A stretch of 64,000 nucleotides of DNA from Xanthomonas sp. CFBP 8443 (GTDB lineage: Bacteria; Pseudomonadota; Gammaproteobacteria; Xanthomonadales; Xanthomonadaceae): the NCBI RefSeq assembly GCF_025666195.1, contig NZ_CP102592.1:744001-808000 (forward strand), given 5' to 3'. Both the position numbers and the translations under genes were made by a program. A model generated the notes under the pieces. That model searched no databases. It worked only from the letters and a program-made list of their open reading frames with translations, and was not told the origin of the DNA. Position 1 is the first letter of the stretch. Each line of letters begins with the position of its first letter. Positions 1 through 64,000 of this stretch are shown here, piece by piece.

Positions 1-96
1 GTCACACTACAAAACTGAAGAATTCATCCCGATTGCATGATGCGTCTTCACCCGCGTAGCGCGATGCTGGCCTCCCCATTGGAGGAGGAATCGCAT

Positions 97-729
97 ATGA
101 AACATTCACTGTTGGTGCTGTCCATCGTCGGTGCGCTGGCCATCGCGGGCTGCAAGAACAAGGACAACGACGCTCCGGCACCCACCGCGGACACGCCGGC
201 GGCCTCCACCGAGCCGACGCCGGTCGGCGGCGCCGCGACGCCCACCACGCCGCCGGTCGGCGAAGCCAGTCCGGCACCGGAAGGTGCGGCGCGCGCCAGC
301 TCCGGGGACGACATCGCGCTCGGCCTGCTGGGTGCGGTCGACAAGAATGAAATCGCCGCGGCAAAGCAGGCGCAGGAAAAGCAGGTGACGGGGGCGGTGC
401 TGGACTACGCCAAGATGATGGAGAAGGAACACTCCGCCAACCTGGAAAAGACCAAGGCGCTCGGTACGCTGGCCGAAACGCCGGACGTCAAGCAGCTGGA
501 GACCAAGGGCGAGCAGGAGCTGACGACGCTGGGCGAGAAGTCCGGCAAGGACTACGCGGCGGCCTACATCGACGCGATGATCGCCGGGCACAAGGAGGCG
601 CTGCAGCTGATCGACTCGCAGATGACGGCGGCGGCGTCGACCGATCCGGTCAAGAAGCACTTGACCGAGACCAGGACGCACGTCGAGCAGCATCTGGCGA
701 AGGCGGAAGAGATCAAGAAGTCGATGTGA
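97..729 (+). CDS. DUF4142-family lipoprotein
   Basis: A 210-residue predicted lipoprotein. The N-terminus has lysine, a hydrophobic stretch and the lipobox IAGC at about residues 15-18, so it should be acylated and placed in the envelope. An Ala/Pro/Thr-rich linker (about 20-70) leads to an all-helical domain with the features of DUF4142, a ferritin-like four-helix fold of unknown function. I chose the ATG at 97 because a strong GGAGGAGG lies at 81-88 and because it gives a proper signal peptide; an in-frame ATG at 37 only adds an unlikely leader. Family membership is by recognition of the helical pattern; the role is unknown. Confidence 0.85.
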   Translation: MKHSLLVLSIVGALAIAGCKNKDNDAPAPTADTPAASTEPTPVGGAATPTTPPVGEASPAPEGAARASSGDDIALGLLGAVDKNEIAAAKQAQEKQVTGAVLDYAKMMEKEHSANLEKTKALGTLAETPDVKQLETKGEQELTTLGEKSGKDYAAAYIDAMIAGHKEALQLIDSQMTAAASTDPVKKHLTETRTHVEQHLAKAEEIKKSM

Positions 730-803
730 TCCCATGGCGTGGCAGGTCGTCGATCTGTCACGCCTTGCTGGCGTAACGTCCGCACGTACGCGTTGGCATT
801 CCT

Positions 804-878
804 CGTAACAACCGATCGGGCTCGCTTCTTTTCGTCCACTCCTTGGAATGGAAAGAAGCGAGCCCGCTTGGTTGTTGC
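804..878. repeat. Long imperfect inverted repeat (hairpin)
   Basis: Arms at about 805-832 and 852-878 are complementary with three or so mismatches around a 19-20 nt loop; the inner part (GGCTCGCTTCTTT against AAAGAAGCGAGCC) is perfect. It starts 75 bases after the DUF4142 gene and could end its transcript, though no T-run follows. A GCAC tetranucleotide repeat (about 888-914) follows at once. This pair fills most of the 310-base gap before the next gene. Confidence 0.7.
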
Positions 879-887
879 GCAACGATT

Positions 888-914
888 CGCACGCACGCAC
901 GCACGCACGCACGC
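888..914. repeat. GCAC tetranucleotide microsatellite
   Basis: Six or so head-to-tail copies of GCAC, a tract of the kind that can gain or lose units by slippage. It lies 125 bases upstream of the chosen start of the DUF5694 gene, outside any gene I accept, so a length change would most likely alter only leader or promoter sequence. Confidence 0.8.
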
Positions 915-1039
915 GCCGCGGCGGCGGCGAAACCCATCGCACGTCACCGACGCATGCCTTTCGGCACGCCATCCAACGGCACGGGTGGCGGTGCACGCGT
1001 TTGGCGACACTGTCCGCTACAACCGGATGGAGGGATGGC

Positions 1040-2095
1040 ATGGCGCGATGGCGGTCGATGGTCGGATGGTGCGTGGCGCTGGCGCTGCCAGTCGTTGCGC
1101 AGGCGCAGGTGGATCTGACGACGTTGGACAAGGACATGCTGGGGCCGCGCACGCAGGTGCTGGTGCTGGGGTCGGTCCATCTCAGCGAGATCGACGGCGG
1201 CGTTGCGCCTGCGGCGCTGGACGCGCTGCTCGATCGCCTCGCGGCATTCAAGCCGGACATCATCGCCATCGAGGCCATCGGCGGCGAGCAGTGCGATCTC
1301 GCTGCGCGCCACCCCAGCGTCTATGGCGCCGACTATTGCCTGTCGACCAGCGAGGCGCAGGCAGCGACGGGGTTGGATGTGCCCGCCGCCCTCGCCGAGG
1401 TCGACACGGCGCTCGCCGCCTGGCCGGCGCAGCCGACGCCTGCGCAGCGGCGACGACTGGCGGCCGTGTTCCTGGCGGCCAACGAACGTGCTTCTGCCTA
1501 TGCGCAATGGCTGCAGTTGGTGCCGGCCGAGCGACACGCGGGCGATGGCCTGGACGCGGCGCTGGTGGCGGCGCTTGCCAAGATCGCCACGAGCAGCAAC
1601 GAGAACTACCGCATCGGTGCGCGCCTGGCGGCACGGCTGGGCTTGCCGCGCGTGTACCCGGTGGACGATCACACTGGCGACAACATCCGGGTCGCCGACA
1701 GGAAGGCGTTCGGCCAATCGATCGAGCAGGCGTGGAAGGATGGCAGGGCCGCGCTGGACGGGATCGAGCGGCAGGAACAGGCGTTGCAGCAGGGAAGCGA
1801 TCTGCTGCCGTTGTACCGCTTCATCAATCGCCCGGAGAACCTGGCGATCTACGCAGACGTCAATGCCGGCGCGGCGATGCGCGCGGCGTCGCCGCAGCAC
1901 TATCCGCAGATCTGGGTGAGCGGCTGGGAAATCCGTAACCTGCGCATGGTCGCCAACTTCCAGCAGACCTTCCGCGAGACGCCGGGCGCACGGGTGCTCT
2001 CGATTGTCGGCGTGTCGCACAAGCCATGGTTCGACAGTTGGCTTGGGCAACTGCAGGGCGTGGAGAGCGTCGATGCGCAGCGGGTGTTGCAGTGA
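1040..2095 (+). CDS. DUF5694-family secreted protein
   Basis: A 351-residue protein with a Sec signal peptide (MARWRS, then a hydrophobic core ending in AQAQ). The mature part opens with a beta strand and a conserved histidine (VLVLGSVHLSE) and has an acidic IIAIEAIGG motif, as in DUF5694 proteins, which are thought to be distantly related to TraB/GumN-type proteins. Near the C-terminus VSIVGVSHKPWF repeats the histidine-containing pattern. The start is the ATG at 1040 behind GGAGGGA (1029-1035); a longer reading frame from 848 runs through low-complexity repeats and is rejected. The biochemical role is not known. Confidence 0.8.
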   Translation: MARWRSMVGWCVALALPVVAQAQVDLTTLDKDMLGPRTQVLVLGSVHLSEIDGGVAPAALDALLDRLAAFKPDIIAIEAIGGEQCDLAARHPSVYGADYCLSTSEAQAATGLDVPAALAEVDTALAAWPAQPTPAQRRRLAAVFLAANERASAYAQWLQLVPAERHAGDGLDAALVAALAKIATSSNENYRIGARLAARLGLPRVYPVDDHTGDNIRVADRKAFGQSIEQAWKDGRAALDGIERQEQALQQGSDLLPLYRFINRPENLAIYADVNAGAAMRAASPQHYPQIWVSGWEIRNLRMVANFQQTFRETPGARVLSIVGVSHKPWFDSWLGQLQGVESVDAQRVLQ

Positions 2096-2159
2096 CCGGC
2101 GACGGCCGCTGCGATGCGGCGCAGGCGGCCGTGCGGCGGCGGTGTCGCGGTGACCGCTT

Positions 2160-3539
2160 TCAGCGTGTTGCTGCCGCCGGCTCGGCGGTGCCGTAGACCC
2201 ATTCGACGAAGACCGCCGACAGGTCTTGGCCGCTCGCGCGCTCCATCGCGGCCTGGAAATCGCGGCTGGTGACGGTCTTTCCGGCATGGCCGCGGGTGAA
2301 CCCACGGATGCCGTTCCAGAAGGCCTGTTCGCCCAGGCGCTCGCGCAGGTGCGCCAGGAACAGTGCGCCCTTGCTGTACTGGACGGCGCGGCGCATGCCG
2401 AGGGATGGATAGCTGCCCGACCACGCGAGCGGCTTGTCGAAGCCCGCGGCGCGGGCGCGCTCCAGCCGACGCTGTGCCTGGTCCAGTTCCTGCCGATAGG
2501 CGGCAGCGCCGACCGCCTGCTCCTTCCACGCCGCGGTCATGAACGTGGTGATGCCTTCGTTCAACCAGAAGTCCTGCCACGTCGCGCAGGTCACCAGGTT
2601 TCCCCACCACTGGTGGGCCATCTCGTGGGCCACGATCCATGCCGCGGACGGCGCCTGCCGGTCCTCTTCCAGGGCTTCCTGGCCGATCAGCGAGAACGTC
2701 GCGGCCTCCTGCGCTTCCTGTCCCGGCACCAGCAACTGCGTATAGCGCCGGTCGGGCAGGGCGATGCCGGCCTTGTCGGCGAGGAAGCGTGCGATGCCCG
2801 GCGCCTGCGCGAACGCCGCCGGCAGGTCGGCACTGTTCCCGGTGGCGTCCAGGTACACCAGTTCGCCGACGTCGGTGTTGACCGTCGCCTTGGCGAAGGT
2901 GCCCGCAGCGAAGCCGAACAGGTAGGCCGAGTAGGGCCGGGTGGAGCGCCAGCGATGCAGGACCAGGCCGTCGCGGCGCGGACGCAGCGGCAACGCCTTG
3001 CCGACACCGAGTGAGGTCGCGCCTGCCGGCAGCAGCAGGTCGAGCGCGAACGCGGCCTTGTCGCCGGGCGCGTCCTGCAGGCAGACCATCCAGTCGCAGG
3101 CGAAATAGCTGCTGTAGACGCCGTCGCCGGCGCGCACCAGGCCGTGCGCGGGCACGCCCTCCAGCGCGAAGCGGAGCGTGGCGCTCGCGCCCTTCTCCAG
3201 CGGCGCGGGCAGTTCGAAGACGATGCCGTCGGCGCGGCTGACCACCGTCACCGCGCGCCCGTCCAGCGACGCGGCACGCAGCCGCAAGGCGTTGGGCGAG
3301 AACACCAACTGCGACACCCGCTGCGTGCCGCGCAACGTGATGCTCTGCGTACCCGCCACGGCGGTGGTCGCCAGGTCGGGGTGCAGGGTCACCGCATAGC
3401 GCTCGACTTCGAATCCCGCACCGGGCGCCGGCGCCACGGTCTGCGCCGCCGCGCCCGTCGCTACTGCCGATGCGGCGACCAAGACGGCCAATGCCGCGCA
3501 TGCGCGCCAGCCCGCTCGCCGGGGTGCCGGGCGTGTCAT
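2160..3539 (-). CDS. M1-family metallopeptidase
   Basis: A 459-residue secreted peptidase with an Arg-rich N-terminus, hydrophobic core and an AAAQ cleavage region near residue 33. The zinc site is clear: HEMAH at 305-309 and the third ligand in NEG at 328, the HExxH-x18-E layout of clan MA family M1. The substrate-binding GxMEN motif of true aminopeptidases is not visible; the equivalent stretch reads EAATFS, so substrate choice may differ. The protein is short for M1 and lacks the C-terminal ERAP-like domains. Its ATG overlaps the stop of the upstream esterase by four bases (ATGA), indicating translational coupling. Confidence 0.9.
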   Translation of the reverse strand: MTRPAPRRAGWRACAALAVLVAASAVATGAAAQTVAPAPGAGFEVERYAVTLHPDLATTAVAGTQSITLRGTQRVSQLVFSPNALRLRAASLDGRAVTVVSRADGIVFELPAPLEKGASATLRFALEGVPAHGLVRAGDGVYSSYFACDWMVCLQDAPGDKAAFALDLLLPAGATSLGVGKALPLRPRRDGLVLHRWRSTRPYSAYLFGFAAGTFAKATVNTDVGELVYLDATGNSADLPAAFAQAPGIARFLADKAGIALPDRRYTQLLVPGQEAQEAATFSLIGQEALEEDRQAPSAAWIVAHEMAHQWWGNLVTCATWQDFWLNEGITTFMTAAWKEQAVGAAAYRQELDQAQRRLERARAAGFDKPLAWSGSYPSLGMRRAVQYSKGALFLAHLRERLGEQAFWNGIRGFTRGHAGKTVTSRDFQAAMERASGQDLSAVFVEWVYGTAEPAAATR

Positions 3540-4486
3540 CGGGGCTCCTTGGTGCCCAGCAGATACTTCAGCCCGTGGGTGAGTCCGCGCGGCGCCACGC
3601 TCAGGTGGTCCTCGTCGTTGAGCACGTCCAGTTGCACCTGCAGCCCGGGATAGCGCCTGGCGCGCAGGCTGCGCACCATCGCCTGCGCATCGTCCACCAT
3701 GTCGTAGTTCTGCCCGTAGCGGGTCTGCTCGTACTCGCCGACGTAGAGATAGACCTGCGCCGGCAGATCCTTGTGAGTGGCGGCGAACGCCTTTTCCTGG
3801 TCGCGCATGGCGTGCTCGCCGTACCAGTACGACGGGCTGCCCAGGATGTAGCCGGCGAACATCTCCGGCGCGCTCAGCAGGATCTGGGTACCGAGCAGGC
3901 CGCCGTAGGAGTGGCCGAGGTACAGGCGCCTGCGTTCGTCGGTGCGGTAGCGCTGCGCCACGAACGGCAGGACTTGGTCGCGCAGGTAGCCGATGTAGCC
4001 GTTGGCCTTGCCGTGCGTCGGGGTCGGCGCCGCGTTCGCCCCGTCCTCCGGCGTCGGCGTGTAGTCGCGGCGTCGGCTCGGCATGGGCTCGTCGCCGACG
4101 GCGTACGACAGGCCCACCAGGATGAAGTCGTCGATCTTCGGCCCTTCGCCGTTCAAGCGCCGCGCGATCGGCCGCACCAGCGGGAAGGCGTAGTCGGCGT
4201 CGGTGACATAGAGGACGGGATAGCGGCGGGCGGGATCGTCTGCATAGCCGCGCGGCAAGGCGACGAACACCTGGTAATCGCGGCCGGAGGCCGGATCGGG
4301 CACCGTCCAGACCTGGCTCTCCGGGATTTCGTAGGGCTTTCCTTCGCCGCGTTGCCGTCCCGGCACGGAGGCGCTGGCTGGCGCGGACGTTGCCGGCGCC
4401 GGGGACGTGGACGTCGCGTCCTTTGGTGTCCTGGCGCAACCTGCGAGCAGCAACACGATCCATCCCATCGACATCCACTTGCTCAA
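3536..4486 (-). CDS. Alpha/beta-hydrolase (esterase) lipoprotein
   Basis: A 316-residue lipoprotein esterase of the Fes/IroE/YbbA-like alpha/beta-hydrolase group. The lipobox is LAGC. The nucleophile elbow is GHSYGG and the catalytic histidine is likely in NDEDHLS near the end. I place the start at a TTG (4484-4486): AGGAG sits at 4494-4498 with ideal 7-base spacing, and this start adds the only lysine of the signal peptide (MSKWMSMGW). The ATG at 4474 would leave a signal with no positive charge. It shares four bases with the M1 peptidase gene downstream. Relatives hydrolyse siderophores or other esters; the substrate here is unknown. Confidence 0.85.
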   Translation of the reverse strand: MSKWMSMGWIVLLLAGCARTPKDATSTSPAPATSAPASASVPGRQRGEGKPYEIPESQVWTVPDPASGRDYQVFVALPRGYADDPARRYPVLYVTDADYAFPLVRPIARRLNGEGPKIDDFILVGLSYAVGDEPMPSRRRDYTPTPEDGANAAPTPTHGKANGYIGYLRDQVLPFVAQRYRTDERRRLYLGHSYGGLLGTQILLSAPEMFAGYILGSPSYWYGEHAMRDQEKAFAATHKDLPAQVYLYVGEYEQTRYGQNYDMVDDAQAMVRSLRARRYPGLQVQLDVLNDEDHLSVAPRGLTHGLKYLLGTKEPR

Positions 4487-4493
4487 TCTCGTT

Positions 4494-4498
4494 CTCCT
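4494..4498 (-). promoter_or_regulatory. Ribosome binding site deciding a TTG start
   Basis: AGGAG on the minus strand, 7 bases before the TTG at 4486 and 19 bases before the next ATG. The spacing selects TTG as the start of the esterase gene. Confidence 0.75.
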
Positions 4499-4760
4499 GC
4501 CCGCTCGGGCTCGATGGGATCCGGCGTGTGCGGACAGGGCGGCATGATGGCACGGCATCCGGTCGGCTCCGTTGCAGCGGCGTTTGCACAGCAGGCTGCG
4601 GTGCAGAATGAGCGGATGCGCATGCATGCGTGCGGCCCGTTGCCGCAGCCAGGCCAACGGCGACGCGACACGCTGCCGCCGCAGCCGCAGCCGCAGCCGC
4701 ACGCGGCGGAGGCATCTGCGGCATCCGCTAGACTGGCCCGCTCCGGATCTGGTGTCGCCG

Positions 4761-5747
4761 ATGAAACGTTACTGTCGCTATGTGCTGCTGGCCGTGCTGG
4801 CCGTGCTGGCTGTCTTCGGTGCCGCGCAGGTGCAGGCGCAGGAGTCGGACCGCCGCATCGCGGTGACCATCGACGACCTGCCGTGGCAGCGCATGGGCGA
4901 GACCCCGGCTGCGCAGTTGCCGGCGTTCCATGCGCAGCTGATGGCATCGTTGCGGCAGGCGGATGTGCCCATCGTCGGTTTCGTCAACGAGGACAAGCTC
5001 GAACAGGACGGCCACCTGCAGCCGCAGCGCGTGGCGATGCTGCGCGACTGGCTGGACGCTGGTTACGAACTGGGCAACCACACCTACGGCCATGTGAACC
5101 TGCACGACGTCGGCTTGCCGGCCTACGAGGACGCGATCGTGCGCGGCGAGCGCAGCCTGCGGCCGCTGCTGGCCGAGTACGGGCAACAGCTGCGCTGGTT
5201 CCGCCATCCGTACCTGGCCACTGGCCGCAGCGCGGCCGATCGCGAAGCGGTCGTCGCGTTCGTTGCCGCACGCGGTTACCGCATCGCACCGGTCACCGTG
5301 GACAACAGCGAGTGGGTGTGGGCCTTCGCCTATGCGCGGGTGCTGGAAACCGAGCCGCAAGGCGCGGCGCGCGAGGCCACGCTGCTGCGGCTGCGCAAGG
5401 GCTATGTGCCGTACATGCTCAACAAGCTGGACTACTACGAAGCGCAATCGCAGCAGCTGTTCGGCCGCCGCATCGCGCAGGTGTGGCTGATGCATGCCAA
5501 CGAACTCAATGCCGTCGCCTTCCCGGAGCTGATCGCCGCCACGCGCCGCCGTGGCTATGCGTTCGTCACCCTGGACGAGGCGCTGCGCGATCCGGCCTAT
5601 CGGCACGCCGAAGGCTATACCGGTGGTGGCGGCATCAGCTGGCTGCACCGCTGGGCTATGGCCGACCACAAGCCCAAGGACTTCTATGCCGGCGAGCCGC
5701 TGGTGCCGGCGTGGGTGTCCGCGCTGGCGGGGCTCGAGTCGGAATAG
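4761..5747 (+). CDS. Polysaccharide deacetylase-family protein
   Basis: A 328-residue exported protein with a Sec signal (MKRYCRY, hydrophobic core, AQAQ). The NodB fold is recognisable from TIDDLPW (the metal/base Asp pair), GNHTYGH (the H-x3-H metal ligands) and RHPYLATG. Family members remove N- or O-acetyl groups from chitin, peptidoglycan or exopolysaccharide using a divalent metal. It is divergent from the esterase/M1 pair across a 274-base gap that must hold both promoters. The start is the ATG at 4761, which gives the signal peptide; a longer frame through Arg-rich sequence is rejected. Confidence 0.92.
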   Translation: MKRYCRYVLLAVLAVLAVFGAAQVQAQESDRRIAVTIDDLPWQRMGETPAAQLPAFHAQLMASLRQADVPIVGFVNEDKLEQDGHLQPQRVAMLRDWLDAGYELGNHTYGHVNLHDVGLPAYEDAIVRGERSLRPLLAEYGQQLRWFRHPYLATGRSAADREAVVAFVAARGYRIAPVTVDNSEWVWAFAYARVLETEPQGAAREATLLRLRKGYVPYMLNKLDYYEAQSQQLFGRRIAQVWLMHANELNAVAFPELIAATRRRGYAFVTLDEALRDPAYRHAEGYTGGGGISWLHRWAMADHKPKDFYAGEPLVPAWVSALAGLESE

Positions 5748-5855
5748 CGGCAAGCGGGTTGGAGACGTCGGGTGCATGGAGCGCACCTGCGCCGTTCACC
5801 TGTCCACGCACCCGATGGTGTCACGCTGTCGCTTCCCTCGCTCGCCAGCCTCTCC

Positions 5856-6056
5856 ATGCGCGCCTCAGACACGCCACCCTGGAAGAAACCCAAGCCGCGC
5901 GGCCAGCGCTCGCAGCCGTTGTCGCCTGCGCAGAAGGCCGCGGCGCGGCAGCGCGCCGAAGAGAACGGTCGCCCGTATCCGAACCTGATCGACAACATGT
6001 GGGCGGTGCGGCTGCCGCGAGGCGATGGTGTGGCGGAGGAAGTGGGGAGGAAGTAG
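5856..6056 (+). CDS. Small conserved basic protein
   Basis: A 66-residue protein beginning MRASDTPPWKKPKPRG, followed by a helix (LSPAQKAAARQRAEENG) and PNLIDNMWAVR. It has no signal peptide or membrane segment. The sequence looks like a real protein found widely in Xanthomonas genomes as an uncharacterised product; I know no function. It starts 108 bases after the deacetylase on the same strand and may share its transcript. The start at 5856 is chosen because everything upstream in frame is not protein-like. Confidence 0.7.
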   Translation: MRASDTPPWKKPKPRGQRSQPLSPAQKAAARQRAEENGRPYPNLIDNMWAVRLPRGDGVAEEVGRK

Positions 6057-6181
6057 GGGAGGAATAGGCGTCGAGGTGCGCATGCGGTTGCAGGGCAGAG
6101 GCTGAGTTCTGGCGTGCGACCTACAGCAGCGGCGCCGTTTGATCTTGGGCTATCGGTCGCGGCAGGCCTTGTCGGTAAGGC

Positions 6182-6209
6182 CCGTCGCGACTGAAGTCGC
6201 TCCCACAAG
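6182..6209. repeat. REP-like palindrome, single copy
   Basis: CGTCGCGACTGAAGTCGCTC followed by CCACAAGG: one unit of the local palindromic repeat (inner stem GCGAC-TTCA-GTCGC). It lies between the convergent small-protein and acetamidase genes. Confidence 0.85.
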
Positions 6210-6271
6210 GGAGCCGCTCCCGCTGCGCTTTGCTGGCTGCAGTACCTGAACGAATGCGCTGGCTCCGGTGC

Positions 6272-7582
6272 TCAGCGTGCCGGCTTCTGCAACGTGCGCA
6301 GCACCGACTTATCGATGCTGGCCGCCACGCCGATGCTGCGCCCGGCGAGATTGGCCACCCGGTAGTGCACCGCCACGCCCAGCACCTGGGTGGCCTGCGC
6401 CAGCGAAAGGCCGTAGTCCTGTTGCAGCCAGTGCAGCATGCCGGAGGTGGCCACGCGCAAGGCCTCGTCGCTGGAGCCGGCCTGGCCCAGCGTCATGATC
6501 TGCTCGGGCGATTCCACCCGCGGCATCGCGATCGCCCGGTGCTTGATCAGGTCGACCCGCAGTTCCACGTCCAGCGAAGTCTCCAGCGCCCATTGCGTGG
6601 TCTCGCCGTCGCCCTGCAGCGCGTGCCCGTCGCCAAGATAGAGCAGCGCGCCGGGCTGTTGCACCGGCAGATACACCGTATTGCCGGCGACCACCGCGTT
6701 GAAATCCATGTTGCCGCCGCTGGCGCCGGTATCGCCGGTGGACAGGGCGGCGCTGCCGAAGCCCGGCGCCAGCGCGAGGCCGCCGAGCATCGGCCGCAGC
6801 GGGATCGCGAAATGCTTCATCGGCCCTTCGGCATCGAGCGGCGACGCGAGCGAGGCGTCGCGGTCCAGGCGCCAGCGCACGTGTTTGCCGAGGCCGGCGG
6901 CTTGCGCGGCCACGCGCGGGGTCTGCAGGCGCCCAACCAGGCCATCGAGGCTGTCTGCACTGTCGCGGTTGAGCCGCAGCGAGACCAGATGGATGGCGAG
7001 CGTGTCGCCGGGTTCGGCGCCGGCCACGAAGAACGGCCCGACCTGCGGATTGCCGAACAGCGCGCGGGTGGTGCCGCTTGCGTCCACGCCGCCCGAATCC
7101 AGCGTCTGCGTGCGCAGCGTGTCGCCGGGCCAGAGCACCAGCACCGGCGCGCGATCGGCGCTGAAGGTATTGGCGTAATCGGCGGGCACGAAACGGTGCG
7201 TGCGTGCCGCGCCGCTGCTGCGTGCAGGCACGCGCCAAGCCTCGAAGGGGTGGGTGGCGCGTACGTCGGCGGCATTGGGATCGGGTTGGTCGCTGCGCCC
7301 GCGCATGCGCTCGCCATCGACGCTGCCGTCGAAGCGGTAGACGCGGCCATCGGCGGAGGTGGCCGCGAACGCCACCGCATCGCCGTGGCGGGTGCCGCGT
7401 ACCGGGTCGGCGTCCAGCCGTCCTTGCAGTTGCGTGCCGGTCGCGTCCAGTTCGAGCGTCTGATAGACGCGGTTGCCCCATAGATCCGTGGCCACGATCC
7501 ATTGCTCGCCGCCCCATGCCGGCGCCGCTGCCGCCAATGCCAATGCCAGTGCCGCGTTCCAGCGCATGCTTCGCCGCTTCAT
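6272..7582 (-). CDS. Acetamidase/formamidase-family secreted protein
   Basis: A 436-residue protein with a signal peptide (MKRRSMRW, hydrophobic core, AWGGE). After about 110 residues of extra N-terminal beta sequence comes the acetamidase/formamidase (FmdA_AmdA) fold: the VLWPGDTLRTQTLDSGG strand, then LGDGHALQGDGE, the conserved Asp/His/Glu-rich turn of the active site. Classical formamidases are cytosolic; an exported form with an N-terminal extension is seen in several Xanthomonadaceae. The substrate is unknown. The gene is convergent with the small protein and ends after a palindromic repeat. Confidence 0.88.
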   Translation of the reverse strand: MKRRSMRWNAALALALAAAAPAWGGEQWIVATDLWGNRVYQTLELDATGTQLQGRLDADPVRGTRHGDAVAFAATSADGRVYRFDGSVDGERMRGRSDQPDPNAADVRATHPFEAWRVPARSSGAARTHRFVPADYANTFSADRAPVLVLWPGDTLRTQTLDSGGVDASGTTRALFGNPQVGPFFVAGAEPGDTLAIHLVSLRLNRDSADSLDGLVGRLQTPRVAAQAAGLGKHVRWRLDRDASLASPLDAEGPMKHFAIPLRPMLGGLALAPGFGSAALSTGDTGASGGNMDFNAVVAGNTVYLPVQQPGALLYLGDGHALQGDGETTQWALETSLDVELRVDLIKHRAIAMPRVESPEQIMTLGQAGSSDEALRVATSGMLHWLQQDYGLSLAQATQVLGVAVHYRVANLAGRSIGVAASIDKSVLRTLQKPAR

Positions 7583-7819
7583 CGTCGTTTCCCTGGTGCG
7601 TGGTCGCTGACTACATTTGTAGTCATTGGCCGCCGGGGCTGGAAATGCCGGAAGTCACGCATCCAGGCTGTCGTCGCTGACGACCTGCGTCGCGCGCCGT
7701 TCCTGCGGTCTCGATGAATGTCGCCGCACCAAGGTGGCGGCATCTCCCTTGGTGCCGGCGTGTCCGCGCCCATGCTGTGCCTGCCGGCATTGGGCCGGTC
7801 ACCTCCTCCAGGTACTGGT

Positions 7820-8443
7820 ATGACCCCGCAAGAACAACAGCTTCTCGAAGATTTCCTGGCCCGCGTACGCGGCGCCGGCGGTGTGGCGAAGGATCCGCAG
7901 GCGGACGCGCTGATCCGCGAGCGCCTGGCCGGTCAGCCCGATGCGGCCTATCTGCTGGTGCAGCGGGCGCTGCTGCTCGAGCATGCGCTGGAGACCGCCA
8001 AGGCGCAGATCGCGCAGCTGCAGCAGGCCGCGCCGCCGCCAGCGGCTGCCAGTTTTCTCGGCCAGGGATTCAGCGCGGGGCCGCCGCCGTTGCCGCCGGC
8101 GCCCGCGCCGCAAGGCGCACCGGGGTGGCGCGAGCGCTTGTTCGGCGGTGGTGCCGGCGCGGCGGAGCAGGCGCCGGTCGCGGCACCCGCCGCGCGTGGG
8201 CCAAGTTTCCTCGGCACCGCGGCCACGACGGCGGCCGGCGTGGCCGGCGGCATGTTCCTGTTCGAGGGCGTGGAGAGCCTGCTCGGCGGTCACCACGGCA
8301 GCGGATTCCTGGGCGGCGGCGCGTCGCAACCCGCCGTGGTCGAGAACGTCACCAACAACTACTACGACGATGCGCCGCCGCAGGACGCCGACCAAGACTT
8401 TTCGGACGACACCAGCCCGGATGGCGACGACAACTGGACCTAG
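7820..8443 (+). CDS. DUF2076-family protein
   Basis: A 207-residue soluble protein. The N-terminus (MTPQEQQLLEDFLARV, then a helix pair with DPQADALIRERL and LVQRALLLEHAL) is the typical start of DUF2076. A Pro/Ala-rich middle, a Gly-rich hydrophobic hairpin (TAAGVAGGMFLFEGVESLLGG) and an acidic tail (VVENVTNNYYDD onward) follow. Family members are called periplasmic ligand-binding sensor proteins in databases, but no clear signal peptide is present and the role is unproven. ATG 7820 is chosen because the family always begins at this motif. Confidence 0.88.
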   Translation: MTPQEQQLLEDFLARVRGAGGVAKDPQADALIRERLAGQPDAAYLLVQRALLLEHALETAKAQIAQLQQAAPPPAAASFLGQGFSAGPPPLPPAPAPQGAPGWRERLFGGGAGAAEQAPVAAPAARGPSFLGTAATTAAGVAGGMFLFEGVESLLGGHHGSGFLGGGASQPAVVENVTNNYYDDAPPQDADQDFSDDTSPDGDDNWT

Positions 8444-8734
8444 GGATCTGGACGTCCCGCTTGGCAGGCCCCTTGATGGGGCCACTGAGCGGGCGTTGTA
8501 GCGTCATTGCGCCTGCGATGTCTGTCCGCCCGTGGGCACTTTTCCCCGCTCTTCATCAGGCTGCCGCCGCATGGCCACGTTTCGCTGTCCAACGTGGATG
8601 CTGCCTTGGCGGACGTCAGGTCGGGATTCGCCGCGGCGGGTCCCAGCCTGATGCCGGCGACAAGGCACGAAAGGCGACGCGCGAGGTTACGGCATGGTCG
8701 TCACGCCTGACGCGCAGCATGCATGGCCGGACGA

Positions 8735-8759
8735 ATCTGCGGCCTGTCGGGCCGCAGAT
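8735..8759. terminator. Hairpin between convergent genes
   Basis: A perfect 10-bp stem, ATCTGCGGCC at 8735-8744 and GGCCGCAGAT at 8750-8759, with a TGTCG loop. It sits in the 377-base gap between the DUF2076 gene and the converging GH30 gene and could end transcription from either side, although no T-run follows. The rest of the gap shows nothing I recognise. Confidence 0.5.
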
Positions 8760-8820
8760 CCTCGGTGTGTCGTGCGCTGTGGCGAACGGACCATCGGTCC
8801 GGGCGCCGCAACGCAAACGC

Positions 8821-10038
8821 TCAGTTGCTGATGAACGTCGCCACGCTCTGCGGATCGACATAGAACGCAGTCTGGCCGTTGCTGACCTGATACGTGCCGC
8901 CGTAACCGACATTGACGCTGGCCGAGGTGCTGTACTTGGTGAAGCTGGGCGCGCTGCCGCTGGGCAGGGTGACCTTCAGTTCGCGGTACTGGGTGCCGGT
9001 GTTGACCGCAACCAGCACGATCTTGTTGTCGGTCCGCTTGTAGGCGGTGACGGCGACGTCGCTGTACGGCGCGGCGGTGGCGCCGATCCGCTTGGCGCCG
9101 GGGCGCACGAAGCGCGCGTACTGCGCCATCGCGTAGCCGCGCTTGCTGATCGCACCGCCCTCGGTGATCAGGCCATAGCTGCGGCGGATGTACCACCAGA
9201 TGTAGGCGCTGTAGTTGGCCGCCATGCTCTTGTGCAGCTCGCTCGCCACGCCCAGCGCGGACGGCCAGGCATTGCCGTCGGTGTTGTCGGTGTAGTGCTC
9301 GGTCATCCACAGCGGCTTGCCCTTGCTGCGCGCCAGCGGATAGTCCTTCGGCTGCACCCCGTACAGGTGCCCGCCGATGATGTCCACGTGCTGGCTGGCG
9401 CTGCTGTTGAGCAACGCATCGGTCAGGTTGGGATTGAAGTTCAGCGACTCGGCGGCGAGCACTTTCAGGTTGCCGAATCCGGCGCCCTGGGCGCTGAGGA
9501 AGTTGGTGAAGTCGCTGGCGCTCCATTCCGCAGACTCGTAGTCCGGATGCCAGTCCGGTTCGTTCTGCAAGGAAAGCGCGTACAGCGGTGCGCCCTTTCC
9601 GGACATGTAGTTGGAGAAGTCCAGCAGATGCTTGGCATAGGCGCCGTAGTACTGCGGCAGCAGCTTGCCGCCGTTGTTGAGGTTGTTGTTCGACTTCATG
9701 TACGCCGGCGGCGACCACGGCGAGGCCAGCAACAGTGCGCCATGCGAGCGCGCACGTACCGCGGCCGGAACCTGCAGGCTCCAGCCGGAACTGGAGGGGT
9801 CGATGCGCATGCGCATGATCGACAGCCCGATCTGGCCATCGCCGCTGCCGAAGGCCAGGTCGACCTGGGCCGGCGTGAGGTCGGCGATCCAGCCGGCGCC
9901 GCTCATGCCGCCGAAGCCCTGGATGGTCTGGTGCGTTTCGCTTGGGGTGACGGTGACGTTCTGCGCCAAGGCCGGTGCGGTGGACAAGATCGCTGTGGCC
10001 ATCGCCAGCACAGTGGCGAGGATCCGTGGTGTTCTCAT
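8821..10038 (-). CDS. GH30 subfamily-8 type glucuronoxylanase
   Basis: A 405-residue secreted enzyme with a signal peptide ending ALAQ (about residue 26). The (beta/alpha)8 barrel starts at IQGFGGMSGAGWI. The acid/base is E160 in LQNEPDW and the nucleophile E247 in WMTEHYT. WWYIRRSYG at 281-289 carries the arginine that recognises the methylglucuronic acid branch in GH30_8 xylanases. A C-terminal beta domain (about 300-405) completes the usual two-domain form; length equals the Dickeya/Bacillus type. It should cut glucuronoxylan outside the cell. CGGAG stands correctly before ATG 10038. The GH42 gene is divergent from it. Confidence 0.92.
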   Translation of the reverse strand: MRTPRILATVLAMATAILSTAPALAQNVTVTPSETHQTIQGFGGMSGAGWIADLTPAQVDLAFGSGDGQIGLSIMRMRIDPSSSGWSLQVPAAVRARSHGALLLASPWSPPAYMKSNNNLNNGGKLLPQYYGAYAKHLLDFSNYMSGKGAPLYALSLQNEPDWHPDYESAEWSASDFTNFLSAQGAGFGNLKVLAAESLNFNPNLTDALLNSSASQHVDIIGGHLYGVQPKDYPLARSKGKPLWMTEHYTDNTDGNAWPSALGVASELHKSMAANYSAYIWWYIRRSYGLITEGGAISKRGYAMAQYARFVRPGAKRIGATAAPYSDVAVTAYKRTDNKIVLVAVNTGTQYRELKVTLPSGSAPSFTKYSTSASVNVGYGGTYQVSNGQTAFYVDPQSVATFISN

Positions 10039-10496
10039 GGTTGTCTCCGGGGGAATGGGACAGGGGCTTGTGGCAGGGCGTGACGCTACGCCGCCGACAT
10101 GACATAGACAATCGCTGCATGCACCAAGCGCGGCAAGTGGGATGCAACGCGCAGGGAGGCAGGGATTGCATTCGCGAAGGCGTAGGACAGCAGCGAGCCT
10201 GCCCCGGGACACGCGCATAGCGAATGGCGATGCCGCGGCTACTGTGCAGGTCCGGCGCTGCGCATGCCGAACTGCGGGTGCATGCGCGAAAGCGGCCTTG
10301 CCGGTGCATTGCGGATACCAGGTGTTGTGCGGGCGCAATCCTGAGCCGCGCGGCCGCGACATCGCCTACTTTGTGCACAGTTGCGCATCCAGGTTCGGCA
10401 AGTTACGCAAGTGCGCACATGGTACGTGCGTGCACAATGATGCTGGCGGCCGCCAGGGTCTGCCGGCCGCCTTTCCCCCTCCCGACGAGTCCGCCT
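10039..10496. other. Intergenic region between divergent glycosidase genes
   Basis: These 458 bases carry the promoters for the GH30 and GH42 genes. I see alternating purine/pyrimidine stretches with GTGCGCAC and GTGCGTGCAC near 10411-10435 but no operator I can name, and no credible protein. Confidence 0.5.
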
Positions 10497-12584
10497 ATGC
10501 CATCGCTTTCCTGGTTTCCGCAGTGCACCGCAGCGCTGCTACTCGGCACGCTGTTCGCGCTGGCTGCCATGGTGCCCGATGCCCGCGCGCAGGCCACCCG
10601 CTATGCCGATGCCGCGCCGGTGCTGTTGGGCGTGGCCTGGTATCCGGAGCAGTGGCCCGAGCAGCACTGGGAGCGCGATCTGGCCTTGATGGAGGCCGCG
10701 CACGTGCGTGTGGTCCGGATCGGCGAGTTCGCCTGGAGCCGCATGGAGCCGCGCGAGGGCCAATACGATTTCGGATGGATGGACCGCGCCATCGCCGCGG
10801 CCGCGCGGCACCACATGGTGGTGGTGCTCGGCACGCCGACCGCCGCGCCGCCGGCGTGGTTGACCCAGGCCTACCCGGACACGCTGCGCATCAGCCAGGA
10901 TGGCGTGCGCGACGAACACGGCAACCGCCAGCAATTCTCCTTCGCCAGCACACGCTATCGCCGCTTCGCGCGCGCCATCGCCGGGCAGATGGCGCAGCGC
11001 TATGGCCGCAACTCGCACGTGGTCGGTTGGCAACTGGACAACGAGTACGCGCAGGCCTCGTTCGATCCGGAGGCCAAGGCGCAGTTCCATGCCTGGCTGC
11101 AGCGCAAGTACGGCAGCATCGAGGCGTTGAACCAACGCTGGGCGACCGCGTACTGGAGCCAGACCTACAACGACTTCGCGCAGATCCCGGTGCATGAGGA
11201 CGAACAGAATCCGGCCCTGTTGCTCGAGTGGAAGCGCTTCGTCAGCGACACCTGGACCGACTATTCGCGCAATCAGATCGAGGCGATCCGTCCGCATGCC
11301 GATCCGCGCCAGTTCATCACCACCAATACGATGGGGTGGTTCGCCGGCTTCGATGCCTACAAGCTGCATGAGGTGCTCGACATCGCCGCGTGGGACGACT
11401 ATGTCGCCGGGGAGCGCTACGACTGGGTGGACAATGCGGCGCGCCACGATCTCACCCGCGGCTACAAGCACCGCAACTACTGGGTGATGGAAACCCAGCC
11501 GGGCTTCGTCAACTGGCGCGCGACCAACGTGGCGCTGCGCAAGGGCCAGGTGCGGGCGATGGCCTGGCAGGCGGTGGCGCACGGTGCCGATGCGGTCGCG
11601 TACTGGCAGTGGCGCGCGGCGCCGAACGGGCAAGAGGAATACCACGGCACCCTGGTCGGCGCCGATGGCGAGCCGGTGCCGGTGTATGCGGAGATCCAGC
11701 AGGTCGGCGCGGAGTTCGCCAAGGCCGGCGCGGCGCTGGCGGGCACCACGCCGCATGCCGACGTCGCGCTGATCAACGATTTCGACAGCCGCTGGGCGCT
11801 GGGGTTCCAGAAGCATTCGTCCGATTTCGATGCGGTGGTGCAGATGAAGTCGTTCTACCGCCCGCTGCGGCAGCAGGCGCAGGTGGTCGACGTGGTCTCG
11901 GCGATGGCGCCGCTGGACGGCTACAAGCTGGTGGTGGCGCCGTCGCTCAACGTGCTCAGCGATGCGCAGGCGCAGCGCTTGAAGGCCTACGTCGAACGCG
12001 GCGGGCATCTGGTGCTGGGCCCGCGCAGCGCGATGAAGAACGCCGACAACGGCCTGCAGCCGCAGCGCCAGCCTGGTCCGCTGGGCGAGTTGCTGGGCGG
12101 GCGCGTGGAGCAGTTCTATGCGCTGGACAAACCGATTCCGGTCGCCGGTGCGGCCGGCGAGGGCAGTGCCAGGATCTGGGCCGAGCAGCTAAAGGCGCGG
12201 TCGCCGCAGACCGAGGTGCCGCTGCGCTATGGCCAGGCCAACGGCTGGCTGGACGGCGAACCGGCGGTGCTGACCCGGCGTGTCGGCAAGGGCCGCATCA
12301 GCTACGTCGGCGCCTGGCTCGACGACGCCACCCTCGACCGCCTCACCGGCGACTGGTTGCGCGCCGCGCAGGTGCGCGCGCCGCTGGCGGACGTACCCGC
12401 GGACGTGGAAGTGGGCGTGCGTAGCGACGGCCGCCGTCGCGTCGTGGTGTTGATCAACCATGGCAGCGAAGCGCAGCAGGTGCGTCTGCCGGCGCCGATG
12501 CGCTCGCTGCTGAGCACGGGCGCGGCCAGCGACGTGGTGCAGCTGGCGCCGGAGGACGTGGCGGTGCTAGACGATCGCCGATGA
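10497..12584 (+). CDS. GH42 beta-galactosidase, exported
   Basis: A 695-residue enzyme with a signal peptide (to about ARAQ, residue 32). The GH42 barrel begins with GVAWYPEQWP (about 45-54) and RIGEFAWSRMEP. The acid/base is E183 in QLDNEYA and the nucleophile E332 in VMETQPG. The trimerisation domain (about 410-620) and a C-terminal beta domain follow, the usual full-length form. Most GH42 enzymes are cytosolic, so export points to use on polymeric or periplasmic galactosides. The start is uncertain: ATG 10497 gives the signal peptide but has only a weak ribosome site; ATG 10437 is the alternative. Confidence 0.9.
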   Translation: MPSLSWFPQCTAALLLGTLFALAAMVPDARAQATRYADAAPVLLGVAWYPEQWPEQHWERDLALMEAAHVRVVRIGEFAWSRMEPREGQYDFGWMDRAIAAAARHHMVVVLGTPTAAPPAWLTQAYPDTLRISQDGVRDEHGNRQQFSFASTRYRRFARAIAGQMAQRYGRNSHVVGWQLDNEYAQASFDPEAKAQFHAWLQRKYGSIEALNQRWATAYWSQTYNDFAQIPVHEDEQNPALLLEWKRFVSDTWTDYSRNQIEAIRPHADPRQFITTNTMGWFAGFDAYKLHEVLDIAAWDDYVAGERYDWVDNAARHDLTRGYKHRNYWVMETQPGFVNWRATNVALRKGQVRAMAWQAVAHGADAVAYWQWRAAPNGQEEYHGTLVGADGEPVPVYAEIQQVGAEFAKAGAALAGTTPHADVALINDFDSRWALGFQKHSSDFDAVVQMKSFYRPLRQQAQVVDVVSAMAPLDGYKLVVAPSLNVLSDAQAQRLKAYVERGGHLVLGPRSAMKNADNGLQPQRQPGPLGELLGGRVEQFYALDKPIPVAGAAGEGSARIWAEQLKARSPQTEVPLRYGQANGWLDGEPAVLTRRVGKGRISYVGAWLDDATLDRLTGDWLRAAQVRAPLADVPADVEVGVRSDGRRRVVVLINHGSEAQQVRLPAPMRSLLSTGAASDVVQLAPEDVAVLDDRR

Positions 12585-12661
12585 GCGCGGTTGCGATGCG
12601 CGGCTGACGCCGTGCGGCCGATCCGTACGCGCAGCACGTGTGGATCGGCGCAGGAACGGCC

Positions 12662-13522
12662 ATGGCGGATGCCCCGCGCTGCGCGCGCATTGCGCGCAAC
12701 GTGTCTCGCCGCGAAACTTGGCGCAGTAACGCCGGCTTCCTGCCGGCCGGGAGGGAGCCCGTGCGCGCGATCGATGCCGAGCACTATCTGATGGACGTGA
12801 CGCTGAAGCAGGACCGCGTGGCGTCGATGCAGGCTTGGCCGTATTCGCTGCCGGCGGTGCGCAACCTCGGCGTGCTGCGCTTCCATCCGAAAGTGACCTT
12901 CATCGTCGGCGAGAACGGCAGCGGCAAGTCGACCTTGCTGGAGGCGATCGCGGTGGCCTGGGGCTTCAACGCCGAGGGCGGGACCAGGAATTTCAACTTC
13001 AGCACGCTGGCATCGCACTCCGACCTGCACCAGGCCTTGCGCCTGGGCCGCAGCGGCCGCCGCGCACGCGACGGGTTCTTCCTGCGTGCGGAGAGTTTCT
13101 ACAACGTCGCCAGCGAGATCGAGCGCCTGGATGGGGCGCCGTCGTTCGGCGCTCCCGTCATCGACAGCTACGGCGGCGTGTCGCTGCACGCGCAGTCGCA
13201 TGGCGAGTCCTTCTTCGCGCTGATGCTGCATCGCTTCGGCGGCAACGGCTTCTACGTACTCGACGAGCCGGAGGCGGCGCTGTCGCCATCGCGGCAGATG
13301 GCGATGCTGACGCGTCTGCATCAGTTGGTGCAGCAGCGCTCGCAGTTCGTCATTGCGACCCATTCGCCGATCCTGATGGCGTACCCGCATGCCGACATCC
13401 TGCAGATCGGCGAGGATGGACTGCAGCGCGTCGAGTATCGCGACACCGAGCACTACCGGCTGACGCGCGCGTTCCTGGAGCAGCCGCAGCGCATGCTGGA
13501 TACGCTGCTCGACGAGGATTGA
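12662..13522 (+). CDS. AAA-family ATPase (SMC/RecF-like, single domain)
   Basis: A 286-residue ATPase. Walker A is GENGSGKST (83-91), the ABC-type signature region is around SHGESFFALML, Walker B is FYVLDEPEAALS and the switch histidine is in VIATHSP. This is the compact AAA_21-type protein often called ATP-binding protein and sometimes wrongly ABC transporter; no transmembrane partner is beside it. The usual role is unknown; relatives act in nucleic-acid or defence functions. The start is uncertain between ATG 12662 and ATG 12638; about 50 residues precede the conserved SLPAVRNLGVLRFHPKVTF region. Confidence 0.85.
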   Translation: MADAPRCARIARNVSRRETWRSNAGFLPAGREPVRAIDAEHYLMDVTLKQDRVASMQAWPYSLPAVRNLGVLRFHPKVTFIVGENGSGKSTLLEAIAVAWGFNAEGGTRNFNFSTLASHSDLHQALRLGRSGRRARDGFFLRAESFYNVASEIERLDGAPSFGAPVIDSYGGVSLHAQSHGESFFALMLHRFGGNGFYVLDEPEAALSPSRQMAMLTRLHQLVQQRSQFVIATHSPILMAYPHADILQIGEDGLQRVEYRDTEHYRLTRAFLEQPQRMLDTLLDED

Positions 13523-13643
13523 AGTCACGGCTGGTCGCCAAGGCCAGCGCCAGCGCGAGCGCCGACTCTGTAGAATGACGTCGCCAGCGGGCGTCGCCGC
13601 CGCCATCGCGTCGCGGCGTCTTCCTTCCCCACTGGAGTTGCGC

Positions 13644-13979
13644 GTGCCTTCCCCTCCGATTTCGCCTGTCGGCCGCCTGTTCGCCGCCGCCGCCTTCTTC
13701 GAAGGCCTGACCTGGGCCGGGCTGCTGCTCGGCATGTTGCTCAAGTACGGCACCCAGACCACCGAACTGGGCGTATGGCTGTTCGGCCGCCTGCACGGGG
13801 TGGCGTTCCTGGTCTATCTGGTCGCCAGCGTGATCGCCGCGGTTCGTCTGCGTTGGCCTTGGTGGGCGTGGCTGTTGAGCCTGCTGGCGGCGTTGCCGCC
13901 GCTGGTCACGGTGCCGCTGGAAATGTGGTTCCGCCGCATCGGTCTGCTCGGCTTGTCTCGGCAGCGCGCTGGGCGATAG
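13644..13979 (+). CDS. DUF3817-family membrane protein
   Basis: A 111-residue integral membrane protein with three hydrophobic helices (about 10-30, 42-68 and 72-95). The pattern LFAAAAFFEGLTWAGLLLGM, then a GRLHGVAFLVYL helix, is characteristic of DUF3817. A GTG start at 13644 is chosen: GGAG at 13634-13637 stands six bases before it, whereas the longer frame from ATG 13575 has no ribosome site. The role is unknown. It lies 121 bases after the ATPase on the same strand. Confidence 0.82.
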   Translation: MPSPPISPVGRLFAAAAFFEGLTWAGLLLGMLLKYGTQTTELGVWLFGRLHGVAFLVYLVASVIAAVRLRWPWWAWLLSLLAALPPLVTVPLEMWFRRIGLLGLSRQRAGR

Positions 13980-14055
13980 GTGCGGCAGGCCGGGCGCACG
14001 CTGCGCGATCTTGCGCTCGGCACTCAGCTCCCTGTTCAAAGGCGCCAGACAAAAA

Positions 14056-14077
14056 AAAGCGGCCCGGAGGCCGCTTT
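14056..14077 (-). terminator. Rho-independent terminator
   Basis: AAAGCGGCC (14056-14064) pairs with GGCCGCTTT (14069-14077) around a four-base loop. On the minus strand the stem is followed by eight T (the A-run 14051-14058), so it ends the lipoprotein gene at 14101; the TTT on the other side is too short to be sure of the plus-strand gene. Confidence 0.88.
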
Positions 14078-14100
14078 CCCTGCTGCATCGGCGCTACCGC

Positions 14101-14634
14101 TCAGCCTTGGGTCACCAGCTTGATGTGGTGCTTCTTGGCGTAGGCATTCTGCGCGGCGTCCAGCGCGGTGGCGTCCTTGTCGAGGGTCTCCGATTCGGTG
14201 TTCAGCCGCTCCAGCAGCGGATGCACCTGCGCTTCGGTGTAGCCGTCGGGCAGTGCGGCAATCTCCTGCAGCGTCGCCAGCACCGTGTCGGCGCCCTTCT
14301 GGTAGGCCTTCAGCTTGGCGTCCAAGTCCTGCGCGTCTTCGGGAATGCCGAAGCCTTCGTAGGCCTTGCCGCTGCTGGCGATCTGCTTGCGCGGGTTGTT
14401 CAGCGCGTTGCGGTGGGGCTGCATCGACTTCAGCGCGCTCGCATCGGCCAGCAGTTGCTCGCCGCGCTCGCCGCCGATCCACGGCTCGGTCACCGTGCCG
14501 ATGCCATTCCAGGTCGAGACGTTGTACATCAGGTAGTCGTCCGGCGACATGTTCTTGTTGCCGGTGGTGGGGTCGCAGGCGGAGAGCACGGTCGCGCACA
14601 GGGCGAGCAGGGCGAGGGTGACGAGATTCTTCAA
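14101..14634 (-). CDS. DUF3829-like lipoprotein of unknown function
   Basis: A 177-residue predicted lipoprotein: lysine, hydrophobic core and lipobox LSAC (about residue 20), then an all-helical mature domain rich in Asp and Lys. The pattern (tract with YNVSTWNGIG, later EGFGIPEDAQDLDAKLKAYQ) resembles DUF3829-type helical lipoproteins but I cannot assign a family firmly. The start is a TTG at 14632-14634: AAGGA at 14642-14646 is seven bases upstream, and the ATGs further up give long leaders with no ribosome site. A strong terminator follows the stop. Confidence 0.78.
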   Translation of the reverse strand: MKNLVTLALLALCATVLSACDPTTGNKNMSPDDYLMYNVSTWNGIGTVTEPWIGGERGEQLLADASALKSMQPHRNALNNPRKQIASSGKAYEGFGIPEDAQDLDAKLKAYQKGADTVLATLQEIAALPDGYTEAQVHPLLERLNTESETLDKDATALDAAQNAYAKKHHIKLVTQG

Positions 14635-15042
14635 GAGGATTTCCTTGGGACGAACGAGGTACGGGCCGGGCGACCGGCACGGTAACGACGGGACAAGGAA
14701 GTCACGCATGCGGCATGCCGGGGCGAGGCCGGCGCGATCATCCTTGATGGGTGCAATGGCGGCAGTCCGGACGGTGCGCGGCCTGCCTTGGCGATGCGCG
14801 GCGATTATACCGGCAACGCGCGCGGGCAGCTCCATTGCGCACGACGGACCTGTCTGCGGCGGCTATCATGCCCCCCGCGCAGGCACGTCGAAGCCTGCGG
14901 CGCCACTGTCGTGCACCGTTCGCGGACGGGCGCGATGCGTCCTGCGTCGCGATCCTCGCCGCAGTCGCGCCAGCGCGTACAGGCGTGTCAGGCATGCGGG
15001 GATGCAAGGGACGATAGGCGATCACCGCGACGGAGCGAGACG
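14635..15042. other. Intergenic region, divergent genes
   Basis: About 408 bases between a minus-strand lipoprotein and a plus-strand membrane protein. Apart from the ribosome site at 14642-14646 (minus) and GGAG at 15032-15035 (plus) I see no repeat, operator or credible protein. Promoters for both genes must be here. Confidence 0.5.
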
Positions 15043-15378
15043 ATGGGCAAGCACACACGACGGCGACCTATTCACGCGGCACCCACCGGACCGTGGCGGC
15101 GGCTGGGCGACCGCCTGCGCCGGCCGGCCCTGTTGCTGGCCGCGGCGCTGCTGGTGACCACCGCGTTGTTGAAGCTGTTCCTGCTGGTGCAGGCCGTGTC
15201 GCGCGGCGTGCTGGTCACCAGCGGAGCGCGCGGCGGTCCGTCCCGGGTGTATCGGCTGGATGCCGACGCGGGGCAATACTGGTTCTGGATCGCCTGGGAC
15301 GGGGTATTCACCGTCGCGTTGCTGCTGCTGGCCGGCGTCTTCGTGTGGACACTGCTGCCGCCGCGCAAGCGGCGCTAG
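15043..15378 (+). CDS. Small two-helix membrane protein
   Basis: A 111-residue protein with a basic N-terminus and two clear membrane helices (about 27-50 and 82-104) separated by a periplasmic or cytosolic loop of 30 residues. No family is recognised. The start is ATG 15043, seven bases after GGAG (15032-15035). The C-terminus (PPRKRR) is basic, so both ends probably face the cytosol. Confidence 0.72.
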   Translation: MGKHTRRRPIHAAPTGPWRRLGDRLRRPALLLAAALLVTTALLKLFLLVQAVSRGVLVTSGARGGPSRVYRLDADAGQYWFWIAWDGVFTVALLLLAGVFVWTLLPPRKRR

Positions 15379-15401
15379 CGCCCGGCCAGCACGCCGCGGC
15401 G

Positions 15402-16505
15402 TCACTTGCCCATGCAGCGGCGCCAGCGCTCGGCGACGCGCTGTGCGAACCAGGCGGTGGTGAGGGTGCGGGTGATCTTCGGGCTCTCCAGGGTGATGCC
15501 GGGCAGCACCGCACGCGGCAGCGGCTTGCCCGCGCTGCGCTCGGCCAACGCGAAGACCTTGCGATAGAGTTCGGTGTCGCCGAAGTCGGCGGCGTTGCCG
15601 CGCTCCAGTGCACGGCGGATCTCCTGGTCGCGCAGCGCCAGCCGTTCGCCAAGGCTGCGCGCTGCGCGCTCGGTGGCGCCGGGCTGGTCGATGCCGGCGC
15701 CGGGAATCAACAGATCGCCGTCCAGCGCCAGACTCATGCCGCTGGTCTTGGACAGCGCGGCCTGGAACGCCGCGTTGCGGCTGGCGTACCAACCGGCGTT
15801 GAAGTCGGCGAAGCGATACAGCAGTGCGTCGTAGTCGTTCGGGTAACCGAGCAGATGCCGCGTGCCGAACCAGACCCCGCCGCGGCGGCTGAACACCTCG
15901 TGGCGCACCGTGTCCTGCACCGGATACGGATACCCGTCGGTATGCGCCTCGGCGAAGGCGATGCTGACCTGCATCGGGCCACCGGTGCGCACCGGGTTCA
16001 GATCGCCGAACAGGCGCTGGCCCAGCGGCACGCTGCCGGCGACGTCCTCGAAGATGACGCTGAGTTCCTGCTCGGTGCGCGCCGCGGCGATGCGCTCGCC
16101 ATAGCTGCGGCCATTGGGCGACTTCAGCGCCAGCGCCGCATCGAGCATGAACCCGGGCACGTGCAGCGCCGCCGCGCGCCGGCCCAGTTCCGCGCGCGAC
16201 AGTTTGCCGAGCCCAGGCACCGGCGGATTGGCCCGATAGGTGGACTCCTGCTCGATCACCGCCAGCACCGCGCAGATGTTGTCGGCGCTGGTGGCCATCT
16301 CCTGCGAGGACAGCGCGACATAGACGTCGTTGGCCCAGCCGCTGCGGTCGGGAATCGTCGCCGGAATGCGCCGTGCGATGTCGGCCTTGACCTCGGCCGG
16401 GGTGCGCTCGGGCGCGCGCGGCGCCTGCGTGGCGCAGGCGCCCAGCATCGCGGCGGCGCACAGGACGAGCAGGCGGGCGGGCGTTGAGAAGGGCGGGTGC
16501 TGCAT
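15402..16505 (-). CDS. DUF1615-family lipoprotein
   Basis: A 367-residue lipoprotein with lipobox LGAC and a Pro-rich spacer. The mature domain shows the lysozyme-like pattern IEQESTYRANPPVPGLG (E at the start of the fold) and later GGPMQVSIAFAEAH, which resembles the core of goose-type lysozymes and lytic transglycosylases; this is the DUF1615 family. A role on peptidoglycan is therefore likely but is inference. The gene is convergent with the small membrane protein 23 bases away. Confidence 0.88.
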   Translation of the reverse strand: MQHPPFSTPARLLVLCAAAMLGACATQAPRAPERTPAEVKADIARRIPATIPDRSGWANDVYVALSSQEMATSADNICAVLAVIEQESTYRANPPVPGLGKLSRAELGRRAAALHVPGFMLDAALALKSPNGRSYGERIAAARTEQELSVIFEDVAGSVPLGQRLFGDLNPVRTGGPMQVSIAFAEAHTDGYPYPVQDTVRHEVFSRRGGVWFGTRHLLGYPNDYDALLYRFADFNAGWYASRNAAFQAALSKTSGMSLALDGDLLIPGAGIDQPGATERAARSLGERLALRDQEIRRALERGNAADFGDTELYRKVFALAERSAGKPLPRAVLPGITLESPKITRTLTTAWFAQRVAERWRRCMGK

Positions 16506-16590
16506 GGATCCGGTGGCAGGCGCGACACCGTTGTCGCACGCGCCATCCTACAGGCGCGTCGGGCTGCGATGCGCCACGCGCGAGCTACGC

Positions 16591-17394
16591 CTAGCGCGGC
16601 GCTTCGTCCTCGCCGGGCGCCCGGACATGCGCCGCGAATCCGCTCCGGCCAGGGGCGACCTGCGGCCGCAGCGTCAGTTCCGGGATCGCGTAGTCGCCGC
16701 CGTTCTGCGTGCGGAACGCGATCGGCGGCGTGCTCCACAGCGTGTCCAGGCGCTGGCCGAGCGCATCGCGGGTCTGTGCGAACCGATCCGTATCCATGCG
16801 GCCGGTGCGGTGGACCACGAACGGCGGCAGCACGTCGAAGCCGGGATAGTGCAGGATGCCGTGCTGGATCGGGAACAGCAGCTCGTCGATCGGGCCGTTG
16901 ATGCCGCGCGGCGCGTAGTGCGACTCCCAACCGCCAGTGCTGACGATCAGCATCGCGCGCTTGCCGGCCAGCGTGCCTTCGCCGTAGCGGTCGCCCCAGC
17001 GCGCATCGGAATGTTCGCCGACGCCGTAGGCGAACCCATACGCATACACGCGGTCCACCCAGCCTTTCAGGATCGCCGGCAGCGAGAACCACCACAGCGG
17101 GAACTGCAGCAGCACGGCGTCCGCCCAGCGCAGCTTGTCCTGCTCGGTGGCGATGTCCGCGCTCTGGCGGCCGTCGGCGAAGGCGCGCTTGGAAGCGAGC
17201 GACGGATCGAAGCGATCGCCGTCCGCGCCGTCCAGACTATCCTGCGCGTCGAGCGTGGGCTTCCATCGCATCGCGTACAGGTCCGACACCTGAACGTGGT
17301 GCCCGGCGGCCTGCAGGCGTTGCACGGCGAAGTCCTTGAGGGCGCCGTTGAGCGACCTCGGTTCGGGGTGGGCGTAGACCAGCAACACGTTCAT
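16591..17394 (-). CDS. NAD(P)H-dependent flavin oxidoreductase (NQO1/MdaB-like)
   Basis: A 267-residue flavodoxin-fold protein. VYAHPEPRSLN binds the FMN/FAD phosphate, FPLWWFSLPAILKGWVDRV is the family's flavin-edge signature, and STGGWESHY lies in the third loop. Relatives reduce quinones or nitro compounds in two-electron steps. It is divergent from a LysR-type gene with 78 bases between them, the standard arrangement for a regulator and its oxidative-stress or drug-inducible target. Confidence 0.92.
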   Translation of the reverse strand: MNVLLVYAHPEPRSLNGALKDFAVQRLQAAGHHVQVSDLYAMRWKPTLDAQDSLDGADGDRFDPSLASKRAFADGRQSADIATEQDKLRWADAVLLQFPLWWFSLPAILKGWVDRVYAYGFAYGVGEHSDARWGDRYGEGTLAGKRAMLIVSTGGWESHYAPRGINGPIDELLFPIQHGILHYPGFDVLPPFVVHRTGRMDTDRFAQTRDALGQRLDTLWSTPPIAFRTQNGGDYAIPELTLRPQVAPGRSGFAAHVRAPGEDEAPR

Positions 17395-17472
17395 GGGCGG
17401 GCTCGGTGACGGGATGCAGGCAAGGTAGGCCGCGGCTCGCTATAGTGGAAATGAATTAAGGGAATTCCAGCT

Positions 17473-18372
17473 ATGGCCATGCTTAATTTCGGACGCCTGG
17501 ACCTGAATCTGCTGCTGACCCTGGACGCACTGCTCGCCGAGCACAATGTGACCCGTGCGGCCGCGCGCCTGCACCTGTCGCAGCCTTCGGTCAGCGTGCA
17601 CCTGGCCAAGCTGCGCGAGGCGCTGGACGATCCGCTGCTGCTGCCCGGTCCGCGCGGCATGCGCCCGACCGCGCGCGCCGACGCCTTGCGCGCGCCGCTG
17701 CGGCAGGCGCTGGAGACGCTGCAGCGCGCCGTCGCGCCGGCCACGCCGTTCGATCCTGCGCAGGCCAGCAACACGTGGCGCGTGGCGGCGACCGACTACG
17801 GCGAATCGACCATCGTGCTGCCGGCGCTGGCGGCACTGCGCCGCGCGGCGCCGGGCACGCGCTTGGCGGTGCTGGAGATGTCGCCACTGCAGATCGCGCG
17901 CCAGGCCGAGCAGGGCGAGATCGATCTGGCCCTGCATACGCGCGAGGATGCGCCGCCGAACCTGCGCCAACGCACCCTGTTCGCCGAGCGCTACGTGCTG
18001 GCCGGCCGCGCCGGGCATCCGCGCCTGCAGCGGCGGCCGACGCTGGCGCAGTTCTGCAAGCTCGAACACGTGATCGTGTCGCCGGATGGCGGCGGTTTCA
18101 GCGGCGTCACCGACGCGGCCCTGCACGAACGCGGGTTGCAGCGCCGGGTGGTGCTGTCGGTGCCGCATTTTCTGTTCGTCATCGACGCGCTGTTGCGCAC
18201 CGATCTGGTGGCGATGCTGCCGGAGCGGCTGCTGCGCGATCAGCCCGGCCTGAAGGTCTGCGCGCCGCCGGTGGAGGTGGCCGGTTACGAGATGGCCATG
18301 CTGTGGCACGAGCGTGTGCACCGCGATCCGGCGCATCGCTGGCTGCGCGAGCATATCGCCGCTTCGGTTTGA
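17473..18372 (+). CDS. LysR-family transcriptional regulator
   Basis: A 299-residue protein with an N-terminal winged helix-turn-helix (RLDLNLLLTLDALLAEHNVT, then AARLHLSQPSVSVHLAKLR, about residues 7-45) and a C-terminal two-lobed effector domain. It is divergent from the flavin oxidoreductase. The TATAGTGG-AATGAATTAAGGG stretch in the 78-base gap (17438-17463) is AT-rich against its surroundings and the likely promoter/operator area. I infer that it controls the oxidoreductase and itself. Confidence 0.92.
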   Translation: MAMLNFGRLDLNLLLTLDALLAEHNVTRAAARLHLSQPSVSVHLAKLREALDDPLLLPGPRGMRPTARADALRAPLRQALETLQRAVAPATPFDPAQASNTWRVAATDYGESTIVLPALAALRRAAPGTRLAVLEMSPLQIARQAEQGEIDLALHTREDAPPNLRQRTLFAERYVLAGRAGHPRLQRRPTLAQFCKLEHVIVSPDGGGFSGVTDAALHERGLQRRVVLSVPHFLFVIDALLRTDLVAMLPERLLRDQPGLKVCAPPVEVAGYEMAMLWHERVHRDPAHRWLREHIAASV

Positions 18373-18454
18373 ATGGCGCACGCTTGGCTTCGGGTGTGCT
18401 GCACGCTATCGGAGTGGTTCGGATGGCGTCGGGTTGGCCGCTCGCGGCGGGCTG

Positions 18455-18482
18455 CCTGTCGCGGCTGAAGCCGCTCCTACAA
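18455..18482. repeat. REP-like palindrome, GC variant
   Basis: CCTGTCGCGGCTGAAGCCGC followed by TCCTACAA. The inner stem is GCGGC-TTCA-GCCGC, the second variant of the local repeat. It fills the short gap between the convergent LysR and methyltransferase genes. Confidence 0.85.
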
Positions 18483-18508
18483 AGGGCGTGCGGCACGGGT
18501 CGAACTGG

Positions 18509-19366
18509 CTAGCGGCGCGTCGCCAATACGCCGTCCAACGCGAGCTCTGCGCGGAAGCCGGCCTTGTCCAAGCGCTTGGCCACCTCGCGCGGTACGTCGC
18601 GGCCGCTGGTCAGCTTGTTCGGGCTGCCGGTGTAGTGGAACAGCCGCCCGCCACGGCGCAGCACCCGCGCCAGCTGGTCGTAGAACACCTGCGAATACAG
18701 TTCGCCGGCGATGCCGAAGCGCGGCGGGTCGTGCAGCAGCGCATCCATCGACTCGCTGGCGATCGCGCCGATCGTCTCGGCCACATCGGCGTGCGCGAGC
18801 TGCAGGCGGCCGTCGCTGGTTGCCGGATCCGGCGACCACGGATTGAGCGTGCGCAGCCACAGCACGTCGGCGTTCTTCTCGAACGAGTGCAGCTGCGCCA
18901 CGCCGGCCTCCAGCGCGCACGCGGCGAAATAGCCGAGCCCGCCGCAGGTGTCGAGTACCCGCTTGCCGCGCGGTTCGATCAGCGCGACCTTGCGCCGCGC
19001 GTCCTCGAACGGCGACAGCTGTGCGCTGGGCAGCATCTTGATGCCGTCGATCTCGAAGGTCGGCGCGCCCCATTCGGTCGGCACCAGCTTGATCAGCGCG
19101 CCGCCGAAACGCGATACCGGCGCGAAGTCCTCGCCGTCCCAGTAATAGATCGTGCGGTCCTTGAGTTTCGGCGGATACGGGTAGGTCTGCCCGCCCCACT
19201 GCCAACCGTCCGCGGCGAGCAGCGCCTGACCCTCGCTGCGCTGCAGATCCAGCGAGCCGGACCAGCGGGCGGCGCCGCCATCGCGTGCGGCAAGCAGCGC
19301 TGCGGCGAGCGGGCGGGTCAGCAGGGGGCCGGAGTAGGGATTCACGGGGTTGGCACGTTGCGTCAT
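18509..19366 (-). CDS. Class I SAM-dependent methyltransferase
   Basis: A 285-residue protein. The SAM site is VLDTCGGLGYFA (about 168-179), the acidic end of strand 2 is LHSFEKNADVLWL, and LLHDPPRFG matches the xDPPY/F type motif of N-methyltransferases and RlmI-like enzymes. The N-terminal 150 residues form an extra beta-rich domain with an FGGALIKLVPTEWG segment. Relatives are described as spermidine-synthase-like or RsmD-like; the substrate is unknown. ATG 19366 is preferred; the frame extends upstream without protein-like sequence. Confidence 0.85.
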   Translation of the reverse strand: MTQRANPVNPYSGPLLTRPLAAALLAARDGGAARWSGSLDLQRSEGQALLAADGWQWGGQTYPYPPKLKDRTIYYWDGEDFAPVSRFGGALIKLVPTEWGAPTFEIDGIKMLPSAQLSPFEDARRKVALIEPRGKRVLDTCGGLGYFAACALEAGVAQLHSFEKNADVLWLRTLNPWSPDPATSDGRLQLAHADVAETIGAIASESMDALLHDPPRFGIAGELYSQVFYDQLARVLRRGGRLFHYTGSPNKLTSGRDVPREVAKRLDKAGFRAELALDGVLATRR

Positions 19367-19570
19367 CGAACGCCAGATCCAGCGTCGTGACGAAGGAGGG
19401 GATGGGGCTGGCATCGTAACCGACGCGCTGCGGCACGGATATCGCCGCTGTGGAGGATCTGTGGCCTGGGGCAGCGTAGCTGTCGCTTCGCTTCCCGCAA
19501 GGTCGCCGCCACGCAGTTGAAGATTCATTGGCTAAACGCCGCAAGGCTCTCGGGCAACGGTGGCCTGAAG

Positions 19571-19602
19571 CGCCAAGGCCCCGCGGAAACAGGGCCTTGG
19601 CG
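19571..19602 (-). terminator. Hairpin after the effector gene
   Basis: CGCCAAGGCCC (19571-19581) and GGGCCTTGGCG (19592-19602) form a perfect 11-bp stem with a 10-nt loop, 23 bases past the effector stop at 19625. No T-run follows, so termination is likely but not certain. Confidence 0.6.
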
Positions 19603-19624
19603 TACAGACAGCGACGTTTGGTAC

Positions 19625-20824
19625 TCAGGCCGTCATTCCGCCCCGTGCCTGCGCAGGCTCCTGCTGGAGCGTGTGCTGTTGCTGCAGTTCCTGCCCGCGC
19701 TGCTGGCTGTGCAGATCGATTTGACGCGTGCTCTCCTGCAGCGACGGCGCCTGCTCGAGATCGACGCGCGCGCGGAAACCCGGCGTGGTGCCAGCGACGA
19801 AGGCGACGTTGTCGCGTACCGTCACTTCCTGGATCTGCTGCGGGCCGTTGACGCCCTCGGCCTTCGCGGACTGCAGGGTATACGCGACCTGGGCGTCGGT
19901 GGCGTCAGGCATGCGTTCGCGTAGATGCTCGAAGTAGGGGTTCTCGGGATGCGTCGCTTCCGAGACCAGCGGCGTTTGCTTGGCCTCGGCCAGCGCCTCT
20001 CGCGTCTTGCGTCCGACGACCGCGTCGTCGTCCAACCCGTGCGCGCGCTGGAAATCCTGCAGGGCGTGGCGGGTATTGCGGCCGAAATCGCCGTCCGGGT
20101 TCAGCGGCTTGCCGTCGGCGCCGCGGTAACCCAGTTCGGACAGCTGTTCCTGCAGTGCGCGCGTCTGGTTGCTGCGTTCGTCTCCGCCCATGCGCGCCAA
20201 TTGGTCCAGCGTGACCTTGCCGCTCTGGATGTCGGCCACCAGTTCCGGAGTGATGGTCTGCGCCCATTGGTCCGCGGCTCGCACGCGCTCGTCGGCGCCA
20301 TTGTCGCCGCCGTTGATGATGCGTCCGGCGGCACGTGCATCGTCGCGCAGGTTCTGCGGCACGCGGTCTTCCCAGTAGGCCACCGCGAGGTTGGCGGCGG
20401 TCTGCGGCTCGGCGGCCAGGTCGGGATTGTTGGCGAGGTCGACACCGAAGCGTTCGCCATAGCGCTCGTAGTTGTCGCGGCCGGTGTACTGCAGGTAGCC
20501 GCGGCCATGGAAACGCCAGCCGTCGCCTGGCTCGGTGTTGCCGATATCGGGGCGGTTCTCGTACATCACGGTGGCGATGCGCTGCGGATCGCGACTGGCG
20601 ACGGCCTCTTCGACCTGTTGGCGAGTGAAGCGGTCGTCGGCAGAGGACACCGCGCCGATCAGGCTGTCGGCCGAGGTGTAGCCCATGTTCTCGTGCATGC
20701 GGCGGAAGTGGCCGGTCTCGACGGCCGCGTTCCCCATCAGGTTGGCCAGTTCCGCGGGCGAGGTGATGCCGGAATCGACCGCGGTCTTCAACAGCAGTGC
20801 CGAACTCTCGTTGAAACGGGGCAT
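19625..20824 (-). CDS. T4SS antibacterial effector: GH19 / PG-binding / XVIPCD
   Basis: A 399-residue toxin with three parts. Residues 1-205 are a GH19 lysozyme/chitinase fold with catalytic E36 in NAAVETGHF and the GWRFHGRGYLQYTGRDNY signature. Residues 219-281 are a PG_binding_1 repeat (QTRALQEQLSELGY, GDFGRNTRHALQDFQ). Residues 293-399 match the XVIPCD secretion tail: HPENPYFEHL, QSAKAEGV, DNVAFVAG and a Gln-rich C-terminus. There is no signal peptide, as expected for a cytosolic substrate handed to VirD4. It should cleave peptidoglycan in the periplasm of a rival cell. The gene for its likely antidote lies 21 bases upstream. Confidence 0.9.
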   Translation of the reverse strand: MPRFNESSALLLKTAVDSGITSPAELANLMGNAAVETGHFRRMHENMGYTSADSLIGAVSSADDRFTRQQVEEAVASRDPQRIATVMYENRPDIGNTEPGDGWRFHGRGYLQYTGRDNYERYGERFGVDLANNPDLAAEPQTAANLAVAYWEDRVPQNLRDDARAAGRIINGGDNGADERVRAADQWAQTITPELVADIQSGKVTLDQLARMGGDERSNQTRALQEQLSELGYRGADGKPLNPDGDFGRNTRHALQDFQRAHGLDDDAVVGRKTREALAEAKQTPLVSEATHPENPYFEHLRERMPDATDAQVAYTLQSAKAEGVNGPQQIQEVTVRDNVAFVAGTTPGFRARVDLEQAPSLQESTRQIDLHSQQRGQELQQQHTLQQEPAQARGGMTA

Positions 20825-20845
20825 GTTCTACTCCTTGAGATGGGG

Positions 20846-21538
20846 CTATTGGATAACGGCCCGGTGCTTGTCCATTGCCTTTTGCAGTTGTTCCGGATCG
20901 ATCTGCGCGATAGGGGTCCAGGGAAGGTCCGCGGGATAGCGCACCGTTCCGCGAAGCACGTCCATCGTGCCGGTCTTGGGGTTCTCGGTCGGTGCGGCGC
21001 TGCTCGCTTCGGCGAGATACCACGCTTGTTTGGTGGTGTCGTACTTCAGGGTGTAGGTGACGTTGCTGCGCGCCTGCTGGTTGATGTAGACGATTTCCTG
21101 GGGTTTGAGGGTCAGGTTGTCGTCCAGGCGCGTCGCGTTCCGCGCTACGTCGTTGTAGAGGCAGTCGACGGCCTGCGGACTGCGGTCGGACACGGTCCAT
21201 GCCTTGCCCGTCTGTTGCAGCACCAGGAGTTCGCAGGTATTGCCCGAGGCGGCGGCGGTGGCATGACGGACGATGGCCACGGCATCGTCCTGGCCGTCGC
21301 CGGTCAGGTCGTGGTTCTTGAAGGCGAGGATGTGGTCGTCCGGCTTGAGCAGCGGGCGCAGCGACGCCTCGCCGAAGTCGGCTTCCGTGGCAATGGGAGG
21401 CGGAGCGCTCGCGACGGCTGGGCTGGCAGCGTTAGCGTTGGCGGGCGGCGCCGCTTCCGCAGATTCGGTGGCGGCAGGCTTGCAGGCCGCCAGGCTCGCG
21501 GCGATCAGCAGAGGTAGGCACTTGTGTAGTGAGGTCAT
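20846..21538 (-). CDS. Immunity lipoprotein for the GH19 effector
   Basis: A 230-residue lipoprotein (LAAC lipobox at residue 19) with an Ala/Pro-rich linker and a C-terminal beta domain carrying DLTGDGQDDAVAIVRH, which looks like a calcium-binding FG-GAP/EF-like loop. It stands directly upstream of the effector on the same strand. T4SS effectors of Xanthomonadales are paired with such periplasmic lipoprotein inhibitors, so immunity is the best assignment; the pairing is inference from position. GGAG precedes ATG 21538 at nine bases. Confidence 0.82.
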   Translation of the reverse strand: MTSLHKCLPLLIAASLAACKPAATESAEAAPPANANAASPAVASAPPPIATEADFGEASLRPLLKPDDHILAFKNHDLTGDGQDDAVAIVRHATAAASGNTCELLVLQQTGKAWTVSDRSPQAVDCLYNDVARNATRLDDNLTLKPQEIVYINQQARSNVTYTLKYDTTKQAWYLAEASSAAPTENPKTGTMDVLRGTVRYPADLPWTPIAQIDPEQLQKAMDKHRAVIQ

Positions 21539-21962
21539 TGAACGGCTCTCCGGATCTGCAGGTGCGATTGCGCACATGGCGAACGGGCTGGAGGAGCGGA
21601 AACCGTCATGTCCAAGGAGGTGGCACCTCTCCCTGTGCTTCATGCGGCATCCCGTTCCATGGACGCGGCCGCGAGCGTAGGCCCGTGGCGATGGCCGCGT
21701 TATAGCAAGGGAATGCTTAAGAAATCGTTTCGGCTCAAGGCTGCCCGCGCCGAATCGATGCATGGCCGCGAGGCAACGCCTCCGCCGGACGCCGGGTCGG
21801 GATCGGACGGGCTATGGCAAGCGGTTTGCATCGAACGCATAGCGGCGGCGAGTCCCAGATCCGTCGCAATGCCGCCTCGCAAACGGGTACCCCACCGGCA
21901 TAATGCGGATCTCTCTCGCGTCCATGTCGATACGGACGCTCTCCGATCGCAAGAGGCTCATG
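21539..21962. other. Intergenic region, divergent genes
   Basis: Some 424 bases between the immunity gene and the EamA transporter. Frames here are Arg-rich and not protein-like. Promoters for both sides are expected. TTATAGCAAGGGAATGCTTAAG near 21699 is the only AT-richer patch and may be a promoter element. Confidence 0.45.
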
Positions 21963-22838
21963 ATGCTCAAAGGTGTGCTGCTCGGTTTCGCCTGCTACGC
22001 CGCCTATTCGATAAGCGATGCGTTCGTGAAGGGCCTGGAGGGCGCGTTGCCGGCCTACGAGGTGGTGTTCTTCGGCGCGCTGCTGATGCTCACCGCGCTG
22101 CCGTTCCTGAAGAAGCGCGGCGACCGCTGGCGCGAGGTGGTGGTGGCGCAGCGTCCCAGCATCTGGTTGCTGCGTGCGTTCACCGGTGCGATCGGCAATC
22201 TTTCCGCGGTCACCGCGTTCACCCTGTTGCCGATGGCCGAGGCGTTCGCGCTGATCTTCCTGATGCCGATCTTCGTCACCTTGCTGTCGGTGCTGCTGCT
22301 CAAGGAGGAGGTGCGTTGGCGGCGCTGGCTGGCGGTGATCGTCGGCTTCGTCGGGGTGCTGATCGTGCTGCGGCCGGGCTTCCGGCACCTGGGCGAGGGC
22401 CATGTCGCGGCGATCGTCTGCGGGCTGGTCGGCGCGGTGTCGGTGATCAGCCTGCGCATGGCCGGGCCTGGGGAGAAACGCCTCACCCTGTACGGCGCCG
22501 GCGTGCTCGGCCCGTTGCTGATGGGGGCGCTGCTGATGCTGCCGACCTTCGTGTGGCCGACGCCGCAGCAGTGGCTGCTGCTGGCCGGCTACGGCCTGCC
22601 CGCCGGGCTGGCCGCGATCTTGCTGATGTACGCCTCGCGCGCCGCACCGGTCAGTGCGGTGGCACCGACCCAGTACAGCCAGATGCTGTGGGCGATCGGT
22701 TTCGGCTACTGGCTGTTCCACGATCACCTGGACTGGCCGATGCTGGTCGGTATCGCGCTGATCCTTGGCGCCGGGCTGTTCACCCTGGTGCGCGAGGAGA
22801 AGGTCACGCAGTGGTGGCGGCGCACCAAGATCGTGTGA
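21963..22838 (+). CDS. EamA/DMT-superfamily transporter
   Basis: A 291-residue membrane protein with ten predicted helices arranged as two EamA repeats (about 1-140 and 150-285). LLRAFTGAIGNLSAVTAFTLLPMAEAFALIFLMPIFV is the conserved helix 3-4 region. It probably exports a metabolite or drug; the substrate cannot be told. ATG 21963 is taken because AAGAGG lies six bases before it; ATG 21960 and 21903 are alternatives. Confidence 0.9.
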   Translation: MLKGVLLGFACYAAYSISDAFVKGLEGALPAYEVVFFGALLMLTALPFLKKRGDRWREVVVAQRPSIWLLRAFTGAIGNLSAVTAFTLLPMAEAFALIFLMPIFVTLLSVLLLKEEVRWRRWLAVIVGFVGVLIVLRPGFRHLGEGHVAAIVCGLVGAVSVISLRMAGPGEKRLTLYGAGVLGPLLMGALLMLPTFVWPTPQQWLLLAGYGLPAGLAAILLMYASRAAPVSAVAPTQYSQMLWAIGFGYWLFHDHLDWPMLVGIALILGAGLFTLVREEKVTQWWRRTKIV

Positions 22839-23013
22839 CGCGGCGGCGCGCTGGCGCTGGGCCATGTGGTCAAGCGCCGCGGCGCGGCCCGCGGCTGACG
22901 CCGGCGCGTGGCGGGCGTGCCGCCGCCGCAGCTGAATCGTCGGGCTCGGGTGCGTTGACGCTTCACTCGCGGCGGAGGATGCTCGCGCCCTCGCCGCCAC
23001 GAAGCCGATCCCG

Positions 23014-23925
23014 ATGATCACGATCCACCGCATCGCCGGAACGTCCGCGCAGCCGTTCTGCTGGGTGGACCTGTGCCAGCCCAGCGGCGAGGAGCTGGCC
23101 GAGGCCGACCGGAGCGTGGGCTTCGCCTTGCCCACGCGTGCGGCGATCGGCGAGATCGAGTTCAGCAGCCGGGTGCGCATCCAGGGCGATGTGCTGTTCC
23201 TCAACGTGCCGCGGTTCCAGGACGAGGACGGCCCGACCGCGCCGCTGGGCTTCGCGCTGTCGCCGCGGGTGCTGGTGACCCAGCGCGAGCAGCGCATGGG
23301 TTCGCTGGAAGCGGTGGCCGCGAAACTGGAGCAGAGTCCGTGCCGAACCAGCGACGATCTGCTGCTGCGCCTGCTCGACCAGGTGGTCGGGCAGCTGGCG
23401 GACCGGCTGGAAGCGCTGGAGGCGGAGATCACCGAGACCACCCGCGTGGCCTTCGACCAACCGCACACCTCGCGCGACCTGGAGCGGATGCTGCACGCGG
23501 TCGGCGGCATGGGGCGGCGGCTGGGCGGCATGCACAACGCCGGCCAGGGCCTGTTGCGCCTGGCCACCTACCTGGACGGCGCCGCGCCGGACTGGTTCGG
23601 CGCCGATGCGGCCAAGCGCATCGGCCTGTTGCACAAGGACCTGGTCACCCTGAGCGAGTTCGAGCAGCACCTGGACGACCGCGTCGAGTTCCTGCTCGAC
23701 AGCGTGCTGGGCATGATCAACATGGACCAGAACAACGTGATGAAGGTGATGGCGGTGGCGTCGGTGGTGGGCATCCCGCCGACGGTGCTGGTCGGCATCT
23801 GGGGCATGAACTTCGCCTACATGCCCGAACTCAAGTGGCACGACGCCTATTTCTGGGCGCTGGGCGTGATCGCGCTGAGCGTGGTGCTGCCGCTGGCGTG
23901 GTTCCGGCGCCGCGGCTGGGTGTGA
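23014..23925 (+). CDS. CorA-family metal ion channel
   Basis: A 303-residue protein with a cytosolic N-terminal alpha/beta domain, a long coiled helix (about 190-250) and two C-terminal membrane helices. The selectivity motif GMN stands at the end of the first helix (VGIWGMNFAYMPELKW). This is the CorA/ZntB fold, a pentameric channel for Mg2+, Co2+ or Zn2+; the ion cannot be assigned from the sequence. The C-terminus RRRGWV is basic and cytosolic. Confidence 0.92.
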   Translation: MITIHRIAGTSAQPFCWVDLCQPSGEELAEADRSVGFALPTRAAIGEIEFSSRVRIQGDVLFLNVPRFQDEDGPTAPLGFALSPRVLVTQREQRMGSLEAVAAKLEQSPCRTSDDLLLRLLDQVVGQLADRLEALEAEITETTRVAFDQPHTSRDLERMLHAVGGMGRRLGGMHNAGQGLLRLATYLDGAAPDWFGADAAKRIGLLHKDLVTLSEFEQHLDDRVEFLLDSVLGMINMDQNNVMKVMAVASVVGIPPTVLVGIWGMNFAYMPELKWHDAYFWALGVIALSVVLPLAWFRRRGWV

Positions 23926-23983
23926 TGGCGTCGCACGGTGGCGGCCGCCATGGTGGGCGACACCGCCGGCGCCGGCGCCTGCG

Positions 23984-24343
23984 CTAGGCCGCGAGGCTGT
24001 CGGCCTCGGCTTCGGCTTCGCTGTCGCCGGGCTCCTCGCCGCTGACGTGCTGCACCGGCGCGATGTCCCAGGACACCGTGTCCGGATCGATCAGCGCGTG
24101 GATCGCAGCGCCGCGCAGCTCGCGCATCAGCCGCCGCGCCGAGGCGGTGCCGTGCGCCACGCTGTCCCACAGCAGCATGTCGACCACGGTGCCGTCGCGG
24201 CGCCGCGCGATGCGCCGCGAGCGGAAGCCGGGCTGGCGCTGCAGCCAGGCATCGACCTCGGCGTTGGCGCGCAGGAAGGTGCGCCAGGTGCAGTCCTGCA
24301 GGCGGAAGGTGGTGATTTCCAGGGCTTCGGTATGCGCTTGCAT
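23984..24343 (-). CDS. Small ABM-like (dimeric alpha/beta barrel) protein
   Basis: A 119-residue soluble protein. EALEITTFRL, WLQRQPGFRSRRIARR and VVDMLLWDSV match the strand-helix-strand pattern of the antibiotic-biosynthesis-monooxygenase/stress-responsive barrel. It has no recognised active site. It is divergent from an AraC-type regulator gene, which may control it. The C-terminus is acidic. ATG 24343 is chosen; the frame upstream is Pro/Arg-rich noise. Confidence 0.78.
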   Translation of the reverse strand: MQAHTEALEITTFRLQDCTWRTFLRANAEVDAWLQRQPGFRSRRIARRRDGTVVDMLLWDSVAHGTASARRLMRELRGAAIHALIDPDTVSWDIAPVQHVSGEEPGDSEAEAEADSLAA

Positions 24344-24644
24344 CGGTTCAGCCCTGCGCTTGGCGCGGCGTGGCGCGGTGGTGGGAAGGGCAACGGCGCG
24401 CCGTCGCGGCGGCGCTCGGCGCGTTGGGGGAAGGGGAGGGGAGCAGGATGGGCATGGGAGCACTCCGGTAGACGCGGCGGGGGATCCAGCCTGCACAGGA
24501 TGCGAGCGCGGCACCGCGGCGCGTTATCGCGATCCCGCGGAATTCTTGTCCGATCCTGCAAACCGTGCCGACGCGGCGTCCGCGCCGCCGCAGCATCAGG
24601 CAAGCTGTACGTCCCTGGATCGACCGCCACTGCGCCTTACGCCG
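24344..24644. other. Intergenic region, divergent genes
   Basis: About 301 bases between the ABM-like gene and the AraC regulator. TTGTCCGATCCTGCAAACC (24544-24563) may be a promoter part. No repeat or gene is seen. Confidence 0.45.
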
Positions 24645-25544
24645 ATGACCGCGCTTGCCGACCGCTACCAAGAAATGGCCACCCTGGTTGCCCGATTGAC
24701 CACCGCCGACGGCGAGGGCGACACCGCCATCGACGGTTTCTTCTGTTCGCACCGCACCGCGCCATCGCCCAAGACGCATGCCGCGCAGTGGCCGTGCTTC
24801 GCCCTGGTGGTACAGGGCGAGAAGTGCCTGAGCCTGGGCACCGAGGAATACCGCTACGGCGTCGGCAATTACCTGCTGGTGGCGCTGGACCTGCCGGTGG
24901 TGTCGCGGATCACCCAGGCCAGCCCGGAGCGGCCGCTGCTGGGCGTGGCCATGGCGATCCGCCCGGACCGGCTGCGCGACCTGCTCGAGCGCATCCCGCT
25001 GCCGGCGCAGGCCAGCGCCGTGTGCGTGCGCGGGGTGTCGGTCAACACCGCCGACCCGGCGCTGCTGGATGCGGCGCTGCGCATGCTCAGGCTGCTCGAG
25101 CGGCCCGAGGACATCGCCGCGATGGCGCCGCTGATCGAGCAGGAGATCCTGTATCGCTTGCTGACCGGCCCGTGCGGGCCGAACCTGCTGCGCATCGCGC
25201 AGGAGGACAGCCCCAGCAACCGCATCGCCAAGGCGATCGCGTGGCTGCGCCAGCACTATGCCGAGCCGGTGCGGATCGAGGACCTGGCGCGCCAGGTCAA
25301 CATGAGCGCCTCGTCGCTGCACCACCATTTCAACGCGGTGACCGCGATGACCCCGCTGCAATACCAGAAGCAGTTGCGCCTGCGCGAAGCGCGGCGGCTG
25401 ATGGTGGTGGAGCGGATGGACGTGGGCTCGGCCGGCTATCGCGTCGGCTACCAGAGCCCCTCGCAGTTCAGCCGCGAATACAGCCGCCTGTACGGCCGTT
25501 CGCCGCGCAACGACCTGGCCGAGCAACTCGGCCTGGCGGGCTGA
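24645..25544 (+). CDS. AraC-family transcriptional regulator
   Basis: A 299-residue protein. The N-terminal half is the AraC_N (cupin-like) arm typical of regulators of aldehyde/aldose-reductase-like genes. The C-terminal half has two helix-turn-helix motifs: IEDLARQVNMSASSLHHHF and VGSAGYRVGYQSPSQFSREY. Relatives often activate a divergent gene, here the ABM-like one; this is inference. ATG 24645 begins the conserved N-terminal domain. Confidence 0.92.
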   Translation: MTALADRYQEMATLVARLTTADGEGDTAIDGFFCSHRTAPSPKTHAAQWPCFALVVQGEKCLSLGTEEYRYGVGNYLLVALDLPVVSRITQASPERPLLGVAMAIRPDRLRDLLERIPLPAQASAVCVRGVSVNTADPALLDAALRMLRLLERPEDIAAMAPLIEQEILYRLLTGPCGPNLLRIAQEDSPSNRIAKAIAWLRQHYAEPVRIEDLARQVNMSASSLHHHFNAVTAMTPLQYQKQLRLREARRLMVVERMDVGSAGYRVGYQSPSQFSREYSRLYGRSPRNDLAEQLGLAG

Positions 25545-25681
25545 TCGCGCTCCCGATCCGCACTGGCGCCGCCCGTTGCGGACGCATGCGCTGAAGCCGC
25601 TGCGATGCACCGCGCCGCAGGCGCTTCCCTGCACCGCGCGCTTTGTCTAAGGTGCCTGACCATTCGTCGCGCGGGCAGGGC

Positions 25682-27775
25682 ATGAGAAAGACCGGGGTGT
25701 GGCTGCTGTCGCTGGCGCTGGTATCGCTCGCGGTGTTCGCGTGGTGGCCGAACCTGCGTCCGCACAGCGCGGCGCGCGTTTCCAGCGCCCCGGCGCCGAC
25801 GCCGCTGGGCTGGCTGGCGCAGTTGCAGTGGGTGGCCGGCGACGGTGTGCGCGGCCTGGCCGACGGCGATGCGGCGCGTGCACGCTTCGCCGATCCCTAC
25901 GGCATCGCGGTCGATCCGCACGGCGTGCTGTACGTGGCCGATGCCGGCGACAACAACCGCATTCGCCGCATCGGCCGCGACGGCACGGTCGCCACCGTCG
26001 CCGGCGGCGCCGAAGGTTTCGTCGACGGCATCGCCAGCGCGGCACGGTTCGATACGCCCTCGGGCATCGCCGTGGATGCGGCGGGCACGCTGTACATCGC
26101 CGATACCGGCAACCACGCGATCCGCAAGCTCACCGCGCAGGGCGTGGTGACGACATTGGCCGGCGACGGCACCGCCGGCTTCCGCGACGGTCCGGCGGCG
26201 CAGGCGCGCTTCAACGGCCCGATGGGCGTGGCGGTGGATGCGCAGGGGCGCGTCTACGTCGCCGACACCTACAACGACCGCATCCGCGTGATCGAGCGCG
26301 ACGGCCAGGTGCGCACGCTCGCCGGCGGCGAGCGCCCCGGCTATGCCGATGGCCTGGGCGCCGCTGCGCGCTTCGATACGCCGACCGACCTGAAGGTGGA
26401 TCGTGCCGGCGTGCTGTGGATCGCCGACCTGCGCAATAACGCGATCCGTCAGCTGCTGCCGGACGGGCGAGTGATCACCCTGGCCAGCGCCAGTGAGGCC
26501 TCACCGCTATCGCGGCCGCTGAGCCTGGGGCTCACCTTCGACGGGCACTGCTACGTCGGCAGCGACGACGGCCGTGTATTGCAGGTCACTTCGACTGGGC
26601 ACGTGCTGGTGCTGTCCGGCGAACGCAGCGAGACCAGCCTGGCGCGTCCGGCTGGCGTGACCGTGGCCGCGAACGGCGTGGTCTACGTCACCGATGCCGG
26701 CAGCGCGCGCGTGCACCGGCTGCTGCCGACCACGCCGCAGGCCGCTGCCGCTGTCGCGCCGGCGGTGATCGGACCGGCCGCCACACAACCGCTGCCGGCC
26801 ACCCACGGCCGCTGGCCGCTGCGCCCGCAGGACGGCTGGCACGAAGTGGTCGGCACGCTCGGCGAGGTGCGCGGCAACTACCAGGGCGAGAGCCGCGACC
26901 ATCTGCATGCCGGCCTGGATATCCGCGGCGACGTCGGGCAGACGGTCTACGCCATCGCCGACGGCAAGGTCGCCAGCGCCAGCGCGACCTGGGCGCTCGG
27001 CAAGCTCGGCGAAGGCATGGCGCTGGACCAGCTCGGCTACATCCACATGCGCGTGGGCCGCACCGCGCAGGGCGCGGTGCTGGACCCGCAGCGCTTCCAT
27101 CTGCTCGCCGACGACAGCGGCGCGCCGGAGCGGGTGCGCGTGCTGCGCGGCACCCGCTTCGCCGCCGGCGAGGCGCTGGGCACGATCAACGCGATGGCGC
27201 ACGTGCACTTGAACGTCGGCGCCAGCGGCTTCGAACGCAACGCGGTGCTGCTCGGCTTCCGCGACTACGCCGATCACTACCCGCCGCAGATCCAGCGCAT
27301 CGAACTGTTCGACGGCACCGGCCAGGCGCTGCCGGCGACGCAAGGACGGGTGCGGGTGACGCGCGGCAACGGCGGCGTGCAGATCGTGGTGGAGGCCTGG
27401 GACCAGGTCGACCGCAACCTGCCGCGTCGGCGCCTGGGGCTGTATGCACTCGGCTACGAGGTGCTCGATGCGCAGGGCCGGCCGTTGCCTGGCGCCACGC
27501 CGGCGCGGCCGAACATCGAGTTCGATCGGATGCCCGCCGATCCGGATGCGGTGAAGCTGGCGTACGCCGCCGACAGCGGCATCACCGTGCACGGCAGCGC
27601 GCGCACCCGTTTCCGTTACGTGGTGACCAACACGGTGCGCGATGGCCGCATCGCCGAGGGCCTGTGGCAGCCGAATGCGCTGCCCGCCGGCGACTACCTG
27701 ATCCGCATCGCCGCGCGCGACTACAGCGGCAACCAGGCCACGGCCAACCGCGATCTGCCGGTGACGCTGGAGTAG
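25682..27775 (+). CDS. NHL beta-propeller fused to a LytM-like domain
   Basis: A 697-residue membrane-anchored or secreted protein. A basic N-terminus and hydrophobic helix (about 5-22) are followed by NHL repeats (about 45-360; blocks such as PYGIAVDPHGVLYVADAGDN recur). Residues 405-510 carry LytM/M23-type metal motifs: HAGLDI (H-x3-D), YIHMRVG and HVHLNVG (HxH). The C-terminal 180 residues are Ig-like beta sequence. The product is often called gluconolaconase in Xanthomonas, which is not supported by a lactonase site. Whether the LytM part cleaves peptide is unproven. ATG 25682 gives the signal; its ribosome site is poor. Confidence 0.85.
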   Translation: MRKTGVWLLSLALVSLAVFAWWPNLRPHSAARVSSAPAPTPLGWLAQLQWVAGDGVRGLADGDAARARFADPYGIAVDPHGVLYVADAGDNNRIRRIGRDGTVATVAGGAEGFVDGIASAARFDTPSGIAVDAAGTLYIADTGNHAIRKLTAQGVVTTLAGDGTAGFRDGPAAQARFNGPMGVAVDAQGRVYVADTYNDRIRVIERDGQVRTLAGGERPGYADGLGAAARFDTPTDLKVDRAGVLWIADLRNNAIRQLLPDGRVITLASASEASPLSRPLSLGLTFDGHCYVGSDDGRVLQVTSTGHVLVLSGERSETSLARPAGVTVAANGVVYVTDAGSARVHRLLPTTPQAAAAVAPAVIGPAATQPLPATHGRWPLRPQDGWHEVVGTLGEVRGNYQGESRDHLHAGLDIRGDVGQTVYAIADGKVASASATWALGKLGEGMALDQLGYIHMRVGRTAQGAVLDPQRFHLLADDSGAPERVRVLRGTRFAAGEALGTINAMAHVHLNVGASGFERNAVLLGFRDYADHYPPQIQRIELFDGTGQALPATQGRVRVTRGNGGVQIVVEAWDQVDRNLPRRRLGLYALGYEVLDAQGRPLPGATPARPNIEFDRMPADPDAVKLAYAADSGITVHGSARTRFRYVVTNTVRDGRIAEGLWQPNALPAGDYLIRIAARDYSGNQATANRDLPVTLE

Positions 27776-27872
27776 GCGGGCGACAGCGCATCGGAATGCT
27801 CAGGCGCAGCGTGCCGGCTGGAGAGACGGCTGTGGAGTCGCTTCTCTTGTCCATCTGCAGGGATGAAATCCC

Positions 27873-27944
27873 TTGTGGGAGCGACTTCAGTCGCGACGGG
27901 GGGTGTATCGGGAAAACCCGTCGCGACTGAAGTCGCTCCCACAA
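27873..27944. repeat. Paired REP palindromes (BIME-like), copy 1
   Basis: Two opposed units, 27873-27900 and 27917-27944, with perfect 28-base arms and a 16-nt loop. It lies in the 458-base gap after the NHL gene and may end or stabilise its transcript. A degenerate single unit follows at about 27996-28013. Confidence 0.92.
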
Positions 27945-28056
27945 CGCTGCGTTGGCGCCGAACGCCCGGTGGAAAGCGCTCGGGCGCAATCATCGGCGGG
28001 CTTCAGTCGCGACGGCGCTGGAGCCGCTTTCTTGTCTATCCGCAGGCATGGATCCC

Positions 28057-28126
28057 TTGTGGGAGCGACTTCAGTCGCGACAGGGTGTATCGGAAAGGCC
28101 TGTCGCGACTGAAGTCGCTCCCACAA
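28057..28126. repeat. Paired REP palindromes (BIME-like), copy 2
   Basis: A second opposed pair, 28057-28084 and 28099-28126, perfect 28-base arms. The flanks of copies 1 and 2 are also alike (GCAGGNATG before, GGTGTATCGG in the loop, GCGTTGGCG after), so a larger unit of about 180 bases was duplicated. Confidence 0.92.
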
Positions 28127-28233
28127 TGCGGCGTTGGCGTCGAGCGGCCGAGCGGAAGGCGCTCGCGCACGGTGATCTCGCGCGCGGGACACCGGTTGCG
28201 TCCCCGCGCAATGGCGATCGCTAACGCATGCGT

Positions 28234-28704
28234 CTACTGCAGCTGCTTGAGCCGTTCGACGATTTCTTCGGCATGGCGGCCGACCAATCCTTCGGAGGTG
28301 CCCCAGGCGCTGGTATTGGTCGACTCGACATCGAAGCGTGCCGCGGTCTTGCCGTCCGCGCCGGCGACCTCGATCCGGCTCTTGATCTTGTCGCGCCCGG
28401 CCATGATGCCGGCCCAGAAGCGCGCTCCGTTGCTGCGCATGTAGTAGTGGTCGATGGTGATCGTCATCTTGCGCGCGTCCGCCTTGCCTTCGGCGCCGCG
28501 CAGATGCGCCGCGTCCAGCTTTTCGTCGAGCTGGCGCTGGAACATGCCCAGGCTTTCGGCATCGGTGTCTGCGTTGCCCTTGATCTGGTACCAGTAGGTT
28601 TCCGGCGCGGCGGCCTTGTAGCTCTGGCGTACCACGCTGTTGGTCGAGCACCCGGCCAGCAGCATGACGCCCGCCAATGCGAGCGCGCTCCATACGTTCT
28701 TCAT
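28234..28704 (-). CDS. DUF4410-like lipoprotein
   Basis: A 156-residue lipoprotein: MKNVWSALAL, lipobox LAGC. The mature domain has an alternating strand-helix pattern with ARKMTITIDHYYMRSNGARFWAGIMAG and KSRIEVAGADGKT, as in DUF4410 proteins, and ends in an amphipathic helix (AEEIVERLKQLQ). Function unknown. It is last in a minus-strand run below the PheC-like gene, separated by 151 bases. Confidence 0.8.
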   Translation of the reverse strand: MKNVWSALALAGVMLLAGCSTNSVVRQSYKAAAPETYWYQIKGNADTDAESLGMFQRQLDEKLDAAHLRGAEGKADARKMTITIDHYYMRSNGARFWAGIMAGRDKIKSRIEVAGADGKTAARFDVESTNTSAWGTSEGLVGRHAEEIVERLKQLQ

Positions 28705-28855
28705 GATGTCCCCTTGTCGATGTCCTTTTCTGCCGGGGCGATCGCCGCCGGCGTCGGCAGCATAGCGCGGCGTCGATGCCGCTGCCGCTGTCTCTGCCCC
28801 AACGATTGGTGCCGCGCGGAAGCAGCTGCGGCGATGGGCCGTTCGCGTTGCGAGG

Positions 28856-29632
28856 CTAGTCCGCATCCCCCAGCCACGGCGCCTGCGCCTTGCGGTACTC
28901 GCCGCTGGCCTTGCTCAGGTGCAGCCACTGGTCCACGTAGGCCTTCCAGGCCATGTCGTCGCGCGGCAGCAGGAACGCCTTTTCGCTGTATTGCAGCGGC
29001 TGCTGCGGGTTCACCGCGCACAGCCCGGGAACGCGGCGCTGCTGGAAACGCGCTTCCGACGCATCGGTGATCATCACGTCGGCGCGGCCTTCGGCCAGTT
29101 CGCGGAAGATGGCGGTGTTGTCGTCGGACAGGGTCAGCCGCGCCTGCGGCAGCTCGCGGCGGGCGAAGGCCTCGTTGGTGCCGCCGCGCGGCTCGATCAC
29201 CCGCACCTCGGCGCGGTTGATCTGGGCGACGTCGCGATAGCGGTCCTGGTCGGCGCAGCGCACCAGCGGGATCTTGCCGTCCACCTCGAGCACGGCGCTG
29301 AACCAGGCGTGGCGTTGCCGCGGCAGCGACACCGAGATGCCGCCGACGGCGATGTCGCAGCGGTCGGCGAGCAGGTCCGGCAGCAGCGTCGCCCAGCGCG
29401 TGGGCACCCAGCGCACCGGCACTTCCAGGCTGGCCGCGAGCGATTGCGCCAGGGCGATGTCGATGCCTTCGTAGCGGCCGTCGGTGCGCAGCAGGCTGTG
29501 CGGCAGGTAGTCGCCGGTCGTGCATACGCGCAGCGCGCCGCGTTGCGCGATGGCGTCCAGGTGCGACGTCGCGGCGGCTGCCGGCAGCGCCGCGGCCGCG
29601 CTCAGCAGGCAGGCGCCCAGCCATCGGATCAT
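28856..29632 (-). CDS. PheC-like periplasmic solute-binding protein / cyclohexadienyl dehydratase
   Basis: A 258-residue periplasmic protein with a signal peptide (to AAAAT). It has the family-3 binding protein fold: LRVCTTGDYLPHSL, GIDIALAQSLAASL, DIAVGGISVSLPR, and the ligand-binding RGGTNEAFAR and ITDASEARFQQ. The length and the DYLPHSLL/DIAVGG pattern are those of periplasmic cyclohexadienyl dehydratase (PheC), which makes phenylpyruvate or phenylalanine from prephenate or arogenate. A plain amino-acid binding protein is the alternative. GGAG stands six bases before ATG 29632. Confidence 0.8.
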   Translation of the reverse strand: MIRWLGACLLSAAAALPAAAATSHLDAIAQRGALRVCTTGDYLPHSLLRTDGRYEGIDIALAQSLAASLEVPVRWVPTRWATLLPDLLADRCDIAVGGISVSLPRQRHAWFSAVLEVDGKIPLVRCADQDRYRDVAQINRAEVRVIEPRGGTNEAFARRELPQARLTLSDDNTAIFRELAEGRADVMITDASEARFQQRRVPGLCAVNPQQPLQYSEKAFLLPRDDMAWKAYVDQWLHLSKASGEYRKAQAPWLGDAD

Positions 29633-29908
29633 TGCGTTCTCCAACAGGATATCGGGGGTGCCGGCGTGCGCTGGCTGTACGCCGGCTGTCGCGGCGTCGG
29701 CGCGCGCCACCTTAGCCGGTTTCCTCGCCACATGGCGCAGCGTCAAGCGCGGCAGGGGTTTTGCACCTGCAATCCGGCGGCGCATGCCGGGACATGGCCG
29801 TTGTGGACGCCGGCCGACACGTTTCGGCACAGGAACTCACGGCACCATAGCGGGGTCCGGAGACAATCCTCCGGTGGACGCATACCTCGCTATGGAATCT
29901 CGATCGTC

Positions 29909-30895
29909 GTGACGTCTGCGCCTGCGGAAGACCGGCTGCTGCGCCTGGGCGCGGCGGCCACCACCTTGCTGATCCTGCTGCTGCTGGGCCGATTGCTGCT
30001 GATCGCGCCGTCGCCGCCGCCGGCGCATGCGCACGATGCGCTGCGGCTGGTGTTCGTGCCGCGGCCGGTGCCGGCTGCCGCGCCGCCGCCGCAATTGCCG
30101 GCTGCCGAGCCCGCGCCGCATGTCGCGGCACGGCGGGCGCCGGCCGCCGCACGCGCGGCGCAAGCGCCGCTGCCGCCACCGACCCGCACCGCCGCCCCCG
30201 TGGCCACGCAGGCCGCGCCGATGAGTGCGACGCTGTACACCCGCGACGGCAGCGCACGGCTGCCGGACGGCGTGGCGGTGGATCCGTTCGCCGAGGCGCA
30301 GGGCACGCCGCCGGGCACCACCAACCCGCGCGACCTGGCCAAGGCCAAGCGCCTGCTCGAGCGCCCCAATCCGATCGACTATCGGCGCACCCGCTTCGAC
30401 AAGGACTGGGCCAGCGACGGCACCCTGGGCGACGTGGCGATGCAGGGCATCGGCGATGCGATGAAGAAGATGCTGCCCAAGAGCACCCATCAGCCGGCGG
30501 TGGCGCGGCCTCCGCCGGAGGTGCGCTTCAATCCCGGCTTGCACGAGCGCCCGGGCGATCTCGGCAGCGAGGCCACCGGCGACGCCTACAAGGCCGCGCC
30601 GATCGCATTCGAGAAGGCGCCCGGGCTGGACGGCGAGGCCAGCCGCCGCATCCGCAAGGCGATCGGCGAGCTGGAGCGGCGCCGCGCGGCCTGCCCGGCG
30701 GCGCAGCGCAGCCGCCTGCTGCAATCGGTGCTGGACAACCTGGATGCGCTGCAGCGGGTGGAAAACGCCATGGCCAAGGGCGCCGACCCGATCCAGGCGC
30801 AGCAGACGCTGCCGCGCGCCGCCGACAGCGCCTACGACCTGGCGCGGCGCGCGCTGTGGTACGCGGATCAGAAGCTGGCGGTCTGCGCGCCGTAA
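29909..30895 (+). CDS. TonB-like topology protein, function unknown
   Basis: A protein of about 328 residues. A hydrophobic helix (about 12-32) is followed by a long Pro/Ala-rich stretch (about 35-105), then a charged mostly helical domain with four cysteines. This N-terminal layout recalls TonB or other periplasm-spanning proteins, but no TonB C-terminal domain is seen. The start is uncertain: no ATG precedes the membrane helix in frame, and a GTG at 29909 is the best choice. I do not recognise the family. Confidence 0.65.
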   Translation: MTSAPAEDRLLRLGAAATTLLILLLLGRLLLIAPSPPPAHAHDALRLVFVPRPVPAAAPPPQLPAAEPAPHVAARRAPAAARAAQAPLPPPTRTAAPVATQAAPMSATLYTRDGSARLPDGVAVDPFAEAQGTPPGTTNPRDLAKAKRLLERPNPIDYRRTRFDKDWASDGTLGDVAMQGIGDAMKKMLPKSTHQPAVARPPPEVRFNPGLHERPGDLGSEATGDAYKAAPIAFEKAPGLDGEASRRIRKAIGELERRRAACPAAQRSRLLQSVLDNLDALQRVENAMAKGADPIQAQQTLPRAADSAYDLARRALWYADQKLAVCAP

Positions 30896-30916
30896 GGGGG
30901 CGCAGGCCGCTTGCCT

Positions 30917-30984
30917 TTGTAGGAGCGGCTTCAGCCGCGACAGGCAGCCGAAGGTTTCTGTCGTGGCTGAAGCCGCTCCTACAG
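30917..30984. repeat. Paired REP palindromes, GC variant
   Basis: Opposed units 30917-30944 and 30957-30984, arms of 28 bases with three or so mismatches. The right unit continues into TACAGTGCAC, the same sequence that an IS110 element entered at 51.2 kb, so this is an unoccupied target site. Confidence 0.9.
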
Positions 30985-31098
30985 TGCACACACCATCGTG
31001 GCGGGGCGTTCCTCGCTCGTGCCGGCGGCCGGTGCGCAATGGTACGTGCCAGAGGTTGGCGACTTGCGCGCACAAGTTGCTCGCCCGTTGGCCTGCCC

Positions 31099-31235
31099 TT
31101 GTAGGAGCGGTTCAACCGCAAAGGAAGAAGCCATCCGGTATCCGGCTTCGATGCAGTCGGGACTGAAGTCCCTCCCACAGTGCACCCGGCCGGCTCGCCG
31201 CAAGTTCCTGTGGGAGCGACTTCAGTCGCGACGAA
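31099..31235. repeat. Cluster of three single REP units
   Basis: Three single units: 31099-31122 (degenerate), 31156-31185 (GGGACT-GAAGTCCC variant) and 31208-31235 (GCGACTTCAGTCGC variant). With the pair at 30917 they fill most of the 505-base gap before the transglycosylase gene. Confidence 0.85.
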
Positions 31236-31400
31236 CGGAGCCGGGAACCTCGGCAGCGTCGGTGACCTGTCAGGGACGCTGCCCCACCTAAAGTGCGCGT
31301 CAAAGCCTCGGTCGGAAGGAGCCCCATTGCGGTCCTCACCCGCGCCGACGCCGGTTGCGCGATGATGCGCGCCCACCTTTGCCCGTCCTGCAGCCCACCC

Positions 31401-32174
31401 ATGCCCGGTTCCCGAACGCTGCTGATCCTGTTGCTGTCGTGCTGCGTCGCCGCCGGCGCGCAGGCGCGCACGGTGTACCGCTGCGTGCGCGACGGCACGG
31501 TCAGCCTGGCGACCGCGCCGGAGCCGGGCTCCAAATGCACGCCGAAGGAGCTCGACGATGCCGCGATCGCCACGCCCAACCTGTGGGGCAGCATGGGCGT
31601 GTTCAGCGGCACCCTGTACGAGCGCGAGCAGGACGGGCGCCTGGTGTATTCCACGCGCAACCTGCCGGGGTCGCGCCCGTACCTGCGCTTCACCGCGGTG
31701 ACCCCGCCGGGCGAGGCGGCGCACCCGGGCCTGGGCAAGGTCGGCGCGCCGCAGTTGAACATGCACGCCAAGCAGTTCCGTGCCGCGGCGCGCGCCACCG
31801 GCGTGGACGATCCGTGGCTGCGCGCGATCGCGCATGCCGAAAGCGGCTTCGACGCCGCCGCGGTCTCGCCGAAGGGCGCGCAGGGCGTGATGCAGCTGAT
31901 GCCCGAGGTGGCCAAGGAATACGGCGTGGCCGATCCGTTCGCCGCCGACCAGTCGATCGCTGGCGGCGCGCGCTACATGCAGTCGCTGCTGCGCCGCTAC
32001 CAGGGCGACCGCACGCTGGCTGCGGCCGCCTACAACGCCGGCATCGGCACCGTGGCGCGCTACCGCGGCGTGCCGCCGTATGCGGAGACGCGCGAGTACA
32101 TCGACAAGGTGCTGGCGCTGTACCAGCGCTACCGCGAGGCGATGGGAATCAAGGCGGAGACGCCGGCGCAGTAA
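31401..32174 (+). CDS. Lytic transglycosylase (SLT domain), secreted
   Basis: A 257-residue exported enzyme with a signal peptide ending QARTVYRC. After a DUF4124-like segment (about 25-110) comes the SLT fold: catalytic Glu in IAHAESGFDAAAVSPKGAQG, VMQLMPEVAKEYGV, and the NAGIG turn in AAAAYNAGIGTVARY. It cleaves peptidoglycan glycan strands with formation of anhydro-muramic ends. ATG 31401 gives the signal peptide. It stands alone after a repeat cluster. Confidence 0.92.
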   Translation: MPGSRTLLILLLSCCVAAGAQARTVYRCVRDGTVSLATAPEPGSKCTPKELDDAAIATPNLWGSMGVFSGTLYEREQDGRLVYSTRNLPGSRPYLRFTAVTPPGEAAHPGLGKVGAPQLNMHAKQFRAAARATGVDDPWLRAIAHAESGFDAAAVSPKGAQGVMQLMPEVAKEYGVADPFAADQSIAGGARYMQSLLRRYQGDRTLAAAAYNAGIGTVARYRGVPPYAETREYIDKVLALYQRYREAMGIKAETPAQ

Positions 32175-32386
32175 CGCGCGTTGCGATCGGGCGCTTGCGG
32201 GTCGCGTGGGTCGCGCGCGTCGCTGCCGACGCGCGCACGATCGAACCTGGCATCCGCACACATCCCGCAATGGTGCGTCCGCGCGGGGTGCGGCATCGCA
32301 TGGGGGATGGCGCATCGACCCGGCGGCCATGCGCGGCATCCGGCCATTCCATCGGCAAGCCAGGCTGGCCGTGCGCGCCAGGCCGC

Positions 32387-32501
32387 GGCTCCTGGCCTGC
32401 AGCGCCACTTCTTCGTACGGCTGCACCATTCCCAGCCGTCGCCAGCGAAACGCAGCTGGATGCTCTTACCGGAGCCGCGGCCAAGCAGCGTGCCCAGGCT
32501 G
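32387..32501 (-). pseudogene. Decayed 3' end of an AIM24 paralogue
   Basis: About 115 bases that match the last 115 bases of the neighbouring AIM24 gene (32520-32635) at roughly 88 %. In frame it reads VQPYEEVALQARS, but the stop codon is changed to CGC and a one-base deletion upstream breaks the frame. The rest of the gene is missing. It shows that this locus once held at least two tandem AIM24 genes. The remainder of the 32175-32518 gap holds nothing else I recognise. Confidence 0.85.
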
Positions 32502-32518
32502 ACGCCGGCGTCGCGCTC

Positions 32519-33214
32519 TCAGCTCCTGGCCTGCAGCGCCACTTCCTCGTACGGCTGCACCACCACCCAGCCGTCGCCGGCGAAGCGCAGCTGGATGCTC
32601 TCGCCCGAGCCGCGCCCGAACAGCGTGCCCAGGCTGACGTCGGTGATGATCTCCGGGGTCAGCCCACCGGACCAGGCCACGGTGGCGTTGGGGTCGGTGA
32701 ACACCGGCCCGGTCTGCGCGTTGACCGGCAGCGTCAGCGGTTCGTAGTGCGAGGTGATGGCGACGATGCCGTGGCCGCTCAGGCGCACGTTGAACAGGCC
32801 GCCGGAGAGCATGCCGGCGACCTTGCGCATCATGGTGATCTGGCTGTCGATGCCGGACTCGGTGGCGAGCACGTCGTTGCCGTTGACGAAGATCGCCTCG
32901 CCGGCCAGGCGCAGCAGGGTGATCTTCTTGCCGGCGTCGGCCAGGTACACGCGGCCTTCGCCCTCGACCTTCATCAGCTGCATGCCTTCGCCGCTGACCG
33001 CCTTCTTCAGCAGATTGCCCAGGCCCTGTTCCATCAGCCCCTGGCGGGTGAACTTGACCGCGCCCTTGCGCGCCACCATCGCCCCGGCCTTGGCCCAGAC
33101 CAGGCCGTCCAGGCGCACTTCCAGCAGGTGCGGGTTTTCCAGTTCGAACGCGTCGGCGGACGCGTCCTTCTCGCGCGAGGCGGACAGGAATTCGGCCAGG
33201 GTGCGTACGCTCAT
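32519..33214 (-). CDS. AIM24-family protein
   Basis: A 231-residue soluble beta-rich protein. HLLEVRLDGLVWAKAGAMVARKG, ITLLRLAGEAIFVNGNDVLA and GESIQLRFAGDGWVVVQPYEE are the typical AIM24/TRAP-like double-stranded beta-helix blocks. Bacterial members have no settled biochemical role (the mitochondrial namesake affects inner-membrane organisation). A fragment of a second copy lies just downstream. Confidence 0.9.
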   Translation of the reverse strand: MSVRTLAEFLSASREKDASADAFELENPHLLEVRLDGLVWAKAGAMVARKGAVKFTRQGLMEQGLGNLLKKAVSGEGMQLMKVEGEGRVYLADAGKKITLLRLAGEAIFVNGNDVLATESGIDSQITMMRKVAGMLSGGLFNVRLSGHGIVAITSHYEPLTLPVNAQTGPVFTDPNATVAWSGGLTPEIITDVSLGTLFGRGSGESIQLRFAGDGWVVVQPYEEVALQARS

Positions 33215-33265
33215 CGTCGGTCCTTGGTGTGGGCAAGGACCGCAGCATACCCGCCGGCCGGCGCC

Positions 33266-34957
33266 TCAGGGTGTGGCCGGCTCCGCCTGCCGCTGCCGCT
33301 GCGCCGCCGGTGCGGCCGCTGCCGGCGGCGCCGGCGTGGCGTACAGGTCCAGCAGCAGCAGGGTCACGCCGTTGGTCCAGCCGAAGCCGTCCTGCAGCGC
33401 GTATTCGCCGCCGCCGCCGCCGCTGGCCTGCGCGTCCACGCCGTACTTCTCCACCAGCTTGTGCTGCTGCGCGAACAGCGCCTGCACGCGGGCCAGGAAG
33501 CGGCTGCCGATGCGCTGCGCCAGCGCGTCCTGGCCGTAGCGGCGCAGGCCGTTCACCGCGATCCACTGCAGCGGCGCCCAGCCGTTGGGCTCGTCCCACT
33601 GCTGGCCGGTGTGCAGCCGGGTGCTGGCCAGGCCGCCGGGACGCAGCAGCTGCGCCTGCACGGTGTCGGCGCTGCGCTTGGCGCGCGCCGGCGAGGCGAC
33701 GCCGACGAACAGCGGATACAGCGCCGCGGCGGTGACCTGGTCGCGCAGACGGCGTTGCTGCCAGTCGTAGTCGGCGTAGTAGCCGGCGTCGCTCCACAGG
33801 TGCTTGTCCATCGCGGTCTTGCGCGCGCCGGCCAGGGCCGCGTAGTCGGTGTCGCAGCCGGCCGCGCCGGGGGCTTTGGCGCAGGCCAGGGCCAGGGTCG
33901 TTTCGAGGTGGTAGAGCAGGCTGTTGAGGTCGACCGGGACGATGGCGGTGGTGCGGATCGTGGCCAGGGTCTTGCGGTCGCCCAGCCAGCGGCTGGAATA
34001 GTCCCAGCCGCTCTCGGCACCGGCGCGCAGGTCGCGGTAGACCTCCGCGGCCGGGCGGTCCTTGGCCTGCGCGGCGGTGCGCACGTCGTGCAGCCAGGCT
34101 TCCGGGCGCGGGGTGTCGCGCGCGTCCCAGTAGCGGTTGAGCAGGCTGCCGTCGGCCAGCCGCACCACGTGCGCCTGCGCGCTGCCCGGGGCCAGCGCCT
34201 GCGCGCCTTCCATCCAGTACGCGTATTCCTTCTGCAGCTGCGGCAGGTAGCGCGCGTAGGCGGCGTCGCCTTCCACCTTGGCCTGCAGCTGCACCATGTG
34301 CGAGAAGAACGGCGGCTGCGAGCGACTCAGGTAGTAGGTGCGGTTGCCGTTGGGGATGTGCCCGTAGGTGTCGATCAGGTAGGCGAAGTTGTCCAGCATC
34401 TGCCGGCTGCGCTCGGTCTCGCCGCTCTCGACCAGGCCGAGCATGGTGAAGTAGGAATCCCAGTAGTAGACCTCGCGGAAGCGCCCGCCCGGCACCACGT
34501 ACGGCTGCGGCAGCGACAGCAGGCTGCTGTGCGCCGGCACGTCCACCTGGCGCCGCACCAGCAGCGGCCACAGCGCGTCGATGTGCTCGCGCAGGCCGGT
34601 GTCCTGGCGTATCGCCTCGGTCTGCACCGGGCCGGATTCCTCGAAGTTGGCGGCGACGAAGCGGCGCAGGTCGAAGCCCGGCTGCTGGCGCTGGGCCAGG
34701 TAGTCGGCGTTGATCAGCGCCGGGTCGCGCAGCGGCAGCGCATCGACGAAATGCTTCTGGTCGTCGAACAGTTCCTGCTGCTGCACCGCCTGGAACAGCT
34801 CGGGGTAGGCAAGGTCCGGGGTCAGCGGCACGGGCGCGGGCGCGGTCTGCACCGCGGCCGGTGCGGCCTGCGCGGCGGCGGTGTCGCAGCTGCCCAGCAG
34901 CAGGCCCAGCGACAGGCTCAGCAGCGGGGTGCAGCAGGGAGGAGCGGCATGGCTCAT
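33266..34957 (-). CDS. treA: Periplasmic trehalase (GH37)
   Basis: A 563-residue enzyme, the same length as Escherichia coli TreA (565). Signature 1 is [15 protein letters not shown] and signature 2 is [30 protein letters not shown] ends the (alpha/alpha)6 barrel. It splits trehalose to two glucose in the periplasm. The N-terminus has a hydrophobic signal with a LLGSC stretch that could be a lipobox. The start is uncertain between ATG 34957 and ATG 34987. No regulator is adjacent. Confidence 0.95.
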
Positions 34958-35513
34958 CTCGGGTCCAGAGCAGGATGCGTGCGGCATGGTAAACGACCGA
35001 AGGAGGAGACGGGAGACCGGCGGCGGTGGCAGCCGCGTGCCGACGAAAGAAGAAAGCGCAGCGCGATCCGGGCCGAGGCACGACGCAGGCGGCCGATCTG
35101 GCGATATCGGCCATGCGCCGGCTGGCTTGAATCGGAGGGTGGACGGCTGGGACATGCGCAAAGCGATGCAAGAGCGGGGCCAATCGCGCTGCGGCGCGGA
35201 TTCCCGCGGCGCGTCGGAGGCGGCCGCCATCGGTTTGATCGCCATGGCCCATGGCCCGGGTGCGCCGGGGTGGGCAGGCGCCCGGAGCCTGGAGCATGCG
35301 ACCCAAGGGGTCTACGGCAAGCGCGAGCTTTTGTGGGAGCGACTTCAGTCGCGACGCACTATCGGTAAGGCCCGTCGCGACTGAAGTCGCTCCCACAGGT
35401 TCGCTGCACGCTTGGCATGATTGCTCGTACGCGCGTGGTCGTGCATAACAGCGTGGCCGGTCCGCGCTTCGCGGCTGACGTGGCCGCTGGCGGCGTCCGG
35501 GTGACGCGCTGCG
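34958..35513. other. Intergenic region with one REP pair
   Basis: About 556 bases. It holds the trehalase promoter side and, at 35331-35398, a REP pair. I see no credible protein on either strand; frames are Arg/Gly-rich. Confidence 0.55.
35331..35398. repeat. Paired REP palindromes (BIME-like), copy 3
   Basis: Opposed units 35331-35357 and 35371-35398, arms GTGGGAGCGACTTCAGTCGC and its complement, loop containing ATCGGTAAGG as in the single unit at 6.2 kb. Confidence 0.92.
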
Positions 35514-36302
35514 TCAGGTGCCTGGGCCGACGTCGATGCCTTCCGCGTCCAGCTGCGCCTGCAGCGTGGCGGCATTGTCGAGCGCGTGGCCGAGCGCGGT
35601 GTTGTCGAAGATCACCCAGGCCTCGCCCGTCGGCGGCGTGGCGGCGACGACGCGTGCGGCCAACTGCTGCAGGACGTCGTCGGGATAGTCGCTGTAGTAG
35701 ATGCGCGGCGTGCCGTGCCAGCGCCAGTAAGCCGGCGCCGCCGTGCCCGCCGGCTGCGCGGCGGCGTCATTCAGGGCCGGGTCGGCGGCCACACGCGCGA
35801 CCCCGTGGCGCTGCCACAGCGCCTCGGCTCGCGCGCTGAACCAGCTGGCGTGGCGCGGTTCGCAGGCGATGCCGCCGTGCCAGCGGCGCCGCAGCATCGC
35901 GAAGAAGGTGGCGGCGGTGCGCGCATCGAAGGCCAGGCTCGGCGGCAGTTGCACCAGCAGGCAGTCGAGTTTGTCGCCGAGATGGCCGACTTCGCCGAGG
36001 AAGGTCTGCAGCAGTGGCGCGACCCGGTACAGGCGCGCGTCGTGGGTGATGGTGCGCGGCAGCTTGGCCGAGAAGCGGAAATCCGCCGGCACGCTGTCGG
36101 CCCAGCGCTGGTAGGTGGCCGGGCGGTGCGGGCGGTAGAACGAGGAATTGATCTCGACCGCATTGAAGCGGGTGGCATAGCGCGCCAGCTGGCTGGCGCC
36201 CTCGCCGACCAGCGCGCGCTGCGTGCTGGCGATCGACCAGCCGGCGCAGCCGACGCGGATGCGTGGGGCGACGTCGGCGCGGCGGGGCGAGGCGGTCGGC
36301 AT
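35514..36302 (-). CDS. DUF72-family protein
   Basis: A 262-residue protein with the TIM-barrel-like DUF72 pattern: IRVGCAGWSI, FNAVEINSSFYRPHR, FRFSAKLPRTITHD, LDCLLVQLPPSL and EAWVIFDNTALGHALDNA. Members (YecE-like) are of unknown function. ATG 36302 begins just before the conserved start of the domain. Confidence 0.9.
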   Translation of the reverse strand: MPTASPRRADVAPRIRVGCAGWSIASTQRALVGEGASQLARYATRFNAVEINSSFYRPHRPATYQRWADSVPADFRFSAKLPRTITHDARLYRVAPLLQTFLGEVGHLGDKLDCLLVQLPPSLAFDARTAATFFAMLRRRWHGGIACEPRHASWFSARAEALWQRHGVARVAADPALNDAAAQPAGTAAPAYWRWHGTPRIYYSDYPDDVLQQLAARVVAATPPTGEAWVIFDNTALGHALDNAATLQAQLDAEGIDVGPGT

Positions 36303-36398
36303 CGGCGGTGGTAGGTGAGGACAGGCGTTCGGGATACCAAGCGCTACGGCCAAGGGCCGTGAAGGACATTGCCGGCCATGCGCGCCTTGCCGGCCGGT

Positions 36399-36872
36399 TC
36401 ATGCGTCGTACGCATCCTCCTCGTCGATCAGCCCGTGGACGAACTGGAGGAAATCCGGGCACACCGGCCGTTCGGCATTGGCCTGGTTTTGTTCCGGGCT
36501 GAGGTCGCTGTCGAAGGTGTCGGTGGGGAAATAGCTGACGGTGCCCGTGTCCAGATCCAGGCAAAAGAAGTTGCCACCCCAGTCGTTCGCGAACGGCAGC
36601 AGGCGTGCGGGCAGAACCTGTTTCTGCAGCATCGACCGGTAGCTGGACAGCAGCGTGTAGTCGCCATGCGCGATCGGTTTGAAAGCGGCGACTTCTATCG
36701 GCTCGTCCCCATCCTCGCCGACCCAGTACGCCCGCGCCGGCATGCCGCCGTTGTACTTGAGGTAGTGCGCCCTGAACGACGCCGGCAGCTTGCAGCCGAT
36801 GACGGATTCCAGGTGATCCAGATCCGCCGGGACGATGGCGGCTTCGCCATCGGAGAAGGTGTTTTCGAGCAT
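36399..36872 (-). CDS. SMI1/KNR4-family protein
   Basis: A 157-residue soluble acidic protein. LDHLESVIGCKLPASFRAHYLKYNGG and FANDWGGNFFCLDLDTGTV are the two hallmark blocks of SMI1/KNR4. In bacteria this fold is often an immunity protein against nuclease or deaminase toxins of polymorphic systems. No toxin gene lies nearby, so it may be an orphan immunity gene or have another role. Confidence 0.9.
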   Translation of the reverse strand: MLENTFSDGEAAIVPADLDHLESVIGCKLPASFRAHYLKYNGGMPARAYWVGEDGDEPIEVAAFKPIAHGDYTLLSSYRSMLQKQVLPARLLPFANDWGGNFFCLDLDTGTVSYFPTDTFDSDLSPEQNQANAERPVCPDFLQFVHGLIDEEDAYDA

Positions 36873-37231
36873 CGCGATCTCCGATCGGCAGCAGCGTCCA
36901 GGAGGCGAGTCTACTTCTTGGAGGATGCCTGGTCGGCCAGCTTACGGGTGGCGCAAGGACCGGCTCGAAGTCTTGTCATTGGCCGTAGCGCTTGCATGCC
37001 GCGCGACCGATAGTGGAACGCGCAGCGATGGCTGCGTGCTGTACCCGCTTGTGTGCATGCAGGTTGCGCCGGAGCGCAGCGTGCGAGGCCACATGCCGTC
37101 GCATGTCGCATGTCGCATCGCGCGATGGCGATGGCGATGGCGATGGCGATGCGTTGCGATGGCGCCGGCGGATCACGCAGATGCCGACGCGTCGCGCATG
37201 GCCGGGCAGTCCCGGCCATGCATGTGCGGCG
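36873..37231. other. Intergenic region with short tandem repeats
   Basis: About 359 bases between two minus-strand genes. It has GTCGCAT-type repeats (37098-37120) and four perfect GATGGC hexamers plus a partial (37124-37151). I see no credible gene. Confidence 0.6.
37124..37151. repeat. GATGGC hexanucleotide tandem repeat
   Basis: Four perfect head-to-tail copies and a partial fifth. It is 81 bases past the end of the M16 peptidase gene on the far side of the gap. Confidence 0.85.
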
Positions 37232-40126
37232 TTACTGCTTGCCGGCGGCCTTGGCCTTCGCCTTGACCGGCTGGCCGTCGCTGTCCAGCACCTGCACCTC
37301 GCCCAGCTTCAGTGCGCGCACCGGCGCCTCGATCTGCTTGAGGTCGCCGACGATGACCCAGGTCATCGCCTGCGGCGTGACAATCTCCTTGATCGCCGCC
37401 TGCGCGGCGCGCTGGTCGATGGCTTCCAGGCGCGTCTTCAGGGTCTGCACGTAGTCGTCCGGACGGTCGTACTGGACGATGCTCTCGACCGCGCCCAGCA
37501 CCGCGCCGGTGGTCTCGAAGCTGCCCGGCAGGGCGCGGATGCGCTGGTTCTTGATCTTGGCGATCTCATCGGCGGTCAGCGGCTTGTCGCCGACCACGGC
37601 CTTGGCTTCCTTCAGGATCTCGGCGGCCGACTCGGCGGTCTTGTCGGTCTGCACCGGGGCGAAGAACAGGAACGGGCGCTGGCCCTGCGCATCCAGCATG
37701 AAGCTGTTGGCGCCGTAGGCCCAGCGCTTGTCCTCACGCAGGTTCATGTTCAACCGCGAGGTGAAGGTGCCGCCGAACGCGCCGTTGGCCACGCCGATGG
37801 CCAGGTTGTCCGGCGCCTTGGTCGACGGTGCCAGCAGGCCGGCCAGGATCAGCGACTGCGGCGCGTCGGTGCGGTTGATCAGGTACACCCGCGGCTTGGG
37901 CTGCGCGGCGACCTGCGACAGGGTCTTGGTCGGGCGCGCGGCTGCCGGCGGCTGCCAGTCGCCGAACGCCGCGTCCAGCTGCGGGATGATCTGCGCCAGG
38001 GTGGTGTCGCCGGCGACCAGGATGCGCAGGTTGTCCGGGCGCAGCCAGTCGTTCTGGAACGCGGTCAGGTCGCTGGCGCCCAGGCTCTTGATCGCCGCCT
38101 CGGTGCCGCTGCCGGTGAGCGGCACGCCGTAGGGATGCTGCGGGCCGTACAGCAGCGGCGGCAGGGTGCGCAGCGCCAGGCCTTGCGGCTGGGTCTTCTC
38201 CTGCGCGATGGAGGCCAGCCACTGGCCGCGCACGCGCTCGATGTCCTCGGCCTTGAACGCCGGGTTGCGCACGATGTCGGCGAACAACGCCAGCGACGGC
38301 GCGAGCTGGTCGTTGAGCGCGTCGAGCGAGGCGGCGCAGCTGTCCAGCTCGCACGCCACGCTGGTGATCGCGCCCAGGCGCTGGCGGCGCTGCGCCACTT
38401 CCACCGAGTCCAAGCTGCGGGTGCTTTCGTTCATCAGCGCCGCGGTGAAGTTGGCGGTGCCGAGCTTGCCGCCCTGGTCGACGGCGTAGCCGGCGTCGAA
38501 CAGCAGTTCGACCTGCGTCACCGGAATGGTGTGGCGCTCGGCTAGCACCACCTCGATGCCGTTCTTGAGCTTGCCGCGCTGCAGCTGCGGGAAGCTCAGG
38601 CTCGGGAACTGGGTGGTTTCCGGGATGCCGGCGGCACGGTCGACCTGGTTCTTGCCGACGCTGTAGCTGGCCTTGGCCGGCAGCTTGGGCGCGGGCTTGC
38701 CGTCGGCCACGGGCAGCGGCTTGAGCGCCTTGTCCTCGGCCACCGGGTCGAAGCCCTCGGCCGCAGGCAGCACGGTCAGCAGGTAGTCGCCCTTGCCGAA
38801 CCAGGTGTCGGCGGCCTTGCGCACGCTGGCCGCGGTGGCGGCCTGGGCGCGCTGCAGGTCGTGCTTGTAGGCGCCCGGATCGTTGCGATAGACCTGACCC
38901 TCGGCCAGGATCGCGGCCTTGCCGGTGAAGCCGCCGACCTTCTCCAGGCCGCGCACGAAGCCGGCGCGGTAGTTGACCTGCGCGCGCTGCAGTTCGTCGG
39001 CGCTCGGGCCTTCGCTGAGGAATTTCTTCAGTTCGTCGGCGATGGCGGCCTCGACCTTGGCCGGGTCCACGCCGTCCTTCACGTCGGCGCTGATCTGCAG
39101 CTGGCTGGCCAGCGCGAACGGCTGGATGCTGGCCGAGATGTCGTCCACCAGGTTGTCGCGGTACACCAGGCGCTGGTACAGGCGGCTGGTCTTGCCGCCG
39201 CCGAGCACGGTGGTGGCCAGGTCCAGCTGCACCGCGTCGTCGGTGCCCAGCTGCGGCGCCACCCAGGTGCGGTAGATGCGCGGCTGCGCGACCTGGTCGT
39301 GCTGCACGCCACGAGTCTGCTTGGCCAGCGGGGTGATCCATGGCTGCTGGCGCGGCACCGGCTTGCCGGCGGGGATGTCGCCGAAGTACTGCGCGGCCTT
39401 GGCCTTGGCCTGGGCCACGGTGATGTCGCCGGCCAGCACCAGGGTGGTGTTGGCGGCGCCGTAGTTGTCGTGGAACCACTGCTTGACGTCGTCCAGCGAG
39501 GCCGCATCGAGGTCGGCCATCGAGCCGATGGTGTCGTGCTGGTACGGATGGTTGGCCGGGAAGATGTTGGCCAGGATGTTCTCGTCCACGCGCCCGTACG
39601 GACGGTTCTCGCCCTGGCGCTTCTCGTTCTGCACCACGCCGCGCTGGGTATCCAGTTCCTTCTGCCCGATCGCGCCGAGCAGGTGGCCCATGCGATCCGA
39701 TTCCATCCACAGCGCCATGTCCAGCGCGGTGGTCGGCACGGTCTCGAAGTAGTTGGTGCGATCGAACCAGGTGGTGCCGTTCATGTCGGTGGCGCCGACC
39801 TTCTCGAACGGCTGGAAATAGGTGCCCTTGTGGTTCTCCGAGCCGGAGAACATCAGGTGCTCGAACAGGTGGGCGAAGCCGGTCTTGCCGGCCGGCTCGT
39901 CGCCGGAGCCGATGTGGTACCAGATGCTCACCGCCACCACCGGCGCCTTGTGGTCCTCGTGCACCACCACGGTCAGCCCGTTGGGCAGGGTGAAGCGGGT
40001 GTAGCCGATCTCCGGCACGGTGGCCTTGGCGGCCAGCGCCGGCGGCGCGGCACTGGCCGGCGCGATCGCGGCGCCCGCGCCGAGGGTGAGGATGCTGGAG
40101 ATCAACAGCGACAAGGGTCGGAGCAT
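37232..40126 (-). CDS. M16-family zinc peptidase, two-repeat
   Basis: A 964-residue exported protein with a signal peptide (to ASAA, about residue 28). The inverted zinc motif is HLFEH at 86-90 with E168 in NEKRQG as third ligand (HxxEH family M16). It contains two full M16 halves (about 40-480 and 530-950); the second half lacks HxxEH and is the inactive partner, as in pitrilysin-type clamshells. It probably degrades peptides in the periplasm. The C-terminus is Lys/Ala-rich. ATG 40126 is chosen for the signal peptide; an upstream ATG at 40159 adds eleven residues. Confidence 0.93.
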   Translation of the reverse strand: MLRPLSLLISSILTLGAGAAIAPASAAPPALAAKATVPEIGYTRFTLPNGLTVVVHEDHKAPVVAVSIWYHIGSGDEPAGKTGFAHLFEHLMFSGSENHKGTYFQPFEKVGATDMNGTTWFDRTNYFETVPTTALDMALWMESDRMGHLLGAIGQKELDTQRGVVQNEKRQGENRPYGRVDENILANIFPANHPYQHDTIGSMADLDAASLDDVKQWFHDNYGAANTTLVLAGDITVAQAKAKAAQYFGDIPAGKPVPRQQPWITPLAKQTRGVQHDQVAQPRIYRTWVAPQLGTDDAVQLDLATTVLGGGKTSRLYQRLVYRDNLVDDISASIQPFALASQLQISADVKDGVDPAKVEAAIADELKKFLSEGPSADELQRAQVNYRAGFVRGLEKVGGFTGKAAILAEGQVYRNDPGAYKHDLQRAQAATAASVRKAADTWFGKGDYLLTVLPAAEGFDPVAEDKALKPLPVADGKPAPKLPAKASYSVGKNQVDRAAGIPETTQFPSLSFPQLQRGKLKNGIEVVLAERHTIPVTQVELLFDAGYAVDQGGKLGTANFTAALMNESTRSLDSVEVAQRRQRLGAITSVACELDSCAASLDALNDQLAPSLALFADIVRNPAFKAEDIERVRGQWLASIAQEKTQPQGLALRTLPPLLYGPQHPYGVPLTGSGTEAAIKSLGASDLTAFQNDWLRPDNLRILVAGDTTLAQIIPQLDAAFGDWQPPAAARPTKTLSQVAAQPKPRVYLINRTDAPQSLILAGLLAPSTKAPDNLAIGVANGAFGGTFTSRLNMNLREDKRWAYGANSFMLDAQGQRPFLFFAPVQTDKTAESAAEILKEAKAVVGDKPLTADEIAKIKNQRIRALPGSFETTGAVLGAVESIVQYDRPDDYVQTLKTRLEAIDQRAAQAAIKEIVTPQAMTWVIVGDLKQIEAPVRALKLGEVQVLDSDGQPVKAKAKAAGKQ

Positions 40127-40491
40127 GGGCCTGGCCTGACAAGGAGAATGGTCCAGCATAGTGGGCGCGTGACGGGCTCGAAACGTGACTGATGGCACGG
40201 CATCTTGGCCGGGCGTGCACGGCGCCGGCCGAAGCGGACCGCATCGGAACACGGCAGCGCCGCTGGACGCCGCCGGTTGCGGGGCCGCCGTGCAGCGGGC
40301 GACGAGGCGGCCACACCGCAGACGGTGCGCGGCACGCAGGCCGCGCACCGTCTGTCTGCACAGAGGCCGCTCCCATTCCGGGCAGCGCGGCGTGTGCGCC
40401 GCCCAAGGCGCCGCCGCTGCGTGCGCATGCGGCGTGCCGGCCGCGGCATCCGTCGCTACACTCGGACGCGCACACCAACCAAGGGGCAAGA
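40127..40491. other. Intergenic region between divergent peptidase genes
   Basis: About 365 bases holding the promoters of the M16 and M28 genes. It has a perfect 15-bp hairpin (next entry). No gene is seen. Confidence 0.5.
40319..40354. promoter_or_regulatory. Perfect 15-bp hairpin between divergent peptidase genes
   Basis: CAGACGGTGCGCGGC (40319-40333) and GCCGCGCACCGTCTG (40340-40354) with a six-base loop. It lies 138 bases before the M28 start and 193 before the M16 start, in a promoter region rather than after a gene, so it could be an operator or leader structure; no T-run follows. Confidence 0.5.
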
Positions 40492-42168
40492 GTGAAGCGA
40501 CCGATCCTGGGCATGCTGGCGCTGGCGATTTCAGGCGCGCTGATGGCGGCGCCGCCGTCCGCGCCGAACTTCGATACGCAGCGCATTTCCGCCGACGTCA
40601 AGACGCTGGCGTCCGACGCCTACGAAGGCCGCGCGCCGGCCACGCCGGGCGAGGACAAGACCGTGGCCTACCTGAGCGCGCAGTTCCAGGCCGCCGGCCT
40701 GCAGCCGGGCGGCGACCTGCGCGACGGCAAGCGCCTGTGGACGCAGGCGGTGCCGCTGCGCCGCGCCGACATCGTCGGCACTCCGCAGGTGGCGGTCGAA
40801 GCCGGCGGCCAGCGCCAGGCACTGACCCAGGGCCAGCAGATCGCCGTGCGTGCCGCGCTCGACGGCAGCAGCCAGGTCGCCATCGACGGCGCGCCGCTGG
40901 TCTTCGTCGGCTACGGGGTCAAGGCGCCGGAGCGCGGCTGGGACGACTTCAAGGGCGTGGACCTGAAGGGCAAGATCGCGGTGGTGCTGATCAACGACCC
41001 GGATTTCGAGACCGGCAAGGGCGCCTTCGACGGCAAGGGCATGACCTACTACGGCCGCTGGACCTACAAGTACGAGGAAGGCGCGCGGCAGGGCGCGGCC
41101 GGCGTGCTGATCGTGCACGAGACCGCGCCGGCCTCCTACGGCTGGGCCACAGTGGCCAGTTCCAACACCAACAGCATGTTCGACGTGGTCCGCGACGATC
41201 CCAAGTCCGCGCACCCCGCGCTCGAAGGCTGGATCCAGCGCGACGTCGCGGCGGACCTGTTCAAGCGCGCCGGGCTGGATTTCGATGCGCTGAAGAAGCA
41301 GGCGCAATCGCGCGACTTCAAGCCGGTGGAACTGAAGGGTGAGCGGTTGCACGCAAACTACGCGGTGAAGTCGGAGGTCATCACCTCGCACAACGTGGTC
41401 GCGCGGCTGCCCGGCAGCACGCACCCGGACGACAGCGTGATCTACACCGCGCACTGGGACCACATCGGCGTGGGCACGGCCGACGCCAACGGCGATGGCA
41501 TCTTCAACGGCGCGCTGGACAACGCCAGCGGCACCGCCGCATTGCTGGAACTGGGCCGGGTGTTCGCGAAACAGCCGGCGCCGCAGCGCTCGGTGGTGTT
41601 CCTGGCGGTCACCGCCGAGGAGAAGGGCCTGCTCGGCTCGGAGTACTACGCGTCCAAGCCGCTGTATCCGCTGGCGCGCACGGTGGCGGTGATCAACATG
41701 GACGGCATGAGCCCGTTCGGCCCGTCGCGCGATTTCGGCATCTACGGCAGCGCCAAGCTGGATCTGCTCGAGGACCTGAAGACGGTCGCCAAGCGCTGGG
41801 ACCTGCGCTACACGCCGGACCCGAAGCCGGAAGCCGGCTACTTCTTCCGCTCCGACCACTTCTCCTTCGCCAAGCGCGGTGTGCCGGCGCTGTCGTTCGC
41901 CGCCGGGCAGGACTGGGTGGACGGCGGGATCAAGGCCGGCAAGGCGGCCTCCGACGACTACACCGCCAAGCGCTACCACCAGCCCGGCGACGAATGGCTG
42001 CCGAGCTGGACCTTCGCCGGCGCCGCGCGCGACCTGCAGGTGCTGTACACGCTGGGCGCGGAGCTGGCCAATTCGTCGCAATGGCCGAACTGGAGCAGCG
42101 ATTCGGAGTTCCGCGCCACCCGCGACGCCAGCGCGACGCAGCGGCAAGCCGGCCCCGCGGCGCGGTGA
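40492..42168 (+). CDS. M28-family zinc aminopeptidase, exported
   Basis: A 558-residue secreted peptidase with a signal peptide (MKRPILGML, core, ALMAAP). A PA-like insert (about 130-270, VFVGYGVKAPERGWDDFKG) sits before the catalytic domain. Metal and catalytic residues are visible in AHWDHIGVG, GALDNASGTAALLELG, TAEEKGLLGSEYY, VINMDG and RYHQPGDEW. It removes N-terminal residues. The start is a GTG at 40492 behind AAGGGG (40481-40486). The downstream gene overlaps its stop (GTGA). Confidence 0.93.
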   Translation: MKRPILGMLALAISGALMAAPPSAPNFDTQRISADVKTLASDAYEGRAPATPGEDKTVAYLSAQFQAAGLQPGGDLRDGKRLWTQAVPLRRADIVGTPQVAVEAGGQRQALTQGQQIAVRAALDGSSQVAIDGAPLVFVGYGVKAPERGWDDFKGVDLKGKIAVVLINDPDFETGKGAFDGKGMTYYGRWTYKYEEGARQGAAGVLIVHETAPASYGWATVASSNTNSMFDVVRDDPKSAHPALEGWIQRDVAADLFKRAGLDFDALKKQAQSRDFKPVELKGERLHANYAVKSEVITSHNVVARLPGSTHPDDSVIYTAHWDHIGVGTADANGDGIFNGALDNASGTAALLELGRVFAKQPAPQRSVVFLAVTAEEKGLLGSEYYASKPLYPLARTVAVINMDGMSPFGPSRDFGIYGSAKLDLLEDLKTVAKRWDLRYTPDPKPEAGYFFRSDHFSFAKRGVPALSFAAGQDWVDGGIKAGKAASDDYTAKRYHQPGDEWLPSWTFAGAARDLQVLYTLGAELANSSQWPNWSSDSEFRATRDASATQRQAGPAAR

Positions 42169-42722
42169 CGGCCGAGGGACCGGACCCTGCGGCCGATCCG
42201 CGGGCGGTCCCGGCCGGAGCTCGGCGGCGCCTCGCCCGGCCTGCGCCAGGCGAAGGCGCCGCTCCATTGCCGCGCTGGCTGGTCCACACCGGCGTGGTGC
42301 TGGCGTTCCTGATCGCCGGCCCGCCGCTGGGCACGGTCGTGGTCGGCTTTCCGGTGGCCATGGTGTGGTCGGGGCAAGGCCCCTCCGTCAGCACGCTGTT
42401 GCTGGCCCTGATGATGGCGCTGTTTTCCTATGCGTTCGGCGCGTTGCCGGCGCTGCTGACCGGCCTGTTGGCGGCACGTTGCTGGCCACGCCTGCGCGGC
42501 TGGCGCGCGCATCTGCGCCTGGGCCTGGCCGCCGCGCTGCTGTCGGCGATCTGCGTCGGCGCGGCGATCGTCCTGCTGCGCCGCCCGCTGCCGCCCATCA
42601 ACGAGGTCGCCATCGCGTTGGCCTTGTGCGCGCTGGCGGGGTTCGTTGGCGCCACGCTGATCTCACGCTTGCTGCAGGCGCTGCGTGGCGGGACACGCGC
42701 GCGTGCGCCCGAATCGGCATAG
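42165..42722 (+). CDS. Four-helix membrane protein, paralogue A
   Basis: A 185-residue protein with a Pro/Arg/Ala-rich cytosolic N-terminus (about 1-40) and four membrane helices. The GTG start overlaps the stop of the M28 gene by four bases (GTGA), so the two are coupled. It shares GVVLAFLIAGPPLGT, FGALPALLTGL, RLRGWRAH and GFVGATLISRLLQALR with the gene at 42904. No family name is known to me. Confidence 0.78.
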   Translation: MTAEGPDPAADPRAVPAGARRRLARPAPGEGAAPLPRWLVHTGVVLAFLIAGPPLGTVVVGFPVAMVWSGQGPSVSTLLLALMMALFSYAFGALPALLTGLLAARCWPRLRGWRAHLRLGLAAALLSAICVGAAIVLLRRPLPPINEVAIALALCALAGFVGATLISRLLQALRGGTRARAPESA

Positions 42723-42903
42723 CCGTACTGCTGCGGTCCGTGTCCACCCGGTATCGCGTGCGCGTTGCTGGACGTGGCGCCGCGACCGTCTCCTGCCGCT
42801 GCGCAGCCTGCCGATGGCGATCGGTATTTCCCAGATGTCGCAGTCGCCGCAGAGCGGGCGCCATCGCAACGACGCGCCAACCACACCGTAACGGCACTGA
42901 TCC

Positions 42904-43464
42904 ATGACGACCGACGATCCACCCGATACCGATACCGTCTCTGCCGCGCCCACGGCACCGGCGCATGCGCCCGCCACCGGCGTGCCGCAAGGCGACGATC
43001 GGGCCGATGCCACCGCCACCCCCGATGCCATCGATCCATTGCATCCGGGCCTGGTGCGCACCGGCGTGGTGCTGGCGTTCCTGATCGCCGGACCGCCGCT
43101 GGGCACGTTCCTGGTGGCGGCGCCGTTGCTGCTGATCGGATCGGCGGGGAGCAGCCTGCCGCCCGGCAATGCGCTGCTGGTCGCATTGGCGATCGCGCTG
43201 GTGTCCTACCTGTTCGGTGCGTTGCCGGCCTTGCTGACCGGCGCGACCGCCGCGTGGTACTGGCCACGGTTGCGCGGCTGGCGCGCGCATGCGCGGATCG
43301 GCCTGGTGGGGTTCCTGTCGTCCCTGCTCTGCCTCGGCATCGCGTTCGCGGTGTTGGACATGCAGCGCGATGCCATCGAGACCTTCAGCATGGCGTTGCT
43401 GTGCAGCCTGCCGGGATTCGTTGGCGCCACGTTAGTCTCGCGCCTGCTGCAGGCGCTGCGCTGA
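42904..43464 (+). CDS. Four-helix membrane protein, paralogue B
   Basis: A 186-residue protein whose membrane part is a clear duplicate of the gene at 42165 (same four helices and the same closing GFVGATLVSRLLQALR). The N-terminal 45 residues are acidic instead of basic, rich in Asp, Thr and Pro. ATG 42904 gives a natural start. The role is unknown; the pair arose by tandem duplication and the soluble tails have diverged. Confidence 0.85.
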   Translation: MTTDDPPDTDTVSAAPTAPAHAPATGVPQGDDRADATATPDAIDPLHPGLVRTGVVLAFLIAGPPLGTFLVAAPLLLIGSAGSSLPPGNALLVALAIALVSYLFGALPALLTGATAAWYWPRLRGWRAHARIGLVGFLSSLLCLGIAFAVLDMQRDAIETFSMALLCSLPGFVGATLVSRLLQALR

Positions 43465-43482
43465 CCCGCGCCGACGCCGGCC

Positions 43483-45075
43483 TCAGCCGTCGCTGGCCTG
43501 CTGCAGCGACGGGGTGCGCCAGCCGGCGCGCACGCCCCAGAAATAGAAGCCCAGCGCGACCACCGCGACGACGGCCAGATCCGGTCCGTAGGACAGGTAG
43601 CCATGCCCGCCGAAGGTGGTGCTGCCGGCCCACGACAGCAGCGCGATGGTCGGCAGGTAGGCGATCAGCCAGCTGGCGCCGCGCAGGTGCTTGCCGAAAT
43701 CCTTCCAGCCCTGGCGGTGCTGGTAGTAGGCGTACACCGGCAGCGCCACCAGCATCAGCACGATGATCTCGCCGGTCAGCGGCCAGCGCGCCCAGTACAG
43801 CAGTTCGGTGGCCAGCACGAAGGCGGTGGCGGCCAGCACCGGCAGGCCGAAGATGCGTAGCGGACGGTGCATCTCCGGCGCGTGGCGGCGCAGCGCCATC
43901 GCGCTGATCGGGCCGGTGAGGTAGGAGATGATCGTGGCCACCGAGATCACCGCCGCCAGCGTGCCCCAGCCGCGGAAGAAGAACAGGAACAGGTAGGACA
44001 CCGCCAGGTTGAAGAACATCGCCGGGCGCGGCACGCCCCAGTGCGGATGCAGCTTGCCCAGCACCGCCGGCAGCGTGCCGTTGCGCTCCATGCCGTAGAT
44101 CATCCGCGCGGTGGTCGCGGTGTAGGTGATGCCGGTGCCGCTGGGGCTGACGAAGGCATCCACGTACAGCAGCATCGCCAGCCAGTGCAGGTTGACGATG
44201 ATCGCCAGCTGCGCGAACGGCGAGCGGAAATCGATGCCGTGCCAGCCGGCCTTGGCCAACAGCTCCGGCGGCACCGCACCGATATAGGCCACCTGCAGGA
44301 TCAGGTAGATCACCGTCGCCAGCGCGATCGACCCCAGCACCGCGAACGGGATGCTGCGCCCCGGATTGCGCGCTTCGCCGGCCAGGTTCACCGGGCTCTG
44401 GAAGCCGTTGAAGCTGAACACGATGCCGGCGGTGGCCACCGCGGTCAGCACCGCGGCGAAATCGATCACATGTGCGCCGCCGTGCAGGCCGACGCTGAAG
44501 TTCTCGCGGTGGAAACCGCTGGCGATCAGCGCGATGCCGGTCAGCGCCGGCACCACCAGCTTGAACACGGTGATCAGGCTGTTGGAGCGCGCGAACAGCT
44601 TCACGCTCCAGAAGTTCAGCAGGAAATACACCAGCACCAGCGCCGCGGCGATGTACAGGCCGGGCACCGACAATTCGCCGGCGCCGCCGGGCTGCTGCAT
44701 GTACAGGTCCTGCGCCCACTGCCACGGCCACGAGGCCATGTACTGCACCGAGGCCTCAGCTTCCACCGGGATCACCGACACGATCGCGATCCAGTTGGCC
44801 CAGCCGGCGATGAAACCGACCAGCGAGCCGTGCGAATAGTGGCTGTAGCGGACCATGCCGCCGGACTCGGGGAACATCGCGCCCAGTTCGGCATAGGCCA
44901 GCGCGATGGTGGTGACGATCGCCGCGCCCAGCAGCCAGGCCCAGACCGCGCCGGGGCCTGCCAGCCCAGCGGCGCGCCAGGCGCCGAACAGCCAGCCGGA
45001 GCCGATGATCGAACCCAGGCCGGTCAGCATCAGGGCGAATGGGCCGACATCGCGGCGCAGGGCGGGTTGGGTCAT
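43483..45075 (-). CDS. APC-superfamily amino acid permease
   Basis: A 530-residue membrane protein with 12 or more helices. The first helix carries the broken GSIIGSGWLFG substrate motif of APC transporters, followed by AELGAMFPESGGMVRYSHY. It likely takes up an amino acid by proton symport; specificity cannot be told. ATG 45075 is preferred: the frame extends back through the heptamer repeat region, which is not coding. Confidence 0.92.
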   Translation of the reverse strand: MTQPALRRDVGPFALMLTGLGSIIGSGWLFGAWRAAGLAGPGAVWAWLLGAAIVTTIALAYAELGAMFPESGGMVRYSHYSHGSLVGFIAGWANWIAIVSVIPVEAEASVQYMASWPWQWAQDLYMQQPGGAGELSVPGLYIAAALVLVYFLLNFWSVKLFARSNSLITVFKLVVPALTGIALIASGFHRENFSVGLHGGAHVIDFAAVLTAVATAGIVFSFNGFQSPVNLAGEARNPGRSIPFAVLGSIALATVIYLILQVAYIGAVPPELLAKAGWHGIDFRSPFAQLAIIVNLHWLAMLLYVDAFVSPSGTGITYTATTARMIYGMERNGTLPAVLGKLHPHWGVPRPAMFFNLAVSYLFLFFFRGWGTLAAVISVATIISYLTGPISAMALRRHAPEMHRPLRIFGLPVLAATAFVLATELLYWARWPLTGEIIVLMLVALPVYAYYQHRQGWKDFGKHLRGASWLIAYLPTIALLSWAGSTTFGGHGYLSYGPDLAVVAVVALGFYFWGVRAGWRTPSLQQASDG

Positions 45076-45146
45076 GAGATGTTCCAGGCGGCGCTTGCTG
45101 CGGGAAACCGCGGATGATCGCAGATGCGGCCGGCTGTCGCACGGCG

Positions 45147-45252
45147 CGGGACTCGGGACTCGGGACTCGGGACTCGAAGAACGGAAGTCGGTAAAGCCCC
45201 GATTCGCGGCATTACGCTTTTCCGAGTCCCGAGTCCCGAGTCCCGAGTCCCG
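45147..45252. repeat. Inverted arrays of four heptamers (30-bp perfect arms)
   Basis: Four copies of GGGACTC at 45148-45175 face four copies of GAGTCCC at 45224-45251. With one flanking base each side the arms are 30 bases, perfect, around a 47-nt loop. It lies in the gap between the divergent permease and dehydroquinase-like genes and would form a long cruciform or an RNA stem. Confidence 0.95.
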
Positions 45253-45354
45253 GCACTTCTTACGCAAGCTTTACGCCGCAACGCCATGCCGCAATGGCGC
45301 GCTTACGCGGCACGCGCCTAGAGTCTGCAACGTCCTTTCCGTTGGATGTCTTCC

Positions 45355-45777
45355 ATGTCGATTCTGCTGATCCAGGGCCCGCACCGTGATGCGCCGGCCA
45401 TTGCCGTTGCGCGGCGCCTGGCTGGCGCGTCCGGTGCGCATGTAGTGCCGGTGGCCTGCGCCGATGCGGCGCAGATCGTGGCGCGGCTGCGGCAGGGCGC
45501 GCACGACGAGACCGAGCTGGTGCTGCTGGATTCCGGCGAGTTGCCGGCCGCGGACCTGGCCGAACACGGCGCGCATCTGCGCGAGGCGCTCGATGCGCTC
45601 GGCCATCCGTACATCGAGATGCACGACGCCAGCGCGCAGGCGCTGGAGCCGCTGCTGCATCCGCGCCACGCGCCGCTGCTGACGGTGATCGCCAACGGCG
45701 CGCTCGCCGACAGCTACGCGATCGCGCTGGGCGTGGCCGCGCGCCGGCTTGGCGCGCGCGCCGCGCTGGCCAACTGA
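45355..45777 (+). CDS. Degenerate type II dehydroquinase-like protein, copy 1
   Basis: A 140-residue protein with the AroQ (DHQase II) fold pattern: SILLIQGP start, VLLDSGELPAADLAEH, PYIEMHDAS and a final IANGALADSYAIALGVAARRL helix. Against the known enzyme the Asn of GPN is His, the Tyr loop is missing and the Asn/His pair of the NxxxxTHTS site is lost; only the EVH-type His remains. It is unlikely to dehydrate 3-dehydroquinate. A second copy follows after 10 bases. The start may be ATG 45346 or 45355. Confidence 0.75.
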   Translation: MSILLIQGPHRDAPAIAVARRLAGASGAHVVPVACADAAQIVARLRQGAHDETELVLLDSGELPAADLAEHGAHLREALDALGHPYIEMHDASAQALEPLLHPRHAPLLTVIANGALADSYAIALGVAARRLGARAALAN

Positions 45778-45787
45778 GGGCGCCGCC

Positions 45788-46237
45788 ATGTCGATCCTGT
45801 TGTTGCGCGGCCCGGACTGCGTGGCCGGCCATCGCGGCCGCCCGGCGCGCATCGCGCCGCCGGTGCTGCGGCAATTGCTCGCGCATGCCGGGCGTGCCGG
45901 CAAGACCCTGGCGGTGCGCGGCTGCGCCAGCGAGGCCGAACTGCTGCAGGCGCTGGCCCAGGCCGATGCGGCGCGGGTGGAGATGCTGCTGCTGGATCCG
46001 GGCGCGTGCTCGGACAGCGCCGCCACCGCCGCCGCGGTCGCGCAACTCGGCCGGCCGTACGTGGAAGTGCACGACGATGCCTGCGACCAGCGCGAACCCT
46101 GCCTGTGCGTGGTCTCGCGGCAGCGCGTGGGACAGGTCGGCGGCTACTGCGCGCAGAGCTACGCGCTGGCCTTGTCGATCGCGCTGGAACACCTGGGCTG
46201 CAACGGCTACGAAGGCGATGTGCACGTCGGCACCTGA
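45788..46237 (+). CDS. Degenerate type II dehydroquinase-like protein, copy 2
   Basis: A 149-residue paralogue of the preceding gene. MSILLLRGPDC replaces GPN by GPD, LLLDPGACSDS replaces the NxxxYTHTS block, PYVEVHDDA keeps the histidine, and GYCAQSYALALSIALEHLG is the closing helix. It has several cysteines absent from copy 1. It begins 10 bases after copy 1, so the two are one operon. The function is unknown. Confidence 0.75.
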   Translation: MSILLLRGPDCVAGHRGRPARIAPPVLRQLLAHAGRAGKTLAVRGCASEAELLQALAQADAARVEMLLLDPGACSDSAATAAAVAQLGRPYVEVHDDACDQREPCLCVVSRQRVGQVGGYCAQSYALALSIALEHLGCNGYEGDVHVGT

Positions 46238-46436
46238 GCCTGCGCGGCACTACCTGGCCGACTACGACGCCTACAGCTACGGCCAGCGCATCGCCTGGGG
46301 CACGCTGGCGCACAGCTGGGAGGACGGCGAGCCGCTGGATCCGGCACGGCTGCTGCAACGGTTGCGCGCGCAGGCCGCGCAGCGGCACGGCGTGGACAGC
46401 GACGACATCCGCATCCGCAGCGTCAGCCGGCTGTAG
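46218..46436 (+). CDS. Small hypothetical protein after the dehydroquinase-like pair
   Basis: A 72-residue reading frame that overlaps the end of the previous gene by 20 bases. The sequence ADYDAYSYGQRIAWGTLAHS and LLQRLRAQAAQRHGVDSDD looks like real protein rather than a shadow frame, and the codon use matches. No family is recognised. Its place suggests a third member of the operon. Confidence 0.55.
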   Translation: MCTSAPEPARHYLADYDAYSYGQRIAWGTLAHSWEDGEPLDPARLLQRLRAQAAQRHGVDSDDIRIRSVSRL

Positions 46437-46700
46437 CGCGCACCGCGCATGCTGGCCAGTCGCGGACAAGGCGCGCCACGGCGTCCGTGTGCTAGCCACG
46501 GTGAAGCGCAGGTGCCGCGCGTGCGGAGCACGCGCTGTGGGCTTCGGTGAGCGAAGCGCGGCCGCCACGGCGTGGCAAGCGAGGCGGTACGCTGGGCGCG
46601 GCGCAGGCGGTATGTCCGTCCACCGATGCATTGGAGCCTCGGCGCACTGGGGCCGCGGTCGCCACGATGAGGTTGGCGAAGTGACGCGATGAGGCGTGGC

Positions 46701-47912
46701 TTACGCGAACAGGGCGGCCAGTCGCGCCACCGCCGCCTCCGACGCGGCACGGTCCGGAGTAGCGTCGGCATTGCCGAAGTCGCCGTCGGCCTGCGCCTGC
46801 ACCAGGATCCCGTCGCGGCGCGGCACCACGTTGAGGTTGTGGCCGCGATAGACCAGCCCGTACGTCACGTCCGACTGCGGCACCAGTCGCGCGGTCTGCC
46901 CGCGCACCGGCACCAGGCTGTCGTCGCCGAGCAGGGCGCGCGCGCCGTAGCCGGTGGCGTTGACCAGGGTCTTCTCGCGCAGCTCGGCGAACTGGCGCGG
47001 GCTTTCGAATTCGCGCGTCTGGATCTCGCCGCCGGCGGCGAGGAAGTCGTCCATCAGCAGCCGCGCATAGGCGCTGATGTTGAACACCAACTGCGTGTAA
47101 CGGCGCACGTGCGCCACCGGGAACGGATGCTGGTTCGCCGCCAGCGGTTGCGAGCGCGGGCCCAGGTCGGCCAGGTACTGCGCCTCGAGCGCTGGATAGT
47201 CGGGTTCGCCGTTGCCGCCATGGCCGCTGGGCTGGTCGAACGGCACGTCCGACAGCACGTAGCCGTCGCGCCACTCGATCGGGTCGCCGGGCAGGCCGAG
47301 CAGGTTCTGGTACATGCCGAACGAAGTGCGTGCCATCTGTTCCCAGCGCCGCCCGAACTCGGGCGTGGCGTAGGCGCTGGTGCACACCCGCGAATCTGGC
47401 GACCACACCCCGGTGGCGAAGGAGGAGCGCACTTCCGGCGGCCGCTCCTTTGCATAGATGCGCACGCGCAGCCCGGCACGCTGCGCGACCAGCGCGGTGG
47501 TCAGGCCGATCGCGCCGCAGCCGATCACCGCCAGCTCGGGCTGGCCGGTGGCGCGCGCCAGCTGCGTGGCGATCGCCGCCGAGCCCCACGACAGCGACCA
47601 GCCGCTGCCGCCGTGGCCGTAGTTGTGGATCACGGTCTTGCGGCCGATGCGCTCGGCCTCGATGCGCGGCCCCTGCGCGCGGAACGGCCGCGTGCACGCG
47701 TGCAGCGCGACGATGCGGTCGGCGCTGGCGCGGATCGGCGCCAATGGCGACGACGGCGCGAACGCGGCGGGAGCGGGCGCCGCCGGCAGGACCGGCAGGG
47801 TCGGCGCTGGTCGCGGCAGCGCGGCGTCGCGCTGCGTACGTGCGAACAAGGGCCCGGCGCCGAGCGTGGCGGCGGCCAGTGCGCCGCTGCGCAGAAAGTG
47901 TCGTCGGTGCAT
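46701..47912 (-). CDS. Tat-exported D-amino-acid-oxidase-like flavoprotein
   Basis: A 403-residue protein. The N-terminus MHRRHFLRSGALAAATLGAG is a twin-arginine signal, implying export folded with its cofactor. The FAD site is VIGCGAIGLTTALVAQRAGL (about 130-150), and the end of the fold (NATGYGARALLGD, GQTARLVPQ, VVPRRDGILVQA) is that of DAO-type oxidases. A substrate cannot be named; D-amino acid is likely from the family. AGGAG lies six bases before ATG 47912. Confidence 0.87.
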   Translation of the reverse strand: MHRRHFLRSGALAAATLGAGPLFARTQRDAALPRPAPTLPVLPAAPAPAAFAPSSPLAPIRASADRIVALHACTRPFRAQGPRIEAERIGRKTVIHNYGHGGSGWSLSWGSAAIATQLARATGQPELAVIGCGAIGLTTALVAQRAGLRVRIYAKERPPEVRSSFATGVWSPDSRVCTSAYATPEFGRRWEQMARTSFGMYQNLLGLPGDPIEWRDGYVLSDVPFDQPSGHGGNGEPDYPALEAQYLADLGPRSQPLAANQHPFPVAHVRRYTQLVFNISAYARLLMDDFLAAGGEIQTREFESPRQFAELREKTLVNATGYGARALLGDDSLVPVRGQTARLVPQSDVTYGLVYRGHNLNVVPRRDGILVQAQADGDFGNADATPDRAASEAAVARLAALFA

Positions 47913-48230
47913 GCCGGGCTCCTGATCGTGACGGCGAAGTTTAAGCGAGCGCGTGCGCTCGCGTCGCCAACACCGCTTGCTTGCGGTATGCGTCCTGCGC
48001 CTGCGCCTGCGCTGGCGCTGGCGCAGGCCTTCGCTGGGCGCAGCCACAGCGACAGGGCAGGCGGTCGCTGTGCAGCACGGCTCGGTCCCGTCGTGCGCTG
48101 CGGTCGCGGGACGCCCCCGAAGCCTCGCCAGCGCCATGTTTCGCTCCGCCGATCCGCTGCCTCGTCCGCGTCGGCGCGGTTTCGTCGCAAGGGGACTGGC
48201 GGCCCGCGCCGCCGCGGCTATGCTCGCCGC
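47913..48230. other. Intergenic region, divergent genes
   Basis: About 318 bases between the flavoprotein and the sensor kinase genes. Apart from the flavoprotein ribosome site I see no operator, repeat or gene. Confidence 0.45.
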
Positions 48231-49547
48231 ATGTCACCGATCCCCGCCGCCATGTTTTCCAGCGTGTCCCTGATCGTCCGCCTGCTGTGCGCCTGGGCGG
48301 CCGCCGTGATCGTCGCCGGCTTCGTCTGGAGCGGCGTGTTCTACGGCATGGAAGACCGGCCCGGCTGGTTCTTCGGCCTGCTGGCGATGCTGCTGATGCT
48401 GTCGGCGCTGGTCGCCGGCATCACCCACCTGCGCCGGGTCTGGTTGATCGCCGGGCGCCTGGACACCGCCAGCCTGTCCAGCCGCCAGCGGCGCCAGATC
48501 GAGATCCCACTGGACACCCGCGAGGCGTTCGCGCTGGTCGATGCGGCGGTGCGCGAACTGCCGCGGGTGGAAGAGATCGAGAGCGCCGCCGACAGCCTGC
48601 AGGTGCGCGCGAAGGTGCGCCGCATCGATCCGTACAACGGCCGCAAGCCGTCGCGCTGGAACCTGGCCGCGCGCTTTGCGGTCAAGCGCAACCAGGTGCT
48701 GGCGACGCTGACCCCCGGCGCCGGCAGCAGCAGCCTGATCCTGTTGCTGGAACCGGACGCCAGCGCCTGGATCGACCTGTTCGCGGTCGACGAGGGCAGC
48801 AACTACGAGAACGCCGAGGCGCTGAGCCGCGCGGTGGCGCGCCGCGTCGCCGAGCTGCGCCGCGACGAACAGGCCGCCGCCGCGCAGGCGGCCACCGCGC
48901 AGGAACTGACCGTGGCGCGGCTCAATCTGCTGCACGCGCAGGTCGAACCGCACTTCCTGTACAACACGCTGGCCAGCGCGCAGGTGCTGGCGCGCACCGA
49001 TCCGCCGCGCGCCGACCTGATGCTCGGCTATCTGATCCAGTACCTGCGCCGCTCGCTGCCCAGCGCCGAAGACGCGCTGAGTTCGCTCGGCGAGGAACTC
49101 GAACGCACCCAGGCCTACTTGGAGATCCTCAAGATCCGCATGGGCGCGCGGCTGCAGCTGGAAGTGCAGGTGCCGGAGGCGATGAAGACCCTGGCGCTGC
49201 CGTCGATGATGCTGCAGACGCTGGTGGAGAACGCGATCAAGCACGGCCTGGAACCCAAGCCCGGCGGCGGCACGGTCTGGATCCTGGCGCGCGCCTTCGA
49301 CGACCATGTCACCATCACCGTCGCCGACGACGGCCTGGGCTTCAACAGCCAGTCCAGCGGTACCGGCATCGGCCTGAAGAACCTGCGCGAGCGCCTGCGC
49401 CTGACCTACGCCGGCGCGGCCACGTTCGCGATCGTGTCCAACTTCCCCAGCGGCGTGGCCGCGACGATCACCTTGCCGTGTCCGCCGCAATGGCAAGCGC
49501 CGTCGCCGGTCCCGCCGCCGCTGCCGGCAGGAGCGCGACATGGTTGA
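48231..49547 (+). CDS. LytS/YehU-type sensor histidine kinase
   Basis: A 438-residue membrane kinase. Two N-terminal helices (about 10-35 and 42-65) flank a very short outer loop, so sensing is probably at or in the membrane. The phospho-acceptor is the histidine of EPHFLYNTLASAQVLA (about 240), the N box is LVENAIKHGL, G boxes are VADDGLGF and GTGIGLKNLRERL: the His_kinase/HATPase_c pair of the LytS class. The response regulator gene overlaps its end by 8 bases. Confidence 0.92.
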   Translation: MSPIPAAMFSSVSLIVRLLCAWAAAVIVAGFVWSGVFYGMEDRPGWFFGLLAMLLMLSALVAGITHLRRVWLIAGRLDTASLSSRQRRQIEIPLDTREAFALVDAAVRELPRVEEIESAADSLQVRAKVRRIDPYNGRKPSRWNLAARFAVKRNQVLATLTPGAGSSSLILLLEPDASAWIDLFAVDEGSNYENAEALSRAVARRVAELRRDEQAAAAQAATAQELTVARLNLLHAQVEPHFLYNTLASAQVLARTDPPRADLMLGYLIQYLRRSLPSAEDALSSLGEELERTQAYLEILKIRMGARLQLEVQVPEAMKTLALPSMMLQTLVENAIKHGLEPKPGGGTVWILARAFDDHVTITVADDGLGFNSQSSGTGIGLKNLRERLRLTYAGAATFAIVSNFPSGVAATITLPCPPQWQAPSPVPPPLPAGARHG

Positions 49548-50307
49548 CGCGATCGTCGCCGAAGACGAGGAACTGCTGCGCACCGCGCTGGTCGCGCTGC
49601 TCGGCGAGGTCTGGCCGCAGCTGCGCATCGTCGCCGAATGCGAGGACGGCGCCAGCGCGCTGGAGCGCCTGGCCGAGCACCAGCCGGATGTGGCCTTCCT
49701 GGACATCCGCATGCCTGGCCTGAGCGGCATCGAGGTGGCGCGCGCGCTGGGCGAGCTGAGCCCGCGCACCCAGGTGGTGTTCGTCACCGCCTACGACCAG
49801 TACGCGATCGACGCGTTCGAACAGGGCGCGGTGGACTACCTGCTCAAGCCGATCGCGCGCGAACGCCTGCTGGCGACCGTGCAGCGGCTGCAGGCGCGAG
49901 CCGCGCAGGGGCCGGACGTGGCAGTGCTGGATGCGTTGCTGCAGCGTCTTGGGCAGCGCCCGCCGTCGCCTTCGGCGCCGCCGCCGCTGGCCTGGATCAC
50001 CGCCAACAGCGGTCGCGAGACGCGGCTGATCCTGCTCGACGACGTGGTCTACTTCCAGGCCGACAACAAGTACACCACGGTGCTGACCCGCGACGGCGAG
50101 GCGTTGTTGCGCACGCCGCTGCGCGAACTGCTGGACGTGCTGGACCCGGCCGCGTTCCGGCAGATCCACCGCTCCACCATCGTCAACCTGAAGGCGGTGG
50201 CCTCGGTGGTCCGCGACGACACCGGCAAGGGCCGGATGAAGCTGCGCCACCGCGACGAAGTGCTGACCGTCAGCCAGCCGTACATGAGTCTGTTCCGCGG
50301 CATGTAA
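49540..50307 (+). CDS. LytTR-family response regulator
   Basis: A 255-residue protein: receiver domain (about 1-120) with acidic pair EDE, phospho-acceptor D in AFLDIRMPGL, T in FVTAYD and K in LLKPI; then a LytTR DNA-binding domain (about 150-250; VVYFQADNKYTTVLTRDG, FRQIHRSTIVNLKAV). It is the partner of the overlapping kinase. LytTR proteins bind direct repeats in the promoters of surface or autolysis genes; no target is visible here. Confidence 0.94.
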   Translation: MVDAIVAEDEELLRTALVALLGEVWPQLRIVAECEDGASALERLAEHQPDVAFLDIRMPGLSGIEVARALGELSPRTQVVFVTAYDQYAIDAFEQGAVDYLLKPIARERLLATVQRLQARAAQGPDVAVLDALLQRLGQRPPSPSAPPPLAWITANSGRETRLILLDDVVYFQADNKYTTVLTRDGEALLRTPLRELLDVLDPAAFRQIHRSTIVNLKAVASVVRDDTGKGRMKLRHRDEVLTVSQPYMSLFRGM

Positions 50308-50349
50308 GCGCCGCCTTCGCTTTTTTCGCACTGGAACAAGGAATCCGCC

Positions 50350-50757
50350 ATGCGTCTGCTCTCCGCGCTGTGGTCGTGCCTGCTCAGCCTCGCCGGCTGC
50401 CAGGGCCACGCCAACCTCGACCTGTCCACCGACGCCCACCGCGAGACCGTGGTGCATACCAGCGAGCGCGGCGTGGCGGTGATCTTCAGCCGCACCACCT
50501 ACCGCGGCGGGCTGGCCACGTTCCGCTGCGTCGACAGCCGCAGCGGGCACTGCCACTACCAGGTCTATGCCGCCTGCGCGGCGCCGGACGCGGCTGCCGG
50601 CAGCGGCACGGCAATGGCGTCGTGCGCGCCGCGCGTGCTGCAGGAGTTCGACCTGCAGGTCGGCCAGCGCCGAGAAATCCCCGGCCTGCCGCGCGACTTC
50701 GGCCAGTGCGTCGCGCCCGAGACCCCGGCGGCGGCGCAGCCGTGCGCGCAGGGCTGA
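50350..50757 (+). CDS. Small cysteine-rich lipoprotein
   Basis: A 135-residue protein with signal peptide and lipobox LAGC (residue 17). The mature part has six more cysteines, likely in disulfides, and a VAVIFSRTTYRGGLATFRC strand region. It starts 42 bases after the response regulator and may be part of the same transcript. No family is recognised. Confidence 0.75.
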   Translation: MRLLSALWSCLLSLAGCQGHANLDLSTDAHRETVVHTSERGVAVIFSRTTYRGGLATFRCVDSRSGHCHYQVYAACAAPDAAAGSGTAMASCAPRVLQEFDLQVGQRREIPGLPRDFGQCVAPETPAAAQPCAQG

Positions 50758-51208
50758 GTGGCGACCGGCGTCGAGGGGGCAGTTGCCGATACCGTCGCGG
50801 GTCAGAGTCCGCTCATCAGTCCCGACTGTTTCCAAAGCCGGATAGCTGGATGCTTCGTCGTCGCGGCTGAAGCCGCTCCTACAGGAAGCAAACGGCCGAC
50901 TCGCCAGGCGCACTGTAGGAGCGGCTTCAGCCGCGACAGGTCGCCGAAGTCGCTGCGATGCCTCTTTTTGGGTCCATCCGTCACGATCGCTCCATGAAGC
51001 CCGGCAATCGGACGCTCCGCTCGTCGCGACTGAAGTTGCTCCCACAAGGACTTGCACCAAGCTTGCTGGGTGCACTGTGGGAGGGACTTCAGTCCCGACT
51101 GCTTCCGAAGTCGGATAGCTGGGCGGCTTCGTTCGTCGCGGCTGAAGCCGCTCCTACAGGGAGCAAACGGCCGACTCGCCAGGTGCACTGTAGATACCGT
51201 CTTCCCGT

Positions 51209-52180
51209 CTAACAGGCAATGGCCTTTTGAGGATCGAAGGGCGTGTTTGATTTGAGGACGCCGTAGGCAAGATGCAGCAACTTGCGCATGGCGGCGCAGA
51301 CGATTTGCTTGCCGGCTTTGCCGCGTTCGCGCAGGCGCTGCTTCAGCGCACGGACGACCGGATTGTGGGTCATGGCGACCAGGGCCGGCATGTACAGGCC
51401 CGCGCGCAGCCGCGGGGAGCCGGTGCGGGAGATGCAGACCTGGCCCTGGCGCTTGCCGGACTCCTGCAGCCGGGGGTTGAGCCCGGCAAAGGCGGTCACC
51501 GCCGAGGCGTGGGCGAAGCGCTCCACATTGCCAAGTTCGGCCAGCATCAACGCCGCGCTGGTGTCGGCGATCCCATCGATGCTCACCAGCAGGTCGCGCT
51601 GCCCGCGCAAGGTCGGGTCCTGGTCGATCTGGTCGTCGATGGCCCGTTCAATCTGCGCGATGCGCGCCTGCAACTGGCCGATGTTCTCCAGGAGCGAGTC
51701 GCGCACCACCGGCGCGGCCACGTCCAGGCGGTTGCGCTCCATCTGCAGCATTTGCAGCAGGTCGTCCCGGCGCCGCACCAGCGCCTTGAGCTGCTTGAGC
51801 GCCGGCGGGTCGGGCTGCCAGGGCCGCAGCTGCGCCGCATGGCGCTGGCCGTAGCTGGCGATCAGCTTGGCATCGCTGCGGTCGGTCTTGACCCGGGTCA
51901 GCTGGCTGCGTGCATACAGCGCCATCTGCGCTGGGTTGAGTACGCACACGCGGTAGCCCAACCCATGCACGAACTCGGCTAGCGCCTCGTGGTAGGTGCC
52001 GGTGGCTTCCATCACGATCCAGCTGTCCGCCTGCGCGTGCGTCTGCAGCCACGCGTGCAGGGCCTGGAAGCCCTTCGGATCGTTGGGAAGCTTGGCCTTG
52101 GTGCGGTACTTGCCGTTGGCCAGGTCGATGGCCAGATCGAAACTGCGCTTGGCGACGTCAATGCCGACGACTGGGGACAT
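51209..52180 (-). CDS. IS110-family transposase (RuvC-like DEDD, bridge-RNA type)
   Basis: A 323-residue recombinase. The N-terminal DEDD domain shows VVGIDVAKRSFDLA (first Asp, residue 8), VMEATGTYHEAL (Glu) and KTDRSDAKLIASYG (Asp pair). After a coiled linker the Tnp C-terminal domain (transposase_20) has LLVSIDGIADTSAALMLAELG, TAFAGLNPRLQESGKR and the catalytic serine region of SRTGSPRLRAGLYMPAL. All parts are present and in frame. ATG 52180 is the family's usual start. Confidence 0.96.
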   Translation of the reverse strand: MSPVVGIDVAKRSFDLAIDLANGKYRTKAKLPNDPKGFQALHAWLQTHAQADSWIVMEATGTYHEALAEFVHGLGYRVCVLNPAQMALYARSQLTRVKTDRSDAKLIASYGQRHAAQLRPWQPDPPALKQLKALVRRRDDLLQMLQMERNRLDVAAPVVRDSLLENIGQLQARIAQIERAIDDQIDQDPTLRGQRDLLVSIDGIADTSAALMLAELGNVERFAHASAVTAFAGLNPRLQESGKRQGQVCISRTGSPRLRAGLYMPALVAMTHNPVVRALKQRLRERGKAGKQIVCAAMRKLLHLAYGVLKSNTPFDPQKAIAC

Positions 52181-52214
52181 AAGGACTCCTCCATCGGATG
52201 GGTGATCACGATCA

Positions 52215-52400
52215 TCGCTGCGCCCGGTCCTGCCTTGTGGATGCGAGTTCACGCCAGCGGCGGACTCTGGATACCGTGCGGACACCACAGGGCCAGCAGA
52301 TGGAGGGCGGGAGCCGATCTACAGCACAAGCTCGAAGCTTCAGGAGCGACTGGACTTCCCGCACCTCCCCCGATGATCAGTCGGAAGACATAACGCCTTC
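52215..52400 (-). ncRNA. Candidate bridge RNA of the IS110 element
   Basis: The leader upstream of the transposase, read on the minus strand, has four guide-like segments in the known order. First CGCTCCT (52348-52342), equal to the left target GCCGCTCCT; then, after an AAGCTTCGAGCTT hairpin, CTGTAG (52324-52319), complementary to the right target CTACAG; then ACGGTAT (52277-52271), equal to the left donor end ACGGTAT-CT; then ACAAG (52238-52234), complementary to the right donor end CTTGT. The outer limits are estimates. Function is inferred from the IS110 mechanism. Confidence 0.7.
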
Positions 52401-52780
52401 AGGGGCGCCATGTCCAGATACAAGGAGCGGCTTCAGCCGCGACAGGTTGCCGAAGCCGCTGCGATATCGATCTTTTTGGGCCCATCTGTCGCGATCGCTT
52501 CATGAGGCCTGGCAATCGGACGGCTCCGCTCGTCGCGACTGAAGTCGCTCCCACAAGGAATTGCGGCGAGCCTGTTGGTGCACTGTGGGAGGGACTTCAG
52601 TCCCGACTGCTTTCGAGGTCGGATAGCTGGATGGCTTCGTTCGTCGCGGCTGAAGCCGCTCCTACAGAAGCTCGCGGGCTATGCAGGAGCTCGCGACGAC
52701 GAGCTGGGTGCACTGTAGGAGGGGCTTCAGCTCCGACATGTCGCCGGGGCCGCTGAGTTGCCTGCAAAGCAAACGGGGCG

Positions 52781-54871
52781 CTAGTAATCCACGCCCACCG
52801 AGAACAGCAGCGTGCGCGGGTCGCCCAGCGCCACCGCGCGCTGCAGGCCGCCGCTGTAGTAGTCGTGGTCGAATGCGTTCTTCAGGTTCAGCGCGTAGCG
52901 CCAGTGGCCCTGGCGGTAAGCCAGGCCGGCGTCGAACACCACGTAGCCGGGGATACGGTGGCCGTAGGCGGTCTTCTCGCCTTCGGCGCGGCCGCCGCCG
53001 CTGAAGGTCCAGCCGTCGTCCACGCCGTGCGGCGCGTACTGCAGCCACAGCGAGCCGCTGTGCCTGGGCACGTTGTACAGGCGGTCGCCGACGGTGGTGA
53101 CGCGTTGCGCGCCGTCGTCGGTCACCACCGCGTCGGTGTAGGCATAGCCGGCGAACAGGCTGACCCCGCTGCCCAGGTCGGCGGCGGCGTTGAGCTCCAC
53201 GCCGCGGCTGTGCTGCTCGCCGACCGCGATGCTGTAGCCGTCGTTGAGCGGGTCGGCCTGCAGCACGTTGCGCCGGCGCAGGTCGTACAGCGCCATGCTC
53301 AGGCTGGTGCCAGCGTCCAGTTCCATCTTCACTCCAAGCTCCACCTGGCGGCCGCGCTCGGGGTCGAACTGCGCGCCCTGCGCGTCGGTGCCGACGTTGG
53401 GAAAGAACGAGGTGGCGACGCTGGCGTAGGGATGCAGTCCGCCGCCGGCATCGAACATCAATGCGGCCGAACCGGTGGTGGCGCTGGCGTCGTTGCGCGC
53501 GTCCACGCCGGTGAGATGGTCCTCGCTGCGGTTGCGGCTGCGGTCGTGACGCAGGCCCAGCAGCAGCTGCCAGTCGCGCGCGAACTGGATGCGGTCGCGC
53601 AGGTAGAGGCCGCCGGAAGCGACCACGCTGAGATTGTCGCGGCTGGGCGTGGCCGGGCAGGCGATGGCGCCGCCGTAGACCGGCGCGTACACGTTCAGCG
53701 TGCCGACCCGGCAGGTGGATTGCACGTTCCATTCCCAGGTCTTGAACGCGTCCACGCCGACGGTCAGCGTGTGCTGCCAGGCGCCGGTGGCGACGCCGCG
53801 CTGCAGGTAGGTGTCCTGCACCCAGGTGCGGCCGTCGTAGTGCTGGTCGGTGGCGGTGCGGCGCAGCGTGCGCAGGTCGGCGGCCAGGCCGTTGTTGGCG
53901 ATGAAGAAACCGTCCAGCCCGAATGCCTGCCAGCGCGCCGCGTGGTGCAGGGTCCAACCGTTGTCGAAGCGGTGGTCCAGCACGTAGCCGACGCGGCTCT
54001 GGTGGCTGTGGTACGGCGGTTGCGTCGGCTCGCCGGTGAACAGCGAACGGTCGATCCTGCCGTTCGGATTGGCGTCGGCGCTGCCTTCCCAGGGCAGGCC
54101 CTGCTGGCGGATGTAGTCGCGTTCCTGGTAGCTGGTCAGCAGCACGAAATCGGTGCGTTCGCCCAGGTCCAGCGACAGCGACGGTGCGATCCAGCGGCTG
54201 CGGAAATACACGTGGTCGGTGGGGTCGTCCGCATTCATCGCCAGGCCGTTGAGGCGCAGCGCGACCTTGCCGTTGGCCGACAGCGGCTGGTTCAGGTCGA
54301 AGCTGCCCTGCTGCAGGCCGTCGCTGCCGACGCCCAGTTCGGCGCGGCGCAGCGGCGTGCGCGCGGGGCGCTTGCTGACCAGGTTGACCAGCCCGCCGGG
54401 CAACACCTGGCCGTACAGCAGCGAGGCCGGCCCCTTCAGCACTTCCACCTGCTGCATGCCGAACAGCTGCTCGGCGACGCGGTTGTTGGCGGCGGTGCGC
54501 AGGCCATCGACGAACAGCGAGTCGGAGGCGGTCTGGCCGCGGATGATCAGGTCGTCCCAGCCGCGACGGCCGAAGGTGTTGGCGACCACGCCGGACACGT
54601 TGTGCAGCGCATCGGCCAGAGTCTGCGCCTGCTGGCTGTCCAGCAGCGCGCGCGGCACCACGGTGATCGAGAACGGGGTCTGCGCCAGCGGCGCGTCCGA
54701 CTTGTCGGACTGCGCCGGTGCGGTGCTGCGGAAGCCGGTGTCGACCTCGGCGCGGACCTGCACCGCGGGCAGCGCGGTGGCCTGCACGGCGTCGGTCGCG
54801 TCGGCCGCGCGCGCAGCCGTGGAAGCCGCCATGCCGAGCAGGCAGGCGAGCGGAAGGGGATGCAGTTTCAT
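52781..54871 (-). CDS. TonB-dependent siderophore receptor
   Basis: A 696-residue outer-membrane receptor: signal peptide (to ARAA), plug domain about 45-190 (APLAQTPFSITVVPRALLD, IIRGQTASDSLFVDGLR, VEVLKGPASLLYGQVLPGG) and a 22-strand barrel ending in an aromatic-terminated strand (LLFSVGVDY). The layout is that of FhuE/FoxA-type ferric hydroxamate or related siderophore receptors; the ligand is unknown. A Fur-box-like sequence lies 33 bases upstream, so it should be induced by iron shortage. Confidence 0.95.
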   Translation of the reverse strand: MKLHPLPLACLLGMAASTAARAADATDAVQATALPAVQVRAEVDTGFRSTAPAQSDKSDAPLAQTPFSITVVPRALLDSQQAQTLADALHNVSGVVANTFGRRGWDDLIIRGQTASDSLFVDGLRTAANNRVAEQLFGMQQVEVLKGPASLLYGQVLPGGLVNLVSKRPARTPLRRAELGVGSDGLQQGSFDLNQPLSANGKVALRLNGLAMNADDPTDHVYFRSRWIAPSLSLDLGERTDFVLLTSYQERDYIRQQGLPWEGSADANPNGRIDRSLFTGEPTQPPYHSHQSRVGYVLDHRFDNGWTLHHAARWQAFGLDGFFIANNGLAADLRTLRRTATDQHYDGRTWVQDTYLQRGVATGAWQHTLTVGVDAFKTWEWNVQSTCRVGTLNVYAPVYGGAIACPATPSRDNLSVVASGGLYLRDRIQFARDWQLLLGLRHDRSRNRSEDHLTGVDARNDASATTGSAALMFDAGGGLHPYASVATSFFPNVGTDAQGAQFDPERGRQVELGVKMELDAGTSLSMALYDLRRRNVLQADPLNDGYSIAVGEQHSRGVELNAAADLGSGVSLFAGYAYTDAVVTDDGAQRVTTVGDRLYNVPRHSGSLWLQYAPHGVDDGWTFSGGGRAEGEKTAYGHRIPGYVVFDAGLAYRQGHWRYALNLKNAFDHDYYSGGLQRAVALGDPRTLLFSVGVDY

Positions 54872-54904
54872 CGGAACCGTGGGGTGGAGGCGGGGAGGGC
54901 TAAT

Positions 54905-54919
54905 CGAGAATGATTATAT
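54905..54919. promoter_or_regulatory. Fur-box-like operator
   Basis: CGAGAATGATTATAT matches the 7-1-7 Fur consensus TGATAATNATTATCA at 11 of 14 defined positions. It is AT-rich in a GC-rich region and lies 33 bases before the receptor ATG, where it would cover the promoter. Confidence 0.7.
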
Positions 54920-55322
54920 TTCGCGAAGAGGCATTTGCGAAGCGCCGGCGCTCGGCGCGGCGGGCGGCCTCCGGTGCAGGCGCCGCGCAGGCGGGCGCCA
55001 TCGTCGCGACGCGAGCGCTTTATTAGGGAGACGCAGGAGTACTGCTGCGGGCAGCGGCGGCCACGGGCGAAGCGGCGCACGGCCGACTTGCGGTGCGTTG
55101 GCATGCCTTGCATGGATGCGCGCGCCACCGGTGCGCATGCAGGCCGCCAACGGCCGCGGCGGCAAGAACCTGGATGGGTGCGGATGACGGGTATCTGTGT
55201 AGCGCTGTCGCCGCGCGCGGCGCGCCGATACGCCCACTACGATGATTGCGCCCGCCCTCCGTTGCGGAGGGCGATGCGCCTAGTTGAGACGCGTCGCGCA
55301 GTAACGGCGCGACGCAGCCGGC
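54920..55322. other. Intergenic region with two terminator-like hairpins
   Basis: Between the receptor promoter and the next minus-strand gene. It has CGCCCTCCG-TTG-CGGAGGGCG (55253-55273) and GCGTCGCGC/GCGCGACGC (55291-55299 and 55307-55315). The second lies seven bases after the stop of the 55323 gene and is the likely end of its transcript. No gene is seen. Confidence 0.55.
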
Positions 55323-55940
55323 TCAGCCGGCGACGCGGAACACGCCGGTCTGGCCGCCCGGCGGCAGCCCTTCGAACTGGATCAGCGCGGCGACCAGTTC
55401 GGCGTGCAGGCGGATGCGGCCCATCTCGCGCATGATGCGGATGTCCTCGTGGCGCAACTCGCGGTTGGCGACCACTTCGCGCTTGTACTCGAGGATCTCC
55501 GGATACTTGCGCGCCATGTTCAGCGCATCGGCCACACACTCCACCGTGTCGGCATCGACGGTCAGCGGCTCGCGGCTGTTGAACGCGGTGAGCCAGCGCT
55601 CGAAGCCGGCGGTGCGGTCGAACATGTTGGCGATGAACCAGATCACGAACAGGATCGCGACCCACGAACTGAACACGATGACGATGCGCGAGAAGGTCAC
55701 GTGGTAGTCGTGCTGCCACAACTGGTTGGTGATGACTCCCAGGATCACCAGCGAGATCGCCTGCCAGCCGACGATCGAGGCCACCAGCCACTGCTGCTTG
55801 GCCTTGGCCAGCACGTCCACTTCCGAGCGCAGCTGCGCTTCGCTCTTGTGCTGCCAATGCGCGACCTGTTCGGGGAACGAGCGCTGGTGCAGCGCGTTGT
55901 CCTCCAGCAACAACCCCAACCCCTTGAACAAAGCGATCAT
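55323..55940 (-). CDS. Membrane protein of unknown function
   Basis: A 205-residue protein with an N-terminal soluble part, a charged helix (EAQLRSEVDVLAKAKQQ), two close membrane helices (about 56-78 and 87-107) and a C-terminal helical domain of about 95 residues. No family is recognised. GGAG is six bases before ATG 55940. Confidence 0.78.
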   Translation of the reverse strand: MIALFKGLGLLLEDNALHQRSFPEQVAHWQHKSEAQLRSEVDVLAKAKQQWLVASIVGWQAISLVILGVITNQLWQHDYHVTFSRIVIVFSSWVAILFVIWFIANMFDRTAGFERWLTAFNSREPLTVDADTVECVADALNMARKYPEILEYKREVVANRELRHEDIRIMREMGRIRLHAELVAALIQFEGLPPGGQTGVFRVAG

Positions 55941-56157
55941 GACAGGCTCCTTGCAGATACGGTGACGAACGACGATGCCGCTGGCGATCTTGAGGCAGGT
56001 TCTTTCTAGCACAGTGGCCGCAATTGCCATGCTGCGATCGCACATGCGGCCGTCGCAGCGCCGCGCAGCCCCCGGCGGCCGCTGCATTGCGTGCGACGTC
56101 GCCAACGCGGGCGTGCGGTTTGCGCGGCGCATGCATGCCGCTCGCTACCATGTGCCG

Positions 56158-57078
56158 ATGACCGCCATGCTGCGTACGCTCACCGCCCCGGCTTCCGCCC
56201 AGATCCGCCGCTGGGTGCTGGGCGCGTTCCCGCGTGGCCATAGCAGCATCGACTACGATCAACCGCACGGCGACGCCGGCCTGTTCGGCCCGGACAGCGT
56301 CACCTGGCGCATCCATGCCGAGTTCCCCGGCATGCTCTCCGGCGGCCTGTGCGCCTTGTTGCTGCAGACCCTGCATCCGCTGGCGCTGGCCGGCGTCTAC
56401 GACCATTCCAATTTCCGCGAGGACCTGGTCGGGCGCCTGCGCCGCACCACCCAGTTCGTCGCCGCCACCAGCTATGCGCCGCTGGCCGAGGCGCAACGCC
56501 TGGTCCAGCGGGTGCGCACGATCCACGCGCGGATCCGCGGCCACACGCCGGACGGCCGCGCCTATGCCGCCGACGATTCGGCGCTGCTTACCTGGGTGCA
56601 CGTCACCGAGGCCTACGGTTTCCTGCAGGGCTATCGCCGCTACTGCCGCGCGGTGCCGCCGGCCATCGCCGATCGCTACTACGACGAGGTGCGGCGCGTG
56701 GCCGAGGCCCTGGGCGCGCAGGCGGTGCCTTCGTCCGAGCGCGAAGTGCTGGCGTACTTCGCCCAGGTGCGCCCGCAGCTGCGGGTGGACGCGCGCTCGC
56801 GCGAGGTGCTGGCGGTGCTGTCCTCGCTGCGCTTGCCGGTGCCCGCCGCGGGGCTGTCGCGCGACCTGTTCCTGGGCGCAGGCGCGGCGCTGCTGCCGCC
56901 GTGGGCCACGGCGATGCTTGGACGCGGACGCCTGCAAGGCCTGCACGCGGCGGCCTCGGCGCGGATGCTGCAAGGGCTGGCGCCGCTGTTCCGGGTGGCG
57001 CTCAGCGACGGCATCGCGCAACGCGCCTGCCGGCGGGTGGGGATCGCGCCGCAGCAGCTGGTGCACTGGCCCGGCTAG
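56158..57078 (+). CDS. Oxygenase MpaB family protein (DUF2236)
   Basis: A 306-residue helical protein. FGPDSVTWRIHAEFPGMLSG, LLLQTLHPLALAGVYDHSNF, TLVxxTxxF-like TTQFVAATSY and WVHVTEAYGFL are the histidine-rich blocks of DUF2236. Members include latex-clearing protein Lcp and MpaB, which use a b-type haem; the ligand His should be in the LHPLALAG segment. The substrate is unknown. It is divergent from the 55323 gene. Confidence 0.9.
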   Translation: MTAMLRTLTAPASAQIRRWVLGAFPRGHSSIDYDQPHGDAGLFGPDSVTWRIHAEFPGMLSGGLCALLLQTLHPLALAGVYDHSNFREDLVGRLRRTTQFVAATSYAPLAEAQRLVQRVRTIHARIRGHTPDGRAYAADDSALLTWVHVTEAYGFLQGYRRYCRAVPPAIADRYYDEVRRVAEALGAQAVPSSEREVLAYFAQVRPQLRVDARSREVLAVLSSLRLPVPAAGLSRDLFLGAGAALLPPWATAMLGRGRLQGLHAAASARMLQGLAPLFRVALSDGIAQRACRRVGIAPQQLVHWPG

Positions 57079-57187
57079 GTACGGTCCGGCCGTTGCGGAA
57101 GATGAACGGGAATGCGCGTGCGCAGTCCGGATGCACGGCTCCTGGCCGGTCAAGATCGCGGCCGCCGTGCCGCTCTAAAGACGACCT

Positions 57188-60181
57188 ATGCCGCACCGTT
57201 TCTCCGCCACCGACAAGACGCGCGACCTGCGCTTCAGGCACCGCCTGCGGCGGGCGTTGCGCGCGCCGCTGCACGCGATCCTGGTGTGGGGCCTGCTGCT
57301 GGCGGTGGTGCTGGCCGGTGCGCTGGCCTACGTGCTGGTGCAGGACCGCGACAACCGGCTGGCGGCCGCGCAGCGGCAGAGCCTGGCGCTGGCGACCGGC
57401 GCCGACCGCCTGCTGCAGGTGAAGCTGGACACCCTGGGCCAAGCGCTGCGCGGCGAGGCGGCGAACGCGCAGGCGCTGCGCGCGGAGACCCCGGCACATG
57501 CGCCGGCGCTGGTCGAGGCCTCGCTACAGGGGTTGCTGGCGCGGCATCCGGAATTGCACAGCGTAGCCCTGCTGGATGCGCAGGGTGCGCGCTGGCTTGG
57601 CGGCGCGGGCGATCCCAGCGTGCGCCAGTGGACGCAGCAGGCGCAGCGCGGCAGCGCGGGCGTGTCCGTCGGGCCGCTGCAGCGCACCGCCGACGGCGAG
57701 CCGGTGGTGCGCCTGGCGTTGCCGCTGGCCTCAGGCGGCTGGGTGCTGGCGCGCTGGCGGGTCGCGGCGCTGCAGCAGATCGTCGCCGGCTTCGATACCG
57801 GGCACGACGGCGTGGTCGGCCTGATCGACGCCCACGGCCTGCTGCTGGCCGCCAGCGGTCCGGCCGCCGGCGGCCGCGTGCAGCTGCCGCCGGGCCTGGC
57901 GCGGTCGCAACCGCAGGGCTTGGCCCTAGGCATGCGCGCAGCGGTGTTCGGCCAGCAGGCGCGGATGGTGGCGATCAGCGGCGGGCGCGACTATCCGCTG
58001 CTGGCGGTGGCGGGGCTGTCGGTGCGCGAGGCGCTGGCCGGCTGGTGGTGGTTCGCCGGCGGCGCGAGTGCGGTGTACCTGCTGTACCTGGCCGGGTTCA
58101 TCTACCTGCTCGGCAGCCTGCGCCGCGCCGAGCACCGCCAGCGGCACCTGCTGCAACGGCTGCGCCGCGGCGACGAGGACCTGCGCCTGGCGCACGAGAT
58201 GGGCGGCATCGGCACCTGGCAGATCGACACCGACCAGCGCCAGCTGCTGCTGTCCGAGCCGACCGGGGCGATGCTGGGGCTGCCGCGGATGAGCATGACG
58301 GTCGACGCGTTCCTGGCCCGGGTGCACGACGACGACCGCGCGCGGGTGGCGCGCAGCTATGAGGACGCGCTGCAAGGGCTTGGCGAGTACAACGCGGTGT
58401 ACCGCATGCACATGCCGGACGGGCGCCTGCGCTGGCTGGCCGCGCGCGGCGCGCTGGTGCATGGGCGCGACGGGATGTGCATGACCGGTGCGGTGCAGGA
58501 CGTGAGCGAGCGGCTGGAGGTGGCGGCGCGGCTGATCGATGCCGAGCGCCAGTTCCGGCTGATGTTCGAACGCAACCCGCTGCCGTTCTGGCTGTTCGCG
58601 GTGGACAGCCTGCGCTTCCTGGAAGTGAATCAGGCCGCGATCCGACAGTACGGCTACAGCCGCGACGAGTTCCTGGCGATGACCCTGCTCGACCTGCGAC
58701 CGGCCAGCGACGCCGAGCGGCTGCTGGCGGACGTGCGCAAGCCGCGCGAGGGCTTCGACGAGCCGAGCATCTGGACCCACCGGCGCAAGGACGGCAGCCT
58801 GCTGTCGGTGCGCATCCACAGCGCCGACCTGGAGTTCGGCGGCGCGCCGGCGCGGCTGATCCTGGCCGAGGACGTCAGCCAGCGCCTGGCCTACGAGCGC
58901 GAACTCGCGTTCCGCGCCAGCCACGACGTCGCCACCGGCCTGCTCAATCCGCGCGCGCTGGCCGAGGCGCTGAACGCACGGCCGCACGCCGCCTACGCGG
59001 TGGCCTACGTGCAGCTGCGCGGCCTGGCGCTGATCGGCGACACCCTGGGCCGCGCCGCCGGCGACGCGGTGCGCTGCGCGGTGGCGGCGCGCGTGCGCGG
59101 GCTCGGCGAGCGCTTCGGCCTGACCGCGTACCAGCCATCGCAGGACTTCGTGCTGGCGGTGCTGGATCCGCAGCAGCTGCCGCAGGCGCTGCAAGCGCTG
59201 CTCGAGGCGGTCGCCACGCCGGTGCAGGGCGGCGACTTCGCCCAGCAGCTGCAGGCGCATGTCGGCGTGGCGCTGTGTCCGGACGATGCCGCCGGCGCCG
59301 AGGAGATCATCGGCAGCGCCGCGCAGGCGGCGCACGCGGCGCAGGCCGATGGGCGCAGCGTCGCCCGCTTCGAGCGCAGCATGTCCGCGCGCATCGGCGA
59401 ACGCCTGCGCCTGGCCGGGCGCATCCACCAGGCGATCGAGCGGCAGGAATTCGAGCTGTATTTCCAGCCGGTGGTGCGTGCCGACAGCGGCGCGCCACGC
59501 CTGCTGGAGGCGCTGATCCGCTGGCCGCAGGCCGACGGCAGCTACATCGCCCCGGATCAGTTCATCCAGCTGTGCGAGGACACCGGGCTGATCCTGCCGC
59601 TGGGCCGCTGGGTGATGCGCGCCGCGGCGCAGGCAAGGCGGCAGCTGGCGGCGCACGGCTGGCCGGCGTTGCCGGTGGCGGTGAACGTCTCGGCGCTGCA
59701 GTTCTTCGATGGCGACCTGGTCGCGGACCTGGCCCAGGCCTGCGCCGAGGCCGGCCTGGCCGCCGACGGCCTGCACCTGGAGCTGACCGAGAGCAGCCTG
59801 ATGCGGCATCCGCAGCAGGCGCTGGAGGTGCTGCGGCAGCTGCGCGCGCTCGGCGTGTGCGTGGCGCTGGACGATTTCGGCACCGGCTTTTCCAGCATGG
59901 CCTACCTGCGCGACCTGCCGCTGGATGCGCTGAAGATCGATCGCAGCTTCGTCGCCGACGTGCATCGCGACGCGCGCAATGCGTCGATCTGCGAGGCCCT
60001 GCTGACGCTCGGCCGCAGCCTGGGCCTGGAAGTGGTGGCCGAGGGAGTGGAAAGCGCCGAGCAGCTGCAGTGGTTGCGAACGCACGGCTGCGACCACGTG
60101 CAGGGCTACCTGATCGGGCGGCCGGTGCCGTTGGCGCAGGCGATCGACGCGCTCGGCGCGTTCGACGCGGTTACAGCATGA
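57188..60181 (+). CDS. Sensor-PAS-PAS-GGDEF(degenerate)-EAL protein
   Basis: A 997-residue membrane protein. Two helices (about 28-52 and 280-305) enclose a periplasmic sensor domain. Two PAS folds (about 325-450 and 455-575) follow, then a GGDEF domain (about 575-720) whose signature is degenerate (SQDF in place of GGDEF), so it should not make cyclic-di-GMP. The EAL domain (about 735-985) is complete: [38 protein letters not shown] and EGVE. It is likely a cyclic-di-GMP phosphodiesterase controlled by an outside signal. Its end overlaps the convergent Rieske gene by 11 bases. Confidence 0.93.
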
Positions 60182-61184
60182 TGTCGACGGACTGCTGCGC
60201 GCCGGGTGCCGGCAGCGGCGCGCCGTCCCAGTAGCGGCGCAGCGGCTCGCGCACCAGGTCCAGCGCGGTCGAGGCGCCGCGCGCGCCGGGAAAGCGCTGC
60301 AGGTTGTGCGCTTGCAACGCGAGCATGCGCCGGTCCTGCTCGCCGACCTTGCGCAGCAGCGGCCACACCAGCCAGCGCACCGCCCATGCCGGCGCCCAGC
60401 GCCCGTCCACGTGCAGGCTGGCGAACACCTCGGTGCTGCGCGCGCCGACCGGGGTGAAGTGCAGGCTGATCCGCACGCGGCCGCCGCGCGCGTAGCGGTA
60501 TTCGATCTGCGCGGTGCCTGGTGCGGCGAAGTGCGCGCGTTCCAGCGTGCGCGGCGATTCGAACAAGCGGTACAGCCAGCCGCTCTGCGCGGCGGCGCCG
60601 GCGTAGTCGACGTGGAAGCCTTCGGCGGTGGTCTGCAGGCAGGCGCGCATCGCGGTGCGCGCGCCGCCGCGGCGCACCAGTCCCGGATGCAGCAGGTGGG
60701 TGTGCAGCGGGTCGAGGAAGTTCTCCAGCGCATCGACCACGTGCGCCTCCCAACGCGTGCGCCACAGGAAGCGCCGCGACGGCGGCTGCAAGGCCTGCAC
60801 CAATTGCGCCGGGTGCGCGTCGCCGTCGGGATCCGGGCGCAGCCAGATCAACCCGTCGTGTTCGCGCGCGGCGAAGGCGCGCACCCGCACCGCCGGCGGC
60901 GCCTGCCCGGGCGGCATGCCGGGGATCTCGCGCAGCGCGCCGTCGCGGCCGAAGCGCCAGCCGTGGTACGGGCAGGCCAGGCCGTCGCCGGTGGCGCAGC
61001 CGGCCGACAGCGGCGCATGCCGGTGCGGGCAGCGGTCCTCCAGCGCGAGCAGGCTGCCGTCGGCGCAGCGCGCGATCGCCACGTGCCGGTCCATCACCGT
61101 CACCGCCAGCGGCCGAGTGCGCAGCGCGTCGGCCCGGGCGACGGCGAACCAGTGTCGGTACAGCGAGGGGTGCCAATCGTTCAT
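60171..61184 (-). CDS. Rieske [2Fe-2S] ring-hydroxylating oxygenase-like protein
   Basis: A 337-residue protein. The Rieske cluster ligands are in [11 protein letters not shown] (about 49-59) and CPYHGWRFG (about 69-77). The mononuclear iron site is in [15 protein letters not shown] (about 166-180), the Asn/Asp-His-His pattern of oxygenase alpha subunits. No reductase or ferredoxin gene is beside it. It probably hydroxylates or demethylates an organic substrate. It follows the acyltransferase by 264 bases on the same strand. Confidence 0.92.
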
Positions 61185-61360
61185 GGCCGCTAGCGTCGCA
61201 TGCGCGGCATGCCGATGTCTGGAGGCGCGTTCCCGATGTAGCGCGTGCGCGCCGGCGGGCGCTGCGTTTCGGCTTCGCCGCAAGCGATCGTCATGTCGTG
61301 CAGGACATCGGTATGCCGCGCGCGCTTGCAGCGGCGGCCGATGCACGCAGACCGTGCGCG

Positions 61361-61398
61361 GCCTGCGCTGCGCGTGAGCTAATGCACGCAGCGCAGGC
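61361..61398 (-). terminator. Hairpin between the acyltransferase and Rieske genes
   Basis: GCCTGCGCTGCG (61361-61372) pairs perfectly with CGCAGCGCAGGC (61387-61398). It lies 51 bases after the acyltransferase stop. No T-run follows. It may separate the Rieske gene from the upstream three-gene operon. Confidence 0.45.
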
Positions 61399-61448
61399 GG
61401 CTCGCACTGCGGCGATCTGCGCCCGCCGCACTTGCCCGGGCACGCCGT

Positions 61449-62558
61449 TCACAGCCGATAGCGGCGCATGAGCGGCACGCCGATGCGTTCGGTCAGCGCG
61501 CCGAGCGCGGCGATCGGTTGGCGCCGGCGCAGCGGCAGGTGGCGCGCGTCCACTGCGCTGTACTCGATCACCGGCGTGCCGCCGCGCTGGCGCTTGAAGC
61601 TGGCCGCGCCGGCGCTCTGGTTGAGCCGGCGGCCGTGGCGCAGCGCGTGCTCGAAGCCGCAGGCGGTGAGCGTGCGGTACAGCGCCAGCCGCTGCGGCTG
61701 GCGCAGGTCGTAGCCGACGATCGGCGCGGTCAGCGTGCGCCCGATACCGAACAGGCCGGTGATGCAGACCAGCTCGCCGCTCGCGTCGCGAAAGCCATCG
61801 AAGCGCAGCAGTCCGGCGCGGTGCCAGGCGCGCAGGAACTCGGGGTGGTAGTCCGGATTGCAGCGCGAATACTTGTCCAGGTACAGCTGCGCGTACAGCG
61901 CGGCGATGCGCGGGTAGTCGGCTTCGCCGATGGCGTCGTTGTCGCAGCGCTGCAGGTCGGTGCGCGCGGTCAGCTTGAGGTCGCGGGCCAGGTCGCGGTG
62001 CTGCAGCAGCGCCGGCCAGTCCTCGTACAGGTACACCTGGCGGCTGCCGATCAGGGTGAAGCCCTGCGCCTGCAGCGCGTCCAGCCAGTGCGGCGTGTCC
62101 ACCCGGTTCAACGAGCGGAACCACAACGCATGGTCCGGCCAGCGTGCGCGCGCGGCGTCCAGCAGGCCACCCAGTCCTTCGGGCGGCAGCGGCGGATACA
62201 GGTTGGTGGACAGCAGCCAGTTGTTGAGGGTGACCGCGCGGTCGATCCGCGCCCAGTCCAGCCAGGCGCCGATGCCGCCGCACAGCCCGCGCAACGGTGC
62301 GGCCAAGGCCGGCGGCAACAGGCGCGCGGCTTCCTCGGCGGCGTAGTCGGCATAGGTGGTGCGCGGCGAACACACCCAGGCGTTGCCCGCGCGCTGCTCG
62401 CTGACCGTCGCCGGCATCGCCAGCGCGCCGGCCTGCAGCATCTCGATGCGGGCGTACAGATTGGAGCCTACGCTTTGCGCATCGCGGCCGGCGTGCAGCG
62501 CGGCGAAGCGTTGCGCTTGCACGGCGTAGTCGGTACCGGGCTCGGCGTTGCCGTTCAT
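61449..62558 (-). CDS. GNAT/FemAB-like N-acyltransferase
   Basis: A 369-residue soluble protein. The C-terminal 200 residues have a GNAT-like pattern (FTLIGSRQVYLYEDW, IAALYAQLYLDKYSRCNPDYHPEFLRAWHRAG, CGFEHALRHGRRLNQSAGAASFKRQRGG) of the kind seen in FemAB/MprF-like or peptidoglycan-peptide acyltransferases. The N-terminal part is a second, degenerate copy of the fold. The ATG overlaps the stop of the ATP-grasp gene by four bases (ATGA). The substrate is unknown. Confidence 0.8.
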   Translation of the reverse strand: MNGNAEPGTDYAVQAQRFAALHAGRDAQSVGSNLYARIEMLQAGALAMPATVSEQRAGNAWVCSPRTTYADYAAEEAARLLPPALAAPLRGLCGGIGAWLDWARIDRAVTLNNWLLSTNLYPPLPPEGLGGLLDAARARWPDHALWFRSLNRVDTPHWLDALQAQGFTLIGSRQVYLYEDWPALLQHRDLARDLKLTARTDLQRCDNDAIGEADYPRIAALYAQLYLDKYSRCNPDYHPEFLRAWHRAGLLRFDGFRDASGELVCITGLFGIGRTLTAPIVGYDLRQPQRLALYRTLTACGFEHALRHGRRLNQSAGAASFKRQRGGTPVIEYSAVDARHLPLRRRQPIAALGALTERIGVPLMRRYRL

Positions 62559-63736
62559 GGCGGCGGCAGGGCCTCGCCGTCCCATTCGATGTCGCGGGTG
62601 GAGGCCTCGCGCAGCGTGCAGCGCCGGGCCAGCGCCAGCCGCGCATGGCTGCCCAGGTCGCGCAGCGCGCCGGCCAGCGGGCGCCGGTCGCCGCGCGGCG
62701 CCAGCACGTCGTCGGCGCGCGCATAGTCGTCGCGCCAGCGGCGCAGCTGGCCGTGGCGCAGCGCCGCGGGCAGGGCGACGCCGAGCATCAGCGGGCCGAG
62801 CATCGCCGCGCGCGTGGCTGCCGGGCGTACCACCGCCGCCGGATCGCGGCAGCTGCCGTCCAGCGCCGCGACCAGTGGGTCGGCGGCAGCGAACAGGTGC
62901 AGGCCGCTGGTCGCGCGCGGATTGCATTCGATCACGCTGCAGCGGCCCTGCGCCGAGACGATCCAGTCGAAGGAGAGCTGCCCGCTGAAACCGAGCTTGC
63001 CGACCAGCTGCGCGGTGAAGCGTTCGATCTGCGGCGACGGCGCGGCCTCGAAGTAGTAGCTGGAGCTGCGCTGCAGCCGGTAGCGCGGCCGGTACACCGC
63101 ATGCGCCAGCAGCACGCCGTCGCGCGCCACCGCGTACGAACAGCGTTCCTCGCCTTCGCAATAGCGCTGCGCGACCCAGTCGCCCTGGTCGGGCAGAGGC
63201 GGCGCGACGGCGGGCAGGCCGTGCGGATGCACCCGCACGTGCACGCCGAAGCGCGAGTATTCCGGCTTCAGCACCAGCGGCGCGCTGCCGGCCCAGTCGC
63301 GCGCCTGCGCCAGGCTGCGCACCCGCATGCTGTCCGGCACGTCCACGTCGGCATCGAGCGTGCGCGCAAGCTGCAGGAACTGCCACTTGCTGTGCAGCGT
63401 GCGCAGCGTGTCGAACGCGTCCACCAGCACGTCGAGTTGCGCCGGCAGCGCGTGACGGTAGCGGGCGAGGTAGAACACTTCCTCGCAGGTCGGCAACAGC
63501 AGCGCGATGCGCTGGCGCGCGACCAGCGCGTTGAGGTCGGCGACATAGGCGGCCGGCGCGTCGCGTGCGGGGGCGATGCGATGGCTGGCGGTCACCGCGC
63601 GCGACCAGGCGGAAATACGGCAGGCCACGCTGTCGGCCAGATGCACGCGCCAGCCCTGCGCGGCGAAGCGCCGCGCCAGGTCCAGCGCCACCGGCGCGCG
63701 CGCGCCGGTGATCAGCACCGCCGGCGCGCTAGCCAT
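62555..63736 (-). CDS. ATP-grasp ligase (biotin-carboxylase/CPS-like)
   Basis: A 393-residue protein with a Rossmann-like start (VLITGARAPVALDLARRF), a lid segment (APLVLKPEYSRFGVHVRV), and the metal site LSFDWIVSAQGRCSVIECNPRATSG, where the Glu and Asn bind Mg-ATP. It should join a carboxylate to an amine or thiol. Its start overlaps the end of the metallo-hydrolase gene by 8 bases and its end overlaps the acyltransferase start, so the three genes are one operon. Confidence 0.9.
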   Translation of the reverse strand: MASAPAVLITGARAPVALDLARRFAAQGWRVHLADSVACRISAWSRAVTASHRIAPARDAPAAYVADLNALVARQRIALLLPTCEEVFYLARYRHALPAQLDVLVDAFDTLRTLHSKWQFLQLARTLDADVDVPDSMRVRSLAQARDWAGSAPLVLKPEYSRFGVHVRVHPHGLPAVAPPLPDQGDWVAQRYCEGEERCSYAVARDGVLLAHAVYRPRYRLQRSSSYYFEAAPSPQIERFTAQLVGKLGFSGQLSFDWIVSAQGRCSVIECNPRATSGLHLFAAADPLVAALDGSCRDPAAVVRPAATRAAMLGPLMLGVALPAALRHGQLRRWRDDYARADDVLAPRGDRRPLAGALRDLGSHARLALARRCTLREASTRDIEWDGEALPPP

Positions 63737-64000
63737 CGGCCGCTGTGCGCGCGGCCGGCCGCCATTGCCGGCAATGCGAAGGCACCATGCGCAGCGCCGG
63801 TTCGGCCAGGCGCAGCGCATGCAGCCGCGCCAGCGTGTCGCGATAGACGCGGTGCTCGCCGAGCAGGCGGGTGACCAGCGCCGGCGGCGGCGTGCCGTCG
63901 GCGATCGCGGCGCTGGACCAGGCCGCGTCGGCGACCAGGAATACCGGTCCGTGCGCATCCTCGAACCACAGGCCGTAGTGGCCGGGTGCGTGCCCGGGCA
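63729..64000 (-). CDS. MBL-fold metallo-hydrolase, C-terminal part
   Basis: The last 90 residues of a metallo-beta-lactamase-fold protein; the start is beyond the window. PGHAPGHYGLWF is the third metal motif (GHxPGH), VFLVADAAWS the fourth, and MVPSHC the final His/Cys motif. These are the parts of a zinc hydrolase such as an AHL lactonase or thioesterase. The frame ends with TAG at 63729-63731 inside the ATP-grasp gene start. Confidence 0.85.
   Translation of the reverse strand, partial: PGHAPGHYGLWFEDAHGPVFLVADAAWSSAAIADGTPPPALVTRLLGEHRVYRDTLARLHALRLAEPALRMVPSHCRQWRPAARTAADG

Follow-up and report, generated by a model that had tools for sequence, protein, structure and literature searches.

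Does the leader of an IS110-family transposase gene encode an RNA that directs the element to its landing sites, as an initial annotation proposed on finding four short segments that resemble the element's ends and target? The window, i.e. the whole stretch of 64,000 nucleotides that was analysed, comprises bases 744001–808000 of the source genome (G000; Xanthomonas, one contig of 5.24 Mb) and contains an IS110-family insertion sequence of 1231 bp on the minus strand (52424–51194). The closest named protein cluster, at 95%, is that of Xanthomonas graminis. As judged from sequence comparison, the leader of the element very probably gives rise to a guide RNA able to pair with the element's own ends and with a repeated landing site. 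The element and its immediate surroundings comprise the following features:

51194–52424, minus strand: whole IS110-family element, 1231 bp including one CT core at the left end; same extent in the G000 copies, absent from the orthologous region L163
51209–52180, minus strand: transposase (recombinase), 323 aa, PF01548 and PF02371
51194–51201, minus strand: right end, with the left donor ACGGTAT (51200–51194)
51209–51219, minus strand: TTGCCT of the right end, a presumed −35-like half-promoter; TATCTT would be completed only with the left-end CTT in a circle
52425–52444, minus strand: interrupted REP, left half (left target ...GCCGCTC)
51182–51193, minus strand: interrupted REP, right half (core CT and right target, CTACAGTGCACC)

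The recombinase matched both family domains well above the cut-offs (PF01548, 115.5 bits with a cut-off of 29; PF02371, 75.4 bits with a cut-off of 21.3). Among solved structures, it matched two distinct sequences, ISCro4 (9t56_A, 223.9 bits) and IS621 (8wt6_A, 222.0 bits), in both cases over residues 5–318. The catalytic residues D11, E60, D102, D105, and S241 of IS621 are conserved as D8, E58, D100, D103, and S241. Seven copies of the element occur in G000: five are identical, one is 97.7% identical, and one carries a 1-bp frameshift. In the frameshifted copy (L007/L008, G000:C1:830788–831755) the shift lies in the transposase, while ends and target are unchanged. All copies have 1231 bp in common (1230 in the frameshifted one) with identical start and stop bases and lie in the same REP position, indicating that the flanks assigned by the initial annotation are the real ends.

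The seven copies interrupt one REP site, GCCGCTC/CT/ACA, and read ...GAAGCCGCTC, CT, element, CTACA(G or A), with CTACAA rather than CTACAG at three of the seven sites. The CT core is common to target and donor. That the target is a REP is indicated by the frequency of GCCGCTCCTACA, which occurs 357 times in G000 compared to 4 times for the pattern read backwards, and by that of CGCTCCTACAG, found five times in the window where 0.02 are expected. Dense REP clusters of two types (GCCGCTCCTACA and GTCGCTCCCACA) flank the element at 50800–51190 and 52425–52780 of the window. In genome G571, the corresponding orthologous region between genes (L163) lacks the element and contains the REP unbroken, CACTGTAGGAGCGGCTTCAGCCGCGAC on the plus strand of the window. 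This comparison covered 14 loci of relatives (L157–L170), of which L163 alone aligned in one piece over the joined flanks; the other 13, whose alignments were broken or ran from REP to REP, were set aside.

The guides were read by the IS621 scheme as given in the available text of PMC11208160 and PMC11208158. The four segments lie on the minus strand in the order described earlier: CGCTCCT within 52350–52342, CTGTAG at 52324–52319, the ACGGTAT segment within 52277–52270, and ACAAG within 52242–52234. The small hairpin said to separate the first two, AAGCTTCGAGCTT, was found at 52340–52328. Order and alternation of sense are those of IS621, the left target guide (LTG) and left donor guide (LDG) being sense to the left sides and the right target guide (RTG) and right donor guide (RDG) antisense to the right sides. 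The guides are thus present as annotated, while their lengths had been understated, since the IS621 scheme gives a longer LTG, LDG, and RDG. The predicted RNA comprises the following parts, with pairing given for the relatives described below:

52210–52384, minus strand: predicted bridge RNA body, with 5′ stem-loop, target-binding loop, and donor-binding loop; from covariance model R1, RNA ends predicted
52370–52384, minus strand: 5′ stem-loop CCGACTGATCATCGG; helix 2, 100% of cells paired, two pairs with double changes
52357–52368, minus strand: stem of the target-binding loop, 5′ arm; helix 3, 89.7% of cells paired, four pairs with double changes
52342–52350, minus strand: left target guide GTCGCTCCT; 9/9 with GCCGCTC-CT, covarying with the flank in relatives
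52328–52340, minus strand: hairpin between the target guides; helix 4, 99% of cells paired, two pairs with double changes
52319–52324, minus strand: right target guide CTGTAG, complement of CTACAG
52302–52312, minus strand: stem of the target-binding loop, 3′ arm; helix 3
52290–52297, minus strand: stem of the donor-binding loop, 5′ arm; helix 5, 100% of cells paired, three pairs with double changes
52270–52277, minus strand: left donor guide ACGGTATC; covarying in L107 and L116
52245–52267, minus strand: hairpin between the donor guides; helix 7, 100% of cells paired, two pairs with double changes
52234–52242, minus strand: right donor guide ATCCACAAG; 2-nt bulge, as in IS621 ATTTGCAAG
52217–52230, minus strand: stem of the donor-binding loop, 3′ arm; helices 5 and 6

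The LTG (9 nt) matches its target at all nine positions by eight Watson-Crick pairs and one rU:dG wobble, and the RTG, CUGUAG, has 6 nt. The LDG matches the right end ACGGTAT plus the core C at 8/8 positions, and the RDG, AUCCACAAG, matches CTTGTAT at 7/7 around a 2-nt bulge. With respect to the handshake bases, 81, 82, and 166 pair and 167 is unpaired; in L046, base 166 does not track a changed target. When the 236-nt leader was shuffled 20,000 times with its dinucleotides preserved, no shuffle contained the four segments in order; multiplying the single-segment shuffle frequencies gives 2e-7. With this guide, targets of the type GTCGCTCCTACAG (perfect) and GCCGCTCCTACAG (wobble) are predicted to be used and GTCGCTCCCACAG, which has no CT core, to be left unused. 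REPs of the type GTCGCTCCCACA, present 236 times in G000, offer the first seven bases in Watson-Crick match with the guide and have the core CC; GTCGCTCCTACA is present 20 times. None of the seven G000 insertions lies in the CC-core type (a chance of 0.03 if all 613 sites are equal). This avoidance fits a requirement for the CT core but does not prove it, because the right flank of the CC type differs as well.

The minimum-energy fold of the single sequence was inconspicuous (z +0.53; 141 of 200 shuffles folded at least as well). From 26 aligned leaders, RNAalifold predicted 31 pairs, 15 of them with compensatory changes. In the seven named helices, 88.8% of cells pair compared to 81.7% in shuffles, double-sided changes affect 16 of 32 named pairs (10.7 in shuffles), and 84 cells show double changes (26.4 ± 4.5 in shuffles), values to be read with the tool's warning that related sequences can beat shuffles without structure. 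Pairing fell to 29–50% when the partner was slid by 1–3 columns. The number of further pair types in these leaders did not exceed that in shuffles (31 and 31.3, respectively), and the outermost 5′ stem as drawn (helix 1), which pairs in 43% of cells, is unsupported. Both internal loops enclose a hairpin and show compensatory changes.

A covariance model (R1) was built from 17 leaders of Pseudomonas, Stutzerimonas, Pseudomonadaceae, and Rhodoferax, none of them from Xanthomonadaceae. In the window, its sole match at E up to 1 was 52384–52210 (131.4 bits, E 1e-31), located in the left end of the element and wholly upstream of the CDS start at 52180. The model also matched IS621 (42.8 bits, E 2.8e-9) and a second IS110 element of G000 (43.8 bits, E 1.6e-9), all E-values being rough owing to a short calibration. 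It recovered 15 of 16 sources, and the one missed, L113, is a truncated locus. Hence the conserved two-loop fold that the initial annotation called for is present, as indicated by compensatory changes in 26 relatives and by the model match. An Rfam search of the whole window gave nothing at the gathering threshold. A match to RF00223, obtained at 52100–52450 with E up to 5, was rejected as chance level (9 bits compared to a gathering score of 40).

Relatives of the element were collected from 135 loci, resulting in 74 readings; the search pattern required both ends, so that truncated and most distant loci were lost. All readings except L105, a 1316-bp composite, were used, and together with 19 further copies the remaining 73 yielded 92 insertions. 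In four of the 73 (L018, L019, L020, and L033), the right flank was limited to CTAC. In 89 of the 92 insertions, the LTG pairs at nine of nine positions with its own left flank and core if wobble is allowed, and in 37 Watson-Crick pairs suffice for this. Wobble is needed in L015 and wherever the Xanthomonas guide GTCGCTC meets a GCCGCTC site. The right flank starts with CTAC in 91 of the 92, L121 having CTGC. Among the 73 readings, 11 distinct 7-base LTGs occur. With one row for each, the match to the own flank was 6.82 of 7 positions compared to 3.85 ± 0.47 after shuffling, and none of 20,000 shuffles scored as high. Homologues at other targets therefore carry changed guides as a rule; one of them, L035, has the guide unchanged at a different site. 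By fold and by guide covariation, the sequence supports the bridge RNA originally suggested.

The left-target rule is broken in three insertions, L035, L043, and L149. In Pseudomonas mendocina FFL34, L034 and L035 share the guide ATCCACC at the sites ATCCACC and GCGCACC, respectively, and L035, with two mismatches and a wobble, resembles an off-target insertion. The LTG of L043 (Pseudomonas putida W15Oct28) ends in CCG instead of CCT, so that its core base mismatches the element's own CT core. The leader of L034 has the RTG CATAG instead of CGTAG, predicting CTAT where the site reads CTAC; this copy is possibly decaying. A transposase tree of 28 rows required 14 label changes for the 11 guide types, with the bootstrap unsettled and 13 forks open. 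Guide swaps were accordingly trusted among well-supported close relatives only, for example L027 (GTCCACC) beside L034 (ATCCACC), with support of 97/91.

The constancy of the donor ends in the collection carries no weight as evidence because CTTGTATCT and A(C/A)GGTATCT were required for inclusion. Donor variation came from more distant elements. A scan with the strict rule found three of 11 distant loci (L107, L114, and L116) and missed eight; 22 of 1,100 mononucleotide-shuffled control loci matched as well. The left-target match of these three is no evidence either, since the scan demanded a 9/9 match. The donor-guide matches, which were found after the scan, do constitute evidence at the sequence level: L107 has the left donor ACAGTAT with the LDG ACAGTATC and the right donor CTTATAT with the RDG ATGGATAAG, and L116 has the left donor ATGGTAT with the LDG ATGGTATC, i.e. 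the donor guides track the donor ends. Further donor variation is provided by IS621 and by the second IS110 of G000.

These data bear on several other explanations of the leader. It might do no more than regulate the transposase, as a structured 5′ UTR or a source of sRNAs, with the protein itself recognizing REP DNA and the guide matches being functionless. REP targeting was in fact formerly credited to the transposases themselves (available text of PMC1525189), and for ISPpu9 a 244-nt 5′ UTR is described together with two sRNAs that have an effect on expression (available text of PMC8450116). Guide segments that vary with the insertion site among relatives are unexpected of a regulatory UTR, though, and we consider a purely regulatory leader very unlikely; the regulatory and guide roles are not mutually exclusive. 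That the four matches arose by chance in a GC-rich leader has next to no probability: short matches are common (ACAAG alone appears in 6% of shuffles), but the ordered pattern did not appear in shuffles at all, the match recurs over 92 insertions, and the covariation already contradicts chance.

Alternatively, the segment resembling the left target could be flanking DNA captured in past insertions or recombination events. As capture would have it, the LTG is identical in sense to the left flank followed by the core, and in L105 guide DNA does lie beside an element end. Capture does not account for an RTG and an RDG that are antisense, for an LDG that copies the opposite end, or for the placement of the segments within conserved loops, and is further opposed by copies that share one guide at many matching loci (7 in G000, 18 in G006, and 14 in G568), making this origin extremely unlikely. 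In all likelihood, therefore, the leader encodes a bridge RNA of the IS621 type, which would act through a circle, a junction promoter, recombinase binding, and guided insertion into REPs at CT.

By analogy with IS621, from which transcription, protein binding, circle formation, and catalysis are taken over, the element would excise as a circle in which right and left ends meet, and the circle junction would complete a sigma-70-like promoter reading into the leader. The bridge RNA would then bind the DEDD/serine recombinase. In the target-binding loop, the LTG would pair with GCCGCTC-CT on its bottom strand and the RTG with CTACA(G) on its top strand; in the donor-binding loop, LDG and RDG would pair with ACGGTAT-CT-TGTAT at the junction of the circle. 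The element would enter the REP through recombination at the common CT. The leader would thus represent the 'ready' and 'programmed' bridge RNA of the initial annotation. Since the right end carries TTGCCT, 17 bp, and TAT, and the left end starts with CTT, the circle junction would place TTGCCT-17-TATCTT before the leader. Of 34 distinct junctions, 31 contain TTGC-17-TATCTT; in two more the distance to TTGC is greater by one base, and L117 is without TTGC. A promoter rebuilt across the circle junction is described for IS621 (available text of PMC11208160), and the match to the consensus may indicate one in the present element. When the element is integrated, this right end reads outward into the flank.

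The resemblance to IS621 of E. coli extends from the related recombinase (222 bits) to the RNA in the left end, the order, polarity, and lengths of the guides, a bulged RDG (AUUUGCAAG in IS621, locus L155), GTAGAT after the first hairpin, the CT core, a REP target with CTAC, and recognition by the same covariance model. The LTG is GTCGCTCCT here and ATCGGGCCT in IS621, because the REP differs, and the left donor is ACGGTAT instead of ACAGTAT. ISCro4, the best match among solved structures, was compared by its recombinase only. ISPpu9 and ISPpu10 of Pseudomonas putida are IS110 elements with 7/7 copies each in REPs (available text of PMC1525189). They are likened to the present element by description, and relatives from the P. 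putida group (L038–L043) carry the LTG GCCGCTCCT or GCCGCTCCG at the same seven target bases. The IS1111 group (seekRNA elements) has related transposases and RNA-guided targeting; according to the available text of PMC11187229, its RNA region usually lies downstream of tnp, with subterminal inverted repeats of 11–13 bp and a reversed guide order. In contrast, the RNA lies upstream of the transposase here, and such repeats are absent: when the terminal 80 bp of the two ends were compared, no match of at least 11 bp with up to one mismatch was found, the longest perfect match being 7 bp.

Published work (PMC1525189, PMC11208160, PMC11208158, and PMC11187229, in their available text) already covers the insertion of IS110 elements into REPs, bridge RNAs, the covariation of their guides, and the natural redirection of related elements, and the mechanism is known from IS621. 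What is new is a further predicted bridge RNA system of this type, from Xanthomonas; no earlier description of the element was found in the accessible text of the literature searched, which comprised neither subscription papers nor ISfinder. It provides a well-documented bridge RNA from this genus and a natural panel of 11 left target guides within one family, by which the positions that matter, the widening of targeting by wobble, and the avoidance of the guide's own DNA can be tested.

Position 12 of the right target was considered as a sign of steering by the RTG. In Xanthomonas, all 20 sites of RTGs ending in TGTAG have A, and 26 of 35 sites of RTGs ending in CGTAG have G. Over the 88 insertions with a base at this position, A is found in 27 of 28 where the RTG predicts A and G in 43 of 60 where it predicts G. 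For genome-contig loci alone, the counts are 7 A/1 G and 16 G/5 A (two C left out), with a Fisher P of 0.003 that ignores relatedness. The A/G switch was dropped as proof, and steering at this position is not claimed, because the background REPs of Xanthomonas genomes shift in the same direction and enrichment within genomes was not significant (one-sided P of 0.17 in G006 and 0.20 in G568, 0.07 combined). The ratio of GCCGCTCCTACA to GCCGCTCCTACG is 357/2 in G000, 433/13 in G567, and 565/11 in G572, compared to 131/237 in G006, 155/151 in G568, 96/153 in G153, and 16/18 in G569. Either the guide follows the REPs of the host or position 12 is weakly read.

The lineage may represent a natural reprogramming series in which the donor module is fixed and the target module is swapped according to host REPs; we regard this as possible rather than probable. 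As part of this tentative reading, the U at LTG position 2 would read both GCC and GTC, one guide thus serving two REP variants. Self-insertion would need restraint because the DNA encoding the LTG itself copies the left target. None of 47 distinct leaders has C as the second base beyond the LTG core, so that the AC wanted by the RTG is missing from the DNA of the guide itself; this may reflect self-avoidance or merely a constraint of the hairpin. Within the same series, restraint would come mainly from the missing AC and would occasionally be breached, as in L105; if so, such breaches would provide a route for exchanging guide modules. In L105 (G006:C1 near 3587407–3588631), an element lies inside the DNA that encodes the LTG of a sister copy, an apparent self-insertion; upstream, 83 bp of a left end remain. 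A search of 8 genomes gave a single occurrence of the exact 19-base junction. Since the far flank has the form of an ordinary CTAC site, the copies probably recombined with each other later.

The second IS110 of G000 (L009–L013) looks unrelated. It has 1152 bp, five copies, and a transposase of 32% identity, and lies outside the window (G000:C1 3410240, 4142877, 1440279, 98056, and 1192756). All five copies occupy the same REP at its first CT, two bases upstream of that used by the main element, with the left flanks GAAGCCG (three), AAAGCCG (one), and GAAGTCG (one), followed by CT and CCTACA. Reading its guides by eye, the LTG CAGGCCGCT matches GAAGCCGCT at 8/9 positions with one wobble (7/9 for L012), the RTG GTAGGAG matches CTCCTAC at 7/7, the LDG CAGTTGCC scores 7/8, and the RDG ACCTACAAG matches CTTGTGT at 7/7, with C facing G13 in place of the U facing A13 in the main family. 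Two IS110 elements at neighbouring CT cores of the same REP in one genome constitute a natural register test.
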